From Pseudomonas saliphila (GTDB taxonomy: Bacteria > Pseudomonadota > Gammaproteobacteria > Pseudomonadales > Pseudomonadaceae): a stretch of 64,000 bases of DNA. Shown piece after piece: positions 1 to 64,000 of the stretch. The position numbers and the translations under genes were made by a program. The notes below the pieces were generated by a model. It saw nothing but the letters and a program-made list of their open reading frames with translations. It ran no database searches and was not told the DNA's origin. Location: contig NZ_VTVA01000016.1 in the NCBI RefSeq assembly GCF_008638345.1, forward strand, positions 1-64,000, read 5' to 3'. Positions within the stretch are counted from its first letter, which is position 1. The number at the start of each line of letters is the position of its first letter.

Positions 1-103
1 CAGTATTACTCCGGCGGTGACACAGTACTCAGGGATTGAAGCCGCTCAAGCACTATCGATTATGATCAGTCATCTCTCCTGTCGAAGATTCAAGGGTTAA
101 GCC

Positions 104-697
104 GTGCCAGACGAACACTCGCCACTTCTTGTGGTTGATCTTGAAGCAACCTGCTGGGAGTCAGCAACGCCAGAGGGTGAGCCGCAGAGCATCCACAACA
201 TGGAAATTATCGAGATTGGCTGCGTGCTGACCAATCGACTTGGCGCTGTTCTTGATTCGCGCTCTTTCATTGTCCGGCCTGTACGCCAACCGATCCTCAG
301 CGTGTTCTGCACCGAATTAACCAATATTACCCAAGCCATGGTTGATAGCGCCCCGACGCTACCAAATGCCATCGCGCAAATGGATACATGGTTGGACGAC
401 ACCGGACCAGACTTACTCTGGTGCAGTTGGGGCAACTACGACCTGAATCACCTTAAAGCTCAGTGCACCCTCGATAACGCCGATTCCAGGCTGCTGCACC
501 TTTCGCACCTCAATTTAAAAAAGCTCTGGCGACTCACAACAAAGCAGCGCAAGAAAACCAGCCTTGCCAGCGCCCTTGCTTACCACGGACTGACGTTTGA
601 CGGTCAGCCACACCGGGGCATAGATGATGCTAGGAACATCGCACGGTTGCTGCCGTTTCTAAATTGGTCGCTGGCGGACGATCTGGATGAAAACTGA
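104..697 (+). CDS. DEDDh-family 3'-5' exonuclease
   Basis: A 197-residue protein of the DnaQ/ERI1-like (KapD-like) DEDDh exonuclease superfamily, predicted to remove nucleotides from 3' ends of RNA or DNA with two metal ions. Visible motifs are Exo I near residues 11-16 (VDLEATCW, with the D-x-E pair), Exo II near residue 110 (WGNYDLNHLK) and Exo III near residues 168-180 (HRGIDDARN, giving the catalytic H and D). The start is GTG at 104 with an AAGGG purine tract just upstream. It overlaps the next gene by 11 bases and is the first gene of a three-gene cassette of end-processing hydrolases. Its substrate (RNA or DNA) cannot be told from sequence. Family assignment is firm; the role in this cassette is inferred. 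Confidence 0.85.
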   Translation: MPDEHSPLLVVDLEATCWESATPEGEPQSIHNMEIIEIGCVLTNRLGAVLDSRSFIVRPVRQPILSVFCTELTNITQAMVDSAPTLPNAIAQMDTWLDDTGPDLLWCSWGNYDLNHLKAQCTLDNADSRLLHLSHLNLKKLWRLTTKQRKKTSLASALAYHGLTFDGQPHRGIDDARNIARLLPFLNWSLADDLDEN

Positions 698-1202
698 GAT
701 ACTCATTTTTCTCGACTATGACGGGGTCCTGCACCCGGATGCCGTATACCGCCGTTTGAATGGGCACATTGAGCTAAGAGCTCCGGGCGAGCTGTTCATG
801 TGGGCGCCGGTACTTATTGAAGCTCTGGCCCCGTATCCCGACTTGAGCATTGTCCTGTCCACCAGCTGGGTACGAGAATTGGGGTTTCGTCGAGCATTAG
901 CCTTTTTGCCTGCTCACCTCGCGGAAAGGGTTATTGGTGGCACCTGGCATTCAGCGATGAGCACAACCACCGATGGCATCATTGAGTGGGATCAGCAATC
1001 TCGTTACGACCAGATTTCTGCGCACCTCAACCGGCAAACCGTTGCTATGCCCTGGCTGGCTATCGATGATGACGCTGTCGGATGGCCCTCTGGCCAACAT
1101 CAAAGCCTTGTGCATACAGATCCGATGCTTGGGCTTTCATCAACTGAAACCCAGCTACGGCTGCAGGAGAAGTTGAGGGCTCTTAATGTGAGAAACCCAT
1201 GA
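687..1202 (+). CDS. HAD-like phosphatase domain protein
   Basis: A 171-residue single-domain HAD-superfamily hydrolase. Motif I is near residues 9-13 (DYDGV: nucleophile aspartate and general acid two residues later). Motif II is the LSTSW segment near residue 57. The acidic motif IV is AIDDDAVGW near residue 125. No cap domain or signal peptide is seen, so it should act in the cytoplasm on phosphomonoesters, possibly nucleic-acid or nucleotide ends given its partners. The ATG lies inside the end of the exonuclease gene, and its TGA overlaps the next ATG (ATGA). This indicates translational coupling of all three genes. The exact substrate is unknown. Confidence 0.75.
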   Translation: MKTEILIFLDYDGVLHPDAVYRRLNGHIELRAPGELFMWAPVLIEALAPYPDLSIVLSTSWVRELGFRRALAFLPAHLAERVIGGTWHSAMSTTTDGIIEWDQQSRYDQISAHLNRQTVAMPWLAIDDDAVGWPSGQHQSLVHTDPMLGLSSTETQLRLQEKLRALNVRNP

Positions 1203-1858
1203 AGCTAGTATGCATATCCGACACCCATAGCATGCACAGCAGCATCCGGGACATTCCAGATGGCGATGTCCTTATTCACGCAGGAGACAGTCTTGGCCAA
1301 GGCACACTGGACGATGTTCATGAGCTAAATGATTGGCTGGGCACACTGCCTCACAAGCACAAGATCGTCATTGCCGGCAACCATGACTGGGCCTTTCAAG
1401 ACAGCCCAGAGCTGGTCCGCGACGCACTCAGCAACGCGATTTACCTGGAAGATAGCGGTGTTGAGATTGAGGGCGTGAGGTTTTGGGGTTCGCCCTGGAC
1501 ACCCGTCTTTTGGAATTGGGCCTTTATGCTGGACCGGGGGCAACCGCTTTATGATGCCTGGGCACTCATCCCTGACGACACTGATGTTCTTATTACCCAT
1601 GGGCCACCACAGGGTATTGGCGATGAAGTCGAGCTGGGACTTGGGTTTAGAAATGTAGGATGTCTTGACCTTCTGGAGCGGATTGACCGTCTTTCCTTAA
1701 AAGCTCATATATTTGGACATATTCATGAAGGTTACGGCGTTTACCAGCGGGGAGCGCTAAGCCTGGTCAATGCGAGTACCTGTAATGAGCGATACGAGCC
1801 AAATAATCCACCGATAGTGTTGGAGCTCGAGCTTGGTGAAAAGCCATCGCCTGTCTGA
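1199..1858 (+). CDS. Calcineurin-like metallophosphoesterase (MPPED-like)
   Basis: A 219-residue cytoplasmic metallophosphoesterase with a complete set of dimetal motifs: ISDTH at the N terminus, HAGD near residue 28, AGNHDW near residue 59, THGPP near residue 134 and FGHIHEGYG near residue 172. Its closest recognisable relatives are MPPED/ylcX-type phosphodiesterases acting on cyclic nucleotides or nucleic-acid ends. It starts at the ATGA overlap with the HAD gene and closes the three-gene cassette. A 14-base perfect palindrome follows at 1887-1900. Combined with an exonuclease and a phosphatase, a nucleic-acid or nucleotide end-processing pathway is plausible, but that is inference. Confidence 0.85.
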   Translation: MKLVCISDTHSMHSSIRDIPDGDVLIHAGDSLGQGTLDDVHELNDWLGTLPHKHKIVIAGNHDWAFQDSPELVRDALSNAIYLEDSGVEIEGVRFWGSPWTPVFWNWAFMLDRGQPLYDAWALIPDDTDVLITHGPPQGIGDEVELGLGFRNVGCLDLLERIDRLSLKAHIFGHIHEGYGVYQRGALSLVNASTCNERYEPNNPPIVLELELGEKPSPV

Positions 1859-1886
1859 GTGCCTGATTATCGCCTATAGCGTGCTG

Positions 1887-1900
1887 CCAGCACGTGCTGG
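1887..1900. repeat. 14-bp perfect palindrome downstream of the cassette
   Basis: CCAGCACGTGCTGG is a perfect palindrome between the phosphoesterase stop and the convergent antitoxin gene. There is no T-tract, so a simple intrinsic terminator is not obvious; a protein-binding site or a weak bidirectional terminator are both possible. Confidence 0.4.
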
Positions 1901-1926
1901 ATAAACGACAGCTGGCCTCTCAGGAT

Positions 1927-2331
1927 TTACCAAAGGCCGTTGCGCAGTCGGTTAATTCGACGATAGGTTTCAACAAGCGTCAGCATACTGCCATGTGAGA
2001 TAACGTCCAACGGTGCTCGCCCATTAAAAAACTCGTTGCCATTCGGGCGCCCCATAAAGCCATAGACGTTTGCTGGATTTTTAAAAAGAGTGCGCATGGT
2101 TGCGTGTATGTTCAGCACAATGCTGATGCGCTCAAGCTGGTCACCGTCCAGCCTCGATGCGGTTGCTTCGCCCTTTGTTCGGAGCAGGGTAGCCGGGGAA
2201 ATGCGTAGCACCTGCTGGATCTGGTTACGGTTGGCTTTCCAATGCTCAAGAATAGTAACGGCCGCGCGCAAGCCAATCATGTGCTTCGCGTTCTCGCTAG
2301 GCGGACTATGTTCTTGAGCAATAACCATCAT
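1927..2331 (-). CDS. MbcA/ParS/Xre-type antitoxin-like protein (orphan)
   Basis: A protein of about 134 residues ending in a DUF2384-like segment (roughly residues 80-134), in which an NG-x-x-P-L-D-V-I pattern precedes the C terminus. This is typical of MbcA/ParS/Xre antitoxins that pair with RES-domain NAD-degrading toxins. An upstream helix-turn-helix-like region lies near residues 35-60. I chose the ATG at 2331; a longer TTG start at 2382 is possible but lacks support. No RES toxin gene is adjacent on either side, so it is either an orphan or the remains of a toxin-antitoxin pair. A small inverted repeat at 2403-2417 lies upstream and could be its operator. Confidence 0.6.
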   Translation of the reverse strand: MMVIAQEHSPPSENAKHMIGLRAAVTILEHWKANRNQIQQVLRISPATLLRTKGEATASRLDGDQLERISIVLNIHATMRTLFKNPANVYGFMGRPNGNEFFNGRAPLDVISHGSMLTLVETYRRINRLRNGLW

Positions 2332-2402
2332 GATGTACTTCAGGTTGGGTTGATTCAATTCAGTCCATAATGCTCGGCACAAGTGACGTCAATCGGCAAT
2401 GG

Positions 2403-2417
2403 TGCTATGCAATAGCA
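2403..2417. promoter_or_regulatory. Inverted repeat upstream of antitoxin gene
   Basis: TGCTAT and ATAGCA face each other across three bases, about 70 bases upstream of the orphan antitoxin start. Antitoxins of this class usually autoregulate through short palindromes, so this is a candidate operator. The assignment rests only on symmetry and position. Confidence 0.3.
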
Positions 2418-2476
2418 AGACACCAGCAAGCACACATTTGAGCGTCTGGGCCGGGCCTGTCCCAGTCAACCGCAGG

Positions 2477-3074
2477 TTACCCGCGAGCGGCTATTTCCTT
2501 GGCCTGAAGCAAAATATGCTCACGCCAGCTTACGGGTTCCAAAACTTCTACCCCGGCACCATGGCTCTTGAGCCACCAGAGCGTTTGTTGGTCATGCGCA
2601 ACCGTAAGCCTCCAGATTAAACCAACCATCCTGCTCTGAAGGCCACAGCCGTTGCTCTATGCTCAACGCTGTCTCAGATAACGTCAGCGCTATTTCTTTG
2701 CTAACCCGCGCTCGGAGTTGAACTGGCGACTGCTGAACAGGGAATCCAAAAGCACCTTGGTCGATAAATACTTGGAGATCGAACTGCGGATTTGGTCTAT
2801 ACACCGAGGCACTTGGGTTTATCGAGCGAAATCGGTGAAGGGCGAACATTAATGGCGTCTCGTATTCATTTACAGTAGCGATCAAGTAAGAAATGCTGTC
2901 TCTGTTCACCAGCCCTAATGGATGCAGCGTGTAGCTTTTTAGCTCGTTCTTGACACGATTCTGATACTCCACATCCAGTGAATATTCGCTTAGGAGGGCA
3001 TCTGTCACGCCCTCCCATACAGAAGGAGAGCCTAAAAATAGCAGCCGTAATGTGGATTCTTTTGTCCGCCTGGC
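2477..3074 (-). pseudogene. WYL-domain regulator remnant (5' truncated, frameshifted)
   Basis: The reading frame from a GTG at 3008 (open back to 3074) encodes the core of a WYL-domain transcriptional regulator. It shows the LDVEYQNR strand, the HPLGLV segment and the ALHRFRS segment typical of the ligand-sensing domain. The frame breaks near 2610 because of one extra G. Shifted by one base, it continues with LTVAHDQQTLWWLKSHGAG and ends at a TAA at 2477-2479, which is the expected C-terminal part of this family. The N-terminal DNA-binding half is missing: a TGA closes the frame at 3075 and the next antitoxin gene occupies the space. WYL regulators often control defence genes, so this looks like debris of an earlier defence locus. 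Confidence 0.75.
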
Positions 3075-3093
3075 TCAGGCAATTCAAGGTAGG

Positions 3094-3555
3094 TCATGCC
3101 GCATGTCCCCACTCGATTGAGCGAAGGGTGCGCCGAACTTGCCTCGCACCTAGCTCCGTATCGCACAAGGTGAAGGGATTCGCTCCGCCCAACGCATTAT
3201 TAGGAGTTGATAGCCAATGCGCAGCCCGTTCCTCGCTCTCAAATAAGTCACGCGCCAATCGGGCTATCTGCAACAATCGAACTACGCGTTCTGAAGCCAC
3301 AGCATCCAGCAGTTTGCCGTCCTTTAGTCTCCGATTGACCGTCGATATAGACACATTCAATGCGCTGCACAAGACTTGGCGATTGACGTTGAGAGCCGCC
3401 GCGGCCATCCGGATCGTCGCCGAAGGCAGCCCTGTCCGTATGATTGCTATGTGCTCGGCTTCTCTGAGTTTCGCCAAGCTTTCTGCTGTCTGCCAAAAGC
3501 CGACCTTCAATTGATTGGCAGGAACCCTATTGAGAGACTCCGAGATATCAATCAT
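3094..3555 (-). CDS. MbcA/ParS/Xre-type antitoxin with HTH (orphan)
   Basis: A 153-residue protein with a helix-turn-helix-like centre (ALNVNRQVLCSALNVSISTV, about residues 55-75) and a C-terminal DUF2384-type toxin-binding region (FESEERAAHWLSTPNNALGG, about residues 105-125). This is the classic layout of Xre/ParS antitoxins of RES toxins. The ATG at 3555 follows a GGGAG ribosome-binding site. Immediately downstream, where the toxin is normally found with an overlapping start, there is only WYL debris. The toxin therefore appears to have been lost. The gene is divergent from the Wadjet operon with about 180 bases between them, so it could in principle influence that promoter. Confidence 0.75.
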   Translation of the reverse strand: MIDISESLNRVPANQLKVGFWQTAESLAKLREAEHIAIIRTGLPSATIRMAAAALNVNRQVLCSALNVSISTVNRRLKDGKLLDAVASERVVRLLQIARLARDLFESEERAAHWLSTPNNALGGANPFTLCDTELGARQVRRTLRSIEWGHAA

Positions 3556-3737
3556 TGACAACTCCCACTCAGGTTATTGATACAAACAAGATAGGCGATT
3601 TTCTGGCAGCACTCTATCTCATGTGTTGCACTTGGTCCCTGAGACCGCCCTGCAGAATCACATGCAATTAGTGCACAATGCAGCTATGGATAACACTCGC
3701 AGAAATCACAACGCCACACATGGAAGGCAAGGCTAAG

Positions 3738-5000
3738 GTGACCACTACTCCCCGCTCATTGGTCCATTCACTTTATACACACTGGGACGCCGTGGAGATC
3801 CTGATGCGGCTATCACGCGAATTTGCCGTGCTGACCAGCGATCAGGTATTGAACAGCATCGCCAGGGTGTCTGCACAAGCTGATGTTGAAGCGCAGGGTG
3901 CTGTGCTGCGTGCGCTGGTCAACGCCAATATTTTGCAAACTCTACCGCGCAGTAGTGATCTTCAGCTAAACGCCTATGTGTTGGAGTTCGTGCGGGGCCT
4001 CACCCGCGAGCACGAACTCGGTCTGGCTGCTGTGCTGCAGGCACGAGTCATCGCCATCCGCGAGGCCACCGAGGTACTCAACGAGGGGATGGCGGAAGCA
4101 GACATGGACCGCGTGCGCTCCGCCGCCAACAAGCTCGCTGAACTCTTTCGCCAGATCAGCCTGCAGCTTGATCAGGACCGACACGCACTCCTTGAGCTGA
4201 CCGAAAACGCCAAAAGCGCCGATAGCAGTATGCCGATCAGCCAGCGCTACCGCCGTGTACTGGAAGCCTATGATCAGTATGTGGAACCAATGAACCAGAT
4301 GATGGACACCGGCCCGCAGGGCACCTTCTATCATTACCTGGAGGACGCGGAGCACGCCCTCGATTTGGGGCTGGAAAGGCTCTCGGTACAAGGCGTGCTT
4401 TATTCGCATCGCCTGCAATTGCGTCAGGTAGCACATCAAGCCAAAGAGCTGCGGCGCTTTGGTCGACTGGTCGCACAACAGTGTGCCGACACTCTGCTGC
4501 CCTTGCGCGAAGAGCTACGTCAACACAATGTGCTGAGTAGCGCGATCAGTCTGCTGCTGGGCCAGGTTCGCAAGCGTGGGCTGCGGCGTGCTCTGTCTCG
4601 CCATACCGACAATACGGCACTCCCCGTCTGGCGCAACGAGCGCGGCTTTAAGCTGCAGCTAGGCGACGAAGTGCGCATGGTCATGGCTGCCGCACGAGCC
4701 TACCAACCGCAGGCCGTGGCTTTTCCACAGGACGAGCCCGGTGAGGCCATGCAGTTGCTGGAGCACGTCGACGAAGCTGCTATTCGTGCACACCTGGCCC
4801 GAAGCCTGCCGGTGGAAGACCTGCTCGACTGGCTGAACAGCCATTACGCTGACCTACAGGATGCCACCCTGCTGCGTCTGTTCCATGACCTGCAACACGA
4901 ACCAGACTGGCAGTTCGAGCCGGCAGCGCACCCCGTAAAAACCCGTCTACAGACAATCCGTGTGTTGCACCACCCCCACCGTGTGAGTACGCCAGAATGA
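3738..5000 (+). CDS. jetA: Wadjet JetA (kleisin-like subunit, MksF-type)
   Basis: A subunit of about 420 residues, all-helical and rich in winged-helix-like and coiled segments, matching JetA/MksF kleisins in size and in its N terminus (TTTPRSLVHSLYTHWDAVE). The kleisin bridges the heads of the SMC-like JetC dimer in the anti-plasmid complex. I place the start at GTG 3738, preceded by GGAAGG. ATGs at 3678 and 3720 are in frame but lack a ribosome-binding site. The stop overlaps the jetB start (ATGA at 4997). Gene order and coupling are those of a canonical Wadjet operon, which lends further weight to a fairly divergent sequence. Confidence 0.85.
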   Translation: MTTTPRSLVHSLYTHWDAVEILMRLSREFAVLTSDQVLNSIARVSAQADVEAQGAVLRALVNANILQTLPRSSDLQLNAYVLEFVRGLTREHELGLAAVLQARVIAIREATEVLNEGMAEADMDRVRSAANKLAELFRQISLQLDQDRHALLELTENAKSADSSMPISQRYRRVLEAYDQYVEPMNQMMDTGPQGTFYHYLEDAEHALDLGLERLSVQGVLYSHRLQLRQVAHQAKELRRFGRLVAQQCADTLLPLREELRQHNVLSSAISLLLGQVRKRGLRRALSRHTDNTALPVWRNERGFKLQLGDEVRMVMAAARAYQPQAVAFPQDEPGEAMQLLEHVDEAAIRAHLARSLPVEDLLDWLNSHYADLQDATLLRLFHDLQHEPDWQFEPAAHPVKTRLQTIRVLHHPHRVSTPE

Positions 5001-5611
5001 CAATTTCTCACCCTTTGACAGCCACACTGTCGCAGATGCCGGCATTGGCGGAGCTATTTCGATTGTTTCTTTCCGGCAAGCACCTGAACCGGCTGGCAGA
5101 GCCTGCGCTGTGGGCTGAACTGGAACAACAAGAAGACAGCTATACCGCCTTGTTTGTCGCGCTGGGGTTTGACCTGCGTTTGGATGCCAGAGGTTTTGCC
5201 TGGTTCCACAGCGGAGAAGCCAACAGCAACATTGGCAAAGCCAGCCGCCAGCTGGCCTTGCTTTTCATGGTGATCTTCGACGCCCAGTCCAATGCAGGCA
5301 AAGCCCTGCAACGCTTTACTGACTGGCTGATCGACAGCGACTGGCTGAGCGAAGTCTACAAGCAACAGCAAGAGCTGCTGGACGCTGAGGGCCTGCACCC
5401 TGATGCTCTTCAAGATCTGTTGGTTCGCGCCTGCAACCTGGGCTTCGCCGTGGCCGAGCCAAACGGCTGGCGACTGCTGCCTGCGGTGTGCCGCTACCTT
5501 GACCACTTCGAAGGCCTGGCACTGACCGCCAAGGACGACAGCGATGAGGCAAGCCCGGTTGCTGACGAGGATACTGCCCTTGAGATAACGGACGACGGGG
5601 AGAAGGACTGA
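4997..5611 (+). CDS. jetB: Wadjet JetB (MksE-like KITE subunit)
   Basis: A 204-residue protein in the position and size range of JetB/MksE, the KITE-type tandem winged-helix subunit that binds the kleisin and contacts DNA. The region of residues 20-115 is compatible with two winged helices; the C-terminal 30 residues are acidic and low in complexity. Both junctions are coupled: its ATG overlaps the jetA stop, and its TGA shares a base with the jetC ATG. Identification relies largely on context, as is usual for this fast-evolving subunit. Confidence 0.85.
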   Translation: MTISHPLTATLSQMPALAELFRLFLSGKHLNRLAEPALWAELEQQEDSYTALFVALGFDLRLDARGFAWFHSGEANSNIGKASRQLALLFMVIFDAQSNAGKALQRFTDWLIDSDWLSEVYKQQQELLDAEGLHPDALQDLLVRACNLGFAVAEPNGWRLLPAVCRYLDHFEGLALTAKDDSDEASPVADEDTALEITDDGEKD

Positions 5612-8364
5612 TGCAGTACGGCTTCCAACGCCTTGTCTTGCTGGGCAGTGCCGGGTACTCGCGCGCCGAGTTGCCACTGGATGGCGCTGTCTCACTGGTC
5701 GCCCCCAACAACACCGGCAAGACCAGCCTGATCAATGCCCTGCAGTTCTTGCTGATTATCGACCGGCGCCGCATGGACTTTGGTGCGCACGATGTGGAGA
5801 AGAGCCGGCGTTTCTATTTCCCCAACAACAGCGCCTATGTGCTCCTGGAAGTCACCCTGCCGGAGTCCGGAACAGTGGTACTCGGCTGCGTAGGCAAAGG
5901 GGTCAGCTTCGACTACGAATACTTTGCCTATGCCGGCCCGCTCAAGACCGAACAGTTCTGTCTGCCGGATGGCACACTGGTTGCGCAGCCTCAACTAGCC
6001 AGCCATCTGGGCAGCCACGGACGCAGGGTATTCAGCTACAGCGGAAGCGAATTCGCCGACATGGTGTACGGGGGACGCAGCCGCAAACTCACTAGCCAGC
6101 AGGACTTTTGCGTGTTCAGACTCGAGCACGCAAACGACGCCAGCGTTTTTCAGCGCGTGCTCACCCGTACACTAAGGCTGGACAAATTGCGCTCCAGCGA
6201 AGTGAAGGACTACCTCCTGCAGATATTCCGCCGTGACTTGCCAGATGCCAGCATCGATTTCAAGGCTGAGTGGGACAAGGCGTTCGCCGACCTCAACGCC
6301 GAGCGCAGCCAGTACCAAGCCGCCGTGCGCCAGCAATCCTCCTTGAGCGAACTGGAAGAGCGACAGGATGCCCGAAAGATACTGCGCGGCAAGTTGCTGT
6401 GCTGGCGTCCGCTGATTGATGCGGCGCTGGGGCAGTGGCAGCAGCATTATGAAACCCGCCGGCACACACTGCAGCATGAGCTGGTACAGTGCGATGAAGC
6501 GCTGCAGCAGTTGCGCAAGCAAGATATTCAGTCAGCAGTAGAGCAGACCCAATGCCAGCAGGAACAGGCCCAGCTGGGCCAGCAATGTGAACAATTGCAC
6601 GAACTGCAGCAACGTTTTGCCCTGATTCCCGAGCTCAGCACGCTTGAGTCGCGCCGCCGCGAACTCCAGGAACAGCGCGATGCGCTAATGGGACGTATCA
6701 GTCAGGTACAGAAACGCTCACCAGTAGCCATTGAGCGCGAGTTGGCTCGACTGGATACGGAGCTGGCCCAACTGGTCCAGGAGATACGTACCCAGGGACA
6801 GAATCTGTATCAGCAACTGGCCAGCCTGATCCCGGCAGAACAACTTGATGGACTTACCAGGCTACTGGCTAAACCGGTGCTGACCCTAGGCGCAGCGGAT
6901 TACCAGCTCGATAGCCATGCACTGGCAGTGGCGCTGGCAGGCACCGATACCGGGCAGCTCAACTTGTCCGGCCTGCGCCTGCGGCTGGAAGCCCTGCCAA
7001 CGCAGTATCAACAACGCACCTTGGAAGAACTTGACGAGCTACAACAGGACTTACAGCAGCAACAGGCTCTGCTTCGAGAGCAACTGACGACTGTCCGGGA
7101 ACTGGAAAGCGTCAAACAGCAATGCCATGCACTGGACCGAGAACTGGCAGAGCTGGATAGTGAACTACGCTATTACACACACATGCAGGACTTGCAACAC
7201 AGCAGAGCCGCGCGCCAGGATCGGCTTGAATCCCTGACGCACAGGCTCGTCGAACTCTCTGCCAGCCTGGCGCAGTCGGCAGACAGGCACCGGGCGCTGG
7301 ATCAGCAGCGTCAACAGCGAAAGCAGGATCTAGATGTCTTGCAGCAACAGCACCGGCAGATCGAACAGCGCCGCAACCAACGCATTGATCACGAAGGTTC
7401 CTTTATCTGGCTGGCCGACCTACCGCACCAGCCGTGGTTGGCACAACCCGAGTTCCCGCTGGAACAGCTGACTGAGCGCCTGAAGACCTATCTGGAGGAC
7501 TGCCGCCAGTTGCTGGATCTGGATGGACAAATTCGCCAACTGCTGGGTGAAATCCATACCGGCGGACTGACCAAATATCAATTTGTTGGCGATCAGGAGA
7601 GTGAAATCGCCCGCCTGATTGAATTTGCCCATCACTTGCCGCAAGAAGCCGAAGCCTTGGAAAAGAAAGTGCGTTCGGCGGTAGTAAACGTAGCTGCCTG
7701 CCTGCGCGAGCTGCGCGACGGGCTGCTTGCATTCAAGAGGCGCATGCGCGAGTTCAACCGCAAGATCAGCGGGCGCCAACTGTCCGATCTGGAGGTGTTT
7801 AAGATCGAACCGGAAGACGAAACCACCCTGGTCGAAGCCATCGAGTTACTGATCAATACCGCGGCCACCGTGAACAATGGAGATACCTTCGAGCTGTTCA
7901 ACCAGCAGAGTGTGCTCGACGATGACCAGCTAAACCGTGCCAAGGCCCTGCTGATCGAGGAGGGCAACGCACGTCACGGCTTGCGGGTGGCTGATCTGTT
8001 CCGCCTGCGTTTCTGGGTCGGCAAGGCGGATCGTGAGCCTGAAGGCTTTGATGACCTCGACAGTGCCGCCTCCAACGGCACCGTGCTGATGGCCAAGCTG
8101 GTGACCGGTCTGGCAATGCTGCACCTGATGCAAGATCAGCGCCGGCCCATTCAAGGCATCTGTTACCTGGACGAGGCGCTGGCTCTGGATGCCCGCAACC
8201 AGCGCAGCCTGATCGACACGGCTGCGGAGTTCGGTTTTTCGTTGATCTTTGCCTCCCCCGCGCCGCTGACCACAGTGCGCTATTGCGTCCCGATCCACCA
8301 GCGTAATGGAAGCAACCAGATCAGCCGCTTCAGTTGGCAGATCATCGAACCAGTGGAAGCCTGA
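5611..8364 (+). CDS. jetC: Wadjet JetC (SMC-like ATPase, MksB-type)
   Basis: A 917-residue SMC-like ATPase. The N-terminal head has Walker A APNNTGKTS near residues 30-38. Long glutamine- and leucine-rich coiled-coil arms lie at roughly residues 220-420 and 460-620, with a hinge-like section between. The C-terminal head carries a signature-like segment near residue 825 and Walker B YLDEALALD near residue 850. Its length is in the range of MksB-type condensins rather than full-length SMC. With JetA, JetB and JetD it should form the loop-extruding machine that recognises and cleaves small circular DNA. Coupled start with jetB; the stop is two bases before the jetD start. Confidence 0.9.
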   Translation: MQYGFQRLVLLGSAGYSRAELPLDGAVSLVAPNNTGKTSLINALQFLLIIDRRRMDFGAHDVEKSRRFYFPNNSAYVLLEVTLPESGTVVLGCVGKGVSFDYEYFAYAGPLKTEQFCLPDGTLVAQPQLASHLGSHGRRVFSYSGSEFADMVYGGRSRKLTSQQDFCVFRLEHANDASVFQRVLTRTLRLDKLRSSEVKDYLLQIFRRDLPDASIDFKAEWDKAFADLNAERSQYQAAVRQQSSLSELEERQDARKILRGKLLCWRPLIDAALGQWQQHYETRRHTLQHELVQCDEALQQLRKQDIQSAVEQTQCQQEQAQLGQQCEQLHELQQRFALIPELSTLESRRRELQEQRDALMGRISQVQKRSPVAIERELARLDTELAQLVQEIRTQGQNLYQQLASLIPAEQLDGLTRLLAKPVLTLGAADYQLDSHALAVALAGTDTGQLNLSGLRLRLEALPTQYQQRTLEELDELQQDLQQQQALLREQLTTVRELESVKQQCHALDRELAELDSELRYYTHMQDLQHSRAARQDRLESLTHRLVELSASLAQSADRHRALDQQRQQRKQDLDVLQQQHRQIEQRRNQRIDHEGSFIWLADLPHQPWLAQPEFPLEQLTERLKTYLEDCRQLLDLDGQIRQLLGEIHTGGLTKYQFVGDQESEIARLIEFAHHLPQEAEALEKKVRSAVVNVAACLRELRDGLLAFKRRMREFNRKISGRQLSDLEVFKIEPEDETTLVEAIELLINTAATVNNGDTFELFNQQSVLDDDQLNRAKALLIEEGNARHGLRVADLFRLRFWVGKADREPEGFDDLDSAASNGTVLMAKLVTGLAMLHLMQDQRRPIQGICYLDEALALDARNQRSLIDTAAEFGFSLIFASPAPLTTVRYCVPIHQRNGSNQISRFSWQIIEPVEA

Positions 8365-8366
8365 GC

Positions 8367-9227
8367 ATGGATAGCACTCTGCGCGCCGCCTTGCTCAAGC
8401 TGCACGGCCAGTCAACACTGCCCGCCAGCCAGTTCACCCCCGCTCAACGCAGCGCCCTTGATGGCTTTGCCCGGCAAACCGGCGCGGTGACTTGCCAACG
8501 GCAGGGGCGCGGCGATGTGTACCGCGTCAGCGATTCGCAACTGTTTAACATCCACCTAGCCGGACTCTCCCCCCAGGTCGAGATGCCAAACACTGAAAGT
8601 TTACCGCTTCGCGCGCAACACATCGCTCATGCGCGAAACAGCAAGGCACGCAATCACCAGCATGACAGCTACTACCCCCAGCTGAAGGCAGTCGGTGACC
8701 GAGTGTTCTGGCATCAGGACGAAAACGGCAACCAGCTCCCGCTCAGCCAGCTCACCCAGAATTACGGCGCAGCCAGCTTGCGACTACAGGCCGAGGACAG
8801 CTGGCAAACCTCACAGCCGCTCTGGCTGGTGGAAAACCAGGCGCTGTTCGATCGTACCGATTGGCTGCCGGCAGATACCCAAGCGACCTTGTTGTACTAC
8901 GGCGGACAGCTGGATGGCCGACTCCTAGCCTGGCTGGCGAGGCAACCACGCGCCAGCCGCGTGATACTGTTCCCGGACTATGACGGTGTCGGGCTGGCCA
9001 ATGTTGCGCGGCTTGTCGCGCTGCTCGGTGAAGCCTGCGAATGCTGGTTGATGCCTGACTGGCAAACCAGGCTGGAACGCTACGGCAGCCACAGGCTATG
9101 GCAGGACACCTACCGCGAGTTCAACAGTGTCGTATCACAATTACCGGATTACCTGAGCCCCTTAACAGATCGCATGTGCCAGACGGGTTTGGCACTGGAG
9201 CAGGAAGCCGTGTGGCTACCGGTTTGA
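8367..9227 (+). CDS. jetD: Wadjet JetD (TOPRIM nuclease, DUF2220-type)
   Basis: A nuclease subunit of about 286 residues with a C-terminal TOPRIM domain. The conserved glutamate is in LVENQALF near residue 157, and the D-x-D-x-G element FPDYDGVGLANV lies near residues 199-210. JetD cuts plasmid DNA captured by the JetABC complex. The start at 8367 has a GGAAG site and follows the jetC stop by two bases. JetD proteins are often nearer 380 residues, so this one has a short N-terminal region. All catalytic motifs I can check are present, so the system looks intact. Confidence 0.88.
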   Translation: MDSTLRAALLKLHGQSTLPASQFTPAQRSALDGFARQTGAVTCQRQGRGDVYRVSDSQLFNIHLAGLSPQVEMPNTESLPLRAQHIAHARNSKARNHQHDSYYPQLKAVGDRVFWHQDENGNQLPLSQLTQNYGAASLRLQAEDSWQTSQPLWLVENQALFDRTDWLPADTQATLLYYGGQLDGRLLAWLARQPRASRVILFPDYDGVGLANVARLVALLGEACECWLMPDWQTRLERYGSHRLWQDTYREFNSVVSQLPDYLSPLTDRMCQTGLALEQEAVWLPV

Positions 9228-9520
9228 GGTTCAGCCTCATAAGCTTTTTTATCAAACAAGACATTCATGTCGATATTTTCTATAGCCGACCTCTGAATCT
9301 AGTCGAGCTTCCCCCGCTGAAAACCGGGAGTACCAAACCAGTTGTCCGCTGCAGCCGTAATAAATTGTAGAGGCAACAAAGGCCGAATTCGTGGTCTTGT
9401 CCGCCCCTTATCATTTCAAAAGCTGAGCCAGGCAGCAGCGGATGGGTTATGCAGCGTCTCCCTAGCTCATGAATTGCTTGTTTGTAGGGCCGTCCCCGTA
9501 TCCTACGTAACGCCAAAATC
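9228..9520. other. Convergent intergenic gap between jetD and recombinase gene
   Basis: About 290 bases between two convergent operons. It is AT-richer than the Wadjet genes. I see no convincing gene, no strong hairpin with a T-tract and no att-like repeat. Confidence 0.5.
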
Positions 9521-12500
9521 CTACGGTTTTCCAACTCTACTTCCGGCGACCATTATCGCAAGCATGTGAAAGACGTAGTTCAGCAGCTGCGAGGAAAACT
9601 GCTTTATGTGCTTCCTTTTACCAATGATTTCTTTTTCGTTGATATGCCTTAATCTCAGATATGCCTGAACCGAGCTGCCCTGGGAGACCTCTTGCATTTG
9701 GTAGCTTATGCCTAGCGAACGCCAGGTATCCAGCTCTTCAATGGAAACCTTTGGAGCTACTAAAATATTCAAGCCCCAGCGTCCTTTAGGTATGACCCGT
9801 TCAAGTGAATTTACAAATTTTGCTGCATCTTCAAAGTGGGTAAACCGTGTACCTGGCTTCGCTTGGCTCGTGTTATTTTTCCAATATTCTATACACCACC
9901 TAATTCCTATACTGTCTTCGCCGTATGCGTCCCGAAGAAGCGAGATCACCTTATCAGTCTCAGCCGCGGTCGCTCTATCTTGAGGTCTTATCGGCGCCAA
10001 GGGGATTCCGATGGCCTTTGGGGCCACATCCTTGGGGAAGTGTCGACTGTTTCCGGCCTTTGTAGTTAAGCTTTGTATTTCCTTAGCAGCCTCACGCCAT
10101 CCAAGTATTTTGTTTTTATCAATGGCATAACGCACAGAAAGCGTAAGGACAGGGTCACCATCCTCCAGATCACGAAGTACAGCGTGGCAATCACGAACTG
10201 TTGGCTTCGGTCTCAAAGGCGTGTAGGGAGCTTCTTCAGTCGCAACAGTGCTTAACGTTTTTGTCTTAAAGGTCCGAGACATCGGCGCAAGCCGTTTTAA
10301 AATCTCGGGCCGCATAGCTGAAAGCCTGACTGTTTCGTCATTAGCAATGAAATACGGATTTATGGCCTTAGACGAAAGACCACTTAGACGAGAAATTTGC
10401 TCTTTGTCCAGCACTGGATCGAATTTAGCAAGCTGCTGCCAGAAGAGCAGGCTTGTCTCATGAACGTAGTACAAAAATGTTGTATCAGGCACCAGGTGCC
10501 CAGCAAGCCCGACTATCGCACTGTACTTGTCTCGACTACTCATCGGATTTGAGCAGAACAACTCAGAGCGTATTTTTTTGGCCTGCTCAACACTGTATCC
10601 GGTCAGCGTTACAATTAAGTCCGGATTCTCCTCCATCACGACAAATATGTTTGTCAAAGTACTGTGTCTGAAGTGATGGAATGACAGCTCATCCAGGCCC
10701 TGGAAGCTTAGAAGGTCCTTGGTGAGGCCTGAAACGATGCTGCCTCTATAAGGTACACTCACTGCATGCGGTTCTGAAAAAAGCAGTGTGTTTATGTGGT
10801 TCTTGTTTTGAGCAAGACGGTGGTTTAAATACTGACGAAACCGTTCTAGCTCGTTAGGCAGCAGCAGTAAGTAAACGGGAATTCTTCGACGTGCCGAGTC
10901 GGTTTTATTGTTCCCGTAGCGATTATTTACCACATAGAACCAGTACTCATCAGACTTTTCGATGTCTGACAGTCTCAGCTTGAGCAGCTCCCCTCGCCGC
11001 AGGCCGGTGCGGTATGCCAGGATCAGGAGCACAGCAAGACCTTCCTTTGTGTCTAGGTCAACGCCCGTCAGGTTTCGCACGCCTCGAATCATGGCTTGGT
11101 AGTTGTGCTCCGGGATGTACCCTGTCCTGACCTGTGGCTGTAACTGTGTATCGCCCGCGCACTCAAAAAAGCCGGTTAACTCGGGTAGTCCGTAATGATC
11201 CGACTGGGTTGCGAATCGATGTAAATCCCGCAAGCGAGCTTGGAGATAATTCAGGGACTTGATTTTCTCCCCAGGCTTGAAGGTAAGTATCTGCCGATAG
11301 ACCTGTTCGAGCTCGCTTTCATCCATATCATCGATGTCAGCTTCGTTTGTATGAAACAGCCAAAGACTTCCCAACTCGGAAAAGTAACGCGAAGCCGAAG
11401 ACACCTTGATTTTGCGTGTGACAAGACAGTCGAGGAGCCAGTCGACCAGAAGGGCAGCGTTCAACGTGAGCGCTTGGCCACCTATTTCCTGCAGCCGCGC
11501 TATGGCACGAGCTGGCGTATTTTTTATTCCGGAAATCTCGGTATGCAAAGCAGCACTAATTTGCTTTATAAGAGCGTCTACTGATCTCTTTTCCCCGGAA
11601 TCTGAGTAGCTGTTTTGGGCTCCGTGGTTTAGAGAGGTTTTTGGCTGGCCACTTTTCCAGGCGATCTGCGCGCCGCTTAGGGAAAATGCCTTTGGTGTGG
11701 CGTCGTCAAGAGTTTTCAGAAGCCACTTCTGTAACAATTTCGACGGTAGCGACACTGAACCAACACGACCCGCTGCGCACTCTAGCAATGCTTGCGGCAA
11801 CTCAACATCAGGTAATGTTTCTGTAACCGCTTGAGCACCTTGGCAGAAGGCGCTGAGACTAGTGATCGAATTTTTTTGAGTGCTGCCTGCCAGCCTCTTC
11901 CTCAGAATCTCCCAGACGTCAGATTGATTACGCTCTCCAGATTCTCTTAGGTCGGTGTATTTCTTTATGTGCTGAAACTGAACGAGCTGTCCGAGTGTTC
12001 TATTGTCTGGATAAAACCTATTGAGTGATTGCCATTTTGTGCCGCTTTCGTCAGAAGCCTTTTCATTCAGGGGGTCTTTATCACCAATTAAGATCAAATC
12101 TATCCAAGCAAACGCACCGTTGTCCCCGGCAATTTGTAATGGCTTAGGCTCACTAACGAGCACATTGGCGAGGCTGGTGACTGCTCGGGGATTTGCCAAG
12201 CCTCCATAAAAAACTGCTGAAATAAGTACATCGGCCAGCCTGGTTTCTGGATCTGATGAATGCTTTTCGATAGCCAACTGGTGCAGCCAACTCTGGTACA
12301 GCTTGCCGGCCCTGATGCCTGCCTTGAAATTGGTATGACTTCGGCTAGTGGTCGTCCTCGAAACACTGACAATAATTGCCGGGATGTCCAGTTGCCATAA
12401 ACCTTGCTCATTGCCTTTCGCTACGAAATCAGCCAGAAACTCGTAAGCGATCTTAAGCCTTTTAATATCAGGGTATTCCGTCCTGAGAAAGCGTTGAAAG

Positions 12501-12670
12501 TTTTGTACTTGAGCGCCAAACTCCTCAGGATCAAGGGGACATCCCGATAGTGCAGGCAGGTGAGTAGCTATCAAGCCGGGCATAGCGTCATGCACCTGCG
12601 CTTTAGCATTCGAGTAATTTATGTCATTTCTTTTTGCCCGCAAAGCCGAGCCATACAGAGGCCTACTCAT
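9521..12670 (-). CDS. Giant tyrosine recombinase with C-terminal extension
   Basis: About 1049 residues. The catalytic domain of a phage-integrase-type tyrosine recombinase lies in the centre: first arginine in AYRTGLRRGELLKL near residue 555, HHFRHS near residue 665, GLAGH near residue 720 and the nucleophile in FLYYVH near residue 735. Ordinary integrases of this class are 300-450 residues and end soon after the tyrosine. This protein has about 550 residues before the catalytic domain and over 300 after it. The ATG at 12670 overlaps the stop of the upstream recombinase (ATGAGTAG). It is the last gene of a three-gene module beside the island's attachment site, so it most likely catalyses island integration or excision. 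Confidence 0.85.
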   Translation of the reverse strand: MSRPLYGSALRAKRNDINYSNAKAQVHDAMPGLIATHLPALSGCPLDPEEFGAQVQNFQRFLRTEYPDIKRLKIAYEFLADFVAKGNEQGLWQLDIPAIIVSVSRTTTSRSHTNFKAGIRAGKLYQSWLHQLAIEKHSSDPETRLADVLISAVFYGGLANPRAVTSLANVLVSEPKPLQIAGDNGAFAWIDLILIGDKDPLNEKASDESGTKWQSLNRFYPDNRTLGQLVQFQHIKKYTDLRESGERNQSDVWEILRKRLAGSTQKNSITSLSAFCQGAQAVTETLPDVELPQALLECAAGRVGSVSLPSKLLQKWLLKTLDDATPKAFSLSGAQIAWKSGQPKTSLNHGAQNSYSDSGEKRSVDALIKQISAALHTEISGIKNTPARAIARLQEIGGQALTLNAALLVDWLLDCLVTRKIKVSSASRYFSELGSLWLFHTNEADIDDMDESELEQVYRQILTFKPGEKIKSLNYLQARLRDLHRFATQSDHYGLPELTGFFECAGDTQLQPQVRTGYIPEHNYQAMIRGVRNLTGVDLDTKEGLAVLLILAYRTGLRRGELLKLRLSDIEKSDEYWFYVVNNRYGNNKTDSARRRIPVYLLLLPNELERFRQYLNHRLAQNKNHINTLLFSEPHAVSVPYRGSIVSGLTKDLLSFQGLDELSFHHFRHSTLTNIFVVMEENPDLIVTLTGYSVEQAKKIRSELFCSNPMSSRDKYSAIVGLAGHLVPDTTFLYYVHETSLLFWQQLAKFDPVLDKEQISRLSGLSSKAINPYFIANDETVRLSAMRPEILKRLAPMSRTFKTKTLSTVATEEAPYTPLRPKPTVRDCHAVLRDLEDGDPVLTLSVRYAIDKNKILGWREAAKEIQSLTTKAGNSRHFPKDVAPKAIGIPLAPIRPQDRATAAETDKVISLLRDAYGEDSIGIRWCIEYWKNNTSQAKPGTRFTHFEDAAKFVNSLERVIPKGRWGLNILVAPKVSIEELDTWRSLGISYQMQEVSQGSSVQAYLRLRHINEKEIIGKRKHIKQFSSQLLNYVFHMLAIMVAGSRVGKP

Positions 12671-14957
12671 GAGCACGGCCTTGGTCGGTAAGAGGGATGA
12701 TTCCCAACCTACTAAAAAGCTGCTCTATCACCAGAGCAATCGTCTCCAGCGCCTTAATGCTCATTCCGCTATATCGGGTTAGTCCTTCCTGTCCTGGCTT
12801 CGCATGACCCATCCAGGTATCGATTGATTCTCCAGTAACCTCTTTTTGCCTTAGCAGGTAGCTGCGTAAAAAATGACGGTGCCAGTTCGATGGCAGACCT
12901 AAAGTACCCGCCCAGAGATCTTCAACACTTTTAGGGGAGACAGAAACTATGCTGAATTCGTCAGCCATGTCACCCTGCTGTACGAAGAAGAACAGTCGGC
13001 CTTTCCCATTGAGTGCGTCTCCGAGCTGTTTACCAAATGTCGGGGATAAGCTCTGCATCTGGATATGCAGTCTTTCCAGGTGTTTGTTGTAGAGCTTGAT
13101 TTGGGTTACGGCGGTGTCTGGCAGTACGAGGGTCCGCGCAGAGCTGGAGGTCAGTCGCGATTCCTTATCTGAAATGAAGATTTTTTTACTTATCAGGTCG
13201 ATGTGGTCGATGTCATCAAAGGGATCTATAACGGGGCGATGACCAGTAGCAATATTCAGAAGATGGATTGTGTACATCACGTACCGGTTGTGTACTTCGA
13301 TCCAGCTTCGGTCTTTTAATCGCTGAAGGCTTTTCTGTAGGTGGTCAAAAATTGCGACAACTGCTTCTTCCTTGACCACCAACTGCGAGCCGCCAAGCTC
13401 GGCTTTACTCTCATCTGGATCTGGAGTTTCAGTCCTCAGCTCGGTTTTCAGGTATCTTTGATAAGCCCTATAGATGGAAACGGTGTCATATTGGGTGTAA
13501 TAAAGCCCTGCCTCCTGGATGTCAGGGCTTCCAATAATCAGGGCGATCAGAACATCATCTACTCCCTGACGATGTAGGTAATTCGCCAGGTGATCAGCAA
13601 TTTTGCTGACCGACAACTTGGTAGAGTTCGCTTTATTGATCCTTTTGAGAAGCTCCTCAGCTTGAAGCTCCAGCTCTTTGCCATCAGGAAGGGAACGAAC
13701 CACCTTCGCGGCGCAGGGCACTGGCATCACCACGGCAGCTTTTTGCTGATCCAGCAGTCGCTGTTGCTTTTCGGGTAGCCGATGCGGTGGTAGTTCGTAG
13801 CGGTATAGCCAGTAGATACTGCCTGACTGTCCTAAACGGTATGCATCGCCGGTTTCATGAAAATCACCAGTTCGAGCTACCTGCCTAGCCTGTAGAAGCT
13901 TTTCGGGCTTACGACCTGTCGCCAGTACCAGATACAGCATGTACGAAACATCGCAGAATTCCATCCGGCTTGCGAGCTCCGACAGCAGTATCCCCACTTC
14001 GTATTTGGTTAGTCTGTTAGTCAGGCAAACCAGTCTCTTCTCGCGCCTTTCAACGACGCCGGCTACGACCTTCGCGTGCATAGCACTCAGGGCATACGAT
14101 CTCCGCAAACTGGCTGGGGCAGTTTTTTCAGCCTGTGCTGCCAGAAAAACACCCGGGGTTTGGTGGTCCGCACGGTACTCTGAGGTCTCTTGTGTTACGT
14201 CCGATAGGGTCGTCTGCAGCGACAATTCGATATAACCTGGTGTTTCGTCTGTCTCAAGCGCATATCGCGTGCTGACTGATTGAGAGACTGTATATATCAG
14301 AGAACCACCGCTTCTTTGACCGCCGACCGAGAAAGTGCCCTCATCTTCAGAAGCGTTGCGTCGTGTACGTTTGTTCTTAAGATTTCTCGAAACGACATCT
14401 TCCAGTATTCGCCGCACTGGCATCAGCCGCTGCTGGGCGTAGCTTTTATGTGAGGCGGCCAGGCTGCCCAAGATCAAATCAATGCTTCCTAACAGGCTCT
14501 CCAAGGTGCGGCTTGCAATAGGCAGCAGCTTTTCAACCTCGAGGCTATTCAGACGTTTACTAGTTTTTGCACGATCCTCGACGAGTAGACGATACGCAGA
14601 CATTGCTCGCAGCGTCCTTCCCAAATCTCCAAATGCCTTTTGGTGTTCAAGGGCGGCTAATAGGACGAAGGACTGCAAATTTTGTAGTGATGCTGACGGA
14701 GGAGGTGTACACAAAAAAGCCTCGGCTTGCGCCTCCGTGATTTGCTTCTTCTCCCGCAGCTGTCCAAGAAAGTTTTTTAAATGCTCCTCACAAGGATCAT
14801 CATGTGGGGAGGCACTGGCATACTGCTGTGCGAGGTCCTTTAAATCATGACCATATTCAGAATCCAGCACGCATCCAGATAGAATTTCGTTCGCCCGTCG
14901 CACGAGGACATTAGTAGTGTGTGCGTCATGCTCCAGCCTCATCAGTATTTGAATCAC
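12663..14957 (-). CDS. Second large tyrosine recombinase-like protein
   Basis: A protein of about 764 residues whose C-terminal 200 residues hold a tyrosine-recombinase catalytic set: R in ATGHRPVIDP, H-x-x-R in WHRHFLRS, MGHAKPGQ, and the tyrosine in TRYSGM close to the C terminus. The N-terminal 450 residues are not recognisable. The GTG at 14957 gives a short gap after the upstream gene; an ATG at 14942 and a GTG at 15062 (90-base overlap) are alternatives. It overlaps the next gene by eight bases. Two recombinases of unequal length from one transcript suggest a heteromeric integrase, as in other multi-recombinase elements. That is inferred from layout. Confidence 0.82.
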   Translation of the reverse strand: MIQILMRLEHDAHTTNVLVRRANEILSGCVLDSEYGHDLKDLAQQYASASPHDDPCEEHLKNFLGQLREKKQITEAQAEAFLCTPPPSASLQNLQSFVLLAALEHQKAFGDLGRTLRAMSAYRLLVEDRAKTSKRLNSLEVEKLLPIASRTLESLLGSIDLILGSLAASHKSYAQQRLMPVRRILEDVVSRNLKNKRTRRNASEDEGTFSVGGQRSGGSLIYTVSQSVSTRYALETDETPGYIELSLQTTLSDVTQETSEYRADHQTPGVFLAAQAEKTAPASLRRSYALSAMHAKVVAGVVERREKRLVCLTNRLTKYEVGILLSELASRMEFCDVSYMLYLVLATGRKPEKLLQARQVARTGDFHETGDAYRLGQSGSIYWLYRYELPPHRLPEKQQRLLDQQKAAVVMPVPCAAKVVRSLPDGKELELQAEELLKRINKANSTKLSVSKIADHLANYLHRQGVDDVLIALIIGSPDIQEAGLYYTQYDTVSIYRAYQRYLKTELRTETPDPDESKAELGGSQLVVKEEAVVAIFDHLQKSLQRLKDRSWIEVHNRYVMYTIHLLNIATGHRPVIDPFDDIDHIDLISKKIFISDKESRLTSSSARTLVLPDTAVTQIKLYNKHLERLHIQMQSLSPTFGKQLGDALNGKGRLFFFVQQGDMADEFSIVSVSPKSVEDLWAGTLGLPSNWHRHFLRSYLLRQKEVTGESIDTWMGHAKPGQEGLTRYSGMSIKALETIALVIEQLFSRLGIIPLTDQGRAHE

Positions 14958-14971
14958 TGCTGCTCTCGCGT

Positions 14972-15544
14972 TTAATTCAGTATTTGTTCTAACAGGCTTG
15001 GTTCTAACTGGGTGTCTGCTGGGTTGGCGATTCTCTGTGCGGCAGCTCGTGATATACCACACAGACGCTCAAGCGCTGTAGCCGGTGTACGTGGTCTGTC
15101 ACCGGAGAAAATTCTTGGCCATAGCACTTTTTGGGTGCTCAGCAGTTGGTAGGCCTCTGTTCTGTAGCGCTCATTACTGCCCGCGGCGCTCAGCACTCCC
15201 AGCTCAGCCATTACTGCCCACGCCTCCATATTTGGCGGGGATTCTTCATGAACGACCGCGCAGATCTTTTTGACGCCGCGTCGGCGCAGTTCATGAAACA
15301 GGCGCCACCCAGCAAAAAACAGATATCTCGCCGGCTGTGACTTTTCCTGCACGTCATGCTCGGGCTTTGGCTTTTCCTGCACAACATGCGCGGGCTGTGA
15401 TCGTTGCAAGACCTCCAACATTTCATCACTGAATCGCGCGAGATGTTGCGGGTCCTCGAACGCCAGGGATGCATTCACCAACTCCGCTATTACGGGGTGG
15501 GGCACAAGGTTGCTGAGCTGCAGGTCTCTGTACGACGTCATCAT
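14972..15544 (-). CDS. Small ParB-like accessory protein of the recombinase module
   Basis: A 190-residue protein, first gene of the recombinase operon. The segment YLFFAGWRLFHELRRRGVKKICAVVHEE (shown only in part by its key AGWRLFHELRR) resembles the ParB N-domain pattern: strand, G-x-R-R-like helix, then a strand ending in I/V-x-A-V-V. It is preceded by a LVPHPVIAEL start like the ParB opening. An internal tandem repeat (VQEKPKPEHD / VQEKSQPARY, around residues 55-75) interrupts it. A helix-turn-helix-like GISRAAAQRIAN lies near the C terminus. It probably helps target or regulate the two recombinases. The ParB relation is from pattern alone. Confidence 0.6.
   Translation of the reverse strand: MMTSYRDLQLSNLVPHPVIAELVNASLAFEDPQHLARFSDEMLEVLQRSQPAHVVQEKPKPEHDVQEKSQPARYLFFAGWRLFHELRRRGVKKICAVVHEESPPNMEAWAVMAELGVLSAAGSNERYRTEAYQLLSTQKVLWPRIFSGDRPRTPATALERLCGISRAAAQRIANPADTQLEPSLLEQILN
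15309..15402. repeat. Short tandem repeat inside the ParB-like gene
   Basis: The stretch contains CGGGCTnTGnCTTTTCCTGC-like units repeated about 30 bases apart, with a third partial GCGGGCTGTGA unit. In protein it gives a duplicated VQEK-x-x-P motif. It probably reflects slippage and may vary between related elements. Confidence 0.5.
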
Positions 15545-15861
15545 GTTTTCCTAAAGGCTCCAGGGGTTGGTTCTTGGGCTCGCGCTCTCTAGCACCTGTA
15601 TCGGGTGCCGGCAGGAGTTCGCGACCATCACCGACGAGGCAGGAGGTTAATCTGTAACCCGGCATTTTAGGCAATACTCATAATTATTGTATTTTTGAGC
15701 GTTTTTTATCTGCATCCTGTGCCCGATATTCTCGTTGACCTAAAGATACAGGCATTAATTTACGCTAATTGATTTAAATTACAAAGCAGAGAAACCTTCT
15801 GAAAGTCTTGACATACGCGGTTTACATGAGATTATACGGATTAAGACCTATCAAAACATTT
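15545..15861. other. AT-rich island end, upstream of the recombinase operon
   Basis: No gene is supported here. The first 120 bases contain a GCACC/GGTGC inverted repeat near 15590-15606. Bases 15670-15860 are strongly AT-rich. This is the expected site for the recombinase operon promoter and for recombinase arm sites next to the attachment core. Confidence 0.4.
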
Positions 15862-15862
15862 A

Positions 15863-15919
15863 GGCGGTACTGCCCTCCGAAGGCAGGGGTCACTGGTTCG
15901 AATCCAGTCGGGTGCGCCA
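15863..15919 (+). other. tRNA-Arg(CCG) 3' fragment: attachment site (attR-like)
   Basis: The sequence holds a tRNA 3' part: an anticodon stem CTGCC/GGCAG enclosing CTCCGAA (anticodon CCG, arginine), a variable region, a complete T-arm with GGTTCGAATCC, the acceptor 3' strand CGGGTGC, the discriminator G and an encoded CCA at 15917-15919. The matching 5' acceptor strand (GCACCCG expected) and the D-arm are absent upstream, so it is not a functional tRNA. Displaced 3' tRNA ends are the standard product of integrase-mediated insertion into tRNA genes. Its orientation puts the island on the left and the original tRNA flank on the right. Confidence 0.85.
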
Positions 15920-16110
15920 TTTTTTGTATTTCAATAGCTTGCGCCACCCTCGCTCAGCAATTCTCGCTGGCTTCCTTCGGTCTCGCACATCTCCCGTCTG
16001 TACCGTGTCAAAGCCGCTGCAGCTTTGATCACAAACGGTGCAACCCACCTATCTTCTTGAATTTCCCCCTGAGCCATTCGCTTCAAACGTCACACACCGC
16101 CCCCAATTGG
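15920..16110. other. Gap between attachment site and efflux genes
   Basis: About 190 bases that would be the original downstream flank of the tRNA gene. No coding region or clear terminator is visible apart from the short T-run that directly follows the tRNA fragment. Confidence 0.35.
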
Positions 16111-17679
16111 CTACCTAACTACCGGCGTGGACGAATGTGCGGGCTGCTTTGCACGGTACATTACAACTACCGGCACCAAGGTAAATATGAACACGAAGCT
16201 CAGCAACAGGAAGCTGTCCTGGAACCCTCTGGCATACGCCTGAAACTCAATTATCTGTTTCAGGAATTGGTGAGATACCGGTACGAGCTGGTCGGGACTA
16301 AGGCCCATAGACGCGCCCATGGCTTGGATTTTGGATAACAGCTCGAGAGCTATGGGGTTGTTCACCGTCTGGGCATCCGTAAATGCCCTCGCGTGATGGG
16401 TGGTGCGCACGTCCAATCCTAGCGACAGCAAATTAACGCCAAGGGCACCGCCGAGTTGTCGAGCAAAGCTGTTGGCTCCCGAACCCTGACTAACTAATGA
16501 TATGTTCAGCGTTCTTAAGGACCCGGTGCTGATGGCTGGCAATCCAAACCCGAACCCCAGGCGCCCAACCGCGATCCAAAACATGATCACCCAAGGCAAC
16601 GTTGACACATCGGCCCAGCTAAGCGCCCAACAGGACACGGCCAGCAACAACATCCCTCCGGCGATGATGCCAGGCGCTGAAACACGATCCGTCATATACC
16701 CTGCTAACGGAAAAGCTGCCGCCATGATTATGCCTGCGGGCATCAGTAGCAGGCCTGCGGTGGTAGCGGTGTAACCCTGAATATCCTGCACGAAGATAGG
16801 TATGAGATAAGTCGAACCAAACAGCCCAAAGCCAAAACAAAATGCGATAGCCGAGCCTGCGGCAAACCCGGGGACTCCGAATATTCGAATATTGAGCAGG
16901 GGCCGTGGGCTGACCAGCTCCCAGATGATAAATCCCGAGAACGACGTAAGCGCAACAACGAACAAGCTGACGATCTCTAGCGAATCCCAGCCTATACGCT
17001 GTCCATTTGAAATGGCCGACAGTAAGCAGCCAATAAACAAGCACAACAGGGCAAACCCGAACCAGTCAAAATCATTAGAAGCGCTTTCGTCATCCTTACC
17101 CGGCGCGAAAAAGAGCGCAAAGACAATCGCAAGTAAGCACGCGGGCAGTGGCATAAAAAATACCGCACGCCAACTTATCCAGTCGACGAGAACACCCCCT
17201 ACCGCCGGGCCAATCGCCGGACCCAATATCACACCAATCCCATAAATGCCCATCCCGATACCACGTTGGCGCTCAGGAAAAACAGTAAAAATAACTGTCA
17301 TAGCAAGGGGTTGGACAATACCAGCCATGGCGCCCTGGAGCATTCGAGAAAATATGATCATATTTTCGCTCTGGCTCATGCCACCGATAACTGCAGCAAC
17401 CATAAAAATTGCTACCGCGCCGATATAGGCCCACTTCATCCCGAATCGCTGCAAAGTCCATGCACTGACCAACATGAAGGCCGCCATGGGTGCCAGGAAG
17501 CCTGTGGATAACCATTGGGCCTTTGTCTGGGTCATGCCAAAGTTGCCCATGATGTCGGGAATGGCCACGTTTACGATGGTGGTCGCCAGCGTCATCGACA
17601 ATGTGCCGAGCATGGCAGTCGCTGTTGCTAGCCACTTGTAGGCAGGGCCGTACTGTTCAAAGAGAGAATCAGTCGACAC
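16111..17679 (-). CDS. emrB: EmrB/QacA-type MFS drug exporter (DHA2, 14 TM)
   Basis: A 522-residue inner-membrane proton-drug antiporter of the DHA2 family with about 14 hydrophobic segments. Family motifs are visible: IVNVAIPDIMG in TM1, the Q-W-L-S-T-G-F start of TM2, and the motif C region GIYGIGVILGPAIGPAVGG near residues 145-165. It overlaps the upstream membrane-fusion gene by 11 bases, giving an EmrAB-type two-component exporter that needs an outer-membrane partner such as TolC or OprM. The substrate is not predictable. It is the first gene to the right of the island scar. Confidence 0.9.
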   Translation of the reverse strand: MSTDSLFEQYGPAYKWLATATAMLGTLSMTLATTIVNVAIPDIMGNFGMTQTKAQWLSTGFLAPMAAFMLVSAWTLQRFGMKWAYIGAVAIFMVAAVIGGMSQSENMIIFSRMLQGAMAGIVQPLAMTVIFTVFPERQRGIGMGIYGIGVILGPAIGPAVGGVLVDWISWRAVFFMPLPACLLAIVFALFFAPGKDDESASNDFDWFGFALLCLFIGCLLSAISNGQRIGWDSLEIVSLFVVALTSFSGFIIWELVSPRPLLNIRIFGVPGFAAGSAIAFCFGFGLFGSTYLIPIFVQDIQGYTATTAGLLLMPAGIIMAAAFPLAGYMTDRVSAPGIIAGGMLLLAVSCWALSWADVSTLPWVIMFWIAVGRLGFGFGLPAISTGSLRTLNISLVSQGSGANSFARQLGGALGVNLLSLGLDVRTTHHARAFTDAQTVNNPIALELLSKIQAMGASMGLSPDQLVPVSHQFLKQIIEFQAYARGFQDSFLLLSFVFIFTLVPVVVMYRAKQPAHSSTPVVR

Positions 17680-18763
17680 TGATTTCCGCCTCGACCATCA
17701 TACCCGGCAGTAGCCGATCGTCAGCATTTTCAAACTCGATACGCAGCGGTAAGCGCTGGGTTGTTTTTGTAAAGTTTCCGCTCGGATTAGGGCTTGGCAG
17801 GAGTGAGAATTCGCTCGTTGCCGCCGCTCCTATACTTTTTACGAAACCCGAAAATTCGTGCCCAGGAACGGCATCTACAGCGATAGCAACTGTTTGATTT
17901 TTTCGTACTTTCGCGAGCGCTGTTTCCTTTACGTTCGCCTCGACCCATACATTGGCTGGGTCATAGATCAGAAACATACTCTGGCCCGTTTGAGCGTATT
18001 CGCCGACCTCAACAAAACTTCTGGCGACCACGCCATCGATCGGGCTTCTGATTATTCGATCTTCCACATCTAACTGGAGCTTGCTGAGTCTCGCATCCAG
18101 TTCACGCAACCTGCTATCGATAAGCTCTAAACGGCGCTCCAGGACACCTTGAGCCAATAGCTCTGCCTCTGCATGCGCTATCGCCGCTTGATGCTCTGCT
18201 AGCTCTGACTGGGCGATTCGCAGTCTGACCCCCGCCGAGCGATACAGATAACGGGCTTCTGAAAGTTGCTGCGCAGAGATCGCCTCCTTGTCCCTGAGCC
18301 GTTCCAACCGTTCCAGATCTTCTGCGCTTTTCGTGACATCAAGTTTGCGTTGATCAAGCCCAACATCACTTCTATCCAATTGTAAACGGGCTATCTCTAC
18401 GCGGCTGTCGCCTATTGCAACCTGCAGCTCCAACTCTGCCACAGCCTCTGCCCGCTCTTTCTCCACCCCGGCTCGCTCTGCGGCCAGGACAGCCAGATCG
18501 GCCTCAGTAGCACTGGCGTCTATCTCAGCAAGGATTTGCCCCCGGACGACATGGTCACCCTCCCTTATGCTCAATCGAGTAGTCCAACCCGGCAGGCGCG
18601 GCGCAATAGCCACCATGTCCGTTTTGATTCGGGCGTCGATTATATTCAAGTGGTTCGACCTGTGATGTAGCCATTGACCTACCCACCCAGCAGTAACCGT
18701 AATCAAAAACAGAGCCAACAGTATTTTGAAACTGATCATTCCTCGCCAGGATACAGCTCTCAT
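17669..18763 (-). CDS. emrA: EmrA/HlyD-family membrane fusion protein
   Basis: A periplasmic adaptor of about 364 residues. An N-terminal membrane anchor (ILLALFLITVTAGWVG) is followed by a lipoyl-like half, a long alpha-helical hairpin rich in Glu, Arg and Ala (about residues 95-220), the second lipoyl half (IIRSPIDGVVARSFVEVGEY) and a beta-barrel. I chose the ATG at 18763 (MRAVSW); a longer frame to 18871 and an internal MISFK start also exist. It is translationally linked to the exporter gene downstream. No regulator gene is adjacent. Confidence 0.88.
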   Translation of the reverse strand: MRAVSWRGMISFKILLALFLITVTAGWVGQWLHHRSNHLNIIDARIKTDMVAIAPRLPGWTTRLSIREGDHVVRGQILAEIDASATEADLAVLAAERAGVEKERAEAVAELELQVAIGDSRVEIARLQLDRSDVGLDQRKLDVTKSAEDLERLERLRDKEAISAQQLSEARYLYRSAGVRLRIAQSELAEHQAAIAHAEAELLAQGVLERRLELIDSRLRELDARLSKLQLDVEDRIIRSPIDGVVARSFVEVGEYAQTGQSMFLIYDPANVWVEANVKETALAKVRKNQTVAIAVDAVPGHEFSGFVKSIGAAATSEFSLLPSPNPSGNFTKTTQRLPLRIEFENADDRLLPGMMVEAEISVD

Positions 18764-19195
18764 ATTTTCATCCAAACAATCGCATGACCAGAACCGAACT
18801 CTAGAAGCTAGCGCAAGCTCAGATCTGCCAAAAGGATTCAAGTTGCTGGTCCAATGCCGTCCTATGAGCACGCTCAGAGAGCGGCGTCTATTTACGTCAT
18901 CCAGCCAGTGGTACTCGGGAGAATGTCACTGAAAATACCATCAATCATCGAGGTTCAAAGTCTTCTATTTCACTGCATCAATGACGTGAATTACGAGCAA
19001 CCAAAGCACAATACGGGTGGTTTGTGGGCTGCCCGTACACTGTCGTCACTCAACGCCGCGTATTATTGGATGACTGTTTGAGGTTCGGATGATCGGCAAA
19101 GGCTCGAGGTCGATTAGCACGAGTCCTAACGTAATCGCTGGTGCAGTTCATGAGCCTATGCAGGGCACAACAAAAACAACCTTCGGGAGTCACTC
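18764..19195. other. Gap of about 430 bases, no gene seen
   Basis: Contains the presumed promoter for emrA on the minus strand and the leader of the YhhN gene on the plus strand (GGGAG just before its ATG). Open frames here are short and lack family resemblance. No structured RNA or terminator was recognised. Confidence 0.4.
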
Positions 19196-19852
19196 ATGTC
19201 CGCCTTCGAGCGCCGCTGTTTTGCCGTGGCTGTGGTACTGGGGCTGTTTTACCTCGCCTTGCTGCCTTTTAAGCCCTACCCCCTAAGCTGGTTGCTCAAG
19301 CCTATTCCCATGCTGGTGTTCGCCGTGCTCGCCTGGCGCGCCTATCCCGGCAAGATAGGGATATGCCTGGGCGCGGGGTTTATCGCCGCAGCGGCAGGGG
19401 ATTTTTTTCTCGACTATGGCGCCCGGGACGGGCTGTTTATTCAGGCACTGAGCGCCTTTCTGGTCAACCAACTAGCCTTTGTTGCCGGCTTCGCGCTGAT
19501 GGCCAGGGGCAAACCCTGGCTGCGCTGGCGCATGTTGCCTGTCACCCTGTACAGCCTGCTGCTCGCCCTGTGGTTGGTCCCCGCCGCCGGCGCTTATCAG
19601 ATGCCCGTTGCGATCTATTTGCTGTGCCTGTACGCCATGGCCCTCATGGCCTGCCGGGTCGAAGACAAGGCCGGCCTGCTCTGGCTGGGCGCGATGCTGT
19701 TCGTCATTGCCGACTCGCTGATTGGGATAAACAAGTTTGCTCAGCCGTTTGCCTATGCAATTCCGGTGATCGTGGTTTGTTACTTCACGGGGCAGACGTT
19801 GATCGCGTTGGGGTTGTTGCGGTTGAAGGGGGCGTCCAACCCAGGCCAGTGA
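19196..19852 (+). CDS. YhhN (TMEM86/lysoplasmalogenase-like) membrane protein
   Basis: A 218-residue polytopic membrane protein with about eight hydrophobic helices. YhhN/TMEM86 hallmarks are KPYPLSWLLKPIPM near residues 25-38, the acidic membrane motif AAGDFFLDYG near residue 65 and the second one FVIADSLIGINKF near residue 175. Eukaryotic and some bacterial relatives hydrolyse lysoplasmalogens; the bacterial physiological role is mostly unproven. The ATG at 19196 has a good GGGAG site. GC content rises here compared with the flanking accessory genes, suggesting a core gene. Confidence 0.85.
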   Translation: MSAFERRCFAVAVVLGLFYLALLPFKPYPLSWLLKPIPMLVFAVLAWRAYPGKIGICLGAGFIAAAAGDFFLDYGARDGLFIQALSAFLVNQLAFVAGFALMARGKPWLRWRMLPVTLYSLLLALWLVPAAGAYQMPVAIYLLCLYAMALMACRVEDKAGLLWLGAMLFVIADSLIGINKFAQPFAYAIPVIVVCYFTGQTLIALGLLRLKGASNPGQ

Positions 19853-19952
19853 TGCTGACCAACTGCGGAAGCCTGTCACCCTGGCCTGTTCGAAGGTTAG
19901 GGATTGATACTGGCCGAAGAATTGTTGGCCGTGTTGGTGTAGGAGACGACTG

Positions 19953-22900
19953 TCATGCTATCGCCAGTTTTGCAGCTTGCTGCCACATGAAACTCGGCAT
20001 TGGCATGCGGAGTGCCCAGGTGATGCTCATGGGCTGCGAACCGCTGTCCGACACATAATAAACCTCGCCGTAGTTCACATAGCCAATAGCACGACCAAAC
20101 TGATCTTTGGCTTGCTCCCTCACAAACAGGAAGATCCGCTTACCGATAGAGCGATGGTTGATGTATTCCGTCCCGCGCCCGCGGTCCGGTCGGGCGCTGT
20201 TTTGTGATTGCCAATGAAATAAATTCTCATTGATGGCGTAGTCTTGATACATCGTTGTCGGGGAAAATTGCTTCTCGTTTTTATCTAATGTCACGAACAG
20301 GAGTTCCGTTTTCGGTCCAGGGACCACGAATACTCCCTCCATCGATAGCGGCTGGTGATCGAAGCGTGTCGCACCAAACCCCACCAGAATTTGCTCTCGG
20401 GAATAGCGCGCATGCAGACGCAGTGGGACCTCCTGCAAGTCTGGGATAGTGGGCTGCGCATGCTTGGTCTGGGCCAACTTCCACTCGAGCACGTCAACCA
20501 ATTCCCGATGAAGTCCCAACTTGTTGAGCTCCGCCATGCTCTGAGAAAGCGACTCAAACTCCAGCTCCGGCCCTGCTTTTTGCCAGAAATCGTAATGGCA
20601 CATAAGCGCTCGACGATTGTCCACCTGCGCCCAAACAAAGCCTGCCTGGCACAGTTTCTTCAGGAACAGCAGATACTCATGGTCATCACAAACCAGAATC
20701 CGATTGTAGATGGCCTTCCTCACCATTTTGAACAACGAGTCATCAACGCCTGCCTCATTTTTGGCTTTGCTAACCAGCTCCGACCAACTGGCGCGCCTAT
20801 AGAGCTCATTGAGGTCAATGTGCGGATGCTGTACTAGAAAATTTCTTAGGGTCAGTGGCTGTGTTGAATGTTGCGGAAACTGGCGGACCAGCGATACGAG
20901 CCGTTTCATTGTGAGGGTCGCCAGCCGTATGTTCCTCAGCACCATTTCCTGAGTTTTCCGGGTGAGCTCGATGCGGCAACCTAGCGGCGCATGGGGGAAG
21001 CCTTGTTTCAGCTCCTCTGCAATTGATCGTTCTGACTTGCCGACCAGTGCTCTGAACTTGCTCGTGAAGTCGTACTCCGGTCGTGAGTTACCCACAAAAT
21101 CCAACACGGTGCAGCAATCCTTGACATCTGAAAGGCGAAGACCCCGACCAAGTTGCTGCAAGAAAATGGTTAAGCTCTCCGTTGGGCGCAAGAACAACAA
21201 AGTATCCACCTCTGGAATATCGATACCTTCGTTAAAGATATCGACCACACACAGGACGTTTATCTGCCCTGAGCGAATGGCTTGCTGCTTCTGCTGCCGC
21301 TCATGACTGTTATCACTGGTCAGTACATCAGCATTGATACCGTGCAGTAGGAACTGCTGCGCCATGAAGTTCGCGTGGTCACGGCTCACACAGAAAGCCA
21401 AGGCCTTCATGCTTCCTATATCAGTGACGATTTCCAGTAAGGTACGCACTATTTTTTTTACGCGACTGTGGTTGTGCGTATACAAGTTTGTCAGCTGAGC
21501 GATATCGTAACGGCCGCGGCTCCATGGAATGGTGCGCAGATCTGTGTCGTCATCAATCCCGAAGTACTGAAATGGGCTAAGGTGACGACGGTTGATTGCT
21601 TCGGGCAATCTGAGCTCAGCCGCGATGACGCCGCCGAAGTCACTGAGAATATCCCCACCATCATGCCGTTCTGGCGTTGCCGTCAGGCCCAGCAGTATCG
21701 AAGGGGAGAAATGTTCAAGTACCGCTTGGTAGCTTGAGGCTGCGATGTGATGCACCTCATCGATCACAATGTAATCGTAATAGCCCGGTGTCAGATTTAG
21801 CTGGTTCAGCTGATTGTTTAGAGTCTGGATAGACACAAATAACTGGCGGTAATGATCAGGCAGCTGCCCGCCAACCCAGAGCTCGCCGAAGGCATTGTTT
21901 CTCAGTACGCCTCGATACGCTTCGCGAGCCTGCTTCAGTATCTCTTCTCTATGCGCGACAAATAGAAAATTGGCGTCAGGTTTCGCCTTCAGAAACTGGT
22001 GAAAATCAAACGCGGAGATAAGCGTTTTGCCGGTGCCCGTGGCGGCTACTACGAGGTTCCGAAAACGATCGTGGACATCTCTCTCAACACAGAGCTGCTC
22101 CAGGATTTCCTTTTAATGGGGGAAGGGTGTGATATCAAAAAAATGCGACGTTCCGGTATCTCCCCAGCCCTTCTGCTGTTTCAGAGCTCGCTTGAGTTTC
22201 TCAACGCTTTGAGCCTGACCGTCAAACCGCTCAAATTCGTCTGACGCCCAGTACGTTTCAAAGGTGCTGAGTGACTTCTTGATGATGTGTGGAATTTCCT
22301 GAGAAGTGATCTTCAGGTTCCATTCAAGGCCGTTGGTCAAAGCTGAACGTGAGAGATTTGATGATCCGATATAGCCAGTATGAAAACCCGAATCCCGAAG
22401 GAATAAATAGCTTTTGGCATGCAGCCGCTCCCGCTCAGTGTTGTAGCTCAGCTTCACTTCGGTGTTCGGCAGACTGGCCAGATACTCAACGGCCTTGGCA
22501 TCCGTCGCGCCCATATAGGATGTGGTGATGATTTTGAGCTCGCGACCACTGGCGGCAAACAATTCGAGTTCTTTGCGGAAAATACGGATACCAGCCCATT
22601 TTATAAAAGACACCAGCCAGTAAATTTTGTCTGCGGAAAGAATTTCACGCTTTAGCTCAGACTCCAGTGACAGGCCAGCATTGCTACCTGAAAACAACTC
22701 GCTCTGAGTGAGCCCTGTGAGAGGAAAAATCTCTTCGACGTACTGTTTGAGGTTGGCTGCAACAGGGTTTTCGAGCTCGTATAGAGCAGTGAGAATCCTT
22801 CCCTGGCTATCAAGAAGATTGTCTTCTAAAAATCCGTTGTCCTGAATCTGTCCTTTCAGCCACATCAGTAATTGGTTGGATAAATCAATCTGCTCTTGCA

Positions 22901-23084
22901 GGCGGGTATCACCTGAGGGCACCGACTCGATAGCAAACTCAAGGATATTTGACAGGAATCGCGACAACCAAACAGATGCTTCTGCGCTGCCAAGTTTTCG
23001 CTCGCCGATATAGAAATGGTCCCGATCCAAGCGTGTTTCGATGAGTTTTGTAATTAACTGCTCGTAAATACCGCTTTGCCGCAT
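19953..23084 (-). pseudogene. PLD-nuclease/DEAD-helicase/DUF3427 gene split by an in-frame ochre codon
   Basis: One continuous frame of about 1043 codons is interrupted by a single TAA at 22113-22115. Before it, about 323 residues form a phospholipase D-type nuclease domain with one HKD motif (HAKSYLF then GSSNLSRSAL near residues 230-255). After it, the same frame continues with KEILEQL, then Walker A AATGTGKT, VAHREEIL, the DEAH-like IDEVHHIAA, LTATP, a second RecA domain (DIFNEGIDIPEVDTLLF, QLGRGLRL) and a C-terminal DUF3427 region. Related proteins have a glutamine where the stop lies (PFPHQ-x-E), consistent with one CAA to TAA change. An internal GTG at 21836 leaves a second fragment lacking Walker A. 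The likely original role is nucleic-acid processing or defence. Confidence 0.85.
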
Positions 23085-23276
23085 AATTCTTATTCCATAT
23101 TTTCGCTAGACTTTTACCCACCATTTCCCTGATGGCTTTGCCCCATTATGCATGTTTCACCCGACAGATTCGGATTATGAAATTCGCGCTCTCGGTCTGC
23201 GAAAAATGCACTTCATGCCCAGTCGCTGTCAGAGGGTTATCGGGCGAGTGCCCGCTATGTCGGATAGCTGCCCTCC

Positions 23277-24617
23277 ATGTCAGCCCTAACCAACTCGCTG
23301 TTTCGCCTGTTACGGCGAATTACCGAAAGCATCGCTTTCTATCCGGTGCTGATTCCCGCTTTTTACGCTTTGATCGCTGCGGTTATTCTCAGCTTTGAAA
23401 CGACGTCGGCGGTTCTCCCGCTGCGCGACAGTCTGCCATCCGGGCTGACCGATCCGGAGAATGGGAGAGTGATCCTCGGAACGTTGATCACCAGCATTGT
23501 GTCGCTCACGGTGTTCAGCTTTTCCATGGTCATGGTGGTGCTCAACGGTGCAGCCTCTCGTTTGACACCGCGAGTGCTCCCGGGCCTGGTGAGTGACACG
23601 CGTAACCGGGTGATCCTTGGCATCTATTTGGGCAGCATCCTCTACTATCTGATTTTGATCAGCACCATCAACACCAACGACCCATCAAAACTGCCATCGG
23701 TTGGCCTGTTATTAGCAGTGCTGATGGGCATGGTCTGCCTGGCGATGTTTGTGGTGTTCATCCGCTCGGTGTCGCAATCGATTCAGGTCGACTGGATCTT
23801 GAGTCAGCTGTTCACAGGAGCTGATGGCAACCTTGAAAAACGCAAGCGCCGCCTCACCAAGGTAAGCGGAGTGCCAGACGATAATGACTGGTGGTGCCTA
23901 CCTGCGGCGCGGCCTGGCTATCTGCGGGAAGTGAACGAAAGGTGTCTGGGCGGCTTGCTCAGCAAGCGCAACCTGCAGGCAGTTATCAAGGTGGAGCCGG
24001 GCTTCTTTCTGGTTCAGGGTCACCCACTGATCAGCTTCAGCGAGCCCCTGAACGAGGAGGACCAGGCAGTAGCGCGCGACTGTTTCGATTTTCACGACAA
24101 TGAGTTTGCCGACGATAACCTGTTCTATGGCATGCGCCAGATGGCCGAAATTGCGGTCAAAGCAATCAGTCCGGCGGTCAACGATCCGGGCACGGCAATC
24201 CGGGCAATCAATTTGATCAGCGTGCTGTTGCAACGGCTCGGCGGCGTTCCACCCTTTGATGTGGGCTGTTTTGACCAGAACCAACCACGCCTGTTTTATC
24301 CACAGCTGGCCATGCACCGTATGCTGGAAATGGTGATCGCGCCTATTCGCGTATACGCCAGCCACGACCCGCTAGTGATGATCACTCTGGTGCAATGTAT
24401 GAAAAATGCGCTGCACGACAGCCCGAGCGACGAGCAGATCACCGCCATTCACGACGAGATTCAGGCTCTGCGCGATCAGGCAGATGCGAAGGTAGAAAAC
24501 TGGCGCGACCGGCACGCAGTCAACGATGCGCTGGAACGATTCGCGAAACTGGCTGAGCAAAAGCGCCCCTGCCTGCAGTTGTTGACGGTTGAGAGAAAGC
24601 TTAACGGGCCACCCTAA
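23277..24617 (+). CDS. DUF2254 family membrane protein
   Basis: A 446-residue membrane protein. Four N-terminal hydrophobic helices lie at about residues 22-42, 72-92, 118-138 and 148-168, followed by a soluble cytoplasmic half. DUF2254 signatures include SIVSLTVFSFSMVMVVLNGAASRLTPRVL near residues 78-105 (key part FSFSMVMVVLNGAASRLTPR) and the MAEIAVKAISPAVNDPGTA segment near residue 290. The molecular function is unknown. It stands alone, with no strong ribosome-binding site visible ahead of the ATG at 23277, so the start is tentative. Confidence 0.85.
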   Translation: MSALTNSLFRLLRRITESIAFYPVLIPAFYALIAAVILSFETTSAVLPLRDSLPSGLTDPENGRVILGTLITSIVSLTVFSFSMVMVVLNGAASRLTPRVLPGLVSDTRNRVILGIYLGSILYYLILISTINTNDPSKLPSVGLLLAVLMGMVCLAMFVVFIRSVSQSIQVDWILSQLFTGADGNLEKRKRRLTKVSGVPDDNDWWCLPAARPGYLREVNERCLGGLLSKRNLQAVIKVEPGFFLVQGHPLISFSEPLNEEDQAVARDCFDFHDNEFADDNLFYGMRQMAEIAVKAISPAVNDPGTAIRAINLISVLLQRLGGVPPFDVGCFDQNQPRLFYPQLAMHRMLEMVIAPIRVYASHDPLVMITLVQCMKNALHDSPSDEQITAIHDEIQALRDQADAKVENWRDRHAVNDALERFAKLAEQKRPCLQLLTVERKLNGPP

Positions 24618-24750
24618 GCAAACAAAGCAAGGGCCCGGTTATCAACCGCCTACATGGTTCTATTTGACTCCAAAGCAGACCTTGCACCTGTTCGCCATCA
24701 GCAAACTGCGCCACACTGCAGGTTGACTCTTTTTAGCTGGTAGGAAAAAC

Positions 24751-26220
24751 ATGAGCGAATCAGCCCCTCGCAAACCCCTTCGCCCCCGTCTCTCTACAGG
24801 CGTAAACGGGTTAGACACCGTGCTGCTTGGTGGCTTGATTCCTGCTGCCGTCTACATTGTTCAGGGTTCCCCTGGCGCTGGTAAGACGATCCTGGCAAAC
24901 CAGGTGTGCTTCCATCGAGCGGACCTTGGCGAGCACTCGCTGTATGTGACTCTGCTCGCCGAGTCCCACGACCGTATGGTCGAGCATCTGAGCACCATGA
25001 GCTATTTCGATGCGAAGCAGGTGCCGGAGTCTGTTTACTATATAAGCGCTTACAGCGTGCTGGAGCAGGAAGGCCTGGAAGGCATCCTGCGCTTGCTGAC
25101 CCATGAGCGCAAAACACGTGGCGCCTCGCTGATCGTGCTTGACGGGCTTTTCGTGCTGGAAGAAACCGTCCACACCGAGGCCGAATTCCGTAAGTTCGTC
25201 AACAACCTGTCGGCTTTTGCCAATCTTAGCGGCTGCACCATGCTATTGCTGACCAACAGCGCCCGGGGGCCCCACAGCCCTGAATACACCATGGTCGATG
25301 GCTGGATTGAACTGGGCAGACAGCAGATGGATTATCACAGTCACCGCTTTTTTCAGGTCCACAAGTTTCGCGGTAGCGGCTTCATTTCTGGCAATCACAT
25401 GACCAATATCTCCGACGAGGGCATACGCGTATTCCCGCGGCTCGAGAGTAGTCTGGGTCGTGTGCGTGGTGCCGCAACGGAAAAAACAACCGTTTCGACA
25501 GGTATCGCGAGCCTTGATCAAATGATGGGCGGCGGTATTCGAGGTGGGTCCACCACACTGTTCGTCGGACCCTCGGGGATCGGCAAAACGACGCTCGGCC
25601 TGCAATTCATCGCACAATCCACACCAGAAGAACCGGGCCTGATCTTCAGCTTCTATGAAGGCAAAGACGATCTTGTGGACAAGGCCCAATCCCTCGGTAT
25701 CGATCTCGAAGCGCTCATTCGCGACGGTACTGTAGAAGCGATCTGGCAACCGGCCACTGAAAACACGCTCGATGAGCTCGGTTACGAGCTGCTTGAGGCG
25801 GTACAGCGGCGCGGCGTCAAACGCCTGTTTCTCGATGGGATCAATGCCTTTCAGCAATCGGCGGAATATCCGGACCGTATCAGGCGTTTTCTCGCGGCAT
25901 TAACCAACGTACTTCACTCAGAAGGGGTTACGGTGGCCAGCTCGCTGGTAACCGAGGAGTTGATGGGTGTGGAAAACAGGGTACAGCTTGGTTCCATTTC
26001 AGCAGCGGTACAGAATATTCTGCTGCTGCGCTACGTCGAGATTAACAGCTCGACCCGACGCTCCATATCTGTGGTTAAGGTACGCTCCAGCGCTTTTGAT
26101 CCCGCCATCCGTGAATACTTCATCACTGATGAGGGCGTCGTTATCGGCGAGCAATTTCAGCAGGCCGACACCACTCAGACCGAGCATGGGCATCCGCGCC
26201 GGATCCAAGGCGACAGCTGA
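24751..26220 (+). CDS. KaiC-like tandem RecA ATPase
   Basis: A 489-residue protein with two KaiC/RAD55-type ATPase domains. Domain 1 has STGVNGLDTVLLGGLIP and Walker A GSPGAGKT near residue 40; domain 2 has STGIASLDQMMGGGI and Walker A GPSGIGKT near residue 275. Walker B-like strands are LIVLDGL near residue 130 and LFLDGINAF near residue 360. No KaiA or KaiB gene is nearby, so this is not a cyanobacterial clock. Such KaiC homologues in other bacteria are linked to stress or signalling. The stop is directly followed by the ATG of a response regulator, suggesting a joint signalling unit. The ribosome-binding site TAGGAAAA precedes the ATG. Confidence 0.88.
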   Translation: MSESAPRKPLRPRLSTGVNGLDTVLLGGLIPAAVYIVQGSPGAGKTILANQVCFHRADLGEHSLYVTLLAESHDRMVEHLSTMSYFDAKQVPESVYYISAYSVLEQEGLEGILRLLTHERKTRGASLIVLDGLFVLEETVHTEAEFRKFVNNLSAFANLSGCTMLLLTNSARGPHSPEYTMVDGWIELGRQQMDYHSHRFFQVHKFRGSGFISGNHMTNISDEGIRVFPRLESSLGRVRGAATEKTTVSTGIASLDQMMGGGIRGGSTTLFVGPSGIGKTTLGLQFIAQSTPEEPGLIFSFYEGKDDLVDKAQSLGIDLEALIRDGTVEAIWQPATENTLDELGYELLEAVQRRGVKRLFLDGINAFQQSAEYPDRIRRFLAALTNVLHSEGVTVASSLVTEELMGVENRVQLGSISAAVQNILLLRYVEINSSTRRSISVVKVRSSAFDPAIREYFITDEGVVIGEQFQQADTTQTEHGHPRRIQGDS

Positions 26221-26604
26221 ATGAGCGCCTCTCAGCTCGCCCTGACGAGTCCATGCATCCTGCTTGTCGAGGACGAGCCCAGCATTCTCTTTACGCTAAC
26301 AATATTGTTGGAGGAAGAGTGCTATCGGGTGATAACTGCCAATCATGGACGCGAGGCGCTTCAGCGCCTGGCTGTAGAGGTGCCCGACCTTATCATCACG
26401 GATTACATGATGCCGTACCTCACGGGGACAGAGCTGATCGAGGCGGTACGCGCCGAGCCGAAATATGCGGCGATCCCAATTCTGTTGATGAGTGCAGCCC
26501 TACCCGCGCATATCAACCCCTACGACATTGCAGACAGCTACCTGCAAAAACCCGTGGACCTGGAAAAACTGTACAGCGTCATCAAAGAGCTGATCGGTAA
26601 CTAA
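26221..26604 (+). CDS. Single-domain response regulator (CheY-like)
   Basis: A 127-residue stand-alone receiver domain. The acidic pair is in LLVEDEPS near residues 13-18, the phospho-acceptor aspartate in LIITDYMMP near residue 59, the conserved S/T position is in LLMSAAL near residue 88, and the lysine is in YLQKPVDL near residue 108. There is no output domain. It starts immediately after the KaiC-like gene stop with no gap, so the two are almost certainly co-translated and functionally linked. The cognate kinase is not adjacent. Confidence 0.9.
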   Translation: MSASQLALTSPCILLVEDEPSILFTLTILLEEECYRVITANHGREALQRLAVEVPDLIITDYMMPYLTGTELIEAVRAEPKYAAIPILLMSAALPAHINPYDIADSYLQKPVDLEKLYSVIKELIGN

Positions 26605-26696
26605 GGACCATCGCAACCCTCTATAACATCATCTGATTCCACTTCCGTGCCACTCGAGGCGGATTTGACCTCTACCTGGGCTCGCATCGGTCTCGC

Positions 26697-26900
26697 TCAC
26701 AGATCGCTAGCGACCGCGTCGATCGGCCAGAAATTCAGACATTCACTGATCAGAACGCCGTCACTCAAGGTATGCAGTCTGCCGCGGTGAATGATTTTTA
26801 GCGGTTTACGGCCGAGGATAATCCCGCCCGAGGCAATCATCTGGTCGACATAGGCACGCATCTTCGGATCTTGCCGGCGCTCAGCCCTGGCTTTGGTCAT
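26697..26900 (-). CDS. Small hypothetical protein (67 aa)
   Basis: A 67-residue basic protein starting at ATG 26900, preceded by GGGGAA. The N-terminal third is charged and helical (MTKARAERRQDPKMRAYVDQ, residues 1-20); the rest is strand-like (LGRKPLKIIHRGRLHTLSDG). I do not recognise a family. It is convergent with the response regulator gene. Confidence 0.45.
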   Translation of the reverse strand: MTKARAERRQDPKMRAYVDQMIASGGIILGRKPLKIIHRGRLHTLSDGVLISECLNFWPIDAVASDL

Positions 26901-27092
26901 GCTCGATTCCCCGACATCTGGACATAGACATAATTTTGGCGATATCAAGTCGCCATTACATCCAAGCATTTACTGTGCCAGACGCTCGCAAACAAGCGAG
27001 ACGGGCTTCGTGCACTAAGCCCGGGAAAGCACCGTTATGCCCCGGCCATCCCTGGGCTCGCCGGTTCACGGGCGCTACAGCCAAGCGGCAAG

Positions 27093-27971
27093 TCACTTTC
27101 TGGCTTGGCGGCTCAGCTCAAACTGATAATCATGCCGCTGCAGCGGTCCGTCCAGGCCAACTTGGTAAGTATCGACTATCACCTGATCATCATCCATCAC
27201 CGTCAGTACCCGGAACATTGGCACGTGGTGCTTTTCGTCCGGAATCTTGGTGCGTTCCAGCGCAGGGATGTGCAGGTGATGCACCCCGTCGAGCTGCTTG
27301 GAGTGGTCGCTGCGGTCCATATCCAGGTGCAAATCGCCTGAAATCATGGCGATCAGGTTGGGCTGGATGCTGACGTCGGCAAAGCCTGGGTGGTGAATGC
27401 CCTTGTCGGCGCGTTCGGGGAAGGTGCCGGCGGGTGCGCCGTGAACCACTAACAATACCGGCTTGGGGTGCAGTTGCTGGATCTGCTGCTTGACCCAGGC
27501 TATGCCCTGATCGTCGAAATATCGACCCTCATCAGGGGACGCCATGACCAGTGCCAGACGGTCGAACTCCATCACGTAGCTGGGCCCGGCGATGTCGGCC
27601 TTGCCCTCGTTCCAGCGCTGGGCGTATGTCATATAACGCTCGACGGTGGAGCCGTGTTCTTCGTTGCCCATGATCGGGTAGAACGGCAGGGGCAGGCGCT
27701 GCAGCACCGGGGTGACGGCTTCGTACTGCAGTTCGGTGCCCTTGTGGGCAATGTCACCGACGCCGATGACAAAATCCAGATCCAGGGTGTCGGTCAGGTG
27801 ATTAACATGGCCGACGGCGGCAGCGAGGCCGGGGAATTCGGCCTTGGGCTTGGGTTCGGCGTCGCCCAGGATGGCGAAGCGCAGTACCGGTTCAGCGGCG
27901 CTGGCCAACGCGGGAGCCAGTGCGCTGCTGGCGAGCAGCACGCAGGCGGGAATCAGGGTGCGGAGTTTCAT
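27093..27971 (-). CDS. Secreted calcineurin-like metallophosphoesterase
   Basis: A 292-residue periplasmic or secreted phosphoesterase. A Sec signal peptide (residues 1-25, ending ALASAA) precedes dimetal motifs: ILGDAEP near residue 34, IGVGDIAHKG near residue 70, MGNEEHGS near residue 100 (variant of GNHE), VVHGAPAG near residue 175 and ISGDLHLD near residue 210 (variant of GHxH). It is the last gene of the minus-strand phosphorus operon, 38 bases after phoX. It probably hydrolyses phosphodiesters or monoesters generated outside the cytoplasm. Two of the metal motifs are non-canonical, so metal binding may differ. Confidence 0.82.
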   Translation of the reverse strand: MKLRTLIPACVLLASSALAPALASAAEPVLRFAILGDAEPKPKAEFPGLAAAVGHVNHLTDTLDLDFVIGVGDIAHKGTELQYEAVTPVLQRLPLPFYPIMGNEEHGSTVERYMTYAQRWNEGKADIAGPSYVMEFDRLALVMASPDEGRYFDDQGIAWVKQQIQQLHPKPVLLVVHGAPAGTFPERADKGIHHPGFADVSIQPNLIAMISGDLHLDMDRSDHSKQLDGVHHLHIPALERTKIPDEKHHVPMFRVLTVMDDDQVIVDTYQVGLDGPLQRHDYQFELSRQARK

Positions 27972-28009
27972 GGTGGTTTCCTTAAGTGTGAATAATCCAG
28001 GGTGATGCG

Positions 28010-29995
28010 TTAGCTGCCGATCACCTTGCCCTGGTTATGGGTAATGACCAGGGTGGTGGATCGGGGACGGCTGTGGCCGTCGCTGGCGGGATAGCTGATA
28101 CCGGGATGCTGGACGTTGACCCATAGGGTTCGGTAGTCCGGCGTCCAGGTGATACCGGTTATTTCGGCGCCCCAGGGGCCGACCAGGAAGCGGCGCACTT
28201 CCCGCGTCTGCGGGTCGGCGCAGAGCAATTGGTTGCACCCGGTGTTGACGGTGTGAGGCGCTGTTTCGTCGGAGTCTGTCTGGATCCACAAGCGCCCTGC
28301 ACCATCGAAGGCCAGGCCGTCGGGCGAGGAAAAAATATCGCCGTTGATATTGCCGATCAGGTTGTCCGGTAGCGGCTGGCCGTCAGTGTCCGTTGCGCCG
28401 GGCTGATCCCCCGCGAGCAGAAACACATCCCACTCGAACTGCGTGGCGGCGGGGTTCGCGTCGGCTTCGCGCCAGCGCAGTATCTGCCCGTGCTGGTTGT
28501 CTGCTCGGGGGTTGGCAGCGTCGAGCGCAAAGCGTTCGCCCCGTTCGCTGTTGTTGGTCAGGGTGACGTAGACCTCACGACTCTGCGGATGCACGGCCAC
28601 CCATTCCGGGCGGTCCATGGGTGTAGCGCCCAATACGTCAGCGGCGCCCCGTGCGTTCAATAGCACCGCCTGCTGGTCATCAAAACCCCTGTCGGCAGTT
28701 AACCCCTTCTCGCCCCAGATCAGCGGCAACCACTGGCCCTGACCGTTCTCTTCAAAGCGCGCCGCATACAGGGTGCCGCTGTCCAGAAGTTCGCGGCTGG
28801 CTTTGGGATTGGCTGCATCGTGGCGGCCATCAGGAACGAATTTCCACACGTACTCGCCGCGGGCATCATCCCCGGAATAGATCGCCATGCGACCGTCGTC
28901 GCCCAGTGAGACGACCGAACATTCACGCCCCAGCCGGCCCATGGCGGTGCGCTTGATCGGTGTACTGTCGGGATCGAAGGGATCAATCTCCACGACCCAG
29001 CCGAAGCGATTCGGCTCGTGCACATGGCCCAGATAGTCCTGCGCCGGATCCGGCGTGGCGTCGAAGCGTGGATCCACCGACTCCCAGGCGTAGTAAGCGC
29101 TGCTCTGGCCTTGGCCGATGCCGTAGCGCTGATGGGTCGGGCGGGCGGCATGGTCAGCGGCGTCGCGGTTGACGAAGTAATTGTGAAAGTTCTCTTCACA
29201 GGTCAGATAAGTGCCCCAGGGCGTGACGCCCATGGAGCAGTTATTCAGCGTGCCCAATACCTGCATTCCCCCGGGATCACTGGCGGTACGCATACGCAGA
29301 TCGCCAGCCAGCGGGCCGCTGATAGCCATGGGCGTCATGGCGCAGATGCGACGGTGCAAGCGCGAGCCGGGCACCCGCTGCCAGTTACCCTCGGCGTCGC
29401 GGTGGATTTCCAGCACGCTGACGCCGTGGGCGGCCTGCTCCTTGCGCACCTGCTCAACCGGGCGCAGCCTGCGACCATTGTCCAACTCGGTGACAGTCAG
29501 CCCATGGGTATGTAGCGTGGGGTTGATGTATTCATGGTTGATTACCAGAAGGCCGTGCTCGTTGGGCGCCTCTTCAAAGGGAAAAAAGTGCATGCCGTCA
29601 TGGTTATCGCCCGCTTGTAGCAGTTGCGACTGCCAATCCTGGGAGGCGTCGTCCAGCCATTCGGGTGCTCCATCCAGCACCGCATCGCCCCAGCTGAAGA
29701 AGGGGCGCGCGCTATAACCCTCGGCCACCAGAATCTGATCGAAGGTCGGCGAGGTCTGGGCGGCGACGCCGGTAAAGCCCAGTAAGTTACTGGCATACGG
29801 CGCGGTGGGGCTGCGTTGGCAACCCAGCAGACTGCCGCCAAACAGACCAAAGGCGGCTAGCGCCAGTCCGCCCTTGAGCACCTGCCGACGGCTGCGGCTG
29901 ATGATGGAATCCAGATCCGCAGCCTCACTCGGGTTGAGCCGGCGGTCGTCAACCGCCTGCAGGTCGGCGTGATAGTGCTGATGTCCCTGTCTCAT
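28010..29995 (-). CDS. phoX: PhoX alkaline phosphatase (DUF839)
   Basis: A protein of about 661 residues of the PhoX family, calcium/iron-dependent phosphomonoesterases common in marine bacteria. A twin-arginine leader is visible near residues 30-50 (SRRQVLKGG, then a hydrophobic stretch ending LLGC), about 30 residues in, as in known PhoX proteins. The Cys could also be lipidated. Family features include HEYINPTLH near residue 155 and repeated beta-propeller blades with acidic loops. The ATG at 29995 has a GAGGGA site; a longer frame to 30121 overlaps tonB and is unlikely. It sits 10 bases downstream of the tonB stop in the operon. Confidence 0.92.
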   Translation of the reverse strand: MRQGHQHYHADLQAVDDRRLNPSEAADLDSIISRSRRQVLKGGLALAAFGLFGGSLLGCQRSPTAPYASNLLGFTGVAAQTSPTFDQILVAEGYSARPFFSWGDAVLDGAPEWLDDASQDWQSQLLQAGDNHDGMHFFPFEEAPNEHGLLVINHEYINPTLHTHGLTVTELDNGRRLRPVEQVRKEQAAHGVSVLEIHRDAEGNWQRVPGSRLHRRICAMTPMAISGPLAGDLRMRTASDPGGMQVLGTLNNCSMGVTPWGTYLTCEENFHNYFVNRDAADHAARPTHQRYGIGQGQSSAYYAWESVDPRFDATPDPAQDYLGHVHEPNRFGWVVEIDPFDPDSTPIKRTAMGRLGRECSVVSLGDDGRMAIYSGDDARGEYVWKFVPDGRHDAANPKASRELLDSGTLYAARFEENGQGQWLPLIWGEKGLTADRGFDDQQAVLLNARGAADVLGATPMDRPEWVAVHPQSREVYVTLTNNSERGERFALDAANPRADNQHGQILRWREADANPAATQFEWDVFLLAGDQPGATDTDGQPLPDNLIGNINGDIFSSPDGLAFDGAGRLWIQTDSDETAPHTVNTGCNQLLCADPQTREVRRFLVGPWGAEITGITWTPDYRTLWVNVQHPGISYPASDGHSRPRSTTLVITHNQGKVIGS

Positions 29996-30005
29996 GTTCT
30001 GTCCC

Positions 30006-30830
30006 TCATTCAATGCGATAGCGGAAGGTGTTGCGTACATCGGATACCGCAACGGCCTGACCATTGATGATGCGTGGCTGGTAGCGGAAGGACTTGGCTG
30101 CGGCCAGCGATGGGCGAGCAAACATCGGATCGTCGCAGGCGCCTTCCACTACCTCGGGATCGCTGACCCGGCCCGAACGGGTAACCGTGTAGGACACCGT
30201 GCAGTCCCCTTCCAGTGCCCGGTCCAGTGCGCGGCGCGGATAGGCGGGCGGCTTCTTGCTGATCGGCTGGTACTGGGCAATGTCCGCCGCTTCGGCAGCG
30301 CGGCGGGCGGCTTCGGCTTCTGCCAGGGCGTTGGCTTCAGCCTGGGCGGCGAGGCGTTGCTGCTCATCGAGCGCGCGTTGCTCGGCCAGTTCACGCTCCT
30401 GCTGTTCGCGGCGGGTCTGCTCTTCCTTTTTCTGCCGCTCCTTTTCCTGCTCAAGGCGCCGGTCAGCCAAACGCTGTTGCTCCTCGCGCTCACGTTGCTG
30501 CTGTTCTTCCAGCCGCTTGCGCGCAATCTCGGCGTGATCAATCTGCGGCTCGGGTGCTGGTACTTCGGCGACTACTGGCTCGGGCTCCGGTTCGGGTAGC
30601 TGCTCGGGCAACGGGGCGGGCGGCTCGGATGCCGGACTGGGCATAGTAATCAATTGGGTGACCATGACCGGTTGCGCCGCGCTGGCCGGGGCCTGCGGTG
30701 ACCAGCTGTTCCACAGCATCAGCAAAGCAGCGCCATGCAGCAGGCCGGTGCCCAGCGCCGGCAACAGCCAGCGCTCCCCTAGGCGGGACGGGCGCGAATT
30801 GGACGGAGTGGTGTGTATCGGCTCATTCAT
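30006..30830 (-). CDS. tonB: TonB energy-transducing protein
   Basis: A 274-residue TonB. One N-terminal membrane anchor (LLPALGTGLLHGAALLMLW, about residues 20-38) is followed by a Pro/Glu-rich spacer (about 55-95), a charged Glu/Arg/Gln coiled region (about 95-185), and a C-terminal TonB domain with YPRRALDRALEG near residue 200 and a final strand FRYRIE. It couples the ExbB-ExbD motor to the receptor of the same operon. Spacing to exbD is four bases. Having its own tonB in the operon implies dedicated energisation. Confidence 0.9.
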   Translation of the reverse strand: MNEPIHTTPSNSRPSRLGERWLLPALGTGLLHGAALLMLWNSWSPQAPASAAQPVMVTQLITMPSPASEPPAPLPEQLPEPEPEPVVAEVPAPEPQIDHAEIARKRLEEQQQREREEQQRLADRRLEQEKERQKKEEQTRREQQERELAEQRALDEQQRLAAQAEANALAEAEAARRAAEAADIAQYQPISKKPPAYPRRALDRALEGDCTVSYTVTRSGRVSDPEVVEGACDDPMFARPSLAAAKSFRYQPRIINGQAVAVSDVRNTFRYRIE

Positions 30831-30833
30831 ACG

Positions 30834-31274
30834 TCAGGGCGCCTCGGTGATCAGGCCCAGTCGGCTGACGCCACCCTGCTGCAACGCGGCCATGCCCTCC
30901 ACCACCAGGCCATAGTCGGCATGCCGATCGGCGCGGATGAATACCTGGGTATCCGGGCGGGCAACGACCAGCGCACTGATGAGTTGGCGCATCTCATCCA
31001 GCGACTGACTGCTGTTGCTGTATTCCTGCGTCTCAACCGTATCGCCTTCGTTCCAGTGGTAGTGGCCTTGCTCATCAATCGACAGGGTCACAATGTTCAG
31101 CGGGTCATCGCTGGGCAGCGCCTCACTGGCAATCTTCGGCAGTTCGAGCTGAATGCCCTGGGTCAGCATGGGTGCGGTAACCATGAAGATCACCAGCAAC
31201 ACCAGCATCACGTCGATATAAGGCACCACGTTCATTTCCGCGTTAAGTCGCGCCTTTTTACGCACCGGGCGCAT
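30834..31274 (-). CDS. exbD: ExbD/TolR-family motor protein
   Basis: A 146-residue protein with a cytoplasmic N terminus, a single membrane helix carrying the proton-carrying aspartate (VVPYIDVMLVLLVIFMV, about residues 16-32) and a periplasmic domain. It contains a roughly 25-residue acidic insertion (DEQGHYHWNEGDTVETQEYS, near residue 70) longer than in the usual ExbD. Four bases separate it from both neighbours, exbB upstream and tonB downstream. Confidence 0.9.
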   Translation of the reverse strand: MRPVRKKARLNAEMNVVPYIDVMLVLLVIFMVTAPMLTQGIQLELPKIASEALPSDDPLNIVTLSIDEQGHYHWNEGDTVETQEYSNSSQSLDEMRQLISALVVARPDTQVFIRADRHADYGLVVEGMAALQQGGVSRLGLITEAP

Positions 31275-31277
31275 GGC

Positions 31278-31964
31278 TCAGCTCCCCTTCCGGTTGTGCA
31301 GCCGGCGATGCAGGATGGTCGAGAACTCCTCGGCAAAGGTGTAGTAGCTGTTGATCAGACCCTCGCTGCAGGCGGCGAAGCGGTTATAGGCAATCACCGC
31401 CGGAATCGCTGCAAACAGGCCGATGGCCGTGGCGATCAGCGCTTCGGCAATGCCCGGCGCGACCGTGGCCAGGGTCGCCTGCTCGGTCTGCGACAGACCG
31501 ATAAAGGCATTCATGATGCCCCACACGGTGCCGAACAGACCGATATAGGGGCTGACCGAACCGACCGTGGCGAGGAATGGCAGGTGCTTTTCCAGTCGCT
31601 CCTCCTCCCGGGCGATTGCGATACGCATGGCCCGCTGCACCCCTTCCATGACCGCGTCCGGTTCGGTTTCCTGGTGGCTGAGCTGGGCAAATTCGCGGTA
31701 GCCAACATGGAAGATCCCCTCCACGCCGGGGCTCTCGGTTTCCTGGGTGCGGTACAGCTGGCCGAGATCGGTCCCTTTGGTCCAGAAGCTGTTCTCGAAC
31801 CGCGCCAGCGAGCGGCGCGCCGTGCCCATCAGGCCGCTGCGCTGGACGATGAGAAACCAGGAAGCCAGCGAGGCGAGGACCAGAATCAGCATGACCAGCT
31901 GCACCAGCAGGCTGGCGTCGGTGATCAGTGCCCAAGGTGTCATGGTGTGACCGGTAGTTGGCAT
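31278..31964 (-). CDS. exbB: ExbB/TolQ-family motor protein
   Basis: A 228-residue ExbB/TolQ protein with three membrane helices: about residues 12-35, 125-150 (VGSVSPYIGLFGTVWGIM) and 160-190 (ALIATAIGLFAAIPAVIAYN). The start is the ATG at 31964, preceded by AAGGAG. A longer open frame to 32090 runs antisense-like through the phytase end and is not credible. It forms the proton channel complex with the following exbD. Confidence 0.92.
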   Translation of the reverse strand: MPTTGHTMTPWALITDASLLVQLVMLILVLASLASWFLIVQRSGLMGTARRSLARFENSFWTKGTDLGQLYRTQETESPGVEGIFHVGYREFAQLSHQETEPDAVMEGVQRAMRIAIAREEERLEKHLPFLATVGSVSPYIGLFGTVWGIMNAFIGLSQTEQATLATVAPGIAEALIATAIGLFAAIPAVIAYNRFAACSEGLINSYYTFAEEFSTILHRRLHNRKGS

Positions 31965-31975
31965 GTGTAGCTCCT

Positions 31976-33919
31976 TCAATCCAGTTGCAGTGCGGCGGCG
32001 ATGTCCTGCCAGGGCACATATTTGTAGTTCTGGTTGGTTTCCGGCATGCGTTTGCGGCCGTCCTGCACCACCAACATGCCCTGGCGCCATTGGCCACCGA
32101 GGTTGGCCGAGGTCACTTCCAGGCCGTCCGTCTCGGATACGCCGTCGATACCCAGTTGGCTGTTCAGCCCCAGACGGAAGCTGCCACGAAGCGCGAAGGG
32201 TGGCTCGGCATCCAGCACCACATAGCTGTCGTTACCCTGGCTGGAGATCACCAGATAGGGATGCTCGGGGTGCTGGTAGAGCGCCAGACCTTCGATGTCG
32301 GCCTTGATCGGCGCGTCAACGCCGATCACCCGGGTCATCTCGGTGGAGGCATCCTCCCCAGCGTCCAGCGCCCAGACGGCTGCGTTCTCTTCGCCGATGA
32401 ACAGGCGCTGGCGTTGATCGTCGACCACGCAGCCCTCCGGCTGGCTGGCCACGGCAAACTCGCGGACCAGTTCGCCGCTGATCTTGCCGCTGCGGCCATT
32501 CAGGCGGTATTGCAGGAAGCGGCCATCCTTGTCGTTGGGGATGGCATAGAGCGTGCCGTCTGGGCCCTGGCTCATGCACAGGCCGTAGATGTCCTGCAGC
32601 GGCGTCGCAATCTGACCCAGCTCACGCAATGCGCCAGACCTGGGGTCGATAGCAAACAGCTGCAGGCTGTTGTGATCGCGGTTGCTGGCCACTGCCAGAT
32701 CGACACGCTGATCACCCAGCTGGAAACCGCCGCGCACATCGACGTTGTTCAGGCGACCAGCCGGCAGGTACTGCAATTGCTTGCCGTGCAGGTCATACAG
32801 CGCCAAGCCGTTGCGCTTGTCAGTGCCCAGCACCCGTGCGGCGCTCGGGTTGCTCGGATGCAGCCAGATGGCTGGATCATCAGCCGCGTCGCCGACACTG
32901 GGGATGGGATCGGTCTGCACGCTGGGCAGTAGCACCGGCACTGGGGTGTCAGCGGGTTTGGCTGCAAGGGGCACGTCGATGACGCTCTGGTAGAACCTGC
33001 CATCATCACCGTCTACCATCAGCAGGTGAGCCTGTTCGTCCTGAATGCGTGCGGCCAGTCGCTCCGGCTCAATCACCCCTTCCAGCGCAATCGGGGGCAG
33101 GCTATGCCAGCCGCCATCACCCAACTGATAGCTATGCAGCTGGCGGGCGTCCGGGTCCAGCGCCAGCAATCCGCCGGGTATAACCGCCAGACCGGCAACC
33201 TTTTCCTGCAGGCCGCCGAAGGGTGCCACCATATCCACCGGCTGGCGGCTCAGTTCGGCCTCGGGGTGCGCACCATAGGCCCAGATGCCGACGCTCTCCT
33301 CGCTGACATACAGCAGGTGCTGCTGGTCATCCACCGCGCAATGCTCGCTTTCCGGCGGCAGGCGCAGGCTGCGCACATGGGCGGCGGAATCGAGCAAACC
33401 GCTGTCATTGCCGACCAGCCACTGATCGCCCATGCCTTCTTCCCCCACAATGAACAGATGCAGGTTCTGCGACTCATCCTGGTACAGGCACAGGTTCTCG
33501 ATGCGGTAATCACTGCTGGGCAATACCAGCTGGCGCTGAACGGCCAGGCTGCCGGCATCGGTTTGCAGCAGGGTCGGTTGTTGGCTGGCGGCCTCGGTGG
33601 TGGCGATCAGCAGTTGGTTGTTCCGGCGGCGGGCATCCAGGGTAGTGAAGTTGCCCGGGTGCTGCGCCAGGCGCTCGCCGCGGGCGTCCAGCAACCAGAG
33701 GCCGTCCGCATCGGCAGCCAACTGCTGACCGGAGCCGAGCAACTGCCAGGATTCGGCGCGCGCTGCATGGCTCGGCTCCCAGTGTTGCAGTTCAACCTGA
33801 GCTGGCTTGCTGGCGGCATCGACCGCAGTCGTATTGCTGGGGCCTGCGTTGGAACACGCCAGCAACAGGCTGGACAGGGCCAGCGCGGCGAGGGGCTTCA
33901 AATGAAATTGGTGGTACAT
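31976..33919 (-). CDS. Beta-propeller phytase lipoprotein (3-phytase, BPP)
   Basis: About 647 residues. A lipoprotein signal (lipobox LLLAC near residue 18) precedes two propeller-like halves; the C-terminal half (from about residue 320) is the clear phytase domain, with DDPAIWLHPSNPSAARVLGT, NNVDVRGGF, EGCVVDD and DIEGLALYQ segments that bind calcium and phosphate. The N-terminal half looks like a decayed or diverged copy. Beta-propeller phytases release phosphate from phytate. Anchored in a membrane and encoded between a TonB-dependent receptor and its energisers, it should act on substrate at the surface or in the periplasm. ATG 33919 with AGGA. Confidence 0.9.
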   Translation of the reverse strand: MYHQFHLKPLAALALSSLLLACSNAGPSNTTAVDAASKPAQVELQHWEPSHAARAESWQLLGSGQQLAADADGLWLLDARGERLAQHPGNFTTLDARRRNNQLLIATTEAASQQPTLLQTDAGSLAVQRQLVLPSSDYRIENLCLYQDESQNLHLFIVGEEGMGDQWLVGNDSGLLDSAAHVRSLRLPPESEHCAVDDQQHLLYVSEESVGIWAYGAHPEAELSRQPVDMVAPFGGLQEKVAGLAVIPGGLLALDPDARQLHSYQLGDGGWHSLPPIALEGVIEPERLAARIQDEQAHLLMVDGDDGRFYQSVIDVPLAAKPADTPVPVLLPSVQTDPIPSVGDAADDPAIWLHPSNPSAARVLGTDKRNGLALYDLHGKQLQYLPAGRLNNVDVRGGFQLGDQRVDLAVASNRDHNSLQLFAIDPRSGALRELGQIATPLQDIYGLCMSQGPDGTLYAIPNDKDGRFLQYRLNGRSGKISGELVREFAVASQPEGCVVDDQRQRLFIGEENAAVWALDAGEDASTEMTRVIGVDAPIKADIEGLALYQHPEHPYLVISSQGNDSYVVLDAEPPFALRGSFRLGLNSQLGIDGVSETDGLEVTSANLGGQWRQGMLVVQDGRKRMPETNQNYKYVPWQDIAAALQLD

Positions 33920-33983
33920 ATGCAATCCTGTGCGGTGAGAAGGGGGCCGCGCCAGCACGCTGCCGGCTGGCGCTGGCGCCGAG

Positions 33984-36509
33984 TCAGAAGTGGGTAAGGG
34001 TCAGGCCAATCTTGTAGCTGGGGCCGTATTCCTCGAACTGGCTGTTATAGCGGGGCGAGCCGGTGTAAACGTAGTAGGACTCGTCGGTAAGGTTCTGCGC
34101 CTCGAAGAACACCTGCAGGTTGTCGCGCAAGAAGTAGCTGGCGCTGAAGTCCAGGAACATCTGGTCATCCACCTCGGCGTCGTAGCGTGCATCCAGCACA
34201 TCGCCCACCTCATCCAGGTAGTCGGACTTGTAGTTGGCCGACAGACGCAGACTGGTGCGGTCATTCTCCCAGCCCAGCGTCAGATTGCCGGTGACATCGG
34301 ATTGGCCGGGCAGACTGATGCTGCGGCCGCGCATGGCGCCAAGATCCTGGTCAAACTGTTCGATATCCGCGTCTGAACGGGTGAAGGTGGTGTTGGCATT
34401 CACTAACAGGCCATTCCAGGGTGCGGACAACCAGTCAAATTTCTGTGAGTACGCCAGCTCCAGCCCGTAGACCTTGGCGCTGTCACCATTGACCGAGGTA
34501 ATCGCCTCGCTGAACCCGGTATATTCGCCGGTGCCAGCGATGTCGGCGGTGTAGACGAAGTTTTCGATGTCCTTGTAGAACACGAAGGCAGACACGGCTC
34601 CAGCGCGGCCCAGATAGTGCTCAATACCCAGGTCGAAGTTGGCCGACTCCAGGGGTTTGAGGTCAGGATTACCGAACTCGGCCTCATCGTCATCCAGCAC
34701 GAAGCCGGGGAATAGCTGGCCAAAGGTCGGGCGCACGACGCTGTTGGTCCAGGCGGCGCGGACCTGGGTGTTGTCGTTGAGCTGGTAGATGGCATGCAGA
34801 CCCGGCAGCCAGTGGTCGTACGTGTTGCGGGTGTTGTTGGCGACAAACTCACCCTGGTCCAGACCGGTGCCGCGGGCTGTCAGCTCCGTACCCTCGTAGC
34901 GCAAACCAGCGATGATGCGCAGGTTGTCGATATCCAGGGTATTCATCATATAGGCGGCGTTGATGTCCTCTTCGATGGTGAAGTCGTTGATGCGCGACTC
35001 CTCTTCGTCGTAGAAGTCGGCCCGGTCGAGGCCACTGATCAGATCCTTGACTGCGCGATCGGAGATCTTCGGTCCAAAGCGACCCAATCCGTAGTCGGTG
35101 GTGCCGCGGGTAAAACGGGACAGGTTCAGTTGCTCATCGCTGAAGCCCTGCTCGTCGAAGTCCTCATAGATCCAGACTTCCAGGTCATTGTCCTTCTCCC
35201 GGCGGCTGAGCTTGCCGCCGAAAGCCAGCTGCGAGGGCAGCCCACTCAGATAGAAGTCGCGGGTCAGGTCGAGCTTGATGTTCTGCTCGGTATCGGTCGT
35301 GCGGGTCTTCTCCCACTCCACTTCGTCCAGCGAGAAGTTGCTGGGGTCATAAACGTCCTGCCCGGCCTGTAGCCGCAGCTTGCGCGTGCCGCCGTAGCCG
35401 ATGTCACTGAAATCGTCATTCCCGGCGAAGGCCGCGTTGGCAATGCCGCCGGGGTTCTCTTCTCCGGCTTTGCTGTAGCCGGCCTGGGCGCTGACGCCCC
35501 AGTCACCGATCTGACGCTTGCCGCCGAATACGAAGCTTTCTACCTCCTGGGTATCGGTGCGCGCCTTGAGTTCGCGGCTGACTTCAGCCTCCCCCAGCTC
35601 ACCGGCCAATTGCGCGTCGCCAAACTCGGTCACCATGCCCTGGCGCACTTCATCGTCCTTGAAGCGGCTATAGAGGCTGCGGAACCAGATCTCACTGTGC
35701 TCATCGGGGCGGTAATCCAGGTTCAGGCCCAGGCCGGTGCGCTCACGAGTAATGTCGTAGCGGCGCTGCTCGAGTTCTTCCAGCCGGTCACCGTCATCGA
35801 AATCCCAGGCGCCGCCGGTCTCGACGTTGTCTGAACCGAATTCGCGTTCCTGCCAGCTCAGGGCAGCGGCAACACCGAAGTTGTCTACCCCATCACCAAT
35901 GCTGAAGCGGTTGCTGAAGGCGCCTGACAACTTGGGGCTGTTCTCGCCGGTGTTCTCGTCGTGACTGCCCTCAGCACTGAGACTGTAGAACAGCCCATCA
36001 TGGTCAAAGGCCGACAGGCTTTCGACTTCAATGGTGCCACCCAGCGAGTTGGCGTCCATGTCCGGGGTCAGCGTCTTGACCACCGACAGCGACTGGATCA
36101 GTTCGCTGGGCAGCACGTCCATGGCCACCGCGCGGCGGTCATCCTCGGGTGCCGGCACCAGCGTGCCGTTGATGGTTACGCTGTTCAGGTCCGAGCTCAA
36201 GCCGCGCACTCGCACGAAGCGGCCTTCACCCTGGTCTCGCTCCACCGATAGGCCGGGGATGCGCTGCAGCGCCTCGGCCGCGTTGTCGTCCGGCAACTGA
36301 CCGATGCCGTCGGCATGCACCACGCTCTTTATAGTGTTGGCGCGGCGCTGGTCATCCAGTGCCTGTTCCAGCTGGGCGGCCTGGCCGACAACGTCCACCA
36401 CCTCCGGCTGCCGCTCCTGGGCAGCCAGCGGCGCGCTGACAGCGATGGCCAGCGCCAGAGCGCTGAGGCGAAATCCGGTACTGCGAGTCGTAACGTTCTG
36501 TACAGACAT
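33984..36509 (-). CDS. TonB-dependent outer-membrane receptor
   Basis: About 841 residues. A signal peptide ends near AAPLAAQ (residue 31). A plug domain follows with LPDDNAAEALQRIPGLSVER near residue 75 and VRGLSSDLNSVTING (about residues 105-120). The rest is a large 22-strand barrel that ends in the aromatic-terminated TLTHF. The sequence resembles the large receptors for carbohydrates and phosphorylated compounds rather than siderophore receptors. The start ATG at 36509 follows GGGAGGA; the longer frame to 36566 has no support. It is the first gene of the seven-gene operon with a Pho box ahead, so phytate or another organophosphate is the likely ligand. Confidence 0.9.
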   Translation of the reverse strand: MSVQNVTTRSTGFRLSALALAIAVSAPLAAQERQPEVVDVVGQAAQLEQALDDQRRANTIKSVVHADGIGQLPDDNAAEALQRIPGLSVERDQGEGRFVRVRGLSSDLNSVTINGTLVPAPEDDRRAVAMDVLPSELIQSLSVVKTLTPDMDANSLGGTIEVESLSAFDHDGLFYSLSAEGSHDENTGENSPKLSGAFSNRFSIGDGVDNFGVAAALSWQEREFGSDNVETGGAWDFDDGDRLEELEQRRYDITRERTGLGLNLDYRPDEHSEIWFRSLYSRFKDDEVRQGMVTEFGDAQLAGELGEAEVSRELKARTDTQEVESFVFGGKRQIGDWGVSAQAGYSKAGEENPGGIANAAFAGNDDFSDIGYGGTRKLRLQAGQDVYDPSNFSLDEVEWEKTRTTDTEQNIKLDLTRDFYLSGLPSQLAFGGKLSRREKDNDLEVWIYEDFDEQGFSDEQLNLSRFTRGTTDYGLGRFGPKISDRAVKDLISGLDRADFYDEEESRINDFTIEEDINAAYMMNTLDIDNLRIIAGLRYEGTELTARGTGLDQGEFVANNTRNTYDHWLPGLHAIYQLNDNTQVRAAWTNSVVRPTFGQLFPGFVLDDDEAEFGNPDLKPLESANFDLGIEHYLGRAGAVSAFVFYKDIENFVYTADIAGTGEYTGFSEAITSVNGDSAKVYGLELAYSQKFDWLSAPWNGLLVNANTTFTRSDADIEQFDQDLGAMRGRSISLPGQSDVTGNLTLGWENDRTSLRLSANYKSDYLDEVGDVLDARYDAEVDDQMFLDFSASYFLRDNLQVFFEAQNLTDESYYVYTGSPRYNSQFEEYGPSYKIGLTLTHF

Positions 36510-36861
36510 GGTTGGTCCTCCCCTGGAAAAGAATGCGACCGCAGCCGGGCCGTCCTGGAGCTGCACGTTAGGAGAGCCAGATGTCAGTTATGTGACGGCT
36601 GTGCGGCGAATAGCGGCAAACAGAGCTGATCAAGGGGGTAAACGTCCGGGTTTAAGCTGATTTGACCTGACGATTGGGCAGGACATGCAAAGGGAAATAC
36701 CGCGCAGCTCTCAGCTTGCCAAGGCGCAGCGGCCATTGCCGCGCTGATTAGTCGCAAAACACGGCCATAGCTCGACTTGCCTGAGCTGATATGACTCCCG
36801 TCCCTGCCACTGGATTGTCATATTCAGCTGGTTAGCTGGCGCCCAAGGAAGGGAGATCAAC
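36510..36861. other. Divergent intergenic region with the phosphorus-operon promoter
   Basis: About 350 bases between the receptor gene and the divergent GGDEF gene. The left 90 bases hold the Pho box and -10 element. The remainder (about 36600-36850) shows no gene or clear motif other than the AAGGAAGGGAG ribosome-binding region before 36862. Confidence 0.5.
36565..36598 (-). promoter_or_regulatory. PhoB box and -10 element for the phosphorus operon
   Basis: On the minus strand, 36598-36581 reads CCGTCACATAACTGACAT. It matches the 18-base PhoB box (two CTGTCAT-type heptads separated by four bases) at about 15 positions. Ten bases later comes TAACGT (36570-36565), the spacing expected between a PhoB box and the -10. 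The start codon of the receptor gene lies about 55 bases beyond. This predicts induction of the whole seven-gene operon by phosphate limitation. Confidence 0.72.
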
Positions 36862-37791
36862 TTGAAATCCATGTTTGCCACTCACCGCGTCAAGCTCACT
36901 GCATTGCTGTTCGCAGCCAATGCGGGCCTGATCCTGCATCTACTGGTGGGGGAGATAAAACCCGTCATGGCGTGGGATTGGCTGGATATTGCCGGCGAAG
37001 GAGGCTCGGCCCTGCTCCTGCTGCTGTGGACCTGCCTGCTGCTGAAGAGCCGACCGGCAGGTCGCGTGACCAACCTGTTATTCCTGGGCCTGGCGTGCCT
37101 GTTCTTCAGCCTGTTCATGGATAGCGTGGATGAATTCATCGCCCTGCCCGATGCCATAACCTGGGACGGTTGGCTGGAATCGGGCCCAATGCCCATCAGC
37201 TTTGTCTTGCTGACCATGGGTATTTTCCACTGGCACCGTGAACAACTGGCAATCAACGAACAGATGCGCAACCGCGAGCGGGTCTTTCGCGAGCATCGAC
37301 ATTTCGACAAGCTCACCCCGCTGGGCGACGCCAACTACCTGCGCACGCAGTTACAGTTGGCGCTTGGCGAGGCCGCAGATGAGCAACAGCCGCTGTCGGT
37401 GATCATGCTGGATATCGACGGCTTCTCCCGAGTTAACCACGGATACGGCCACGCTGAAGGGGACCGTCTGTTGCAGGTGCTGACGCAACTGATGCTGCTC
37501 AACCTGCGCCAGCACGACCTGCTTTGCCGGCTGGCCGGCGACCGCTTCGTGATAATCCTGCCGCATACGGGAGAGCGACAGGCGCAGGTGCTGGCCACCG
37601 AACTGAGCGAGGCAGTGCGCAGTCTGGCCTACAAGAGCAGCCGTCACGGCGAGCGCATGAGTCTGAGCGCCACCGTAGTGGCGCTGATGGCTCGCGAGGA
37701 GGATTCGGAGGCGCTGCTGCAACGATTGAATATCACCATGGTCCGGACCAAGCGGAGCCTGACCATCCACTGTGGACGGCAGACAGGATGA
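36862..37791 (+). CDS. Membrane GGDEF protein with degenerate motif
   Basis: A 309-residue protein with about four N-terminal membrane helices (residues 12-30, 42-62, 72-92 and 108-122), a short linker and a C-terminal GGDEF domain (about 150-300). The signature reads AGDRF instead of GGDEF, near residue 223; the catalytic glutamate at the fourth place is an arginine. The metal-binding D in DIDGFSRVNHGYGHAEGD (about residue 185) is present. Cyclase activity is therefore doubtful; a c-di-GMP or GTP-binding, regulatory role is possible. The stop overlaps the ATG of the AraC gene (ATGA at 37788), so the two are translationally coupled. Confidence 0.85.
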   Translation: MKSMFATHRVKLTALLFAANAGLILHLLVGEIKPVMAWDWLDIAGEGGSALLLLLWTCLLLKSRPAGRVTNLLFLGLACLFFSLFMDSVDEFIALPDAITWDGWLESGPMPISFVLLTMGIFHWHREQLAINEQMRNRERVFREHRHFDKLTPLGDANYLRTQLQLALGEAADEQQPLSVIMLDIDGFSRVNHGYGHAEGDRLLQVLTQLMLLNLRQHDLLCRLAGDRFVIILPHTGERQAQVLATELSEAVRSLAYKSSRHGERMSLSATVVALMAREEDSEALLQRLNITMVRTKRSLTIHCGRQTG

Positions 37792-38816
37792 ACAACTGGC
37801 TGGAGTGCGACACGCGATTCATCCCGGCACACTACCAGCCCGCCAGTCTTATTGACCTGGCGCTGGGCCGCGGCGTGAATGTGCATCGACTGATGCAGGG
37901 CACAGGACTTTTCCATGACGATATTCTTGCCGGCAATCTGCTGATCAGCCCGCTGCAGTTCTTACAGCTGATCGCCAACCTAGAGCAGCACATGCAGGCC
38001 GATGACACCAGCTTCCTGCTCGGAGAACAGTGGCTGCCTGGGCATTACGGCGCAGCCAGCCATGCCCTGCGCCACGCCGCCAATCTGCATGAGGCACTGG
38101 AAAGGCTGGTATGCCTGCAACCGCTGTTGTGGCCGTTGCTGCGTGTGCGGCTTCGGGTGGACGAATATCATGTCTGGCTGGACTGGGGCGACAGTTTCGG
38201 GGCGGGCAAGCAGAACGTATTCCTGATCGAGGCCGGAATGGCCGCGGTGACCGGTATGAGCCAGTGGCTGTCCGGTCAGCGTCTGCCCTGGACATTTCAC
38301 CTGGCCCATACCCAGCCGCGCTATATCGAACAATACTGGGTGCATCTAGGCGACGATCTGCGCTTTAACAGCCCACTGAATCAGATGTGCCTGCCGCGCA
38401 GTTATTTGCCCCAACCCTGGAGCAGCGCGTCGACGACCGCCGGGCAAGTAGCCGAACGCGAGGGCCAGGCCATGTTGGCGGCGTTACCGGCTTCACAAAG
38501 CCTGCTCGATGCCCTGCATGATCATCTGGTGGCGCAGGTTCGCCAGCCACTGCGCCTGGAAAGCGTCGCCGAGGCCTTTGACATGAGTCCGGCGACCCTG
38601 AAGCGTAAGCTGCAAAAGCACGGCACGCGCTTTCAGAAGCAGCTGGACCACGCCCGATCCAGCGTCGCCCTGGAGCTGTACCTGAGCCGCGGGTACTCAA
38701 GCGAAGAGGTTGCGGACTATCTCAATTTCAATGACCGGGCTAATTTCCGCCGCTCGCTACGTCGCTGGACCGGGCTGTTGCCGGGTGAGCTAAAGGATTG
38801 GCTGCGGGGTACCTAG
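37788..38816 (+). CDS. AraC-family transcriptional regulator (OruR/ArgR-type)
   Basis: A 342-residue regulator. The N-terminal 200 residues match the arabinose-binding-like domain of the OruR/GliR group. The C-terminal domain has two helix-turn-helix motifs: LRLESVAEAFDMSPATLKRK near residue 262, and EEVADYLNFNDRANFRRSLRR, in which the key part is YLNFNDRANFRRS near residue 315. The start overlaps the stop of the GGDEF gene. Its targets are unknown; the coupling suggests that the membrane protein modulates it. Confidence 0.9.
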   Translation: MNNWLECDTRFIPAHYQPASLIDLALGRGVNVHRLMQGTGLFHDDILAGNLLISPLQFLQLIANLEQHMQADDTSFLLGEQWLPGHYGAASHALRHAANLHEALERLVCLQPLLWPLLRVRLRVDEYHVWLDWGDSFGAGKQNVFLIEAGMAAVTGMSQWLSGQRLPWTFHLAHTQPRYIEQYWVHLGDDLRFNSPLNQMCLPRSYLPQPWSSASTTAGQVAEREGQAMLAALPASQSLLDALHDHLVAQVRQPLRLESVAEAFDMSPATLKRKLQKHGTRFQKQLDHARSSVALELYLSRGYSSEEVADYLNFNDRANFRRSLRRWTGLLPGELKDWLRGT

Positions 38817-38881
38817 CTGGGATGCGCGGAGGGTGCAAGCAGAGCGAGAAAGGGGTTGTGGCCGCGCGGCCGACAAAGCAA

Positions 38882-38900
38882 GGCCGCCAGTGCGGCGGCC
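38882..38900 (-). terminator. Intrinsic terminator of the lysine-rich protein gene
   Basis: GGCCGCC and GGCGGCC pair around a five-base loop on the minus strand, followed by TTGCTTT. It lies 11 bases after the stop of the 45-residue gene. Confidence 0.65.
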
Positions 38901-38911
38901 CTCGTTGAAGC

Positions 38912-39049
38912 TTAAGCGGTTTTTTTCTTCGCTTTCTTCAGGTCCTTGATTTTCTTTTCGTGCTTCTCGATCTTGGCTTCCCTGGCCTTGATCTCCTTCT
39001 TGGCGGATGTATCGCCTTTATCAGCAGTTGCTTTCGCTTTCTTCGCCAT
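38912..39049 (-). CDS. Small lysine-rich protein (45 aa)
   Basis: A 45-residue protein of about 40 percent lysine, with short repeats of K-K-x-K and AKIEKHEKKIKDLKKAKKK, helical and strongly basic. It resembles small histone-like or nucleic-acid-binding tails found in Pseudomonas, but no family can be named. ATG 39049 has a clear AAGGAG site, and a good terminator follows, which makes it a convincing gene despite its size. Confidence 0.65.
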   Translation of the reverse strand: MAKKAKATADKGDTSAKKEIKAREAKIEKHEKKIKDLKKAKKKTA

Positions 39050-39375
39050 GGGATGACTCCTTGCTTTTGAGGTTGTCCCGGGACCGTGGTCTTTGGATAA
39101 ATCCACAAGCCGGTTCAAGGGGTTGGACCGCAGCAATCAACGACTGTCTGCCAGTCAGGGTACCCGGCCGATAGAAGGTATTGGTCCGTCCTGCTTCCAG
39201 GAGGGCACACGGACATTTCGACTGACAGATCAGCCAAGCCGGATACCCTGTCGTTATCGTTGCGCTTGCTCCATACTTTGGGTTCGTGGCCCAGACATAT
39301 TGGCTGACAATTCAACGATCAACAGCGCCCCGTCCGGCAATGTGCCAGCGGATAGCGCTTCGGGAAGTACGTTTG
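39050..39375. other. Gap of about 325 bases between two small genes
   Basis: No gene or recognisable element beyond the promoter and ribosome-binding region of the lysine-rich gene at the left end. Confidence 0.4.
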
Positions 39376-39549
39376 ATGGATATTTTGTTCTTCTGGCCGA
39401 CCTTTGCGATTTTCCTGCTGGGCTTCATTCTGATTGGCATCGGTTTCACCTTGCGCGAGAAACCGGCCGGGATCGCGGTGCTGTGGGCGGGAACGCTATG
39501 TATGCTGGCGCTGGTGTTCTTCCACGTGAGCAATGCCGTAGCGCTCTGA
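39376..39549 (+). CDS. Small two-helix membrane protein (57 aa)
   Basis: A 57-residue protein made of two hydrophobic helices (WPTFAIFLLGFILIGIGFTL, residues 7-26, and about 33-53) joined by a short basic loop REKPAG. ATG 39376 is preceded by GGGAAG at a slightly long spacing. The family is not recognised; inner-membrane location is likely. Confidence 0.55.
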   Translation: MDILFFWPTFAIFLLGFILIGIGFTLREKPAGIAVLWAGTLCMLALVFFHVSNAVAL

Positions 39550-39576
39550 TACAGACTCGCCCCGGCAGGTACCGCG

Positions 39577-41448
39577 TTACCGGTTAAGGGTCAGCAGTAC
39601 AGCGCTGGTCGGGCCGACGGCGACAGTGAAGGTGCCGTCTTGCGCTTCGATCAGTTCGCGATATTCGGTGCCCACCGGCCGGCCGTCCCGACTGCCATCG
39701 AAGGTCTGTCCGCCAAGGGTGATCCCTTGCTGGGCGTCGAAGGACGGCGCGATCAAGCGCTTTACCTCGCCGATGGCGTAACCGGGAATGGTTACCCGAA
39801 CCGGCCCCGATGCGCTCGGGTCCTTGTTGATCAGCGCCAGGGAGATCCGATTGGTGTCGGGGTCGCGTGTGGCCCAGGCCTTGACATTGGCATCGCTGGC
39901 CAGCGAGATAGGTAACATTTCCGCGCGGTTTCCCGACACTTCGGCGAAGAACAGCATCCCGTAATACACCGGCAGCACTTTTCTCAGTTCATAGCTGACC
40001 GGGAACTGCGCATCCGCGGGCGGTTGCACCTCGGTGCTGGATGCCTGGTATTGCGCCTCGGGAACGTCAAACATAAAAGCGCCAGACAGGTCCCAGCCGT
40101 GCGTGCTGTTCCAGGTATTGCTGTGCAGGTTGACGCCGCTGATGCCAGCGTAGGCGTACTCGAACAGCGCATCAGCGCTCCACAGCGTCGCTTCGAAGGC
40201 ATTGCTGATGCCCGGCTCGCCCGCGCACATGATTGAATTCATCTCGGACAGGCGGTAGGGCTTGCCCATCTTGGTGGCAACCTTGATATAAGGCTCGGTG
40301 GCCTCGCGGTTGTTCGTAACGGCATCAGGCTGCAACAGGAAGCCCGGCTGGGGATCGCCGCCGCAGGCGGAGCTACCGCCATTATAGGCGTGCTGGCTGA
40401 CGAAACCGATGATCTGATGCTCTTGGGTCAGCAGTCGCTCCAGCTCCAGTGGGGTGCCAAAATCCGATTCCTCTGCCAGGGGGAACGGCGCACTGCCGGC
40501 GAACCCGGCCATCGAAGGCCCCATCAACGGCGGGCCACCCGGAATATTGGACCCGATCTGGCGAGCGAAGAACCGGTATTCTCCCAGGTATTCTTCAAAG
40601 TCATAACCGCTGTCGCGGTGGTCGTTGTAGACAAACAGATCGGGTTGGTTGCCCAGTTCGAATGCGTCGATCGAACCAGCTGGCATTTGCTGAACGTAGG
40701 TCCTGGCCTGCAGCGCAGCGAGGCCCGGCACACCTGCGCCCATGTTAAGCCCCATCAGGAAGGAAACGCCTTCGCCAGCTGCGTTCATGTCGCGCGTCAG
40801 TTGCGCCATGGGGGTGACGGTATTGGGGGTCGGTTCGCGGGTACGGTCCGTGCTGCTGCCCCCAACACGTAGCGACAACGGACTGCCGCTGCGCTCGACA
40901 AGGTTGGTCAGCAGTTGCCGATAAATGGGATTGGTGCCGATGGCCGGATCACCCATCATCATTTGCGCCTGGCCCCATTCATGGGAAAAGCCAAGGAAAC
41001 TTTCAGGGATACGCGGGCCGGTCTGCTCCGGATCAATCGAGACGTTGGCGAGTACGCTTGACGCTTCACTGACGTTGACCGTCACTTGATGCTCGACCGG
41101 CTCGCCCTGCGCGTTGGTCGCGGTCAAGGTGTAGGTGGTCGTTTGAGCTGGCGCAACGACTGCCGAAGCGGCCGGCGTGGCGGTCAGCTGCCCCAGCTTC
41201 ACGGCCTGAACATTGCCCAGTTCCCACGCGAGCTCGGTGGTCTGGCCTGCGGTGATCGACGTCGGCGAGGCGGTGAAATGCTGGATAGCCCCAACGGCTT
41301 CAGCCGGCGCATCCGGGCCGCTGGCAGCGCACCCAGCCAGCAGCATTGCATAACAGGCTGAGACGATGATCCGCAGTGGCGGCGTGTGGCCAAACGCGCC
41401 GACCGATGCCTGGTCGGTCCGTGAGTCCTGTGTGCCAGTCTGGTCCAT
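39577..41448 (-). CDS. GH79-like glycoside hydrolase lipoprotein
   Basis: About 623 residues. A lipoprotein signal has lipobox LLAGC near residue 40. Next comes an Ig-like/PKD-like segment (FTASPTSITAGQTTELAWEL, about 55-75) and then a TIM-barrel glycosidase like GH79 beta-glucuronidases: IPESFLGFSHEW near residue 145, LRVGGSSTD near residue 190, FELGNQPDLF near residue 265 with the acid/base glutamate, and RLSEMNSIM near residue 400 with a candidate nucleophile glutamate. A C-terminal beta-domain follows. It probably cleaves glucuronide-type glycans at the cell envelope. It stands alone, with no transporter or other carbohydrate genes nearby. ATG 41448 has AAGGA. Confidence 0.75.
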   Translation of the reverse strand: MDQTGTQDSRTDQASVGAFGHTPPLRIIVSACYAMLLAGCAASGPDAPAEAVGAIQHFTASPTSITAGQTTELAWELGNVQAVKLGQLTATPAASAVVAPAQTTTYTLTATNAQGEPVEHQVTVNVSEASSVLANVSIDPEQTGPRIPESFLGFSHEWGQAQMMMGDPAIGTNPIYRQLLTNLVERSGSPLSLRVGGSSTDRTREPTPNTVTPMAQLTRDMNAAGEGVSFLMGLNMGAGVPGLAALQARTYVQQMPAGSIDAFELGNQPDLFVYNDHRDSGYDFEEYLGEYRFFARQIGSNIPGGPPLMGPSMAGFAGSAPFPLAEESDFGTPLELERLLTQEHQIIGFVSQHAYNGGSSACGGDPQPGFLLQPDAVTNNREATEPYIKVATKMGKPYRLSEMNSIMCAGEPGISNAFEATLWSADALFEYAYAGISGVNLHSNTWNSTHGWDLSGAFMFDVPEAQYQASSTEVQPPADAQFPVSYELRKVLPVYYGMLFFAEVSGNRAEMLPISLASDANVKAWATRDPDTNRISLALINKDPSASGPVRVTIPGYAIGEVKRLIAPSFDAQQGITLGGQTFDGSRDGRPVGTEYRELIEAQDGTFTVAVGPTSAVLLTLNR

Positions 41449-41477
41449 AGTCCTTAACCCCTCGGAAAATATCAAAA

Positions 41478-41684
41478 TTACAATGACCACCCGATCGGCA
41501 GTACGTAGAGCAGCGCAATCCGAGCACGACCACATAACCCGCCGCGCGGTTCGCTGTCATGCCGCAGCGGCTGACGCTCTCGCTGCTCCATCCACAAAAG
41601 TTGGCCATCGTCGTCCAGCTGTACGACACAGGTATTAGCGGGAATGCTGGTATCGAAAGCATGGCTGATATTCATGGCCATCAT
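41478..41684 (-). pseudogene. C-terminal remnant of a phospholipase D-family protein
   Basis: A 68-codon frame whose sequence (CVVQLDDDGQLLWMEQRERQ, then PLRHDSEP and a final LLYVLPIGWSL) matches the usual ending of cardiolipin-synthase-like PLD proteins. There a D-x-x-G-x-L-x-W strand is followed by a basic segment and a hydrophobic L-P-I-E-x-x-L tail. Neither HKD motif is present and no upstream frame continues it. It looks like the surviving end of a deleted gene. Confidence 0.5.
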
Positions 41685-41909
41685 TAAGCTATCAATGACA
41701 AAGCCTAGCTCAGTATTCAGGTTTGCCGAACGCGGATCGCCATTTTACGACCCTATGCAGATACGATTGCCGTACTGCGTGCAGGTACCTCGCAGCCGCC
41801 GAACCTGCTTGCGGTTGTAGCGACCCATCAGTCAACTTTTTCAGCAGATGGTTCCCCGCATCAGGCAGGCAACCTGCGACTGGATCGCCGATTGACTGGC
41901 CCGCTTTTA

Positions 41910-42545
41910 TCAGTTCAAGCGCAATGCCGGGCTCAGCCTGAGCATGTCGAGTATCCCATCGACCAGCAATGGGGCTTTGTCCGGCAAGTCCAGACCCTCC
42001 GGGTTCATCAACCATTGATCGATGATTCCACTGATGAAACTGTGCACGCAGCGGCTGGCAAGTGCAGCATCCAGGTTGGCCGGTAACTGCCCCTTGGCCA
42101 TGGCGAGGCGCACTGCGCTTTCGGTGTTTTGATCACATAAGCTGCGAAAATCCCGAATGCGCTGACGCAAGCCGCACATTTCGTCGGTGTACTCGCACTT
42201 GTGGAAGATGATCTCGTTGATGCGTCGGATCGCCGGATCAAGCGCCACACGCTGGAATATCGTAACGATCAGCTCACGCAACCGGCCAAGGGGATCGGGC
42301 TCGTCCTCGTTACGACTGGCTTCGCCCAGCGGTTGCAGCGGCATGTGAGCCGTTTCCAGCAGCGCAGCCAGCACTTCGGTCTTGTCCTCGAAATGCCAAT
42401 AAATCGCGCCGCGCGTAACCCCGGCGGCCGCCGCTATCTCAGCTAGTGAGGTTCGCGAAATGCCCTTTTTGTGAAAGCACATTTCCGCCGCCTGAATAAT
42501 CTGGGCGCGGGTTTCCTGAGCTTCCTCTTTGGTGCGTCGAGCCAT
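41910..42545 (-). CDS. ttgR: TetR-family repressor of the RND efflux operon (TtgR-like)
   Basis: A 211-residue TetR/AcrR repressor. The N-terminal helix-turn-helix (SLAEIAAAAGVTRGAIYWHF, about residues 33-52) matches the TtgR/AcrR/MexR-like efflux group, followed by a ligand-binding domain. The start is the ATG at 42545 (MARRTKEEAQ); a longer frame to 42680 crosses the operator and is rejected. It is divergent from ttgABC and shares the operator at 42631-42657. Antimicrobials and aromatic compounds relieve repression in the characterised homologue. Confidence 0.9.
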   Translation of the reverse strand: MARRTKEEAQETRAQIIQAAEMCFHKKGISRTSLAEIAAAAGVTRGAIYWHFEDKTEVLAALLETAHMPLQPLGEASRNEDEPDPLGRLRELIVTIFQRVALDPAIRRINEIIFHKCEYTDEMCGLRQRIRDFRSLCDQNTESAVRLAMAKGQLPANLDAALASRCVHSFISGIIDQWLMNPEGLDLPDKAPLLVDGILDMLRLSPALRLN

Positions 42546-42630
42546 GTGCCGTACTCGCTGGGTGTCGGATCTTCGGCCCTGATATTGCAGCAGATAGTGA
42601 AGATCAATAAGGTTGATTGAGCTAATAATG

Positions 42631-42657
42631 CTTACAAACATACGCGAATGTAAGTAT
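42631..42657. promoter_or_regulatory. TtgR-type operator between ttgR and ttgA
   Basis: An inverted repeat CTTACAAACA...GAATGTAAGTATA between the divergent genes. It is nearly the same as the known TtgR operator core (TTACAAACA, spacer, GAATGTAAGTATA). It overlaps the expected promoter region of both genes and predicts autoregulated repression of ttgABC. Confidence 0.8.
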
Positions 42658-42731
42658 ATTGTCGCCCTACAACTGACCAATGCCTTCCCGGGCCGGTTTA
42701 CTCATTCTGTACTCGTTCACGAGGTTCGTTC

Positions 42732-43877
42732 ATGCCAGCCATGCCAGTCCGCGCTGCTCTGCTCCCGGTCCTGCTAATCGCAGTGGCGCTGTTAAGCGCC
42801 TGCGGTAAAGAAGAAGAGACCGCTCCCTCAGCTGCCGAGAAAAGTACACCTGAGGTCGGCATTGTGACGCTCGAAGCCGAGCCTTTCACGCTGACCACTG
42901 AGCTGCCCGGTCGCACAGCCGCGTATCGCGTCGCTGAAGTCCGCCCCCAGGTTAACGGCATCATTCAGAAGCGTCTGTTCAAGGAAGGCAGTGATGTGAA
43001 GGCAGGCGACCAGCTCTATCAGATCGATCCGGCCATTTACGAGGCAACGCTGGGTAGCGCCAAGGCCGTACAGGCATCGACCAAGTCCTTGGCCGACCGC
43101 TATGACGTACTGGTCAAGGAAAACGCCGTGAGTCGGCAGGCTTATGACGAAGCCCGCGCCTCGAACATGCAGGCCGAGGCGGCGCTGGAGCGGGCGCGCA
43201 TCGATCTGCGTTACACCAAGGTGCTGGCTCCCATCTCCGGACGCATTGGCCGTTCCGCTGTCAGCGAGGGTGCACTGGTCAGCAATGGTCAGGCTGGTGC
43301 CATGGCGACTATCCAGCAGCTGGATCCAATCTACGTCGACGTCACCCAGCCTGCGCGCGAACTCTTGCGCCTGCGCAGGGATCTGGCCGCCGGCCGGCTG
43401 GAGCGCGCAGGTGACAACGCCGCCAAAGTCAATCTGACGCTGGAAGATGGCACGGTTTACGAGCATGACGGCACCCTGGAATTTTCCGAGGTATCCGTCG
43501 AAGCGGGCACTGGATCGGTGACGCTGCGCGCCGTATTCCCCAACCCCGACAAGATCCTGCTACCGGGCATGTTTGTTCACGCTGAACTGGTCGCCGGCAC
43601 CCGCAGTGAAGCCATTCTTGCACCACAACAGGGCGTGACGCGCACCCCAACGGGCGCCGCGACGGCTCTGGTAGTCAACGGCGAGAATGTCGTCGAGCTG
43701 CGCAATATCAAGGTGGACCGTACCGTCGGCAATCGCTGGCTGGTGAGCGAAGGGCTCAATGCCGGGGATCGTCTGATCACCGAGGGCTTCCAGTTCATCC
43801 GCCCTGGCGCTGAGGTCAAGGCTGTGCCTGCCGGTAACATCGACCAGGCGGCACCGCAACCCGGTCAGGAAGGTTAA
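42732..43877 (+). CDS. ttgA: RND efflux periplasmic adaptor (TtgA/MexA-like)
   Basis: A 381-residue lipoprotein adaptor. The lipobox LLSAC lies near residue 24. Membrane-proximal, lipoyl (VRPQVNGIIQKRLFKEGSDV, about 68-87), helical hairpin (about 100-165) and beta-barrel domains follow in order. The motif LDPIYVDVTQPARELLRLR is near residue 200. It links the pump TtgB to the channel TtgC. The gene begins just after the shared operator, and a six-base gap leads to ttgB. Confidence 0.93.
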   Translation: MPAMPVRAALLPVLLIAVALLSACGKEEETAPSAAEKSTPEVGIVTLEAEPFTLTTELPGRTAAYRVAEVRPQVNGIIQKRLFKEGSDVKAGDQLYQIDPAIYEATLGSAKAVQASTKSLADRYDVLVKENAVSRQAYDEARASNMQAEAALERARIDLRYTKVLAPISGRIGRSAVSEGALVSNGQAGAMATIQQLDPIYVDVTQPARELLRLRRDLAAGRLERAGDNAAKVNLTLEDGTVYEHDGTLEFSEVSVEAGTGSVTLRAVFPNPDKILLPGMFVHAELVAGTRSEAILAPQQGVTRTPTGAATALVVNGENVVELRNIKVDRTVGNRWLVSEGLNAGDRLITEGFQFIRPGAEVKAVPAGNIDQAAPQPGQEG

Positions 43878-43883
43878 TCACCG

Positions 43884-46800
43884 ATGCCACATTTCTTTAT
43901 TGATCGACCGATCTTTGCCTGGGTAATCGCTCTGGTAATCATGCTGGCAGGCGGCTTGGCAGTTCTCACTCTGCCGGTCAACCAGTACCCGAACATCGCA
44001 CCGCCCGCCGTACGGATCTCCGTTAGCTACCCGGGCGCCTCGGCGCAAACCGTGCAGGACACGGTGGTACAGGTTATCGAGCAGCAGCTCAACGGTATCG
44101 ACGGCCTGCGCTACATCAGCTCGCAGAGTAACTCCGACGGCAGCATGCAGATCAATGTGACCTTCAACCAGGGTACCGATCCGGATATTGCCCAGGTTCA
44201 GGTGCAGAACAAGCTGCAACTGGCGACGCCTCTGTTGCCGCAGGAAGTACAGCAGCAGGGCATTCGCGTTACCAAGTCGAGCAGCAATTTCCTGATGGTC
44301 GTCGGCGTCGTATCAACCGACGGCAGCCTGACCCGTGATGACCTGTCCGATTACGTGGTGTCGAACATTCAGGATCCGATCTCACGCACCGATGGCGTGG
44401 GTGATTTCCAGGTGTTCGGCGCGCCCTATGCCATGCGTATATGGCTGGATCCCGCGAAGCTGAATAACTTCGAACTCATGCCATCGGACGTCAGCGCCGC
44501 GATTCGAGCGCAGAACGTGCAGATTTCCTCCGGCCAGTTTGGCGGCTTGCCGGCCGTGCCCGGCCAACAGCTGAGCGCCACCATCATCGGCAAGACGCGG
44601 CTGCAGACGCCCGAGCAATTTCGCAACATTCTGCTGAAGGTCAACAGCGACGGCTCGCAGGTGCGGCTCGAAGATGTCGCTCGTGTCGAAATGGGTTCGC
44701 AAAGCGCGGCCATCACGGCGTTGTATAACGGCATGCCGGCCACCGGGATCGCGGTGAACCTGGCCACCGGCGCCAATGCGCTGGATACCGCCAATGCGGT
44801 GAAGGAGACGATCGCCAGTCTACAGCCGTTCTTCCCCCCAGGGATGGATGTGGTCTATCCGTTCGAAACGGCTCCGGTGGTATCGGCGTCGATCGAGGGC
44901 GTGGTGCATACGCTGTTCGAAGCCATTGTGCTGGTGTTCCTGGTGATGTACCTGTTCCTGCAGAACTTCCGCGCCACGTTGATCCCGACCCTGGCCGTTC
45001 CCGTGGTCCTGCTCGGCACCTTCGGGGTGCTGGCCGTATTCGGTTTCAGCGTGAACATTCTGACCATGTTCGCCATGGTGCTCGCGATCGGGCTGCTGGT
45101 GGACGACGCCATTGTCGTGGTGGAAAACGTCGAACGGGTCATGGAGGAAGAAGGCTTGCCGCCGGTTGAGGCGACCCGCAAATCCATGGATCAGATTCAG
45201 GGCGCACTGGTCGGTATCGGCCTGGTACTGTCCGCCGTGTTCGTCCCCATGGCGTTCTTTGGCGGCTCCACCGGGGTGATCTATCGACAGTTCGCCATTA
45301 CCATTGCCTCGGCGATGACCCTGTCGGTCCTGGTTGCGCTGATCTTCACGCCGGCGCTGTGCGCCACCATGCTCAAGCCCATTCCGAAGGGTTCGCATCA
45401 AGAGAAGCGTGGCTTCTTTGGCTGGTTCAACCGCACCTTCAACCGGGGCGTGAATCGCTATGAAAACGGCGTTTCCTCGATTCTGCGGCGCAAGGCGCCT
45501 TATTTGCTGTTGTACGTGGTGATTGTCGGCATCATGGCGTTTCTCTTCACCCGGGTACCCTCAGCGTTCCTGCCGGATGAAGACCAGGGCGTGCTGTTTG
45601 CCCAGGTTCAGACACCAGCCGGCTCCACCGCCGAGCGTACGCAGGCAACCGTGGACAGAATGCGCGAGCATCTGCTCCAGGAAGAGGGGGATATCGTCAA
45701 TTCGGTATTTACCGTTACCGGCTTCAACTTCGCTGGCCGCGGGCAGAATTCCGCCATCGCCTTCGTCGGTCTCACGCCCTGGGACGAGCGGCCGGATGCG
45801 GAGCAGAGTGTCTTTGCGCTGGCTAAGCGCGCGCAGAAAGAATTCGACACCTATCGCGATGCCAAGGTATTCGCCTTCGCTCCGCCGGCGGTGATGGCCC
45901 TGGGCAACGCTACGGGCTTCAACCTGTTCCTTCAGGACAACGCCGGTGTAGGGCATGAAACCATGATGCAGGCACGCAACCAGTTCCTGGGCATGGCTGC
46001 CGAACACCCTGTGCTCACCTCCGTGCGTCCAAACGGACTGGACGACGAGCCGCAGTATCAGCTGACCGTGAACGATGAACAGGCGCGGGCGCTGGGCGTT
46101 TCGCTCAGTGACATCAACAATACCCAGTCGGTTGCCTGGGGCTCGAGCTACGTCAATGATTTCATTGACCGCGGCCGCGTCAAGCGGGTGTACCTGCAGG
46201 GCGAAGCCGAAGCGCGTATGACGCCGGAGGATCTGGATAAATGGTTCGTACGCAACAATCAGGGTGACATGGTCCCCTTTAACGCGTTTGCTACCGGCGA
46301 ATGGATCTACGGCGCGCCGAAACTGGCACGCTACAATGGCGTGGCGTCAATCGAGATCATGGGCGAGGCAGCTCCTGGTTACAGTACCGGTGATGCCATG
46401 GCTGCGGTCGAAGAGTTGGCTAGCCAGCTCCCACCGGGGGTAGGTATTGCCTGGACCGGCCTGTCCTTCGAAGAGCGGCTCTCCGGGGATCAGGCGCCAA
46501 TGCTGTATGCCCTGTCATTGCTGGTCGTGTTCCTGTGTCTGGCAGCCTTGTATGAGAGTTGGTCGATTCCGATGGTCGTGATCCTGGTGGTACCCCTGGG
46601 CGTCGTCGGTGCGCTGCTGGCCACGCTGGGTCGCGGCCTGTCCAACGATGTGTTCTTTCAGGTCGGCCTGCTCACCACCGTCGGCTTGACGGCCAAGAAC
46701 GCCATTCTGATCGTGGAGTTTGCCAAGGACCTGCATGAGCAGGGCATGAGTCTGGCCGATGCCGCAGTTGAAGCCTGTCGGATGCGACTGCGTCCGATCA

Positions 46801-47033
46801 TCATGACGTCCATGGCATTCACCCTCGGCGTGGTTCCACTGGCCCTGGCCAGCGGCGCGGGTGCCGGCAGCTCCCATGCGATCGGTACTGGCGTCATCGG
46901 CGGTATGTTGACCGCCACCGTACTGGTCATATTCTGGGTGCCGCTGTTCTTCGTCCTGGTGTCGTCGCTGTTTGCTCGCAAGGAGCAGCCCAAGCCGGAC
47001 AGCGAAGCGGCCATTCAGGAGCCTACGCCATGA
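43884..47033 (+). CDS. ttgB: RND multidrug efflux pump (TtgB/MexB-like)
   Basis: A 1049-residue HAE1-family inner-membrane transporter, full length for the family. It has twelve membrane helices, with the proton-relay aspartates in TM4 ([18 protein letters not shown], about residues 400-417) and large periplasmic loops. The N terminus [17 protein letters not shown] is typical of MexB/AcrB. It should export antibiotics, solvents and other amphiphiles from the periplasm and inner leaflet through TtgC. The stop overlaps the ttgC start. Confidence 0.95.
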
Positions 47034-48442
47034 AAAAAACGCTATTGAGCGTAGCGCTGGCAGCTACGCTGAGCGGCTGTTCGATGATTCCTGATTTTCA
47101 GCGCCCCGAGTCGCCGGTCGCCGATAGCTGGCCGCAGGGCGCGGCCTATTCGGCCAGCAACAACGAACAGACCGCCGACCTTAACTGGAGTCAGTTCTTT
47201 CAGGATCCGGCGCTGCGAGAGTTGATTGGCGTTGCCCTGGAAAACAACCGTGACCTGCGTATTGCCGCGCTCAACGTGGATGCGACGCGGGCGTTGTACC
47301 GCATCCAGCGCTCAGATCTGTTTCCGTCGATCAGCGCTGACGGTGGCGGCAACCGCAGTCGCACCCCTGCCAGCCTGAATCCGATGGGCGAAGCAGATAT
47401 CAGCAGCCAGTACAGCGCCACCTTGGGCATTGGTTGGGAGCTGGATCTGTTCGGCCGTTTGAGCAGCCTGCGCGAACAGGCTCTGGAAGAGTATCTAGCC
47501 ACCGAAGCGGCTCAGCGCAGTGTGCAGATCAGCCTGATCGCTGCCGTAGCCAATACCTACCTGACCTGGCAGGCCGACCAGGCGCTGCTGGAGATAACCC
47601 GCGGCACGCTGGAAACCTACGACGAGAGCCTGGCGCTGACCCAACGCAGCTTCGATATCGGCGTGGCCTCGTCTCTGGAACTCACCCAGGCACGCACTGC
47701 GGTGGAGACAGCGCGCAGCAGTCTTGCCCGCTATACACGCCTGGTGGCCCAGGACCGTAACGCGCTGGCCCAGTTGCTGGGCCAGCGCCTGCCCACCGAC
47801 AGCGTGCAGCCCATCAACCTGCGATACAGCTACCTGACCGAGTTGCCGGTGGGATTGCCCTCGGAGCTGTTGGTCAATCGGCCGGATATTGTCGAAGCCG
47901 AACGCCGCTTGCGCGGGGCCAACGCCAATATCGGCGCAGCGCGTGCCGCCTTCTTCCCGAGCATCAGCCTGACCGGTGCGGCGGGCAGCGCCAGCAGCGA
48001 TCTGGACGGATTGTTCGAAAGTGGTTCGGATTACTGGAGTTTCTCGCCGAGCATCAGCCTGCCGATTTTCAATGCCGGTCGCCTGCGCGCCAATCTCGAC
48101 TATGCGGAGATCATTCGAGACGCTCGCGTAGCCGAGTATGAGCGCTCCATTCAGGAAGCCTTCCGTGATGTGTCGGATGGCCTGGCTGCGCGAGATACCT
48201 ACGTGCAACAGGTTCAGGCGCAGAGCGATCTTGTCGAAGCCAGTGAAAGCTACTTCCAGATTGCCGAACGGCGGTACCGCACCGGGGTGGACAGCTACCT
48301 GACGCTGCTCGATGCCCAGCGCCAGCTGTTCACCGCGCAGCAACAGTTGATTGGTGACCGTTTGAGCCAGTTGATCAGTGAGGTCGAACTGTTCAAGGCA
48401 TTGGGCGGTGGCTGGCAGGCTGACGCTACCGCCACGCAGTGA
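47030..48442 (+). CDS. ttgC: Outer-membrane efflux channel (TtgC/OprM-like)
   Basis: A 470-residue lipoprotein of the OprM/TolC family. The lipobox LSGC lies near residue 17. Duplicated outer-membrane efflux domains follow, with [20 protein letters not shown] near residues 137-156 and the second-half [17 protein letters not shown] near residue 345. It forms the trimeric duct of the TtgABC pump and could also serve the EmrAB exporter at 16-19 kb. The ATG overlaps the ttgB stop (ATGA at 47030). Confidence 0.94.
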
Positions 48443-48447
48443 TAGCG

Positions 48448-48488
48448 CCCACCTCGCCGGCTTGGCTTAACGCAAAGCCGGCGGTGGG
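48448..48488. terminator. Strong hairpin between convergent ttgC and DUF533 gene
   Basis: CCCACC-T-CGCCGGCTT pairs with AAGCCGGCG-GTGGG around a ten-base loop, just after the ttgC stop and before the convergent DUF533 gene end. No T-run is visible, so it may be a bidirectional terminator or an RNA-stabilising stem. Confidence 0.55.
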
Positions 48489-48512
48489 TGACCTGTCTGA
48501 ACAGTCAGATCA

Positions 48513-49208
48513 TTATGCCGCCGACTGTTCTGCCTGGCGCTCAAGCTCGGTCTTCAGCTCCGGATCCAGCTTCAGTTGCCGCGCCAGCTCGTCCAGATAG
48601 GCGCGCTCCATATAATTTTCCTCGTCCACCATCAGCAGGCTGGCCAGATACATTTCAGCAGCCATTTCCGGCGTACCAGCGGATTTGGCAATCTCGGCCG
48701 GATCCAGCGGTTTGCGTAGCTCCTGGTCAAACCAGCTCTGCAGCTCGCGGTCTTCAGTCAGCTTGATGATCTCACCCTCGATCAATTCCCGTTCCCGGTC
48801 ATCGACATGTCCGTCAGCCTTGGCCGCGCCGATGACCGCGCGCAGAATGGCCTGGCTGTGTTCCTCGACCTGCGGCGGCGGCAGACGATCAACCGTTCGG
48901 GGCTCCACCGCGCTGGTGTTGCCGTTCCGTTGTTGCCAGTTGCCGTAAGCCTTATAGGCGATCACGCCGAGGGCAGCCAGCCCACCATAGGTCACGACTT
49001 TCTTGCCAACCTTGCGCCCCTTCTTATTGCCCATCAGCAAGCCAATCGCCGTACCGCCCAGGGCTCCGCCGCCAACGCCGGACAGTAGGCCGCCCAGCGG
49101 TGAATCGCTGCGCCCGGTTGTTTGCCTGGAGGATGCGGGACCGGTCTGCCCCTGCAGCAGATCGGAGCCGGATTTTAATAGCTGATCGAGCAAACTTTTG
49201 GTGATCAT
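48513..49208 (-). CDS. DUF533 (YebE-like) membrane-associated protein
   Basis: A 231-residue protein of the DUF533/YebE family. The N-terminal 60 residues are low-complexity. A glycine-rich hydrophobic stretch follows (LLSGVGGGALGGTAIGLLMG, about 43-62), then a basic segment KKGRKVGKK, a second hydrophobic helix, and a C-terminal TerB-like helical domain (about 110-225) with ADGHVDDRERELI. The function is unknown; relatives are stress-linked inner-membrane proteins. ATG 49208 has GAGGT. Confidence 0.85.
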   Translation of the reverse strand: MITKSLLDQLLKSGSDLLQGQTGPASSRQTTGRSDSPLGGLLSGVGGGALGGTAIGLLMGNKKGRKVGKKVVTYGGLAALGVIAYKAYGNWQQRNGNTSAVEPRTVDRLPPPQVEEHSQAILRAVIGAAKADGHVDDRERELIEGEIIKLTEDRELQSWFDQELRKPLDPAEIAKSAGTPEMAAEMYLASLLMVDEENYMERAYLDELARQLKLDPELKTELERQAEQSAA

Positions 49209-49436
49209 GAGTAATACCTCGGTATTCACTGGGGTGACACCAGTTGTGACGTCAGGCGCCTACAAGCTGATGGAGAATCGTGATGCTCTGATAGACTCCA
49301 GCGTAGAAGTGCGGTTCAGCGGATTACGTATCTGCCAATTGCCGAATGATGGCATTTTGCCCTAACCTGATGATTGGCTGTGTCAGCTTGCACAATAAAG
49401 TCTAACAATAGCCTGCATCGCATTCAGGATTCCGAG

Positions 49437-51041
49437 ATGATTGATTACAGCAACAAACGCGTGCTGATAGCAGATGACTTTTCCGGCTTTCGTTCCTCAG
49501 TTACCGGGATGCTACGCCAGATGGCGGTGCGGAACGTCGATGCAGTCGCCACCGGTGAAGAGACCCTGGCGCTGTGCCGCAATACGCAGTACGACGTGAT
49601 TCTGCATGACTACAATCTCGGCGAGGGCAAGAACGGCCAACAGGTGCTGGAAGAGCTGCACCATACCAAGCGCATCAGCCCACACTGTATCTTTGTCATG
49701 GTCACCGCCGAAAGCAGCCAGGCGATGGTGATGGCCGCGCTGGAATGCGAACCAGACGCTTATCTGACCAAGCCATTCAACCGCGCCAGCCTTGAGCAAC
49801 GTCTGGATAAGCTGGTCCAGCGCAAAGCCGCCCTCAAACCCGTGCTCGAGGCCGTCAGCCGGAACGATCCGCAGGCGGTGGTCGACGCCTGTCGAACCAT
49901 AACCCAGGAACAACCGCGACTCGCCACGCTATGCCAGCGCTACCTCGCTGATGCGTTGGCGCAGCTTGGGCAGGATGCCGAGCTCGAAACCCTGCTGAGC
50001 GGACTGGTCGGCGACCGGCCGCTGCCCTGGGCGCTGGTAGCGTTGGCCAATCATCTGCGCGCCAGGGGCAAGCTCGACGAAGCCCAGGCGCTGTATGAAA
50101 GGGGTGTTGAGCTGTTTCCCATGCTGCCCGCTCTGTTCGATGGGCTCGCGGCCATACACGACGCACGCGGCGACAGCCTCGCTGCTCAACAATGTCTGGA
50201 ACAGGGCGTGAGAATTTCACCCCACGCGCTCCAGCGTCAGGTGGAACTCGGCAAGCTGGCGCGGCGCAACGACGATTACGCCAAGGCTGCCCGCGCCTTC
50301 CGCCATGCTGTGGGCCTGGGTCGCAACTCCGCCTTCCGCAGCCCGGAAACGCACCTGCAGTTAGCCGCCACCCTGACTGAACAGGATGGCCCAGGCGTGA
50401 TCAACTCAAAGGTGCTGCTCGAGATTCGTCAGACCCTGGCGGAAGTGGATAAGACCTGGAAGGACGATCCAACGCTGATCGCCCGTTCCAATCTGCTGCA
50501 AGGGAGCGCGCTCATCAAAAATGGCCAGAAAAGCGAAGCCGAACGTTACGCGCAGATGGCCAGCGAGCGTCTTGAAGGGTTCGAGGGCAGCCTGGCTCCG
50601 GACACCGTTCTGGATATGGCCCGACAACTGCGCGACCTGGGACGGGCTGACACCGCGGACTCCGTACTGTCCACCTGCGCTGAGATGTACGGTGACGATC
50701 CAGCTATCCTCGAGCAAATTGCCGCACAGACCGACAACCCCGAGATCCTCAAGGCAGGCGAGCAGGCCAAGACGTGCAACCGCGAGGGTATCAAGTGCTA
50801 TCAGCAGAAGCATTTCCCTGAAGCTCTCGAGCTGTTCCGTCAGGCCAGCGCTAGCCAGCCGCGCAATATCAGCTATGCACTGAATACGGCGCAATCGCTG
50901 CTGCAACTGCTCGCACAGACACCCGATGAAGCACTCAAGGCCGAGTGCCTGAGGAGTCTCGGGCAGGCGCACAACATGCCCACTTCCGACAAGCGTTACG
51001 AGCGCTATCAGAAACTGCGCCGGGCGGCTGATGCGCTATGA
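49437..51041 (+). CDS. Response regulator with TPR repeats
   Basis: A 534-residue protein. An N-terminal receiver domain (about 1-125) has the acidic pair in LIADDFSG, the phospho-acceptor in ILHDYNLG near residue 57 and the lysine in YLTKPFN near residue 107. The rest is a long helical array of tetratricopeptide-like repeats (about 150-520). There is no DNA-binding or enzymatic output, so phosphorylation probably controls protein binding through the TPRs. It overlaps the following histidine kinase gene (ATGA at 51038), which is the likely partner. The start is ATG 49437 with AGGA. Confidence 0.88.
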   Translation: MIDYSNKRVLIADDFSGFRSSVTGMLRQMAVRNVDAVATGEETLALCRNTQYDVILHDYNLGEGKNGQQVLEELHHTKRISPHCIFVMVTAESSQAMVMAALECEPDAYLTKPFNRASLEQRLDKLVQRKAALKPVLEAVSRNDPQAVVDACRTITQEQPRLATLCQRYLADALAQLGQDAELETLLSGLVGDRPLPWALVALANHLRARGKLDEAQALYERGVELFPMLPALFDGLAAIHDARGDSLAAQQCLEQGVRISPHALQRQVELGKLARRNDDYAKAARAFRHAVGLGRNSAFRSPETHLQLAATLTEQDGPGVINSKVLLEIRQTLAEVDKTWKDDPTLIARSNLLQGSALIKNGQKSEAERYAQMASERLEGFEGSLAPDTVLDMARQLRDLGRADTADSVLSTCAEMYGDDPAILEQIAAQTDNPEILKAGEQAKTCNREGIKCYQQKHFPEALELFRQASASQPRNISYALNTAQSLLQLLAQTPDEALKAECLRSLGQAHNMPTSDKRYERYQKLRRAADAL

Positions 51042-51742
51042 GCGACCACGACGAGCAGTCCGGCGAAGGGCTCGATTTCTCCACGGTCATTGCCTCAACC
51101 GTGCATGACATGAAGAATTCGCTGGCGATGCTGATGCAGGCGTACAGCGAATCGCTGGCCAGTCTGCCACCGGAACTCAGCGGCAGCCGCGAGCACGGGG
51201 TGATGGAGTACGAATCCCTGCGGCTTAACGGCATGCTGGTGCAAATGCTTGGCCTGTACAAACTGCAGGTCAATCAGTTGCCGCTGCGCCCCGCCTGGAT
51301 CGAACTGGATGATTTCCTCGAGGCGCAGCTGGCGCGTCACAACAACATCCTGCGGGCACGCCACATCAAAGGCAGCCTTGAAGTCGAGGAAGAGGGCATG
51401 CTCGGCTATTTTGATGCGGAACTGGTGGGCTCGGTGGTGGCCAACGTCATCAACAACTCCATCCGCTACGCCCGCTCGGCGATTCAGCTCCATGCCAGTA
51501 TGCGTGACGGCCAGCTATCAATTGCCATCAGCGATGACGGCGAAGGCTATCCTCCTGCCATGATCGAGCGCCAATCAGATTACGTCATGGGCATCGATCT
51601 GAGCACTGGAAGTACGGGGCTGGGTCTGTACTTTGGCGAGCGCATCGCCCGGCTTCATCAACGCAACGGCGTACAGGGTCATATCGAGTTGAGCAATGAC
51701 GGCCCGCTTGGCGGCGGCACATTCCGGATCTGGTTGCCATAG
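51038..51742 (+). CDS. Sensor histidine kinase (short, soluble)
   Basis: A 234-residue cytoplasmic kinase with no membrane segment or sensor domain. The phospho-acceptor histidine is in VHDMKNSLAML near residue 24. The ATPase part has the N box VVANVINNSIRYA near residue 132, G1 SDDGEGYPP near residue 165 and G2 GSTGLGLYFGERIA near residue 188. Coupled to the receiver-TPR gene, it should phosphorylate that protein. Lacking its own sensor, it may receive input from partner proteins. Confidence 0.88.
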   Translation: MSDHDEQSGEGLDFSTVIASTVHDMKNSLAMLMQAYSESLASLPPELSGSREHGVMEYESLRLNGMLVQMLGLYKLQVNQLPLRPAWIELDDFLEAQLARHNNILRARHIKGSLEVEEEGMLGYFDAELVGSVVANVINNSIRYARSAIQLHASMRDGQLSIAISDDGEGYPPAMIERQSDYVMGIDLSTGSTGLGLYFGERIARLHQRNGVQGHIELSNDGPLGGGTFRIWLP

Positions 51743-51906
51743 GCGCTGTTGCCCTTGGCCGCGAATCAGATTGCAGTGTCAAGTCACCCTGGCGCTTGTG
51801 TCTGACGCTTATGATGTATCAACAACGAAACTGTTGGCAGTTTGCAGCACCACCGGCTGCAGCTACTCTCGAGCGTCAGTATTTATGCCCGCCGGAGAAT
51901 AACAAC

Positions 51907-53568
51907 ATGTTCGATCGACACTACGATGTGTGGCCCGACCTGGTACCGCATTTTCTCGATTTGCCCAAGACCAGCCTGTATAGCAATCTCACGGTGTCCG
52001 CCCTGCGCTACCCGGACCATCCGGCGATCCTCTACTACGGTACCGCGCTGAGCTATCGCGAGCTTGAACGTCAGGCAGAAAGCCTGGCCGGGCATCTGCA
52101 GCACAATGGCGTCAAAGCCGGTGACCGGGTACTGCTGTACATGCAGAACAGCCCGCAATTTGTAGTCGGTTTCTACGCAATCCTGCGCGCCAATGCCGTG
52201 GTCGTCCCGGTCAATCCAATGAACCGCCACGCCGAGCTGGAGTATCTGATTACCGATACCGAGGCCGATGTTGCCCTGTGCGGTCTCGAGTTGCTGGACA
52301 ACATCACCGAACTGCTTGATGAAGGATCGCTGCGCCACGTGGTGGTCACCGCCTATGGCGAGTATGTCCGCGAGCCGCCTGAGGTGGAGTTGCCCGACGC
52401 GGTACAGCTGACCGGCTACATTCCCGATAGACCTGGCCTGGTGGCCTGGCAAAACGCCCTCGCGGCTAACCAGGCCCCCGGCCCGCTGACCACCGGCCCG
52501 GATGATCTCTGTGTGATCCCCTACAGCTCCGGTACCACCGGTAATCCCAAGGGCTGCGTGCATACGCATCACAGTGTCATGGCGACCACCGTTTACTGTT
52601 CGGTATGGGGCAACGCTCAGCATCACAGCGTGCAGCTGGTATCGGTGCCGATGTTCCACGTGACCGGTATGCAGGTGTGCATGAACAGTGCGATCTACAT
52701 CGGCGGCACGCAAGTGATGATGACGCGCTGGGACCGCAAGACCGCCGCCCAGTTGATTGAACGGCACCAGATCACCAGCTGGCGGAACATCTCCACCATG
52801 GTGGTGGATCTGCTCTCCGAGCCGACCATCGACCAGTATGACCTGAGCAGCCTGCAATCCATTGGCGGCGGCGGTGCGGCGATGCCCGCTGCGGTGGCCG
52901 CCAAGCTGGAAGGCAAAACCGGGCTGCAGTACTCCGAGGGCTACGGATTATCCGAAACCATGAGCGCCACCCATATGAATCCGCCTCAGGCGCCCAAACC
53001 GCAATGCCTGGGCATTCCAATCATTGGGGTCGATGCCCGGGTAATCAGTGTGGATACGTTGGAGGAAGTCGGCCCCGGTGTAAGCGGCGAGATCATCATG
53101 CAGGGCGAGCAGCTGTTCCAAGGATATTGGCGTCGTGACGAGGCGACCGCTGAAGCCTTCATCGAGCTGGATGGTAAACGCTTCTTCCGCTCCGGTGACA
53201 TCGGCTATTACGACGAGGAGGGCTATTTCTTCCTCGTCGACCGGGTCAAGCGCATGATCAATGCATCCGGCTTCAAGGTCTGGCCAGCGGAGGTCGAGTC
53301 GCTGCTGTACGGACACCCGGCGGTGCAGGAAGTCTGCGTAATTTCAGTACCGGATGAACGCCGCGGCGAAACCGTCAAGGCGATGATTGTGCGCAGTGCA
53401 GGCCAGGAGCAGGTTAGCGCCGAGGACATACTGGACTGGTGCCAGCAGAACATGTCTGCCTACAAATGCCCTAAATTGATCGAATTTACCGAGAATCTGC
53501 CGAAATCCCCTACGGGGAAGATCATGTGGCGTGCCCTCCAGGAACAGCAATGGGAGGCCGCCAGCTAA
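51907..53568 (+). CDS. Long-chain acyl-CoA synthetase (AMP-forming)
   Basis: A 553-residue adenylate-forming ligase. The P-loop-like A3 motif YSSGTTGNPKG is near residue 208. A5 is YGLSETMS near residue 345, A7 FFRSGDIGYYDEEGYFFL near residue 420, A8 DRVKRMINASGFKVWPAEVE near residue 440, and the catalytic A10 lysine is in KSPTGKIMW near residue 540. It activates fatty acids to acyl-CoA for degradation or lipid synthesis. I use the ATG at 51907 with GGAG; the longer frame to 51796 lacks support. A hairpin follows at 53591. Confidence 0.9.
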   Translation: MFDRHYDVWPDLVPHFLDLPKTSLYSNLTVSALRYPDHPAILYYGTALSYRELERQAESLAGHLQHNGVKAGDRVLLYMQNSPQFVVGFYAILRANAVVVPVNPMNRHAELEYLITDTEADVALCGLELLDNITELLDEGSLRHVVVTAYGEYVREPPEVELPDAVQLTGYIPDRPGLVAWQNALAANQAPGPLTTGPDDLCVIPYSSGTTGNPKGCVHTHHSVMATTVYCSVWGNAQHHSVQLVSVPMFHVTGMQVCMNSAIYIGGTQVMMTRWDRKTAAQLIERHQITSWRNISTMVVDLLSEPTIDQYDLSSLQSIGGGGAAMPAAVAAKLEGKTGLQYSEGYGLSETMSATHMNPPQAPKPQCLGIPIIGVDARVISVDTLEEVGPGVSGEIIMQGEQLFQGYWRRDEATAEAFIELDGKRFFRSGDIGYYDEEGYFFLVDRVKRMINASGFKVWPAEVESLLYGHPAVQEVCVISVPDERRGETVKAMIVRSAGQEQVSAEDILDWCQQNMSAYKCPKLIEFTENLPKSPTGKIMWRALQEQQWEAAS

Positions 53569-53590
53569 GCTGTTTGTGCCCGGCAAAAAA

Positions 53591-53620
53591 GCCGACCGCC
53601 CAACGCCTTGGACGGTCGGC
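53591..53620. terminator. Hairpin terminator after the acyl-CoA synthetase gene
   Basis: GCCGACCG and CGGTCGGC form an eight-pair stem just after the plus-strand gene. The tract AAAAAA sits on its left side, so it reads as a complete intrinsic terminator on the minus strand and as a weaker one on the plus strand. It is probably bidirectional. Confidence 0.6.
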
Positions 53621-53788
53621 CTATTACCCTGATATTGCCTTCCGCAACATCGTCCAGAAGCTGCTATTCTCCCGCAAAAGCCCGCTCTAGCACGGGATGT
53701 TCACCATAATCTGTCGCCCGCATGGGTGAATCAATTGCACGTTGATTCCATTACGATACCATCCGCGATTACATAAGGTTAGGTACAT

Positions 53789-54721
53789 ATGGAAATGCTG
53801 ATTGGACTCATCGGCCTTGCGCTGTTGATCGTTGTGTATGTTCGACGTTTTCTGCTTCGCAGGGAAACGCCACCCCTCGCGCCTATTCCCTTCGAAGGTG
53901 AAGTCTATCGGGTTGGCAAGGCGGCAATCACCAGGCGAGCCAATACCGATACCAAAACCAGCGTCGTGGTAGTACATGGCTTTGCTGAAAACTGCATGTA
54001 CTTCAGTCAGTATTATGCAGCGCCCCATCTGGAGCTGATCGCGCTTGACTGCGCGGACTATCATCTGCCCATCGAGAAACAGAAGCCCGTGGCGGCCGAG
54101 TGGACCTTTGTCCCTAAATACCAGCCAGGGACCATTGCCTACGATGCTGCGGTGCTGAACCTGGCAATCGAGCACCTGGTCAGCCATCATTCTCTACGCG
54201 TGCATGGCCACTCCCGCGGAGGCGCCGTCGTGCTGGAAGCCGCACGCCAGCGACCGGATCTGTTCGCTGATGCCGAGGTCATTCTGGAGGCTCCCGTACT
54301 GCCCCAGGCCAAGCCGACTGAATCGATCTCGCCAATCGTCAGCTGGCTCTTACCCTTTTACCTCGTAGCCTGGCAGCAACAACCCGTTTCCGACAAGAAC
54401 CGCAAGCGTTGGGGCCCGCTAGATGACCCGCACAAACGCGCTCTGATCACAGGATTGCCGTTCAATGCCCGGCATGTGTCTACAATGATTACCAATCTCA
54501 AGGATATGGAGTCCTGGGCGGCCTCGACCGGCCTGGAAATCTACCGTAATGTTCGGTGTGGCGCGGTGTTGGTACCAGCCAATGACCGTGTTCTGGATCC
54601 AGCGTCGATGCGCGCCAGTGCCCAACAGGCGGAAAACCTGCAGATCATCGAGATCGAGAATGGCAGTCATTTTGTGACATACGATCATCCGGCATCCATA
54701 CCACCAGTTCCACGGGGCTAG
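53789..54721 (+). CDS. Alpha/beta hydrolase
   Basis: A 310-residue protein with an N-terminal membrane anchor (MLIGLIGLALLIVVYVRRF, residues 3-21) and an alpha/beta-hydrolase fold. VVVVHGFAENCMYF is near residue 51 (oxyanion region), the nucleophile elbow HGHSRGG is near residue 140 (serine), and late Asp/His candidates are in VPANDRVLD near residue 265 and ENGSHFVTYD near residue 290. It is probably an esterase or lipase facing one side of the inner membrane. The trmO gene begins two bases after its stop. Confidence 0.82.
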   Translation: MEMLIGLIGLALLIVVYVRRFLLRRETPPLAPIPFEGEVYRVGKAAITRRANTDTKTSVVVVHGFAENCMYFSQYYAAPHLELIALDCADYHLPIEKQKPVAAEWTFVPKYQPGTIAYDAAVLNLAIEHLVSHHSLRVHGHSRGGAVVLEAARQRPDLFADAEVILEAPVLPQAKPTESISPIVSWLLPFYLVAWQQQPVSDKNRKRWGPLDDPHKRALITGLPFNARHVSTMITNLKDMESWAASTGLEIYRNVRCGAVLVPANDRVLDPASMRASAQQAENLQIIEIENGSHFVTYDHPASIPPVPRG

Positions 54722-54722
54722 T

Positions 54723-55421
54723 GTGAACTTCAATTTCCAGGCGATAGGCCGGGTCGACTCGTGTTTCCGGGAGAAATTCGCAATCCCCCGCCAGCCTCGT
54801 CTGGCACCCGCGTCGCGCGCCATCATTGAGCTGCTTGCTCCCTATGATCAGCACGAGGCAACGGAAGGTCTGGAATCAGTCAGTCACATCTGGGTATTGT
54901 TCGTCTTCCATGCGGCGCCCTCCGGTGAAGCGCACTTGAGGGTACGGCCACCCCGGCTGGGTGGTAACCGCAAAATCGGCGTCTTCGCCAGCCGCGCCAC
55001 CCACCGACCCAACCCGATTGGCCAATCGGTAGTTACCCTCGAAGCCGTCGAGCCCGGTCGGCTGCTGATCTCCGGGCACGATCTGCTGCACGGCACACCG
55101 GTGCTGGATATCAAGCCCTACGTGCCCTATGTCGACGCCGTGCCCCATGCGACCAACGCTCTGGCCGCCGCTGCGCCGGCGCTAATCGAGGTTCAATGGA
55201 CGCCGGAGGCGCTGCGCCAGGCACAGGAGCATGCTCAGCGACTCCAACAGCCGGTTGTCGAACTGGTCGAACAATGCCTGGCGCAGGACCCCAAACCCGC
55301 CTATCAGCAACCCAGTCCGGACCGTTGGTACGGCGCATTGTTCTGGGATTTCAATGTCACCTGGCATTACCCCTCAGCCGATAGCATCTGCGTGCTTGGG
55401 CTGTTACCCGCCAAACATTGA
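54723..55421 (+). CDS. trmO: TrmO, tRNA t6A37 N6-methyltransferase
   Basis: A 232-residue protein of the TsaA/TrmO family, which methylates N6-threonylcarbamoyladenosine at position 37 of some tRNAs (m6t6A) using S-adenosylmethionine. Markers are IGRVDSCFREKFAIPRQP near residues 7-24, VSHIWVLFVFH near residue 52, VRPPRLGGNRKIGVFASRA near residue 75 and TRRPNPIG-like THRPNPIGQS near residue 95, then DIKPYVPYVD. It starts at a GTG two bases after the hydrolase stop. Full-length for the family. Confidence 0.92.
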   Translation: MNFNFQAIGRVDSCFREKFAIPRQPRLAPASRAIIELLAPYDQHEATEGLESVSHIWVLFVFHAAPSGEAHLRVRPPRLGGNRKIGVFASRATHRPNPIGQSVVTLEAVEPGRLLISGHDLLHGTPVLDIKPYVPYVDAVPHATNALAAAAPALIEVQWTPEALRQAQEHAQRLQQPVVELVEQCLAQDPKPAYQQPSPDRWYGALFWDFNVTWHYPSADSICVLGLLPAKH

Positions 55422-55488
55422 GATGGGGTGTTCTGCATCACCCACCGTGCAATAATCAGCTTTTCCCCACTAGCGGAGTGTCCAACTG

Positions 55489-55851
55489 ATGATTGATCTG
55501 GGTCACGTTGCCCTGCTGATTCTGGCGCTCTGGGCCGGCACCTGGATATGGCAGAGCGTGGGCCTGCGCGACCGCGCTCTGGAGCAGGTGCGCCGTCATT
55601 GCAGCAAGGCCGATGTCCAGTTGCTGGATGAAAGCATTGCACTGATCCGCATCAGACCGGGCCGCAACCGTAGCGGTCGGGTGGGCCTGATCCGACGCTA
55701 TGGCTTCGAGTTCAGCGTAACCGGAGAACGTCGTTACCCCGGCTATATCGAGCTGCACGGGGGCAGACTGCTCAACCTGGAGCTGGCGCCTCATCCGTTT
55801 CCCGGCGCATGCCCGGATGAACCGCCGTCCAACGTTCATTCCCTGCGCTAG
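55489..55851 (+). CDS. DUF3301 family membrane-anchored protein
   Basis: A 120-residue protein with a single N-terminal membrane helix (LGHVALLILALWAGTWIW, about residues 4-21) followed by a basic helical segment (RDRALEQVRRHCSKADVQLL) and strands with RYGFEFSVTGERRYPGYIEL (partly: FEFSVTGERRYPGYIEL, about 85-101). This is the DUF3301 pattern of Pseudomonas and relatives. The function is unknown. Confidence 0.85.
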   Translation: MIDLGHVALLILALWAGTWIWQSVGLRDRALEQVRRHCSKADVQLLDESIALIRIRPGRNRSGRVGLIRRYGFEFSVTGERRYPGYIELHGGRLLNLELAPHPFPGACPDEPPSNVHSLR

Positions 55852-55899
55852 GGAATCCGCCTGGGTTCGCGTCTAACCTGATCAGCTGGATCGCCGCTT

Positions 55900-55915
55900 C
55901 GTTCCACGTGGAACC
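55900..55915. promoter_or_regulatory. parS chromosome-partitioning site
   Basis: The palindrome GTTCCACGTGGAAC (55901-55914), in the context C...C, matches the Pseudomonas parS consensus (TGTTCCACGTGGAACA/C) at all core positions. parS is bound by ParB, which loads SMC and segregates the origin region. It lies between two genes, about 5 kb from glmU and the atp genes, which agrees with an origin-proximal location. Its presence is direct; function is by established consensus. Confidence 0.85.
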
Positions 55916-56041
55916 TGTCGGCAAGCGGGCGACGATAGCCTTTCAGGCTGCGACCAATTCGACAGACCCCGAAGCAAAATTCCGCCACTCTGTCATTTGA
56001 TTGTGCGACGGCTTTCGACCACCACCTTTCAGGGCATGGCC

Positions 56042-57013
56042 ATGCTTGAACAGATCCCCACGCATCTCATCTCTGGACCACTCGGATCCGGTAAGACGAC
56101 CTTGCTGCGACATCTCATCTCGGAGCGGCCGGAAGGCGAGCGATGGGCGATTCTCATCAATGAGTTTGGCGAGGTAGGTATCGATGCGGCCTTGCTGCAG
56201 AACGATGACGAGGGCGTGAGCCTGGCGGAAGTGCCTGGCGGCTGCCTCTGCTGCGTGAACGGCTTGCCGTTCCAGGTCGGCCTGAGTCGGTTATTACGGC
56301 GTACTCGCCCTGATCGACTTTTTATTGAAGCCTCTGGCCTTGGGCACCCGGCCGCACTTCTGTCGCAGCTGGGCAACTTCCCGTGGAAGGACGTACTCGC
56401 ACTGCAACCCATGCTGATGGTGCTCGATGCACACGCCCTGCATAGCGGAAAAGCCTTGCCCGATGCACAGCAGTCGGCCTTATCCGGAGCCGGATTGCTG
56501 ATTCTGAACAAATCGGCCGAGTTGAGTATGCCAGACCGCAAAGCAGTGCTCGCCGGGCTGGAGACCAGTGCTCCAGCTTACTGGTGTCAACACAGCCAGT
56601 TGCCCTGGGAAAACGTACCGCGGCAGACAGGGCCGTTATCCGTTGCGCCTGCTCTGGATGATTTGCCTGACACCCCTGCCGGGCCTGGGATGCTCTGGCG
56701 CACCGTGGATGACTGGCACCGTCGCGAATCCAGTCGGGATGTCTGGTACAGCATTGGGTGGCAGATTCATCCGGCGCAGCAGTTCAAACGTCAGGCGTTG
56801 GAGGAGTGGTTAAGCGAGTCGGACTGGCAACGAGCCAAGGGCATCGCGCACACCGAGGATGGCTGGATGAGCTTCAATGGCACCGGTGAAAACACTTTGA
56901 ACTGGCAACCCAGCCCCTGGCGCAATGACAATCGAATCGAACTGCTGATGACCCAGCGGCCTGACCCGCGACAATTGGAAAGCGGCTTGCAGGCAGCGCG
57001 ACGTAAACAGTAA
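56042..57013 (+). CDS. CobW/COG0523-family GTPase (metal chaperone)
   Basis: A 323-residue G3E GTPase. Walker A GPLGSGKTTLLRHL is near residues 9-22, the metal-binding CxCC motif GGCLCCVNG near residue 67, the switch-like EASGLGHP near residue 98, and a guanine-specificity element LNKSA near residue 160. The C terminus is a CobW_C-like domain. COG0523 proteins deliver zinc or other metals to client proteins. No Zur box was seen upstream. ATG 56042 with AGGG is preferred over the upstream MIVRRLS start at 55997. Confidence 0.85.
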   Translation: MLEQIPTHLISGPLGSGKTTLLRHLISERPEGERWAILINEFGEVGIDAALLQNDDEGVSLAEVPGGCLCCVNGLPFQVGLSRLLRRTRPDRLFIEASGLGHPAALLSQLGNFPWKDVLALQPMLMVLDAHALHSGKALPDAQQSALSGAGLLILNKSAELSMPDRKAVLAGLETSAPAYWCQHSQLPWENVPRQTGPLSVAPALDDLPDTPAGPGMLWRTVDDWHRRESSRDVWYSIGWQIHPAQQFKRQALEEWLSESDWQRAKGIAHTEDGWMSFNGTGENTLNWQPSPWRNDNRIELLMTQRPDPRQLESGLQAARRKQ

Positions 57014-57042
57014 AGTCTGGCTTTTATAATCGCCGATACCCT

Positions 57043-57438
57043 ATGAAGCAAAAACTGCTCGCACCCATATTGTTGCTATGTCTCACGGCTGAGATTCAGG
57101 CTGCGGCTTGCCTGATCGAGTCAGATGACGATCACCAGCCGATACGGTTGTGCCAGGAGAACATTAATATTCCCCAGAATCTCTTCACGGAAAACTTCTG
57201 TCGACCGAATATTCCAGACCGTAGCTTCGCGATCAGTACCGTTGAAGCCTGTCCGGGCGACGCCTATGGCGTTTGTGAAGGCTCACGCACAGAAGGGGTC
57301 GGCTACCAGCAATCGATCTACTACTACTCCAACGCCACTGACGCGCCCGTATTGAAAGCTTATTGTGAAAAGATCAGCCAGGGCCGATGGGTTGAGCCCG
57401 GCGCGACACCAGACAGCGGGCGTGATCCGGAAACCTGA
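57043..57438 (+). CDS. Secreted cysteine-containing hypothetical protein
   Basis: A 131-residue protein with a Sec signal peptide (MKQKLLAPILLLCLTAEIQA, residues 1-20) and six cysteines in the mature part (CLIES, LCQEN, FCRPN, ACPGD, VCEGS, YCEKI), suggesting three disulfides in the periplasm. No family is recognised. It lies 29 bases after the CobW-like gene and could share its transcript. Confidence 0.7.
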   Translation: MKQKLLAPILLLCLTAEIQAAACLIESDDDHQPIRLCQENINIPQNLFTENFCRPNIPDRSFAISTVEACPGDAYGVCEGSRTEGVGYQQSIYYYSNATDAPVLKAYCEKISQGRWVEPGATPDSGRDPET

Positions 57439-57439
57439 T

Positions 57440-57901
57440 TCATTGCGCTGGCGCTGAACGGTGACTGACAGATCCAAGGTCCAGCGGCATACCTGCTTCG
57501 AGTCCGAGCCGGGATGCTGTTCCGGCGGGCAGCTCAATAACAAACCGCATCGGCCGTTCGACCCTGTAGATATCGCAGGGCGTCGCGCTACAGGGCGGTA
57601 CCTCGGTAAAAATCTTCACCAGCCTGCTCTGCTCATCGACAAACAGCAGATCGAGGCTGATCAGCATGTTGCGCATCCAGATCGCCGGGGTCGTGTCCGG
57701 TGGGAAATCAAACAGCATGCCTTCGTTGGCAGCCAGATGCTCTCTACCCATCAGCCCCTGACGACGACTTGCCGGATCATCCACCAGCTCCAAATCAAAG
57801 ACCTCGCCACCCAGTTCAACCTGCAGCGGATCTGCTTGTACGGTCATTACCGCTAGCAAGGCCACCAGCGAGCACATCCGGATCAGCCAGATTTTTTTCA
57901 C
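57440..57901 (-). CDS. DUF192 family secreted protein
   Basis: A 153-residue protein. A Sec signal (about residues 1-23, ending VQA) is followed by a DUF192 domain with DPASRRQGLMGREHL near residue 42, GMLFDFPPD near residue 60, and WMRNMLISLDLLFVDE near residue 75. The function of DUF192 is unknown. It is convergent with the preceding secreted-protein gene and their ends nearly touch. Confidence 0.9.
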   Translation of the reverse strand: MKKIWLIRMCSLVALLAVMTVQADPLQVELGGEVFDLELVDDPASRRQGLMGREHLAANEGMLFDFPPDTTPAIWMRNMLISLDLLFVDEQSRLVKIFTEVPPCSATPCDIYRVERPMRFVIELPAGTASRLGLEAGMPLDLGSVSHRSAPAQ

Positions 57902-57997
57902 TACGTATCCTTTAATCAGTCCGGATCCAAAACCGGTAGCCTGAGAATGTAACAGCAGGCGTAGCCTTCAGCCAGAATCAGGTTCTACACGGACCCG

Positions 57998-59182
57998 TCA
58001 GCGATAGAGGTCCGCCCGGGTCAGGGGCAGCGAATGCCCACCGTCAGTACGTGGCTTGACCGCCAGTATCTGATGCAGGTTCATCCAGTTGCGTTTGAAG
58101 CCATATGCACAGCCTGCGAGATAGATCCGCCAGATCCGCAGCGTCTTGTCCGGAACGAAGCTCGCTGCGTCCACCAGACCATTTTCCAGATTGCGGCTCC
58201 AATGTTCCAGCGTCATTGCGTAGTGCAAGCGCAGACTTTCCACATCAACCACTTCCAGCCCCTGATCACTCATCTGGGCTATCGCGGTGGATAGATGGGG
58301 TAGTTCTCCGTGGGGAAACACGTAGCGCCCGATGAATTTGCCTGCGCCACGGCTAACAGGCCTACCATCGACATGTCTGGCAGTGATGCCATGGTTCAGT
58401 GCCAGGCCACCCGGTTTGAGCTGCTCAAACAGGATGCGGAAATATTCCGGCAGATTGGCATGGCCGACATGCTCAAACATTCCCACGCTGACGACCTTGT
58501 CGAACGAACCGTCTGCCGGCAGATCACGGTAGTCCAACAACTCCAGCTGGATCTCCTTGGTCAGGCCCTCACGGCTTACTCTATCGTTTGCCAGTTCAAG
58601 CTGCGATTTGCTCAGGGTGATGCCGTACACCTGCACTCCGTAATGCTTGGCCGCGTGCCTGGCCAACCCGCCCCAACCGCAACCAACATCCAGCAAACGC
58701 TCGCCCGGCTGGAGGCGCAACTTGCGACACAGATGGTCCAGCTTCTGTATTTGAGCCTGGGCCAGGCTGTCATCCGGGCTGTGAAAATAGGCGCACGAAT
58801 ACACCATCTCCGGATCGAGCCAGAGCTTGTAGAAATCATTGGAGAGATCGTAATGGTAGGCAATAGCCTCAGCGTCCAGCTGCTTGTCGTGCGCAGTGCG
58901 TTCCGGCGGCTTCTCACTGGCCTCACCGAGCAGGCCCTGACTCAGGCGATCCGCGACCTCGATGACATCCATAATCTGTCCACGCACTTCGATCCGCTGG
59001 TCGATGTAGGCCTCGCCCAGCTTATCCAGACTCGGTTCCTTCAGCTCCGCCAGCAGCGACAGATCGTTGATCTCAAGTGTGACGGTGGGTGAGGGGCCAA
59101 GATCCATGCTCGGACCGCCCTTCATCTCGACCCTCAGCGGCAGTTTGAGCCGGCTGAGGCTTTCCGATAGTTGCGCAAACAT
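57998..59182 (-). CDS. cfa: Cyclopropane-fatty-acyl-phospholipid synthase
   Basis: A 394-residue SAM-dependent enzyme that adds a methylene bridge to unsaturated acyl chains of membrane phospholipids. The AdoMet site is LLDVGCGWGGLARHAAKHYG (about residues 160-179), followed by GITLSKSQ and, in the lipid-binding part, MFEHVGHANL and LNHGIT near residue 260. The N-terminal helical domain is of the usual size. Two related types exist in pseudomonads; this is the shorter N-domain type. Likely involved in stationary-phase and solvent stress resistance. Confidence 0.92.
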   Translation of the reverse strand: MFAQLSESLSRLKLPLRVEMKGGPSMDLGPSPTVTLEINDLSLLAELKEPSLDKLGEAYIDQRIEVRGQIMDVIEVADRLSQGLLGEASEKPPERTAHDKQLDAEAIAYHYDLSNDFYKLWLDPEMVYSCAYFHSPDDSLAQAQIQKLDHLCRKLRLQPGERLLDVGCGWGGLARHAAKHYGVQVYGITLSKSQLELANDRVSREGLTKEIQLELLDYRDLPADGSFDKVVSVGMFEHVGHANLPEYFRILFEQLKPGGLALNHGITARHVDGRPVSRGAGKFIGRYVFPHGELPHLSTAIAQMSDQGLEVVDVESLRLHYAMTLEHWSRNLENGLVDAASFVPDKTLRIWRIYLAGCAYGFKRNWMNLHQILAVKPRTDGGHSLPLTRADLYR

Positions 59183-59335
59183 CAGGGATATCTCCTGTTC
59201 AGGTCAGATATACCCATTGAATATAGATGAGCCTGCGCAAATATCTATTTTGTACGAACCGAGCGACGGCTGAGGTGCGTCGAGACCGAACGTTGAACGC
59301 GGATTGCCGCTTCGCTTGCAGGACGAGGGAGGTGG

Positions 59336-59360
59336 GCCCGCACAGAAACCGGGTGCGGGC
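59336..59360 (-). terminator. Hairpin downstream of glmU
   Basis: GCCCGCAC and GTGCGGGC form an eight-pair stem 10 bases beyond the glmU stop. No T-tract follows, so it is a weak terminator candidate or a 3'-end stabiliser. Confidence 0.4.
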
Positions 59361-59369
59361 CTGCGTGGG

Positions 59370-60734
59370 TCACTTTTGGCGGGTGGGGCGCTTCCAGCCT
59401 TCGATATTGCGCTGCCGACCACGGGCGACGCCCAGGGCTCCAGCGGGAACATCGGCGGTAATGGTGGAACCGGCTGCAGTCGTGGCCAGATCGCCCACGC
59501 TGACGGGCGCCACCAAGGCAGTGTTGGACCCGATAAACGCACCCTCACCAATCAGCGTCATGAACTTGTTCACACCATCGTAGTTGCAGGTAATAGTGCC
59601 TGCCCCCACATTGGCATGCTTGCCGACGCGTGCATCGCCCACATAGGACAGGTGGTTGATCTTCGCACCCTCACCAATCTCGGCTTTTTTGGTTTCGACA
59701 AAATTGCCCACCTTGGCCGTGCGTTGCAGCACCGTACCGGGTCGAAGGCGTGCATAAGGCCCGATGTCGCAACGTTCGCCGACCTGTGCGCCCTCGATGT
59801 GACTGAACGCCTTGATAACCGTACCGGCGTCAATCTGGCAATCCTTGAGTACGCAATTCGGACCGATATGGACGTTATCACCGATGGTCACGCGTCCTTC
59901 CAGCACCACGTTGATATCCATGAAGATATCGCGACCGACGATGGCCTCGCCCCGCACATCCAGGCGCGCCGGGTCAGCCAGGGTTACACCCTGCTCCATG
60001 AGCCGCAGCGCTTGCTGCTGTTGCCAGGCGCGCTCGAGCACGGACAGCTGTTGCCGGTTGTTGGCGCCCATCACTTCGAGCTCGTCGTCAGGCTGTGCGA
60101 CCTCCACGGCGACTGACTGGGACACTGCCAGAGCCACTACATCGGTCAGGTAATATTCGCCCTGGGCATTGTCATTGGACAGACTGCCCAGCCAATCGGC
60201 CGCGCGTGTGCCCGGCAATGCCATGATGCCGGTGTTGCCTTCAGTGATGAGCAGTTGCTCTGGACTCGCGTCTTTCTGCTCGACGATCGCTTGTACGCTT
60301 GCGGTCGCATCACGGAGGATACGTCCGTAGCCCGTCGGGTTCGCCATCTCCACGGTCAACAAACCCAGGCTAGCGCTCCCGGCCTGCTGACTCAGCCTGC
60401 TGAGGGTTTCAGCGCGCAGCAAGGGCACGTCGCCGTACAGCACGAGAATCTGCTCGGCGGCCGAAATATGCGGCAACGCCTGCGCCACCGCGTGGCCGGT
60501 GCCCAACTGCTCGGTCTGCATCACCCAGTTGATATCCGCCGCATCAAGCGTCTCGCGCACCTGTTCGGCGCCGTGGCCGATAACCACGTGGATCTTCATT
60601 GGCGATAGTTGCCGGGCACAATCGATGACGTGGCCGAGCATGGGCTTACCCGCTATCGGATGGAGAACCTTGGGCAAGGCAGAACGCATGCGGGTGCCTT
60701 GTCCCGCGGCGAGGATGACTACGTGCAGATTCAT
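59370..60734 (-). CDS. glmU: GlmU, bifunctional UDP-GlcNAc pyrophosphorylase/acetyltransferase
   Basis: A 454-residue enzyme making UDP-N-acetylglucosamine for peptidoglycan and LPS. The N-terminal uridyltransferase has [19 protein letters not shown] near residues 8-26 and GDVPLL near residue 103. The C-terminal left-handed beta-helix with hexapeptide repeats has [13 protein letters not shown] and the acetyltransferase [21 protein letters not shown], key histidine in the last part near residue 360. ATG 60734 is chosen; the longer frame is not supported. Placement after atpC is standard for Pseudomonas. Confidence 0.96.
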
Positions 60735-60899
60735 TGATCCGTTCCTGGGATGTGGTATTGATGAGGGCAATGATAGAAGCCGCGAGCCGATGGCCGCAAG
60801 CGACGCCCGGGATGGATGCCAACTCTGGGAAGCCCGTTGGTCTGTTCCAGCGGTCTAGCCGTTTCGCTTTCTGTGGATCTGACCAGATAGCCAGACAGT

Positions 60900-60922
60900 A
60901 AAAAGGCAGCCGAAGCTGCCTT
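60900..60922 (-). terminator. Intrinsic terminator after atpC
   Basis: On the minus strand, GGCAGC-TTCG-GCTGCC is followed by TTTTT: a UUCG tetraloop hairpin with a U-tract, 10 bases beyond the atpC stop. It should end the atp operon transcript and separate it from glmU. Confidence 0.88.
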
Positions 60923-60931
60923 TGTCTGAAC

Positions 60932-61375
60932 TCAGCGGTTGTTAACTGCTGGTCCGCCATACTTTTTGCGAAGCTCCTGCACGGTACGCAATTGCGCAGC
61001 GGCCTCGGCAAGTCGCACGGAAGCGGCACCATAATCAAACTCGGCACCTTTCTCGCTCAGCGCGGCCTCGGCAGCTTTTTTCGCCTCGACGGCAGCTGCT
61101 TCGTCAATGTCACCTGCACGGATAGCCGTGTCGGCAAGCACCTTGACCATGCTCGGCTGAATCTCGATGAACCCGCCAGAGATGTAGAACACCTCTTCGC
61201 TGCGATCCTGCTTGATCACCCGAACCGGACCCGGCTTGAGGTCGGTCAGCAACGGCGTGTGACCGGGCAGAATACCCAGATCACCCATGTTGCCGTGTGC
61301 TACGACCATCTCGACCAGGCCTGAAAACAGCTCTTCTTCCGCGCTAACGATATCGCAGTGCACTGTCATAGCCAT
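60932..61375 (-). CDS. atpC: ATP synthase epsilon subunit
   Basis: A 147-residue F1 epsilon subunit. The N-terminal beta-sandwich has [17 protein letters not shown] at its start, [19 protein letters not shown] near residue 30 and [19 protein letters not shown] near residue 65; a C-terminal helical hairpin follows. It links the catalytic head to the rotor and inhibits ATP hydrolysis. It is last in the atp operon. ATG 61375 has GAGG. Confidence 0.95.
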
Positions 61376-61392
61376 TTCATTGCCTCGATTCT

Positions 61393-61412
61393 GCGCCCGC
61401 TTGCGCGGGCGC
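61393..61412. repeat. Hairpin between atpD and atpC
   Basis: GCGCCCGC and GCGGGCGC pair around a four-base loop in the 42-base atpD-atpC gap. There is no T-tract. It may tune the relative expression of the two subunits. Confidence 0.5.
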
Positions 61413-61417
61413 TAGCA

Positions 61418-63705
<2,288 letters not shown>

Positions 63706-63760
63706 GTCACACCTCAATTGCACGATACGGGATGCGACCATGTCGCACCCCGCAGTGGGC

Positions 63761-64000
63761 TTACCAGCTCTGGGTCGCCTTGAAGTTCTCGATGCCAGAC
63801 TTGATACCGGCTTCGATCTCGTCGTTGTAGTCGCCCTTCACGTTGATCTGGGCCAGCAAATCGGCCTTGTCACGTTTGAAGTAAGCGAGCAGCGCCTTCT
63901 CGAACGCCCCAACCTTGTTCAGCTCGACGTCGGTCAGGAAGCCTTTCTCAGCCGCATACAAACTGATTGCCATTTCGGCGACTGACATGGGCGCGTACTG
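63761..64000 (-). CDS. atpA: ATP synthase alpha subunit (C-terminal part only)
   Basis: The frame runs off the right edge. The final 80 codons match the C terminus of F1 alpha: [20 protein letters not shown], then a helical segment ending FKATQSW. The catalytic-interface and P-loop regions lie outside the window. It is the first visible gene of the atp operon in the direction of transcription. Confidence 0.95.

Follow-up and report, generated by a model that had tools for sequence, protein, structure and literature searches.

Is a set of three overlapping recombinase-related genes beside the remnant of a tRNA gene what moved the defence genes lying next to it? The question arises in Pseudomonas saliphila, in a 64,000-nt stretch of DNA (contig NZ_VTVA01000016.1, positions 1 to 64,000; 'the window'). 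A preliminary description reported three genes there, A (190 aa), B (764 aa) and C (1049 aa), beside a tRNA scar. We confirmed all three, taking GTG at 14957 as the likely start of B, and identified the scar as a 53-nt 3' fragment of tRNA-Arg(CCG), 323 bp from the module. Very probably, A-B-C is the module by which an integrative genomic island recombines into the anticodon stem-loop of tRNA genes, bringing defence genes with it. Direct support comes from the conserved gene order and recombinase residues, from the constant side and orientation of the module with respect to tRNA 3' fragments, from clade-wise tRNA identity, and from the presence of both element ends in one relative.

Table 1. 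Features of the module, its flanking sites and its candidate cargo in the window
Feature	Coordinates	Strand	Description
Cargo candidate	104..1858	+	RNase_T exonuclease, HAD_SAK_2 protein, metallophosphoesterase; PADLOC PDC-S10
Cargo candidate	3678..9227	+	Four-ORF MksE/condensin-like (Wadjet-like) cluster; ends 293 bp from C
Three-gene module	9521-15544	-	Whole module
Gene C	9521..12676	-	1051/1049 aa; tyrosine recombinase with complete catalytic set, long extensions at both termini
Gene B, longest ORF	12663..15062	-	799 aa; two tandem tyrosine-recombinase folds, D1 and D2 (predicted)
D2 of B	12699..13388	-	Residues about 559-788 (799-aa numbering); second recombinase fold
D1 of B	13431..14027	-	Residues about 346-544 (799-aa numbering); first recombinase fold, invariant Tyr522
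Gene A	14972..15544	-	190 aa, first gene of module; ParB-fold, with N-terminal ParB/Srx-like domain and C-terminal helices
Internal site	15663..15681	+	CATTTTAGGCAATACTCAT; contains far-end-like half-site GGCAATACTCA; lies 119 bp upstream of gene A
Putative module-side core site	15857..15889	+	CATTTAGGCGGTACTGCC; 7-nt anticodon loop CTCCGAA, 3' stem strand
3' fragment of tRNA-Arg(CCG)	15867..15919	+	53 nt, nt 25-77, running from the anticodon stem through CCA; scar of the module-side attachment site

The trio is syntenic in other genomes. We surveyed 45 loci, counting the window: B and C are neighbours in 34 of them and form a single fused gene in 9, and a small ORF abuts B in 32 of the 36 unfused loci. 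The small proteins form two profile groups, only one of which groups with the A protein of the window. This protein has the fold of the ParB N-terminal domain, bearing out the earlier suggestion of a ParB-like core; full ParB proteins are longer than 190 aa. C matches Phage_integrase (PF00589, 1.4e-9 in a Pfam search) and is a complete tyrosine recombinase, with the catalytic R-K-H/Y-R-H-Y set at R560, K591, H667, R670, H727 and Y737. Five of these residues are kept in 30/30 unfused pairs and 9/9 fused proteins, while position 667 is His in 25 and Tyr in 5 of the 30 unfused pairs. The N-terminal part of C may be a further recombinase fold; hhalign gives it 0.015 against C_D2, 0.016 against D1 of B, 0.5 against XerC and 0.6 against an arm-integrase profile.

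The fragments of tRNA genes give the module a consistent position. All 16 of the tRNA 3' fragments found among the 45 loci (two near-identical pairs included) lie upstream of the module in the opposite orientation; a pattern search found no tRNA remnant, whole or partial, in 27 of the 45, many loci being only a few kb long. In the tree of C proteins, the window groups with L116, both at tRNA-Arg (support 1.0), and five loci at tRNA-Asp form another group (support 1.0). Given that an unfused module in L034 lies 4.3 kb from a tRNA-Met fragment, and that an Arg-like fragment lies 5.3 kb from the module in L033, of a distant clade, tRNA identity is shown to track module phylogeny only within the clade of the window. 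An intact tRNA at one end and its 3' fragment at the other are seen in Aeromonas caviae, where a 46-kb island is bounded by an intact tRNA-Asp (238464-238540) and a 3' fragment (284937-284985), with a 64-bp direct repeat and the module at the fragment end. Comparison with A. bivalvium showed 9658 bp in common at 99%, beginning at the fragment, and otherwise no match of at least 80 bp between the two stretches. The sequence GTGACCGTGACC is present in single copy at the module-side end of 6/6 Asp-clade loci, always starting 119 bp inside the fragment, and it occurs once more at the far end in A. caviae, 78 bp in.

The contig of the window covers the fragment end only, the left (far) end of its island being off the contig. 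The stretch GTACTGCC of the putative module-side core would pair with GGCAATAC of a far-end-like motif that is present twice on contig C57 of the same genome. We did not accept the window end and C57 as a single island, because C57 continues for more than 100 kb; its far-end-like scars may come from other elements. L116 has a one-base variant of the internal site, likewise located between gene A and the module-side end.

These features suggest how the module might work. C would cut with its own complete active site and pair with B across the two arms of the core site, with crossover in the 7-nt anticodon loop. The ParB-fold protein A may bind the repeats inside the element ends and set the direction of recombination, and the half-site ahead of gene A could allow the recombinase, or A, to regulate the operon. 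For the island in the window, the target would be tRNA-Arg(CCG).

The preliminary description took the trio to be the probable mover of a defence island. Synteny and the A. caviae junctions support this, although 14 of the 45 loci have an arm-type integrase close to the module, which could share the job, or own it, there. In one alternative, which we consider improbable, the islands are moved by a conventional arm-type tyrosine integrase, which would leave the trio as conserved cargo or as a separate, unrelated recombination system close to one end. Such an integrase carries PF12167 and PF00589 in A. caviae, and there is one further, partial case. In 13 of the 14 loci it lies downstream of C, and in 11 it is convergent; it is present in five of the six Asp loci with enough sequence, and an HD/TraI_2-like protein adjoins it in several loci. 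However, phmmer (E 1e-4) detected no homologue of it within 9.5 kb beyond C in the window, nor in L115 (~10 kb), L038 (4.3 kb) or L048 (5.9 kb and three further genome stretches), yet each of these four loci has a tRNA fragment at the trio. Moreover, in nine of the 14 integrase loci no tRNA fragment lies closer to the trio than 3 kb (L033 and L057 have one farther away), and where a fragment is close, it is bordered by the trio and not by the arm-type integrase. It is also very improbable that a tRNA hotspot here carries the trio as a decayed passenger that no longer functions in this genome. The repeated 5' tRNA halves at C57 do suggest earlier insertions and rearrangement, and a second copy of the module in the same genome is followed by IS21-like genes (named by inspection), but all three ORFs of the window are open, and its B and C proteins keep every family-invariant residue.

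If the trio is the mover, the contribution of B needs explanation. Structure prediction and structural alignment give B the recombinase catalytic fold twice, in tandem, so that part of this protein's large region described earlier as having no visible assignment looks like a second recombinase fold. The assignment of D1 comes from structural alignment, where its three rows are entries of one protein, the SSV1 integrase; its profile similarity is weak (XerC 0.0064, D2 of B 0.011, arm-integrase 0.18). In D2, R609, K633, R729 and H753 (R-K-R-H) are invariant in 39/39 sequences, whereas the nucleophile position, 764, holds Tyr in 14/39 (10/30 unfused, 4/9 fused), the window among them. The B protein of L112, from the marine relative Halopseudomonas pelagia, naturally has Phe there. 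Because Tyr764 is not conserved, B is not an ordinary recombinase. The neighboring residue 765 is Ser in 38 of 39 sequences and Thr in one, so that it too is a candidate for an unusual role. The sole invariant residue among the roughly 200 of D1 is Tyr522, near the nucleophile position and kept in all 37 sequences that have the region.

There is a somewhat less than even chance that B is a non-catalytic recombinase-fold partner and that only C cuts, so that exchange favours one strand and yields copy-out in place of clean excision. The scarcity of Tyr at position 764 fits this, as does the Tfp protein of SE, which is reported to have no RHRY and belongs to a system with strand-biased recombination (PMC10214605). 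Unlike Tfp, B retains the R-K-R-H pocket, and the B protein of the window still has Tyr764; to keep both the pocket and Tyr522 without exception would be unusual for a dead subunit, which weakens this reading. Tentatively, we propose that the active site of B may be divided, with Tyr522 of D1 as nucleophile, the R-K-R-H pocket supplied by D2, and the D2 tyrosine freed from selection. A synaptic complex of C, C, B and B would then combine two active sites of the ordinary kind with two composite ones. By homology, each chain of the fused relatives, which reach 1916 aa, would have at least three recombinase folds. It is a long-standing question how the four active sites are shared out in multi-recombinase modules. 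The B proteins would be natural sequences with nucleophile and pocket conserved on separate domains, so that this sharing could be tested by point mutation. For B alone, the scan of genome contigs gave no match, nor was there a match to B among phages.

The best reading is an integrative-island module that departs from RIT, GInt, SE and GMT in features that define them. RIT elements (ritA-ritB-ritC) encode three tyrosine recombinases, each with a motif that may be catalytic, in about 3.5 kb (PMC3414803). Both systems have three adjacent, overlapping genes, but the first protein here is ParB-fold; since A is not a recombinase, RIT membership is ruled out, and the separation from RIT made in the preliminary description is upheld. 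SE has four core genes, intA-tfp-intB-srap, with two RHRY recombinases, strand-biased circularization and a 6-bp footprint (PMC10214605). Like the present module, SE belongs to Gammaproteobacteria and combines cargo with a multi-gene set of tyrosine recombinases at one end, including one recombinase-fold protein of abnormal active site and one small auxiliary protein. It differs from what we find here: three genes in the order small-B-C, a B protein with two folds and an intact R-K-R-H, and tRNA anticodon-loop targets. GInt (ginABCD) is likewise a cargo island flanked by direct repeats, with its recombinase operon at one end and a small extra protein, but has four genes, three of them integrases, with the small GinD last, compared with two recombinase-type genes plus A here.

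The Gamma-Mobile-Trio (GmtY, GmtZ, GmtX) is, like our module, a three-gene module linked to defence islands. The proteins of the window have no NCBIfam Gmt match at E 0.1, and the GmtY model NF040693 gave two matches in the same genome, neither over the cut-off (best 4.4e-5, contig C1); NF040692 was uninformative, as it matched nowhere. A single locus passed the GmtY cut-off; its genes encode, in order, 441 (the GmtY model match), 908 and 200 aa, the latter two of which we take, from their position, to be GmtZ and GmtX. Weak single-sequence hhalign comparison against this locus found no significant similarity (GmtY 0.06-0.14, the other two 0.07-0.92). Order, sizes and the absent NCBIfam match together rule out GMT membership. 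The Tn554 family (tnpA-tnpB-tnpC) differs in having its small gene last. We found no published account of the module in the literature searched, which was mostly without subscription journals. It would be a further type of multi-gene tyrosine-recombinase module, with a ParB-fold partner, spreading defence genes through tRNA hotspots.

The cargo varies with host, and includes DndF and DndG (carried by the 46-kb A. caviae island), ThsB, a type I specificity subunit, and Mks-like and PDC-S10 genes. In the MksE-like cluster of the window, we found matches to MksE (PF21980, 4.9e-34) and DUF7281 (1.6e-12) and weak matches to LmuB and JetC; the first ORF of the cluster had no match. In L112, which also has an arm-type integrase, the module is again followed by RNase_T and PDC-S10 genes, and L112 shares with L028 a block ending at the C stop codon. 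We did not adopt this block end as the edge of the module, as IS21-like genes come next in L028 and the edge may be accidental.

The preliminary description had proposed a three-gene integration module beside a tRNA scar, and both the genes and the scar are borne out. The three open reading frames are present, with start codons examined, and comprise gene A (ParB fold), gene B (two predicted recombinase folds) and gene C (a complete tyrosine recombinase); the scar is a partial tRNAArg(CCG). Two clusters lie to the left of the module, one MksE/condensin-like and the other RNase_T/HAD/PDC-S10. Because the window begins at the first base of its contig, the other end of the island lies off this contig. 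To the right of the scar, positions 19953-21836 encode a type IV methyl-directed restriction enzyme-like protein (PADLOC mREase_IV, 1.6e-139).

The A-B-C module and the adjoining tRNA fragment in the window
Feature	Position	Strand	Remarks
Gene A	15544-14972	minus	190 aa; transcribed first
Gene B		minus	second in transcription; longest ORF 799 aa, likely 764 aa from GTG 14957
Gene C		minus	third in transcription; 1051/1049 aa
tRNAArg(CCG) 3' fragment	15867-15919	plus	53 nt; right of the module, 323 bp past the A start

Within the order, 21 of 293 genomes, the window's own among them, contain relatives of B (E 1e-5), as do 15 of 72,556 plasmid records; the 50,697 phage records yielded none. At the level of the class, a profile of C matched 10 of 369 genomes, again counting its own (1e-10; two candidates scored per genome), and searching genome contigs with four C sequences gave seven named loci, in Aeromonas/Aeromonadaceae (two), Oceanimonas (two), Halopseudomonas (two) and Vibrio (one). 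One genome, G452, holds a GMT locus (C9:115533) and two module-family members (C2, C4). For comparison we used 45 loci with B, including the window. In 34, B and C are distinct, adjacent genes; in nine (L038, L041, L042, L045, L048, L057, L058, L134 and L140), they form a single fused chain of 1278-1916 aa. The window query found no match to C in the remaining two: L036, a remnant with IS21-like genes, and L043, where a 1047-aa ORF occupies the place of C. Of the 36 unfused loci, 32 have a small ORF (130-450 aa) abutting B; none was found in L036, L052, L139 or L110, and L110 is truncated by its contig end. The nearest relative, L116 of Halopseudomonas sabulinigri, has 73% DNA identity over 4763 bp, and its A, B and C proteins are 58%, 62% and 68% identical to those of the window. 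P. saliphila itself carries a second, diverged copy (L028, G000:C23:310000-316500) beside a tRNAAsp 3' fragment; this module, followed by IS21-like genes, is 89.6% identical over 6.4 kb to L112 of H. pelagia.

R560, K591, R670, H727 and Y737 of C are present in all 30 non-redundant unfused pairs (the 34 less L110, L114, L135 and L137, which are redundant or partial), with position 667 being His in 25 and Tyr in five; all nine fused chains have the six residues, including His at 667. Behind the catalytic domain, helix-turn-helix matches below the Pfam cut-off occur in L030 (E 0.0049) and L115 (E 0.0045), and none in the C of the window or the other three C proteins scanned alongside. The boldest part of our account, tentative and rather doubtful, is that B has a divided active site, with Tyr522 of its first fold (799-aa ORF numbering) as nucleophile and R-K-R-H of the second as pocket.

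Searching the 45 loci for a T-arm, acceptor and CCA pattern identified 16 tRNA 3' fragments, not all independent, as L029/L111 and L113/L114 are close pairs. All 16 are upstream of the module and oriented opposite to it, eleven within 1.1 kb of B, one at 1.7 kb and four at 3.2-6.5 kb. The pattern found none in the other 29, among them L116, which has an intact tRNAArg(CCG) at the fragment's place. Intact tRNAs, counted apart, number five: two downstream and three upstream, one of the latter an unrelated tRNATrp 7 kb away. In the C tree, the window and L116 (both Arg-CCG) form one clade and five Asp loci another, each with support 1.0; L115, whose fragment we read as Gly(TCC), groups with the plasmid locus L030, which has no tRNA. 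Met fragments adjoin two fused loci, L038 and L048, as well as the remnant L036. Given that the unfused L034 also has a Met fragment, 4.3 kb away, and that L033, in a distant clade, has a fragment read as Arg-like, 5.3 kb away, a one-tRNA-per-clade rule is demonstrated for the window's clade alone.

Both ends of an island could be placed in Aeromonas caviae (NZ_AP026896.1). The intact tRNAAsp (238464-238540) lies behind tRNAIle and tRNAAla, a context that reads as a ribosomal RNA operon, and a 49-nt 3' fragment (284937-284985), within a 64-bp direct repeat (97%), adjoins the module, giving an island of 46.4 kb. The 4.9-Mb record, filed as a plasmid despite these tRNAs and apparent operon, is probably a chromosome. 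A. bivalvium shares 9658 bp with A. caviae at 99%, beginning at the fragment, with no further match of at least 80 bp outside this block, and so has the same block at another place.

In all five congeners examined, an intact tRNAArg(CCG) lies near a helicase gene that we take to be rep-like. In P. saliphila, the same locus (G000:C57:120055-120380, L061 8056-8379), where the assembly carries an N, has an intact copy behind repeated 5' halves of the tRNA, which points to earlier insertions having occurred more than once at this gene. Window positions 15867-16071 (the fragment and about 150 nt) are 79% identical to this locus over 209 columns, and the DNA beyond the scar on the right may therefore represent the end of an older element.

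Six Asp-clade module-side ends each have a single copy of the 12-mer GTGACCGTGACC, which in every case begins 119 bp inside the fragment; a further copy lies 78 bp inside the A. caviae far end. It is otherwise absent from the 13 sequences scanned (duplicate L105 aside), including the window, L115, L116, L061 and L030, and is a putative accessory-protein site. The Arg clade has a site with the 11-mer GGCAATACTCA, at 15663-15681 in the window, 119 bp ahead of A, and a one-base variant in L116 between the element end and gene A. Two far-end-like scars on G000:C57 also carry GGCAATACTCA after the anticodon loop, and in L116 the module-side end, loop and far-end-like motif are joined in a single joint.

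Ten cargo proteins hand-picked from four islands were scanned, three without a match. L112 yielded ThsB, an RNase_T-type exonuclease and PDC-S10; Oceanimonas (L114) gave a type I specificity subunit and an AAA protein of candidate systems, and A. caviae gave DndF and DndG. RNase_T and PDC-S10 metallophosphoesterase genes are near the module in two hosts (window, 104-1858; L112, 13631-14883).

Anatomy and comparison thus give good support to A-B-C as a putative recombination module of islands that target tRNA genes and often carry defence genes. The islands might instead be moved solely by a conventional arm-type integrase (PF12167), which is near the trio in 14 of the 45 loci (for example, L029:13193-15234), plus one partial case, downstream of C in 13 of the 14 and convergent with the trio in 11. 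However, none was found in the available sequence of the window, L115, L038 or L048, all of which have a tRNA fragment, and we consider a sole role quite improbable; the integrase is possibly a partner or competitor of the trio. An HD/TraI_2-like protein often accompanies it.
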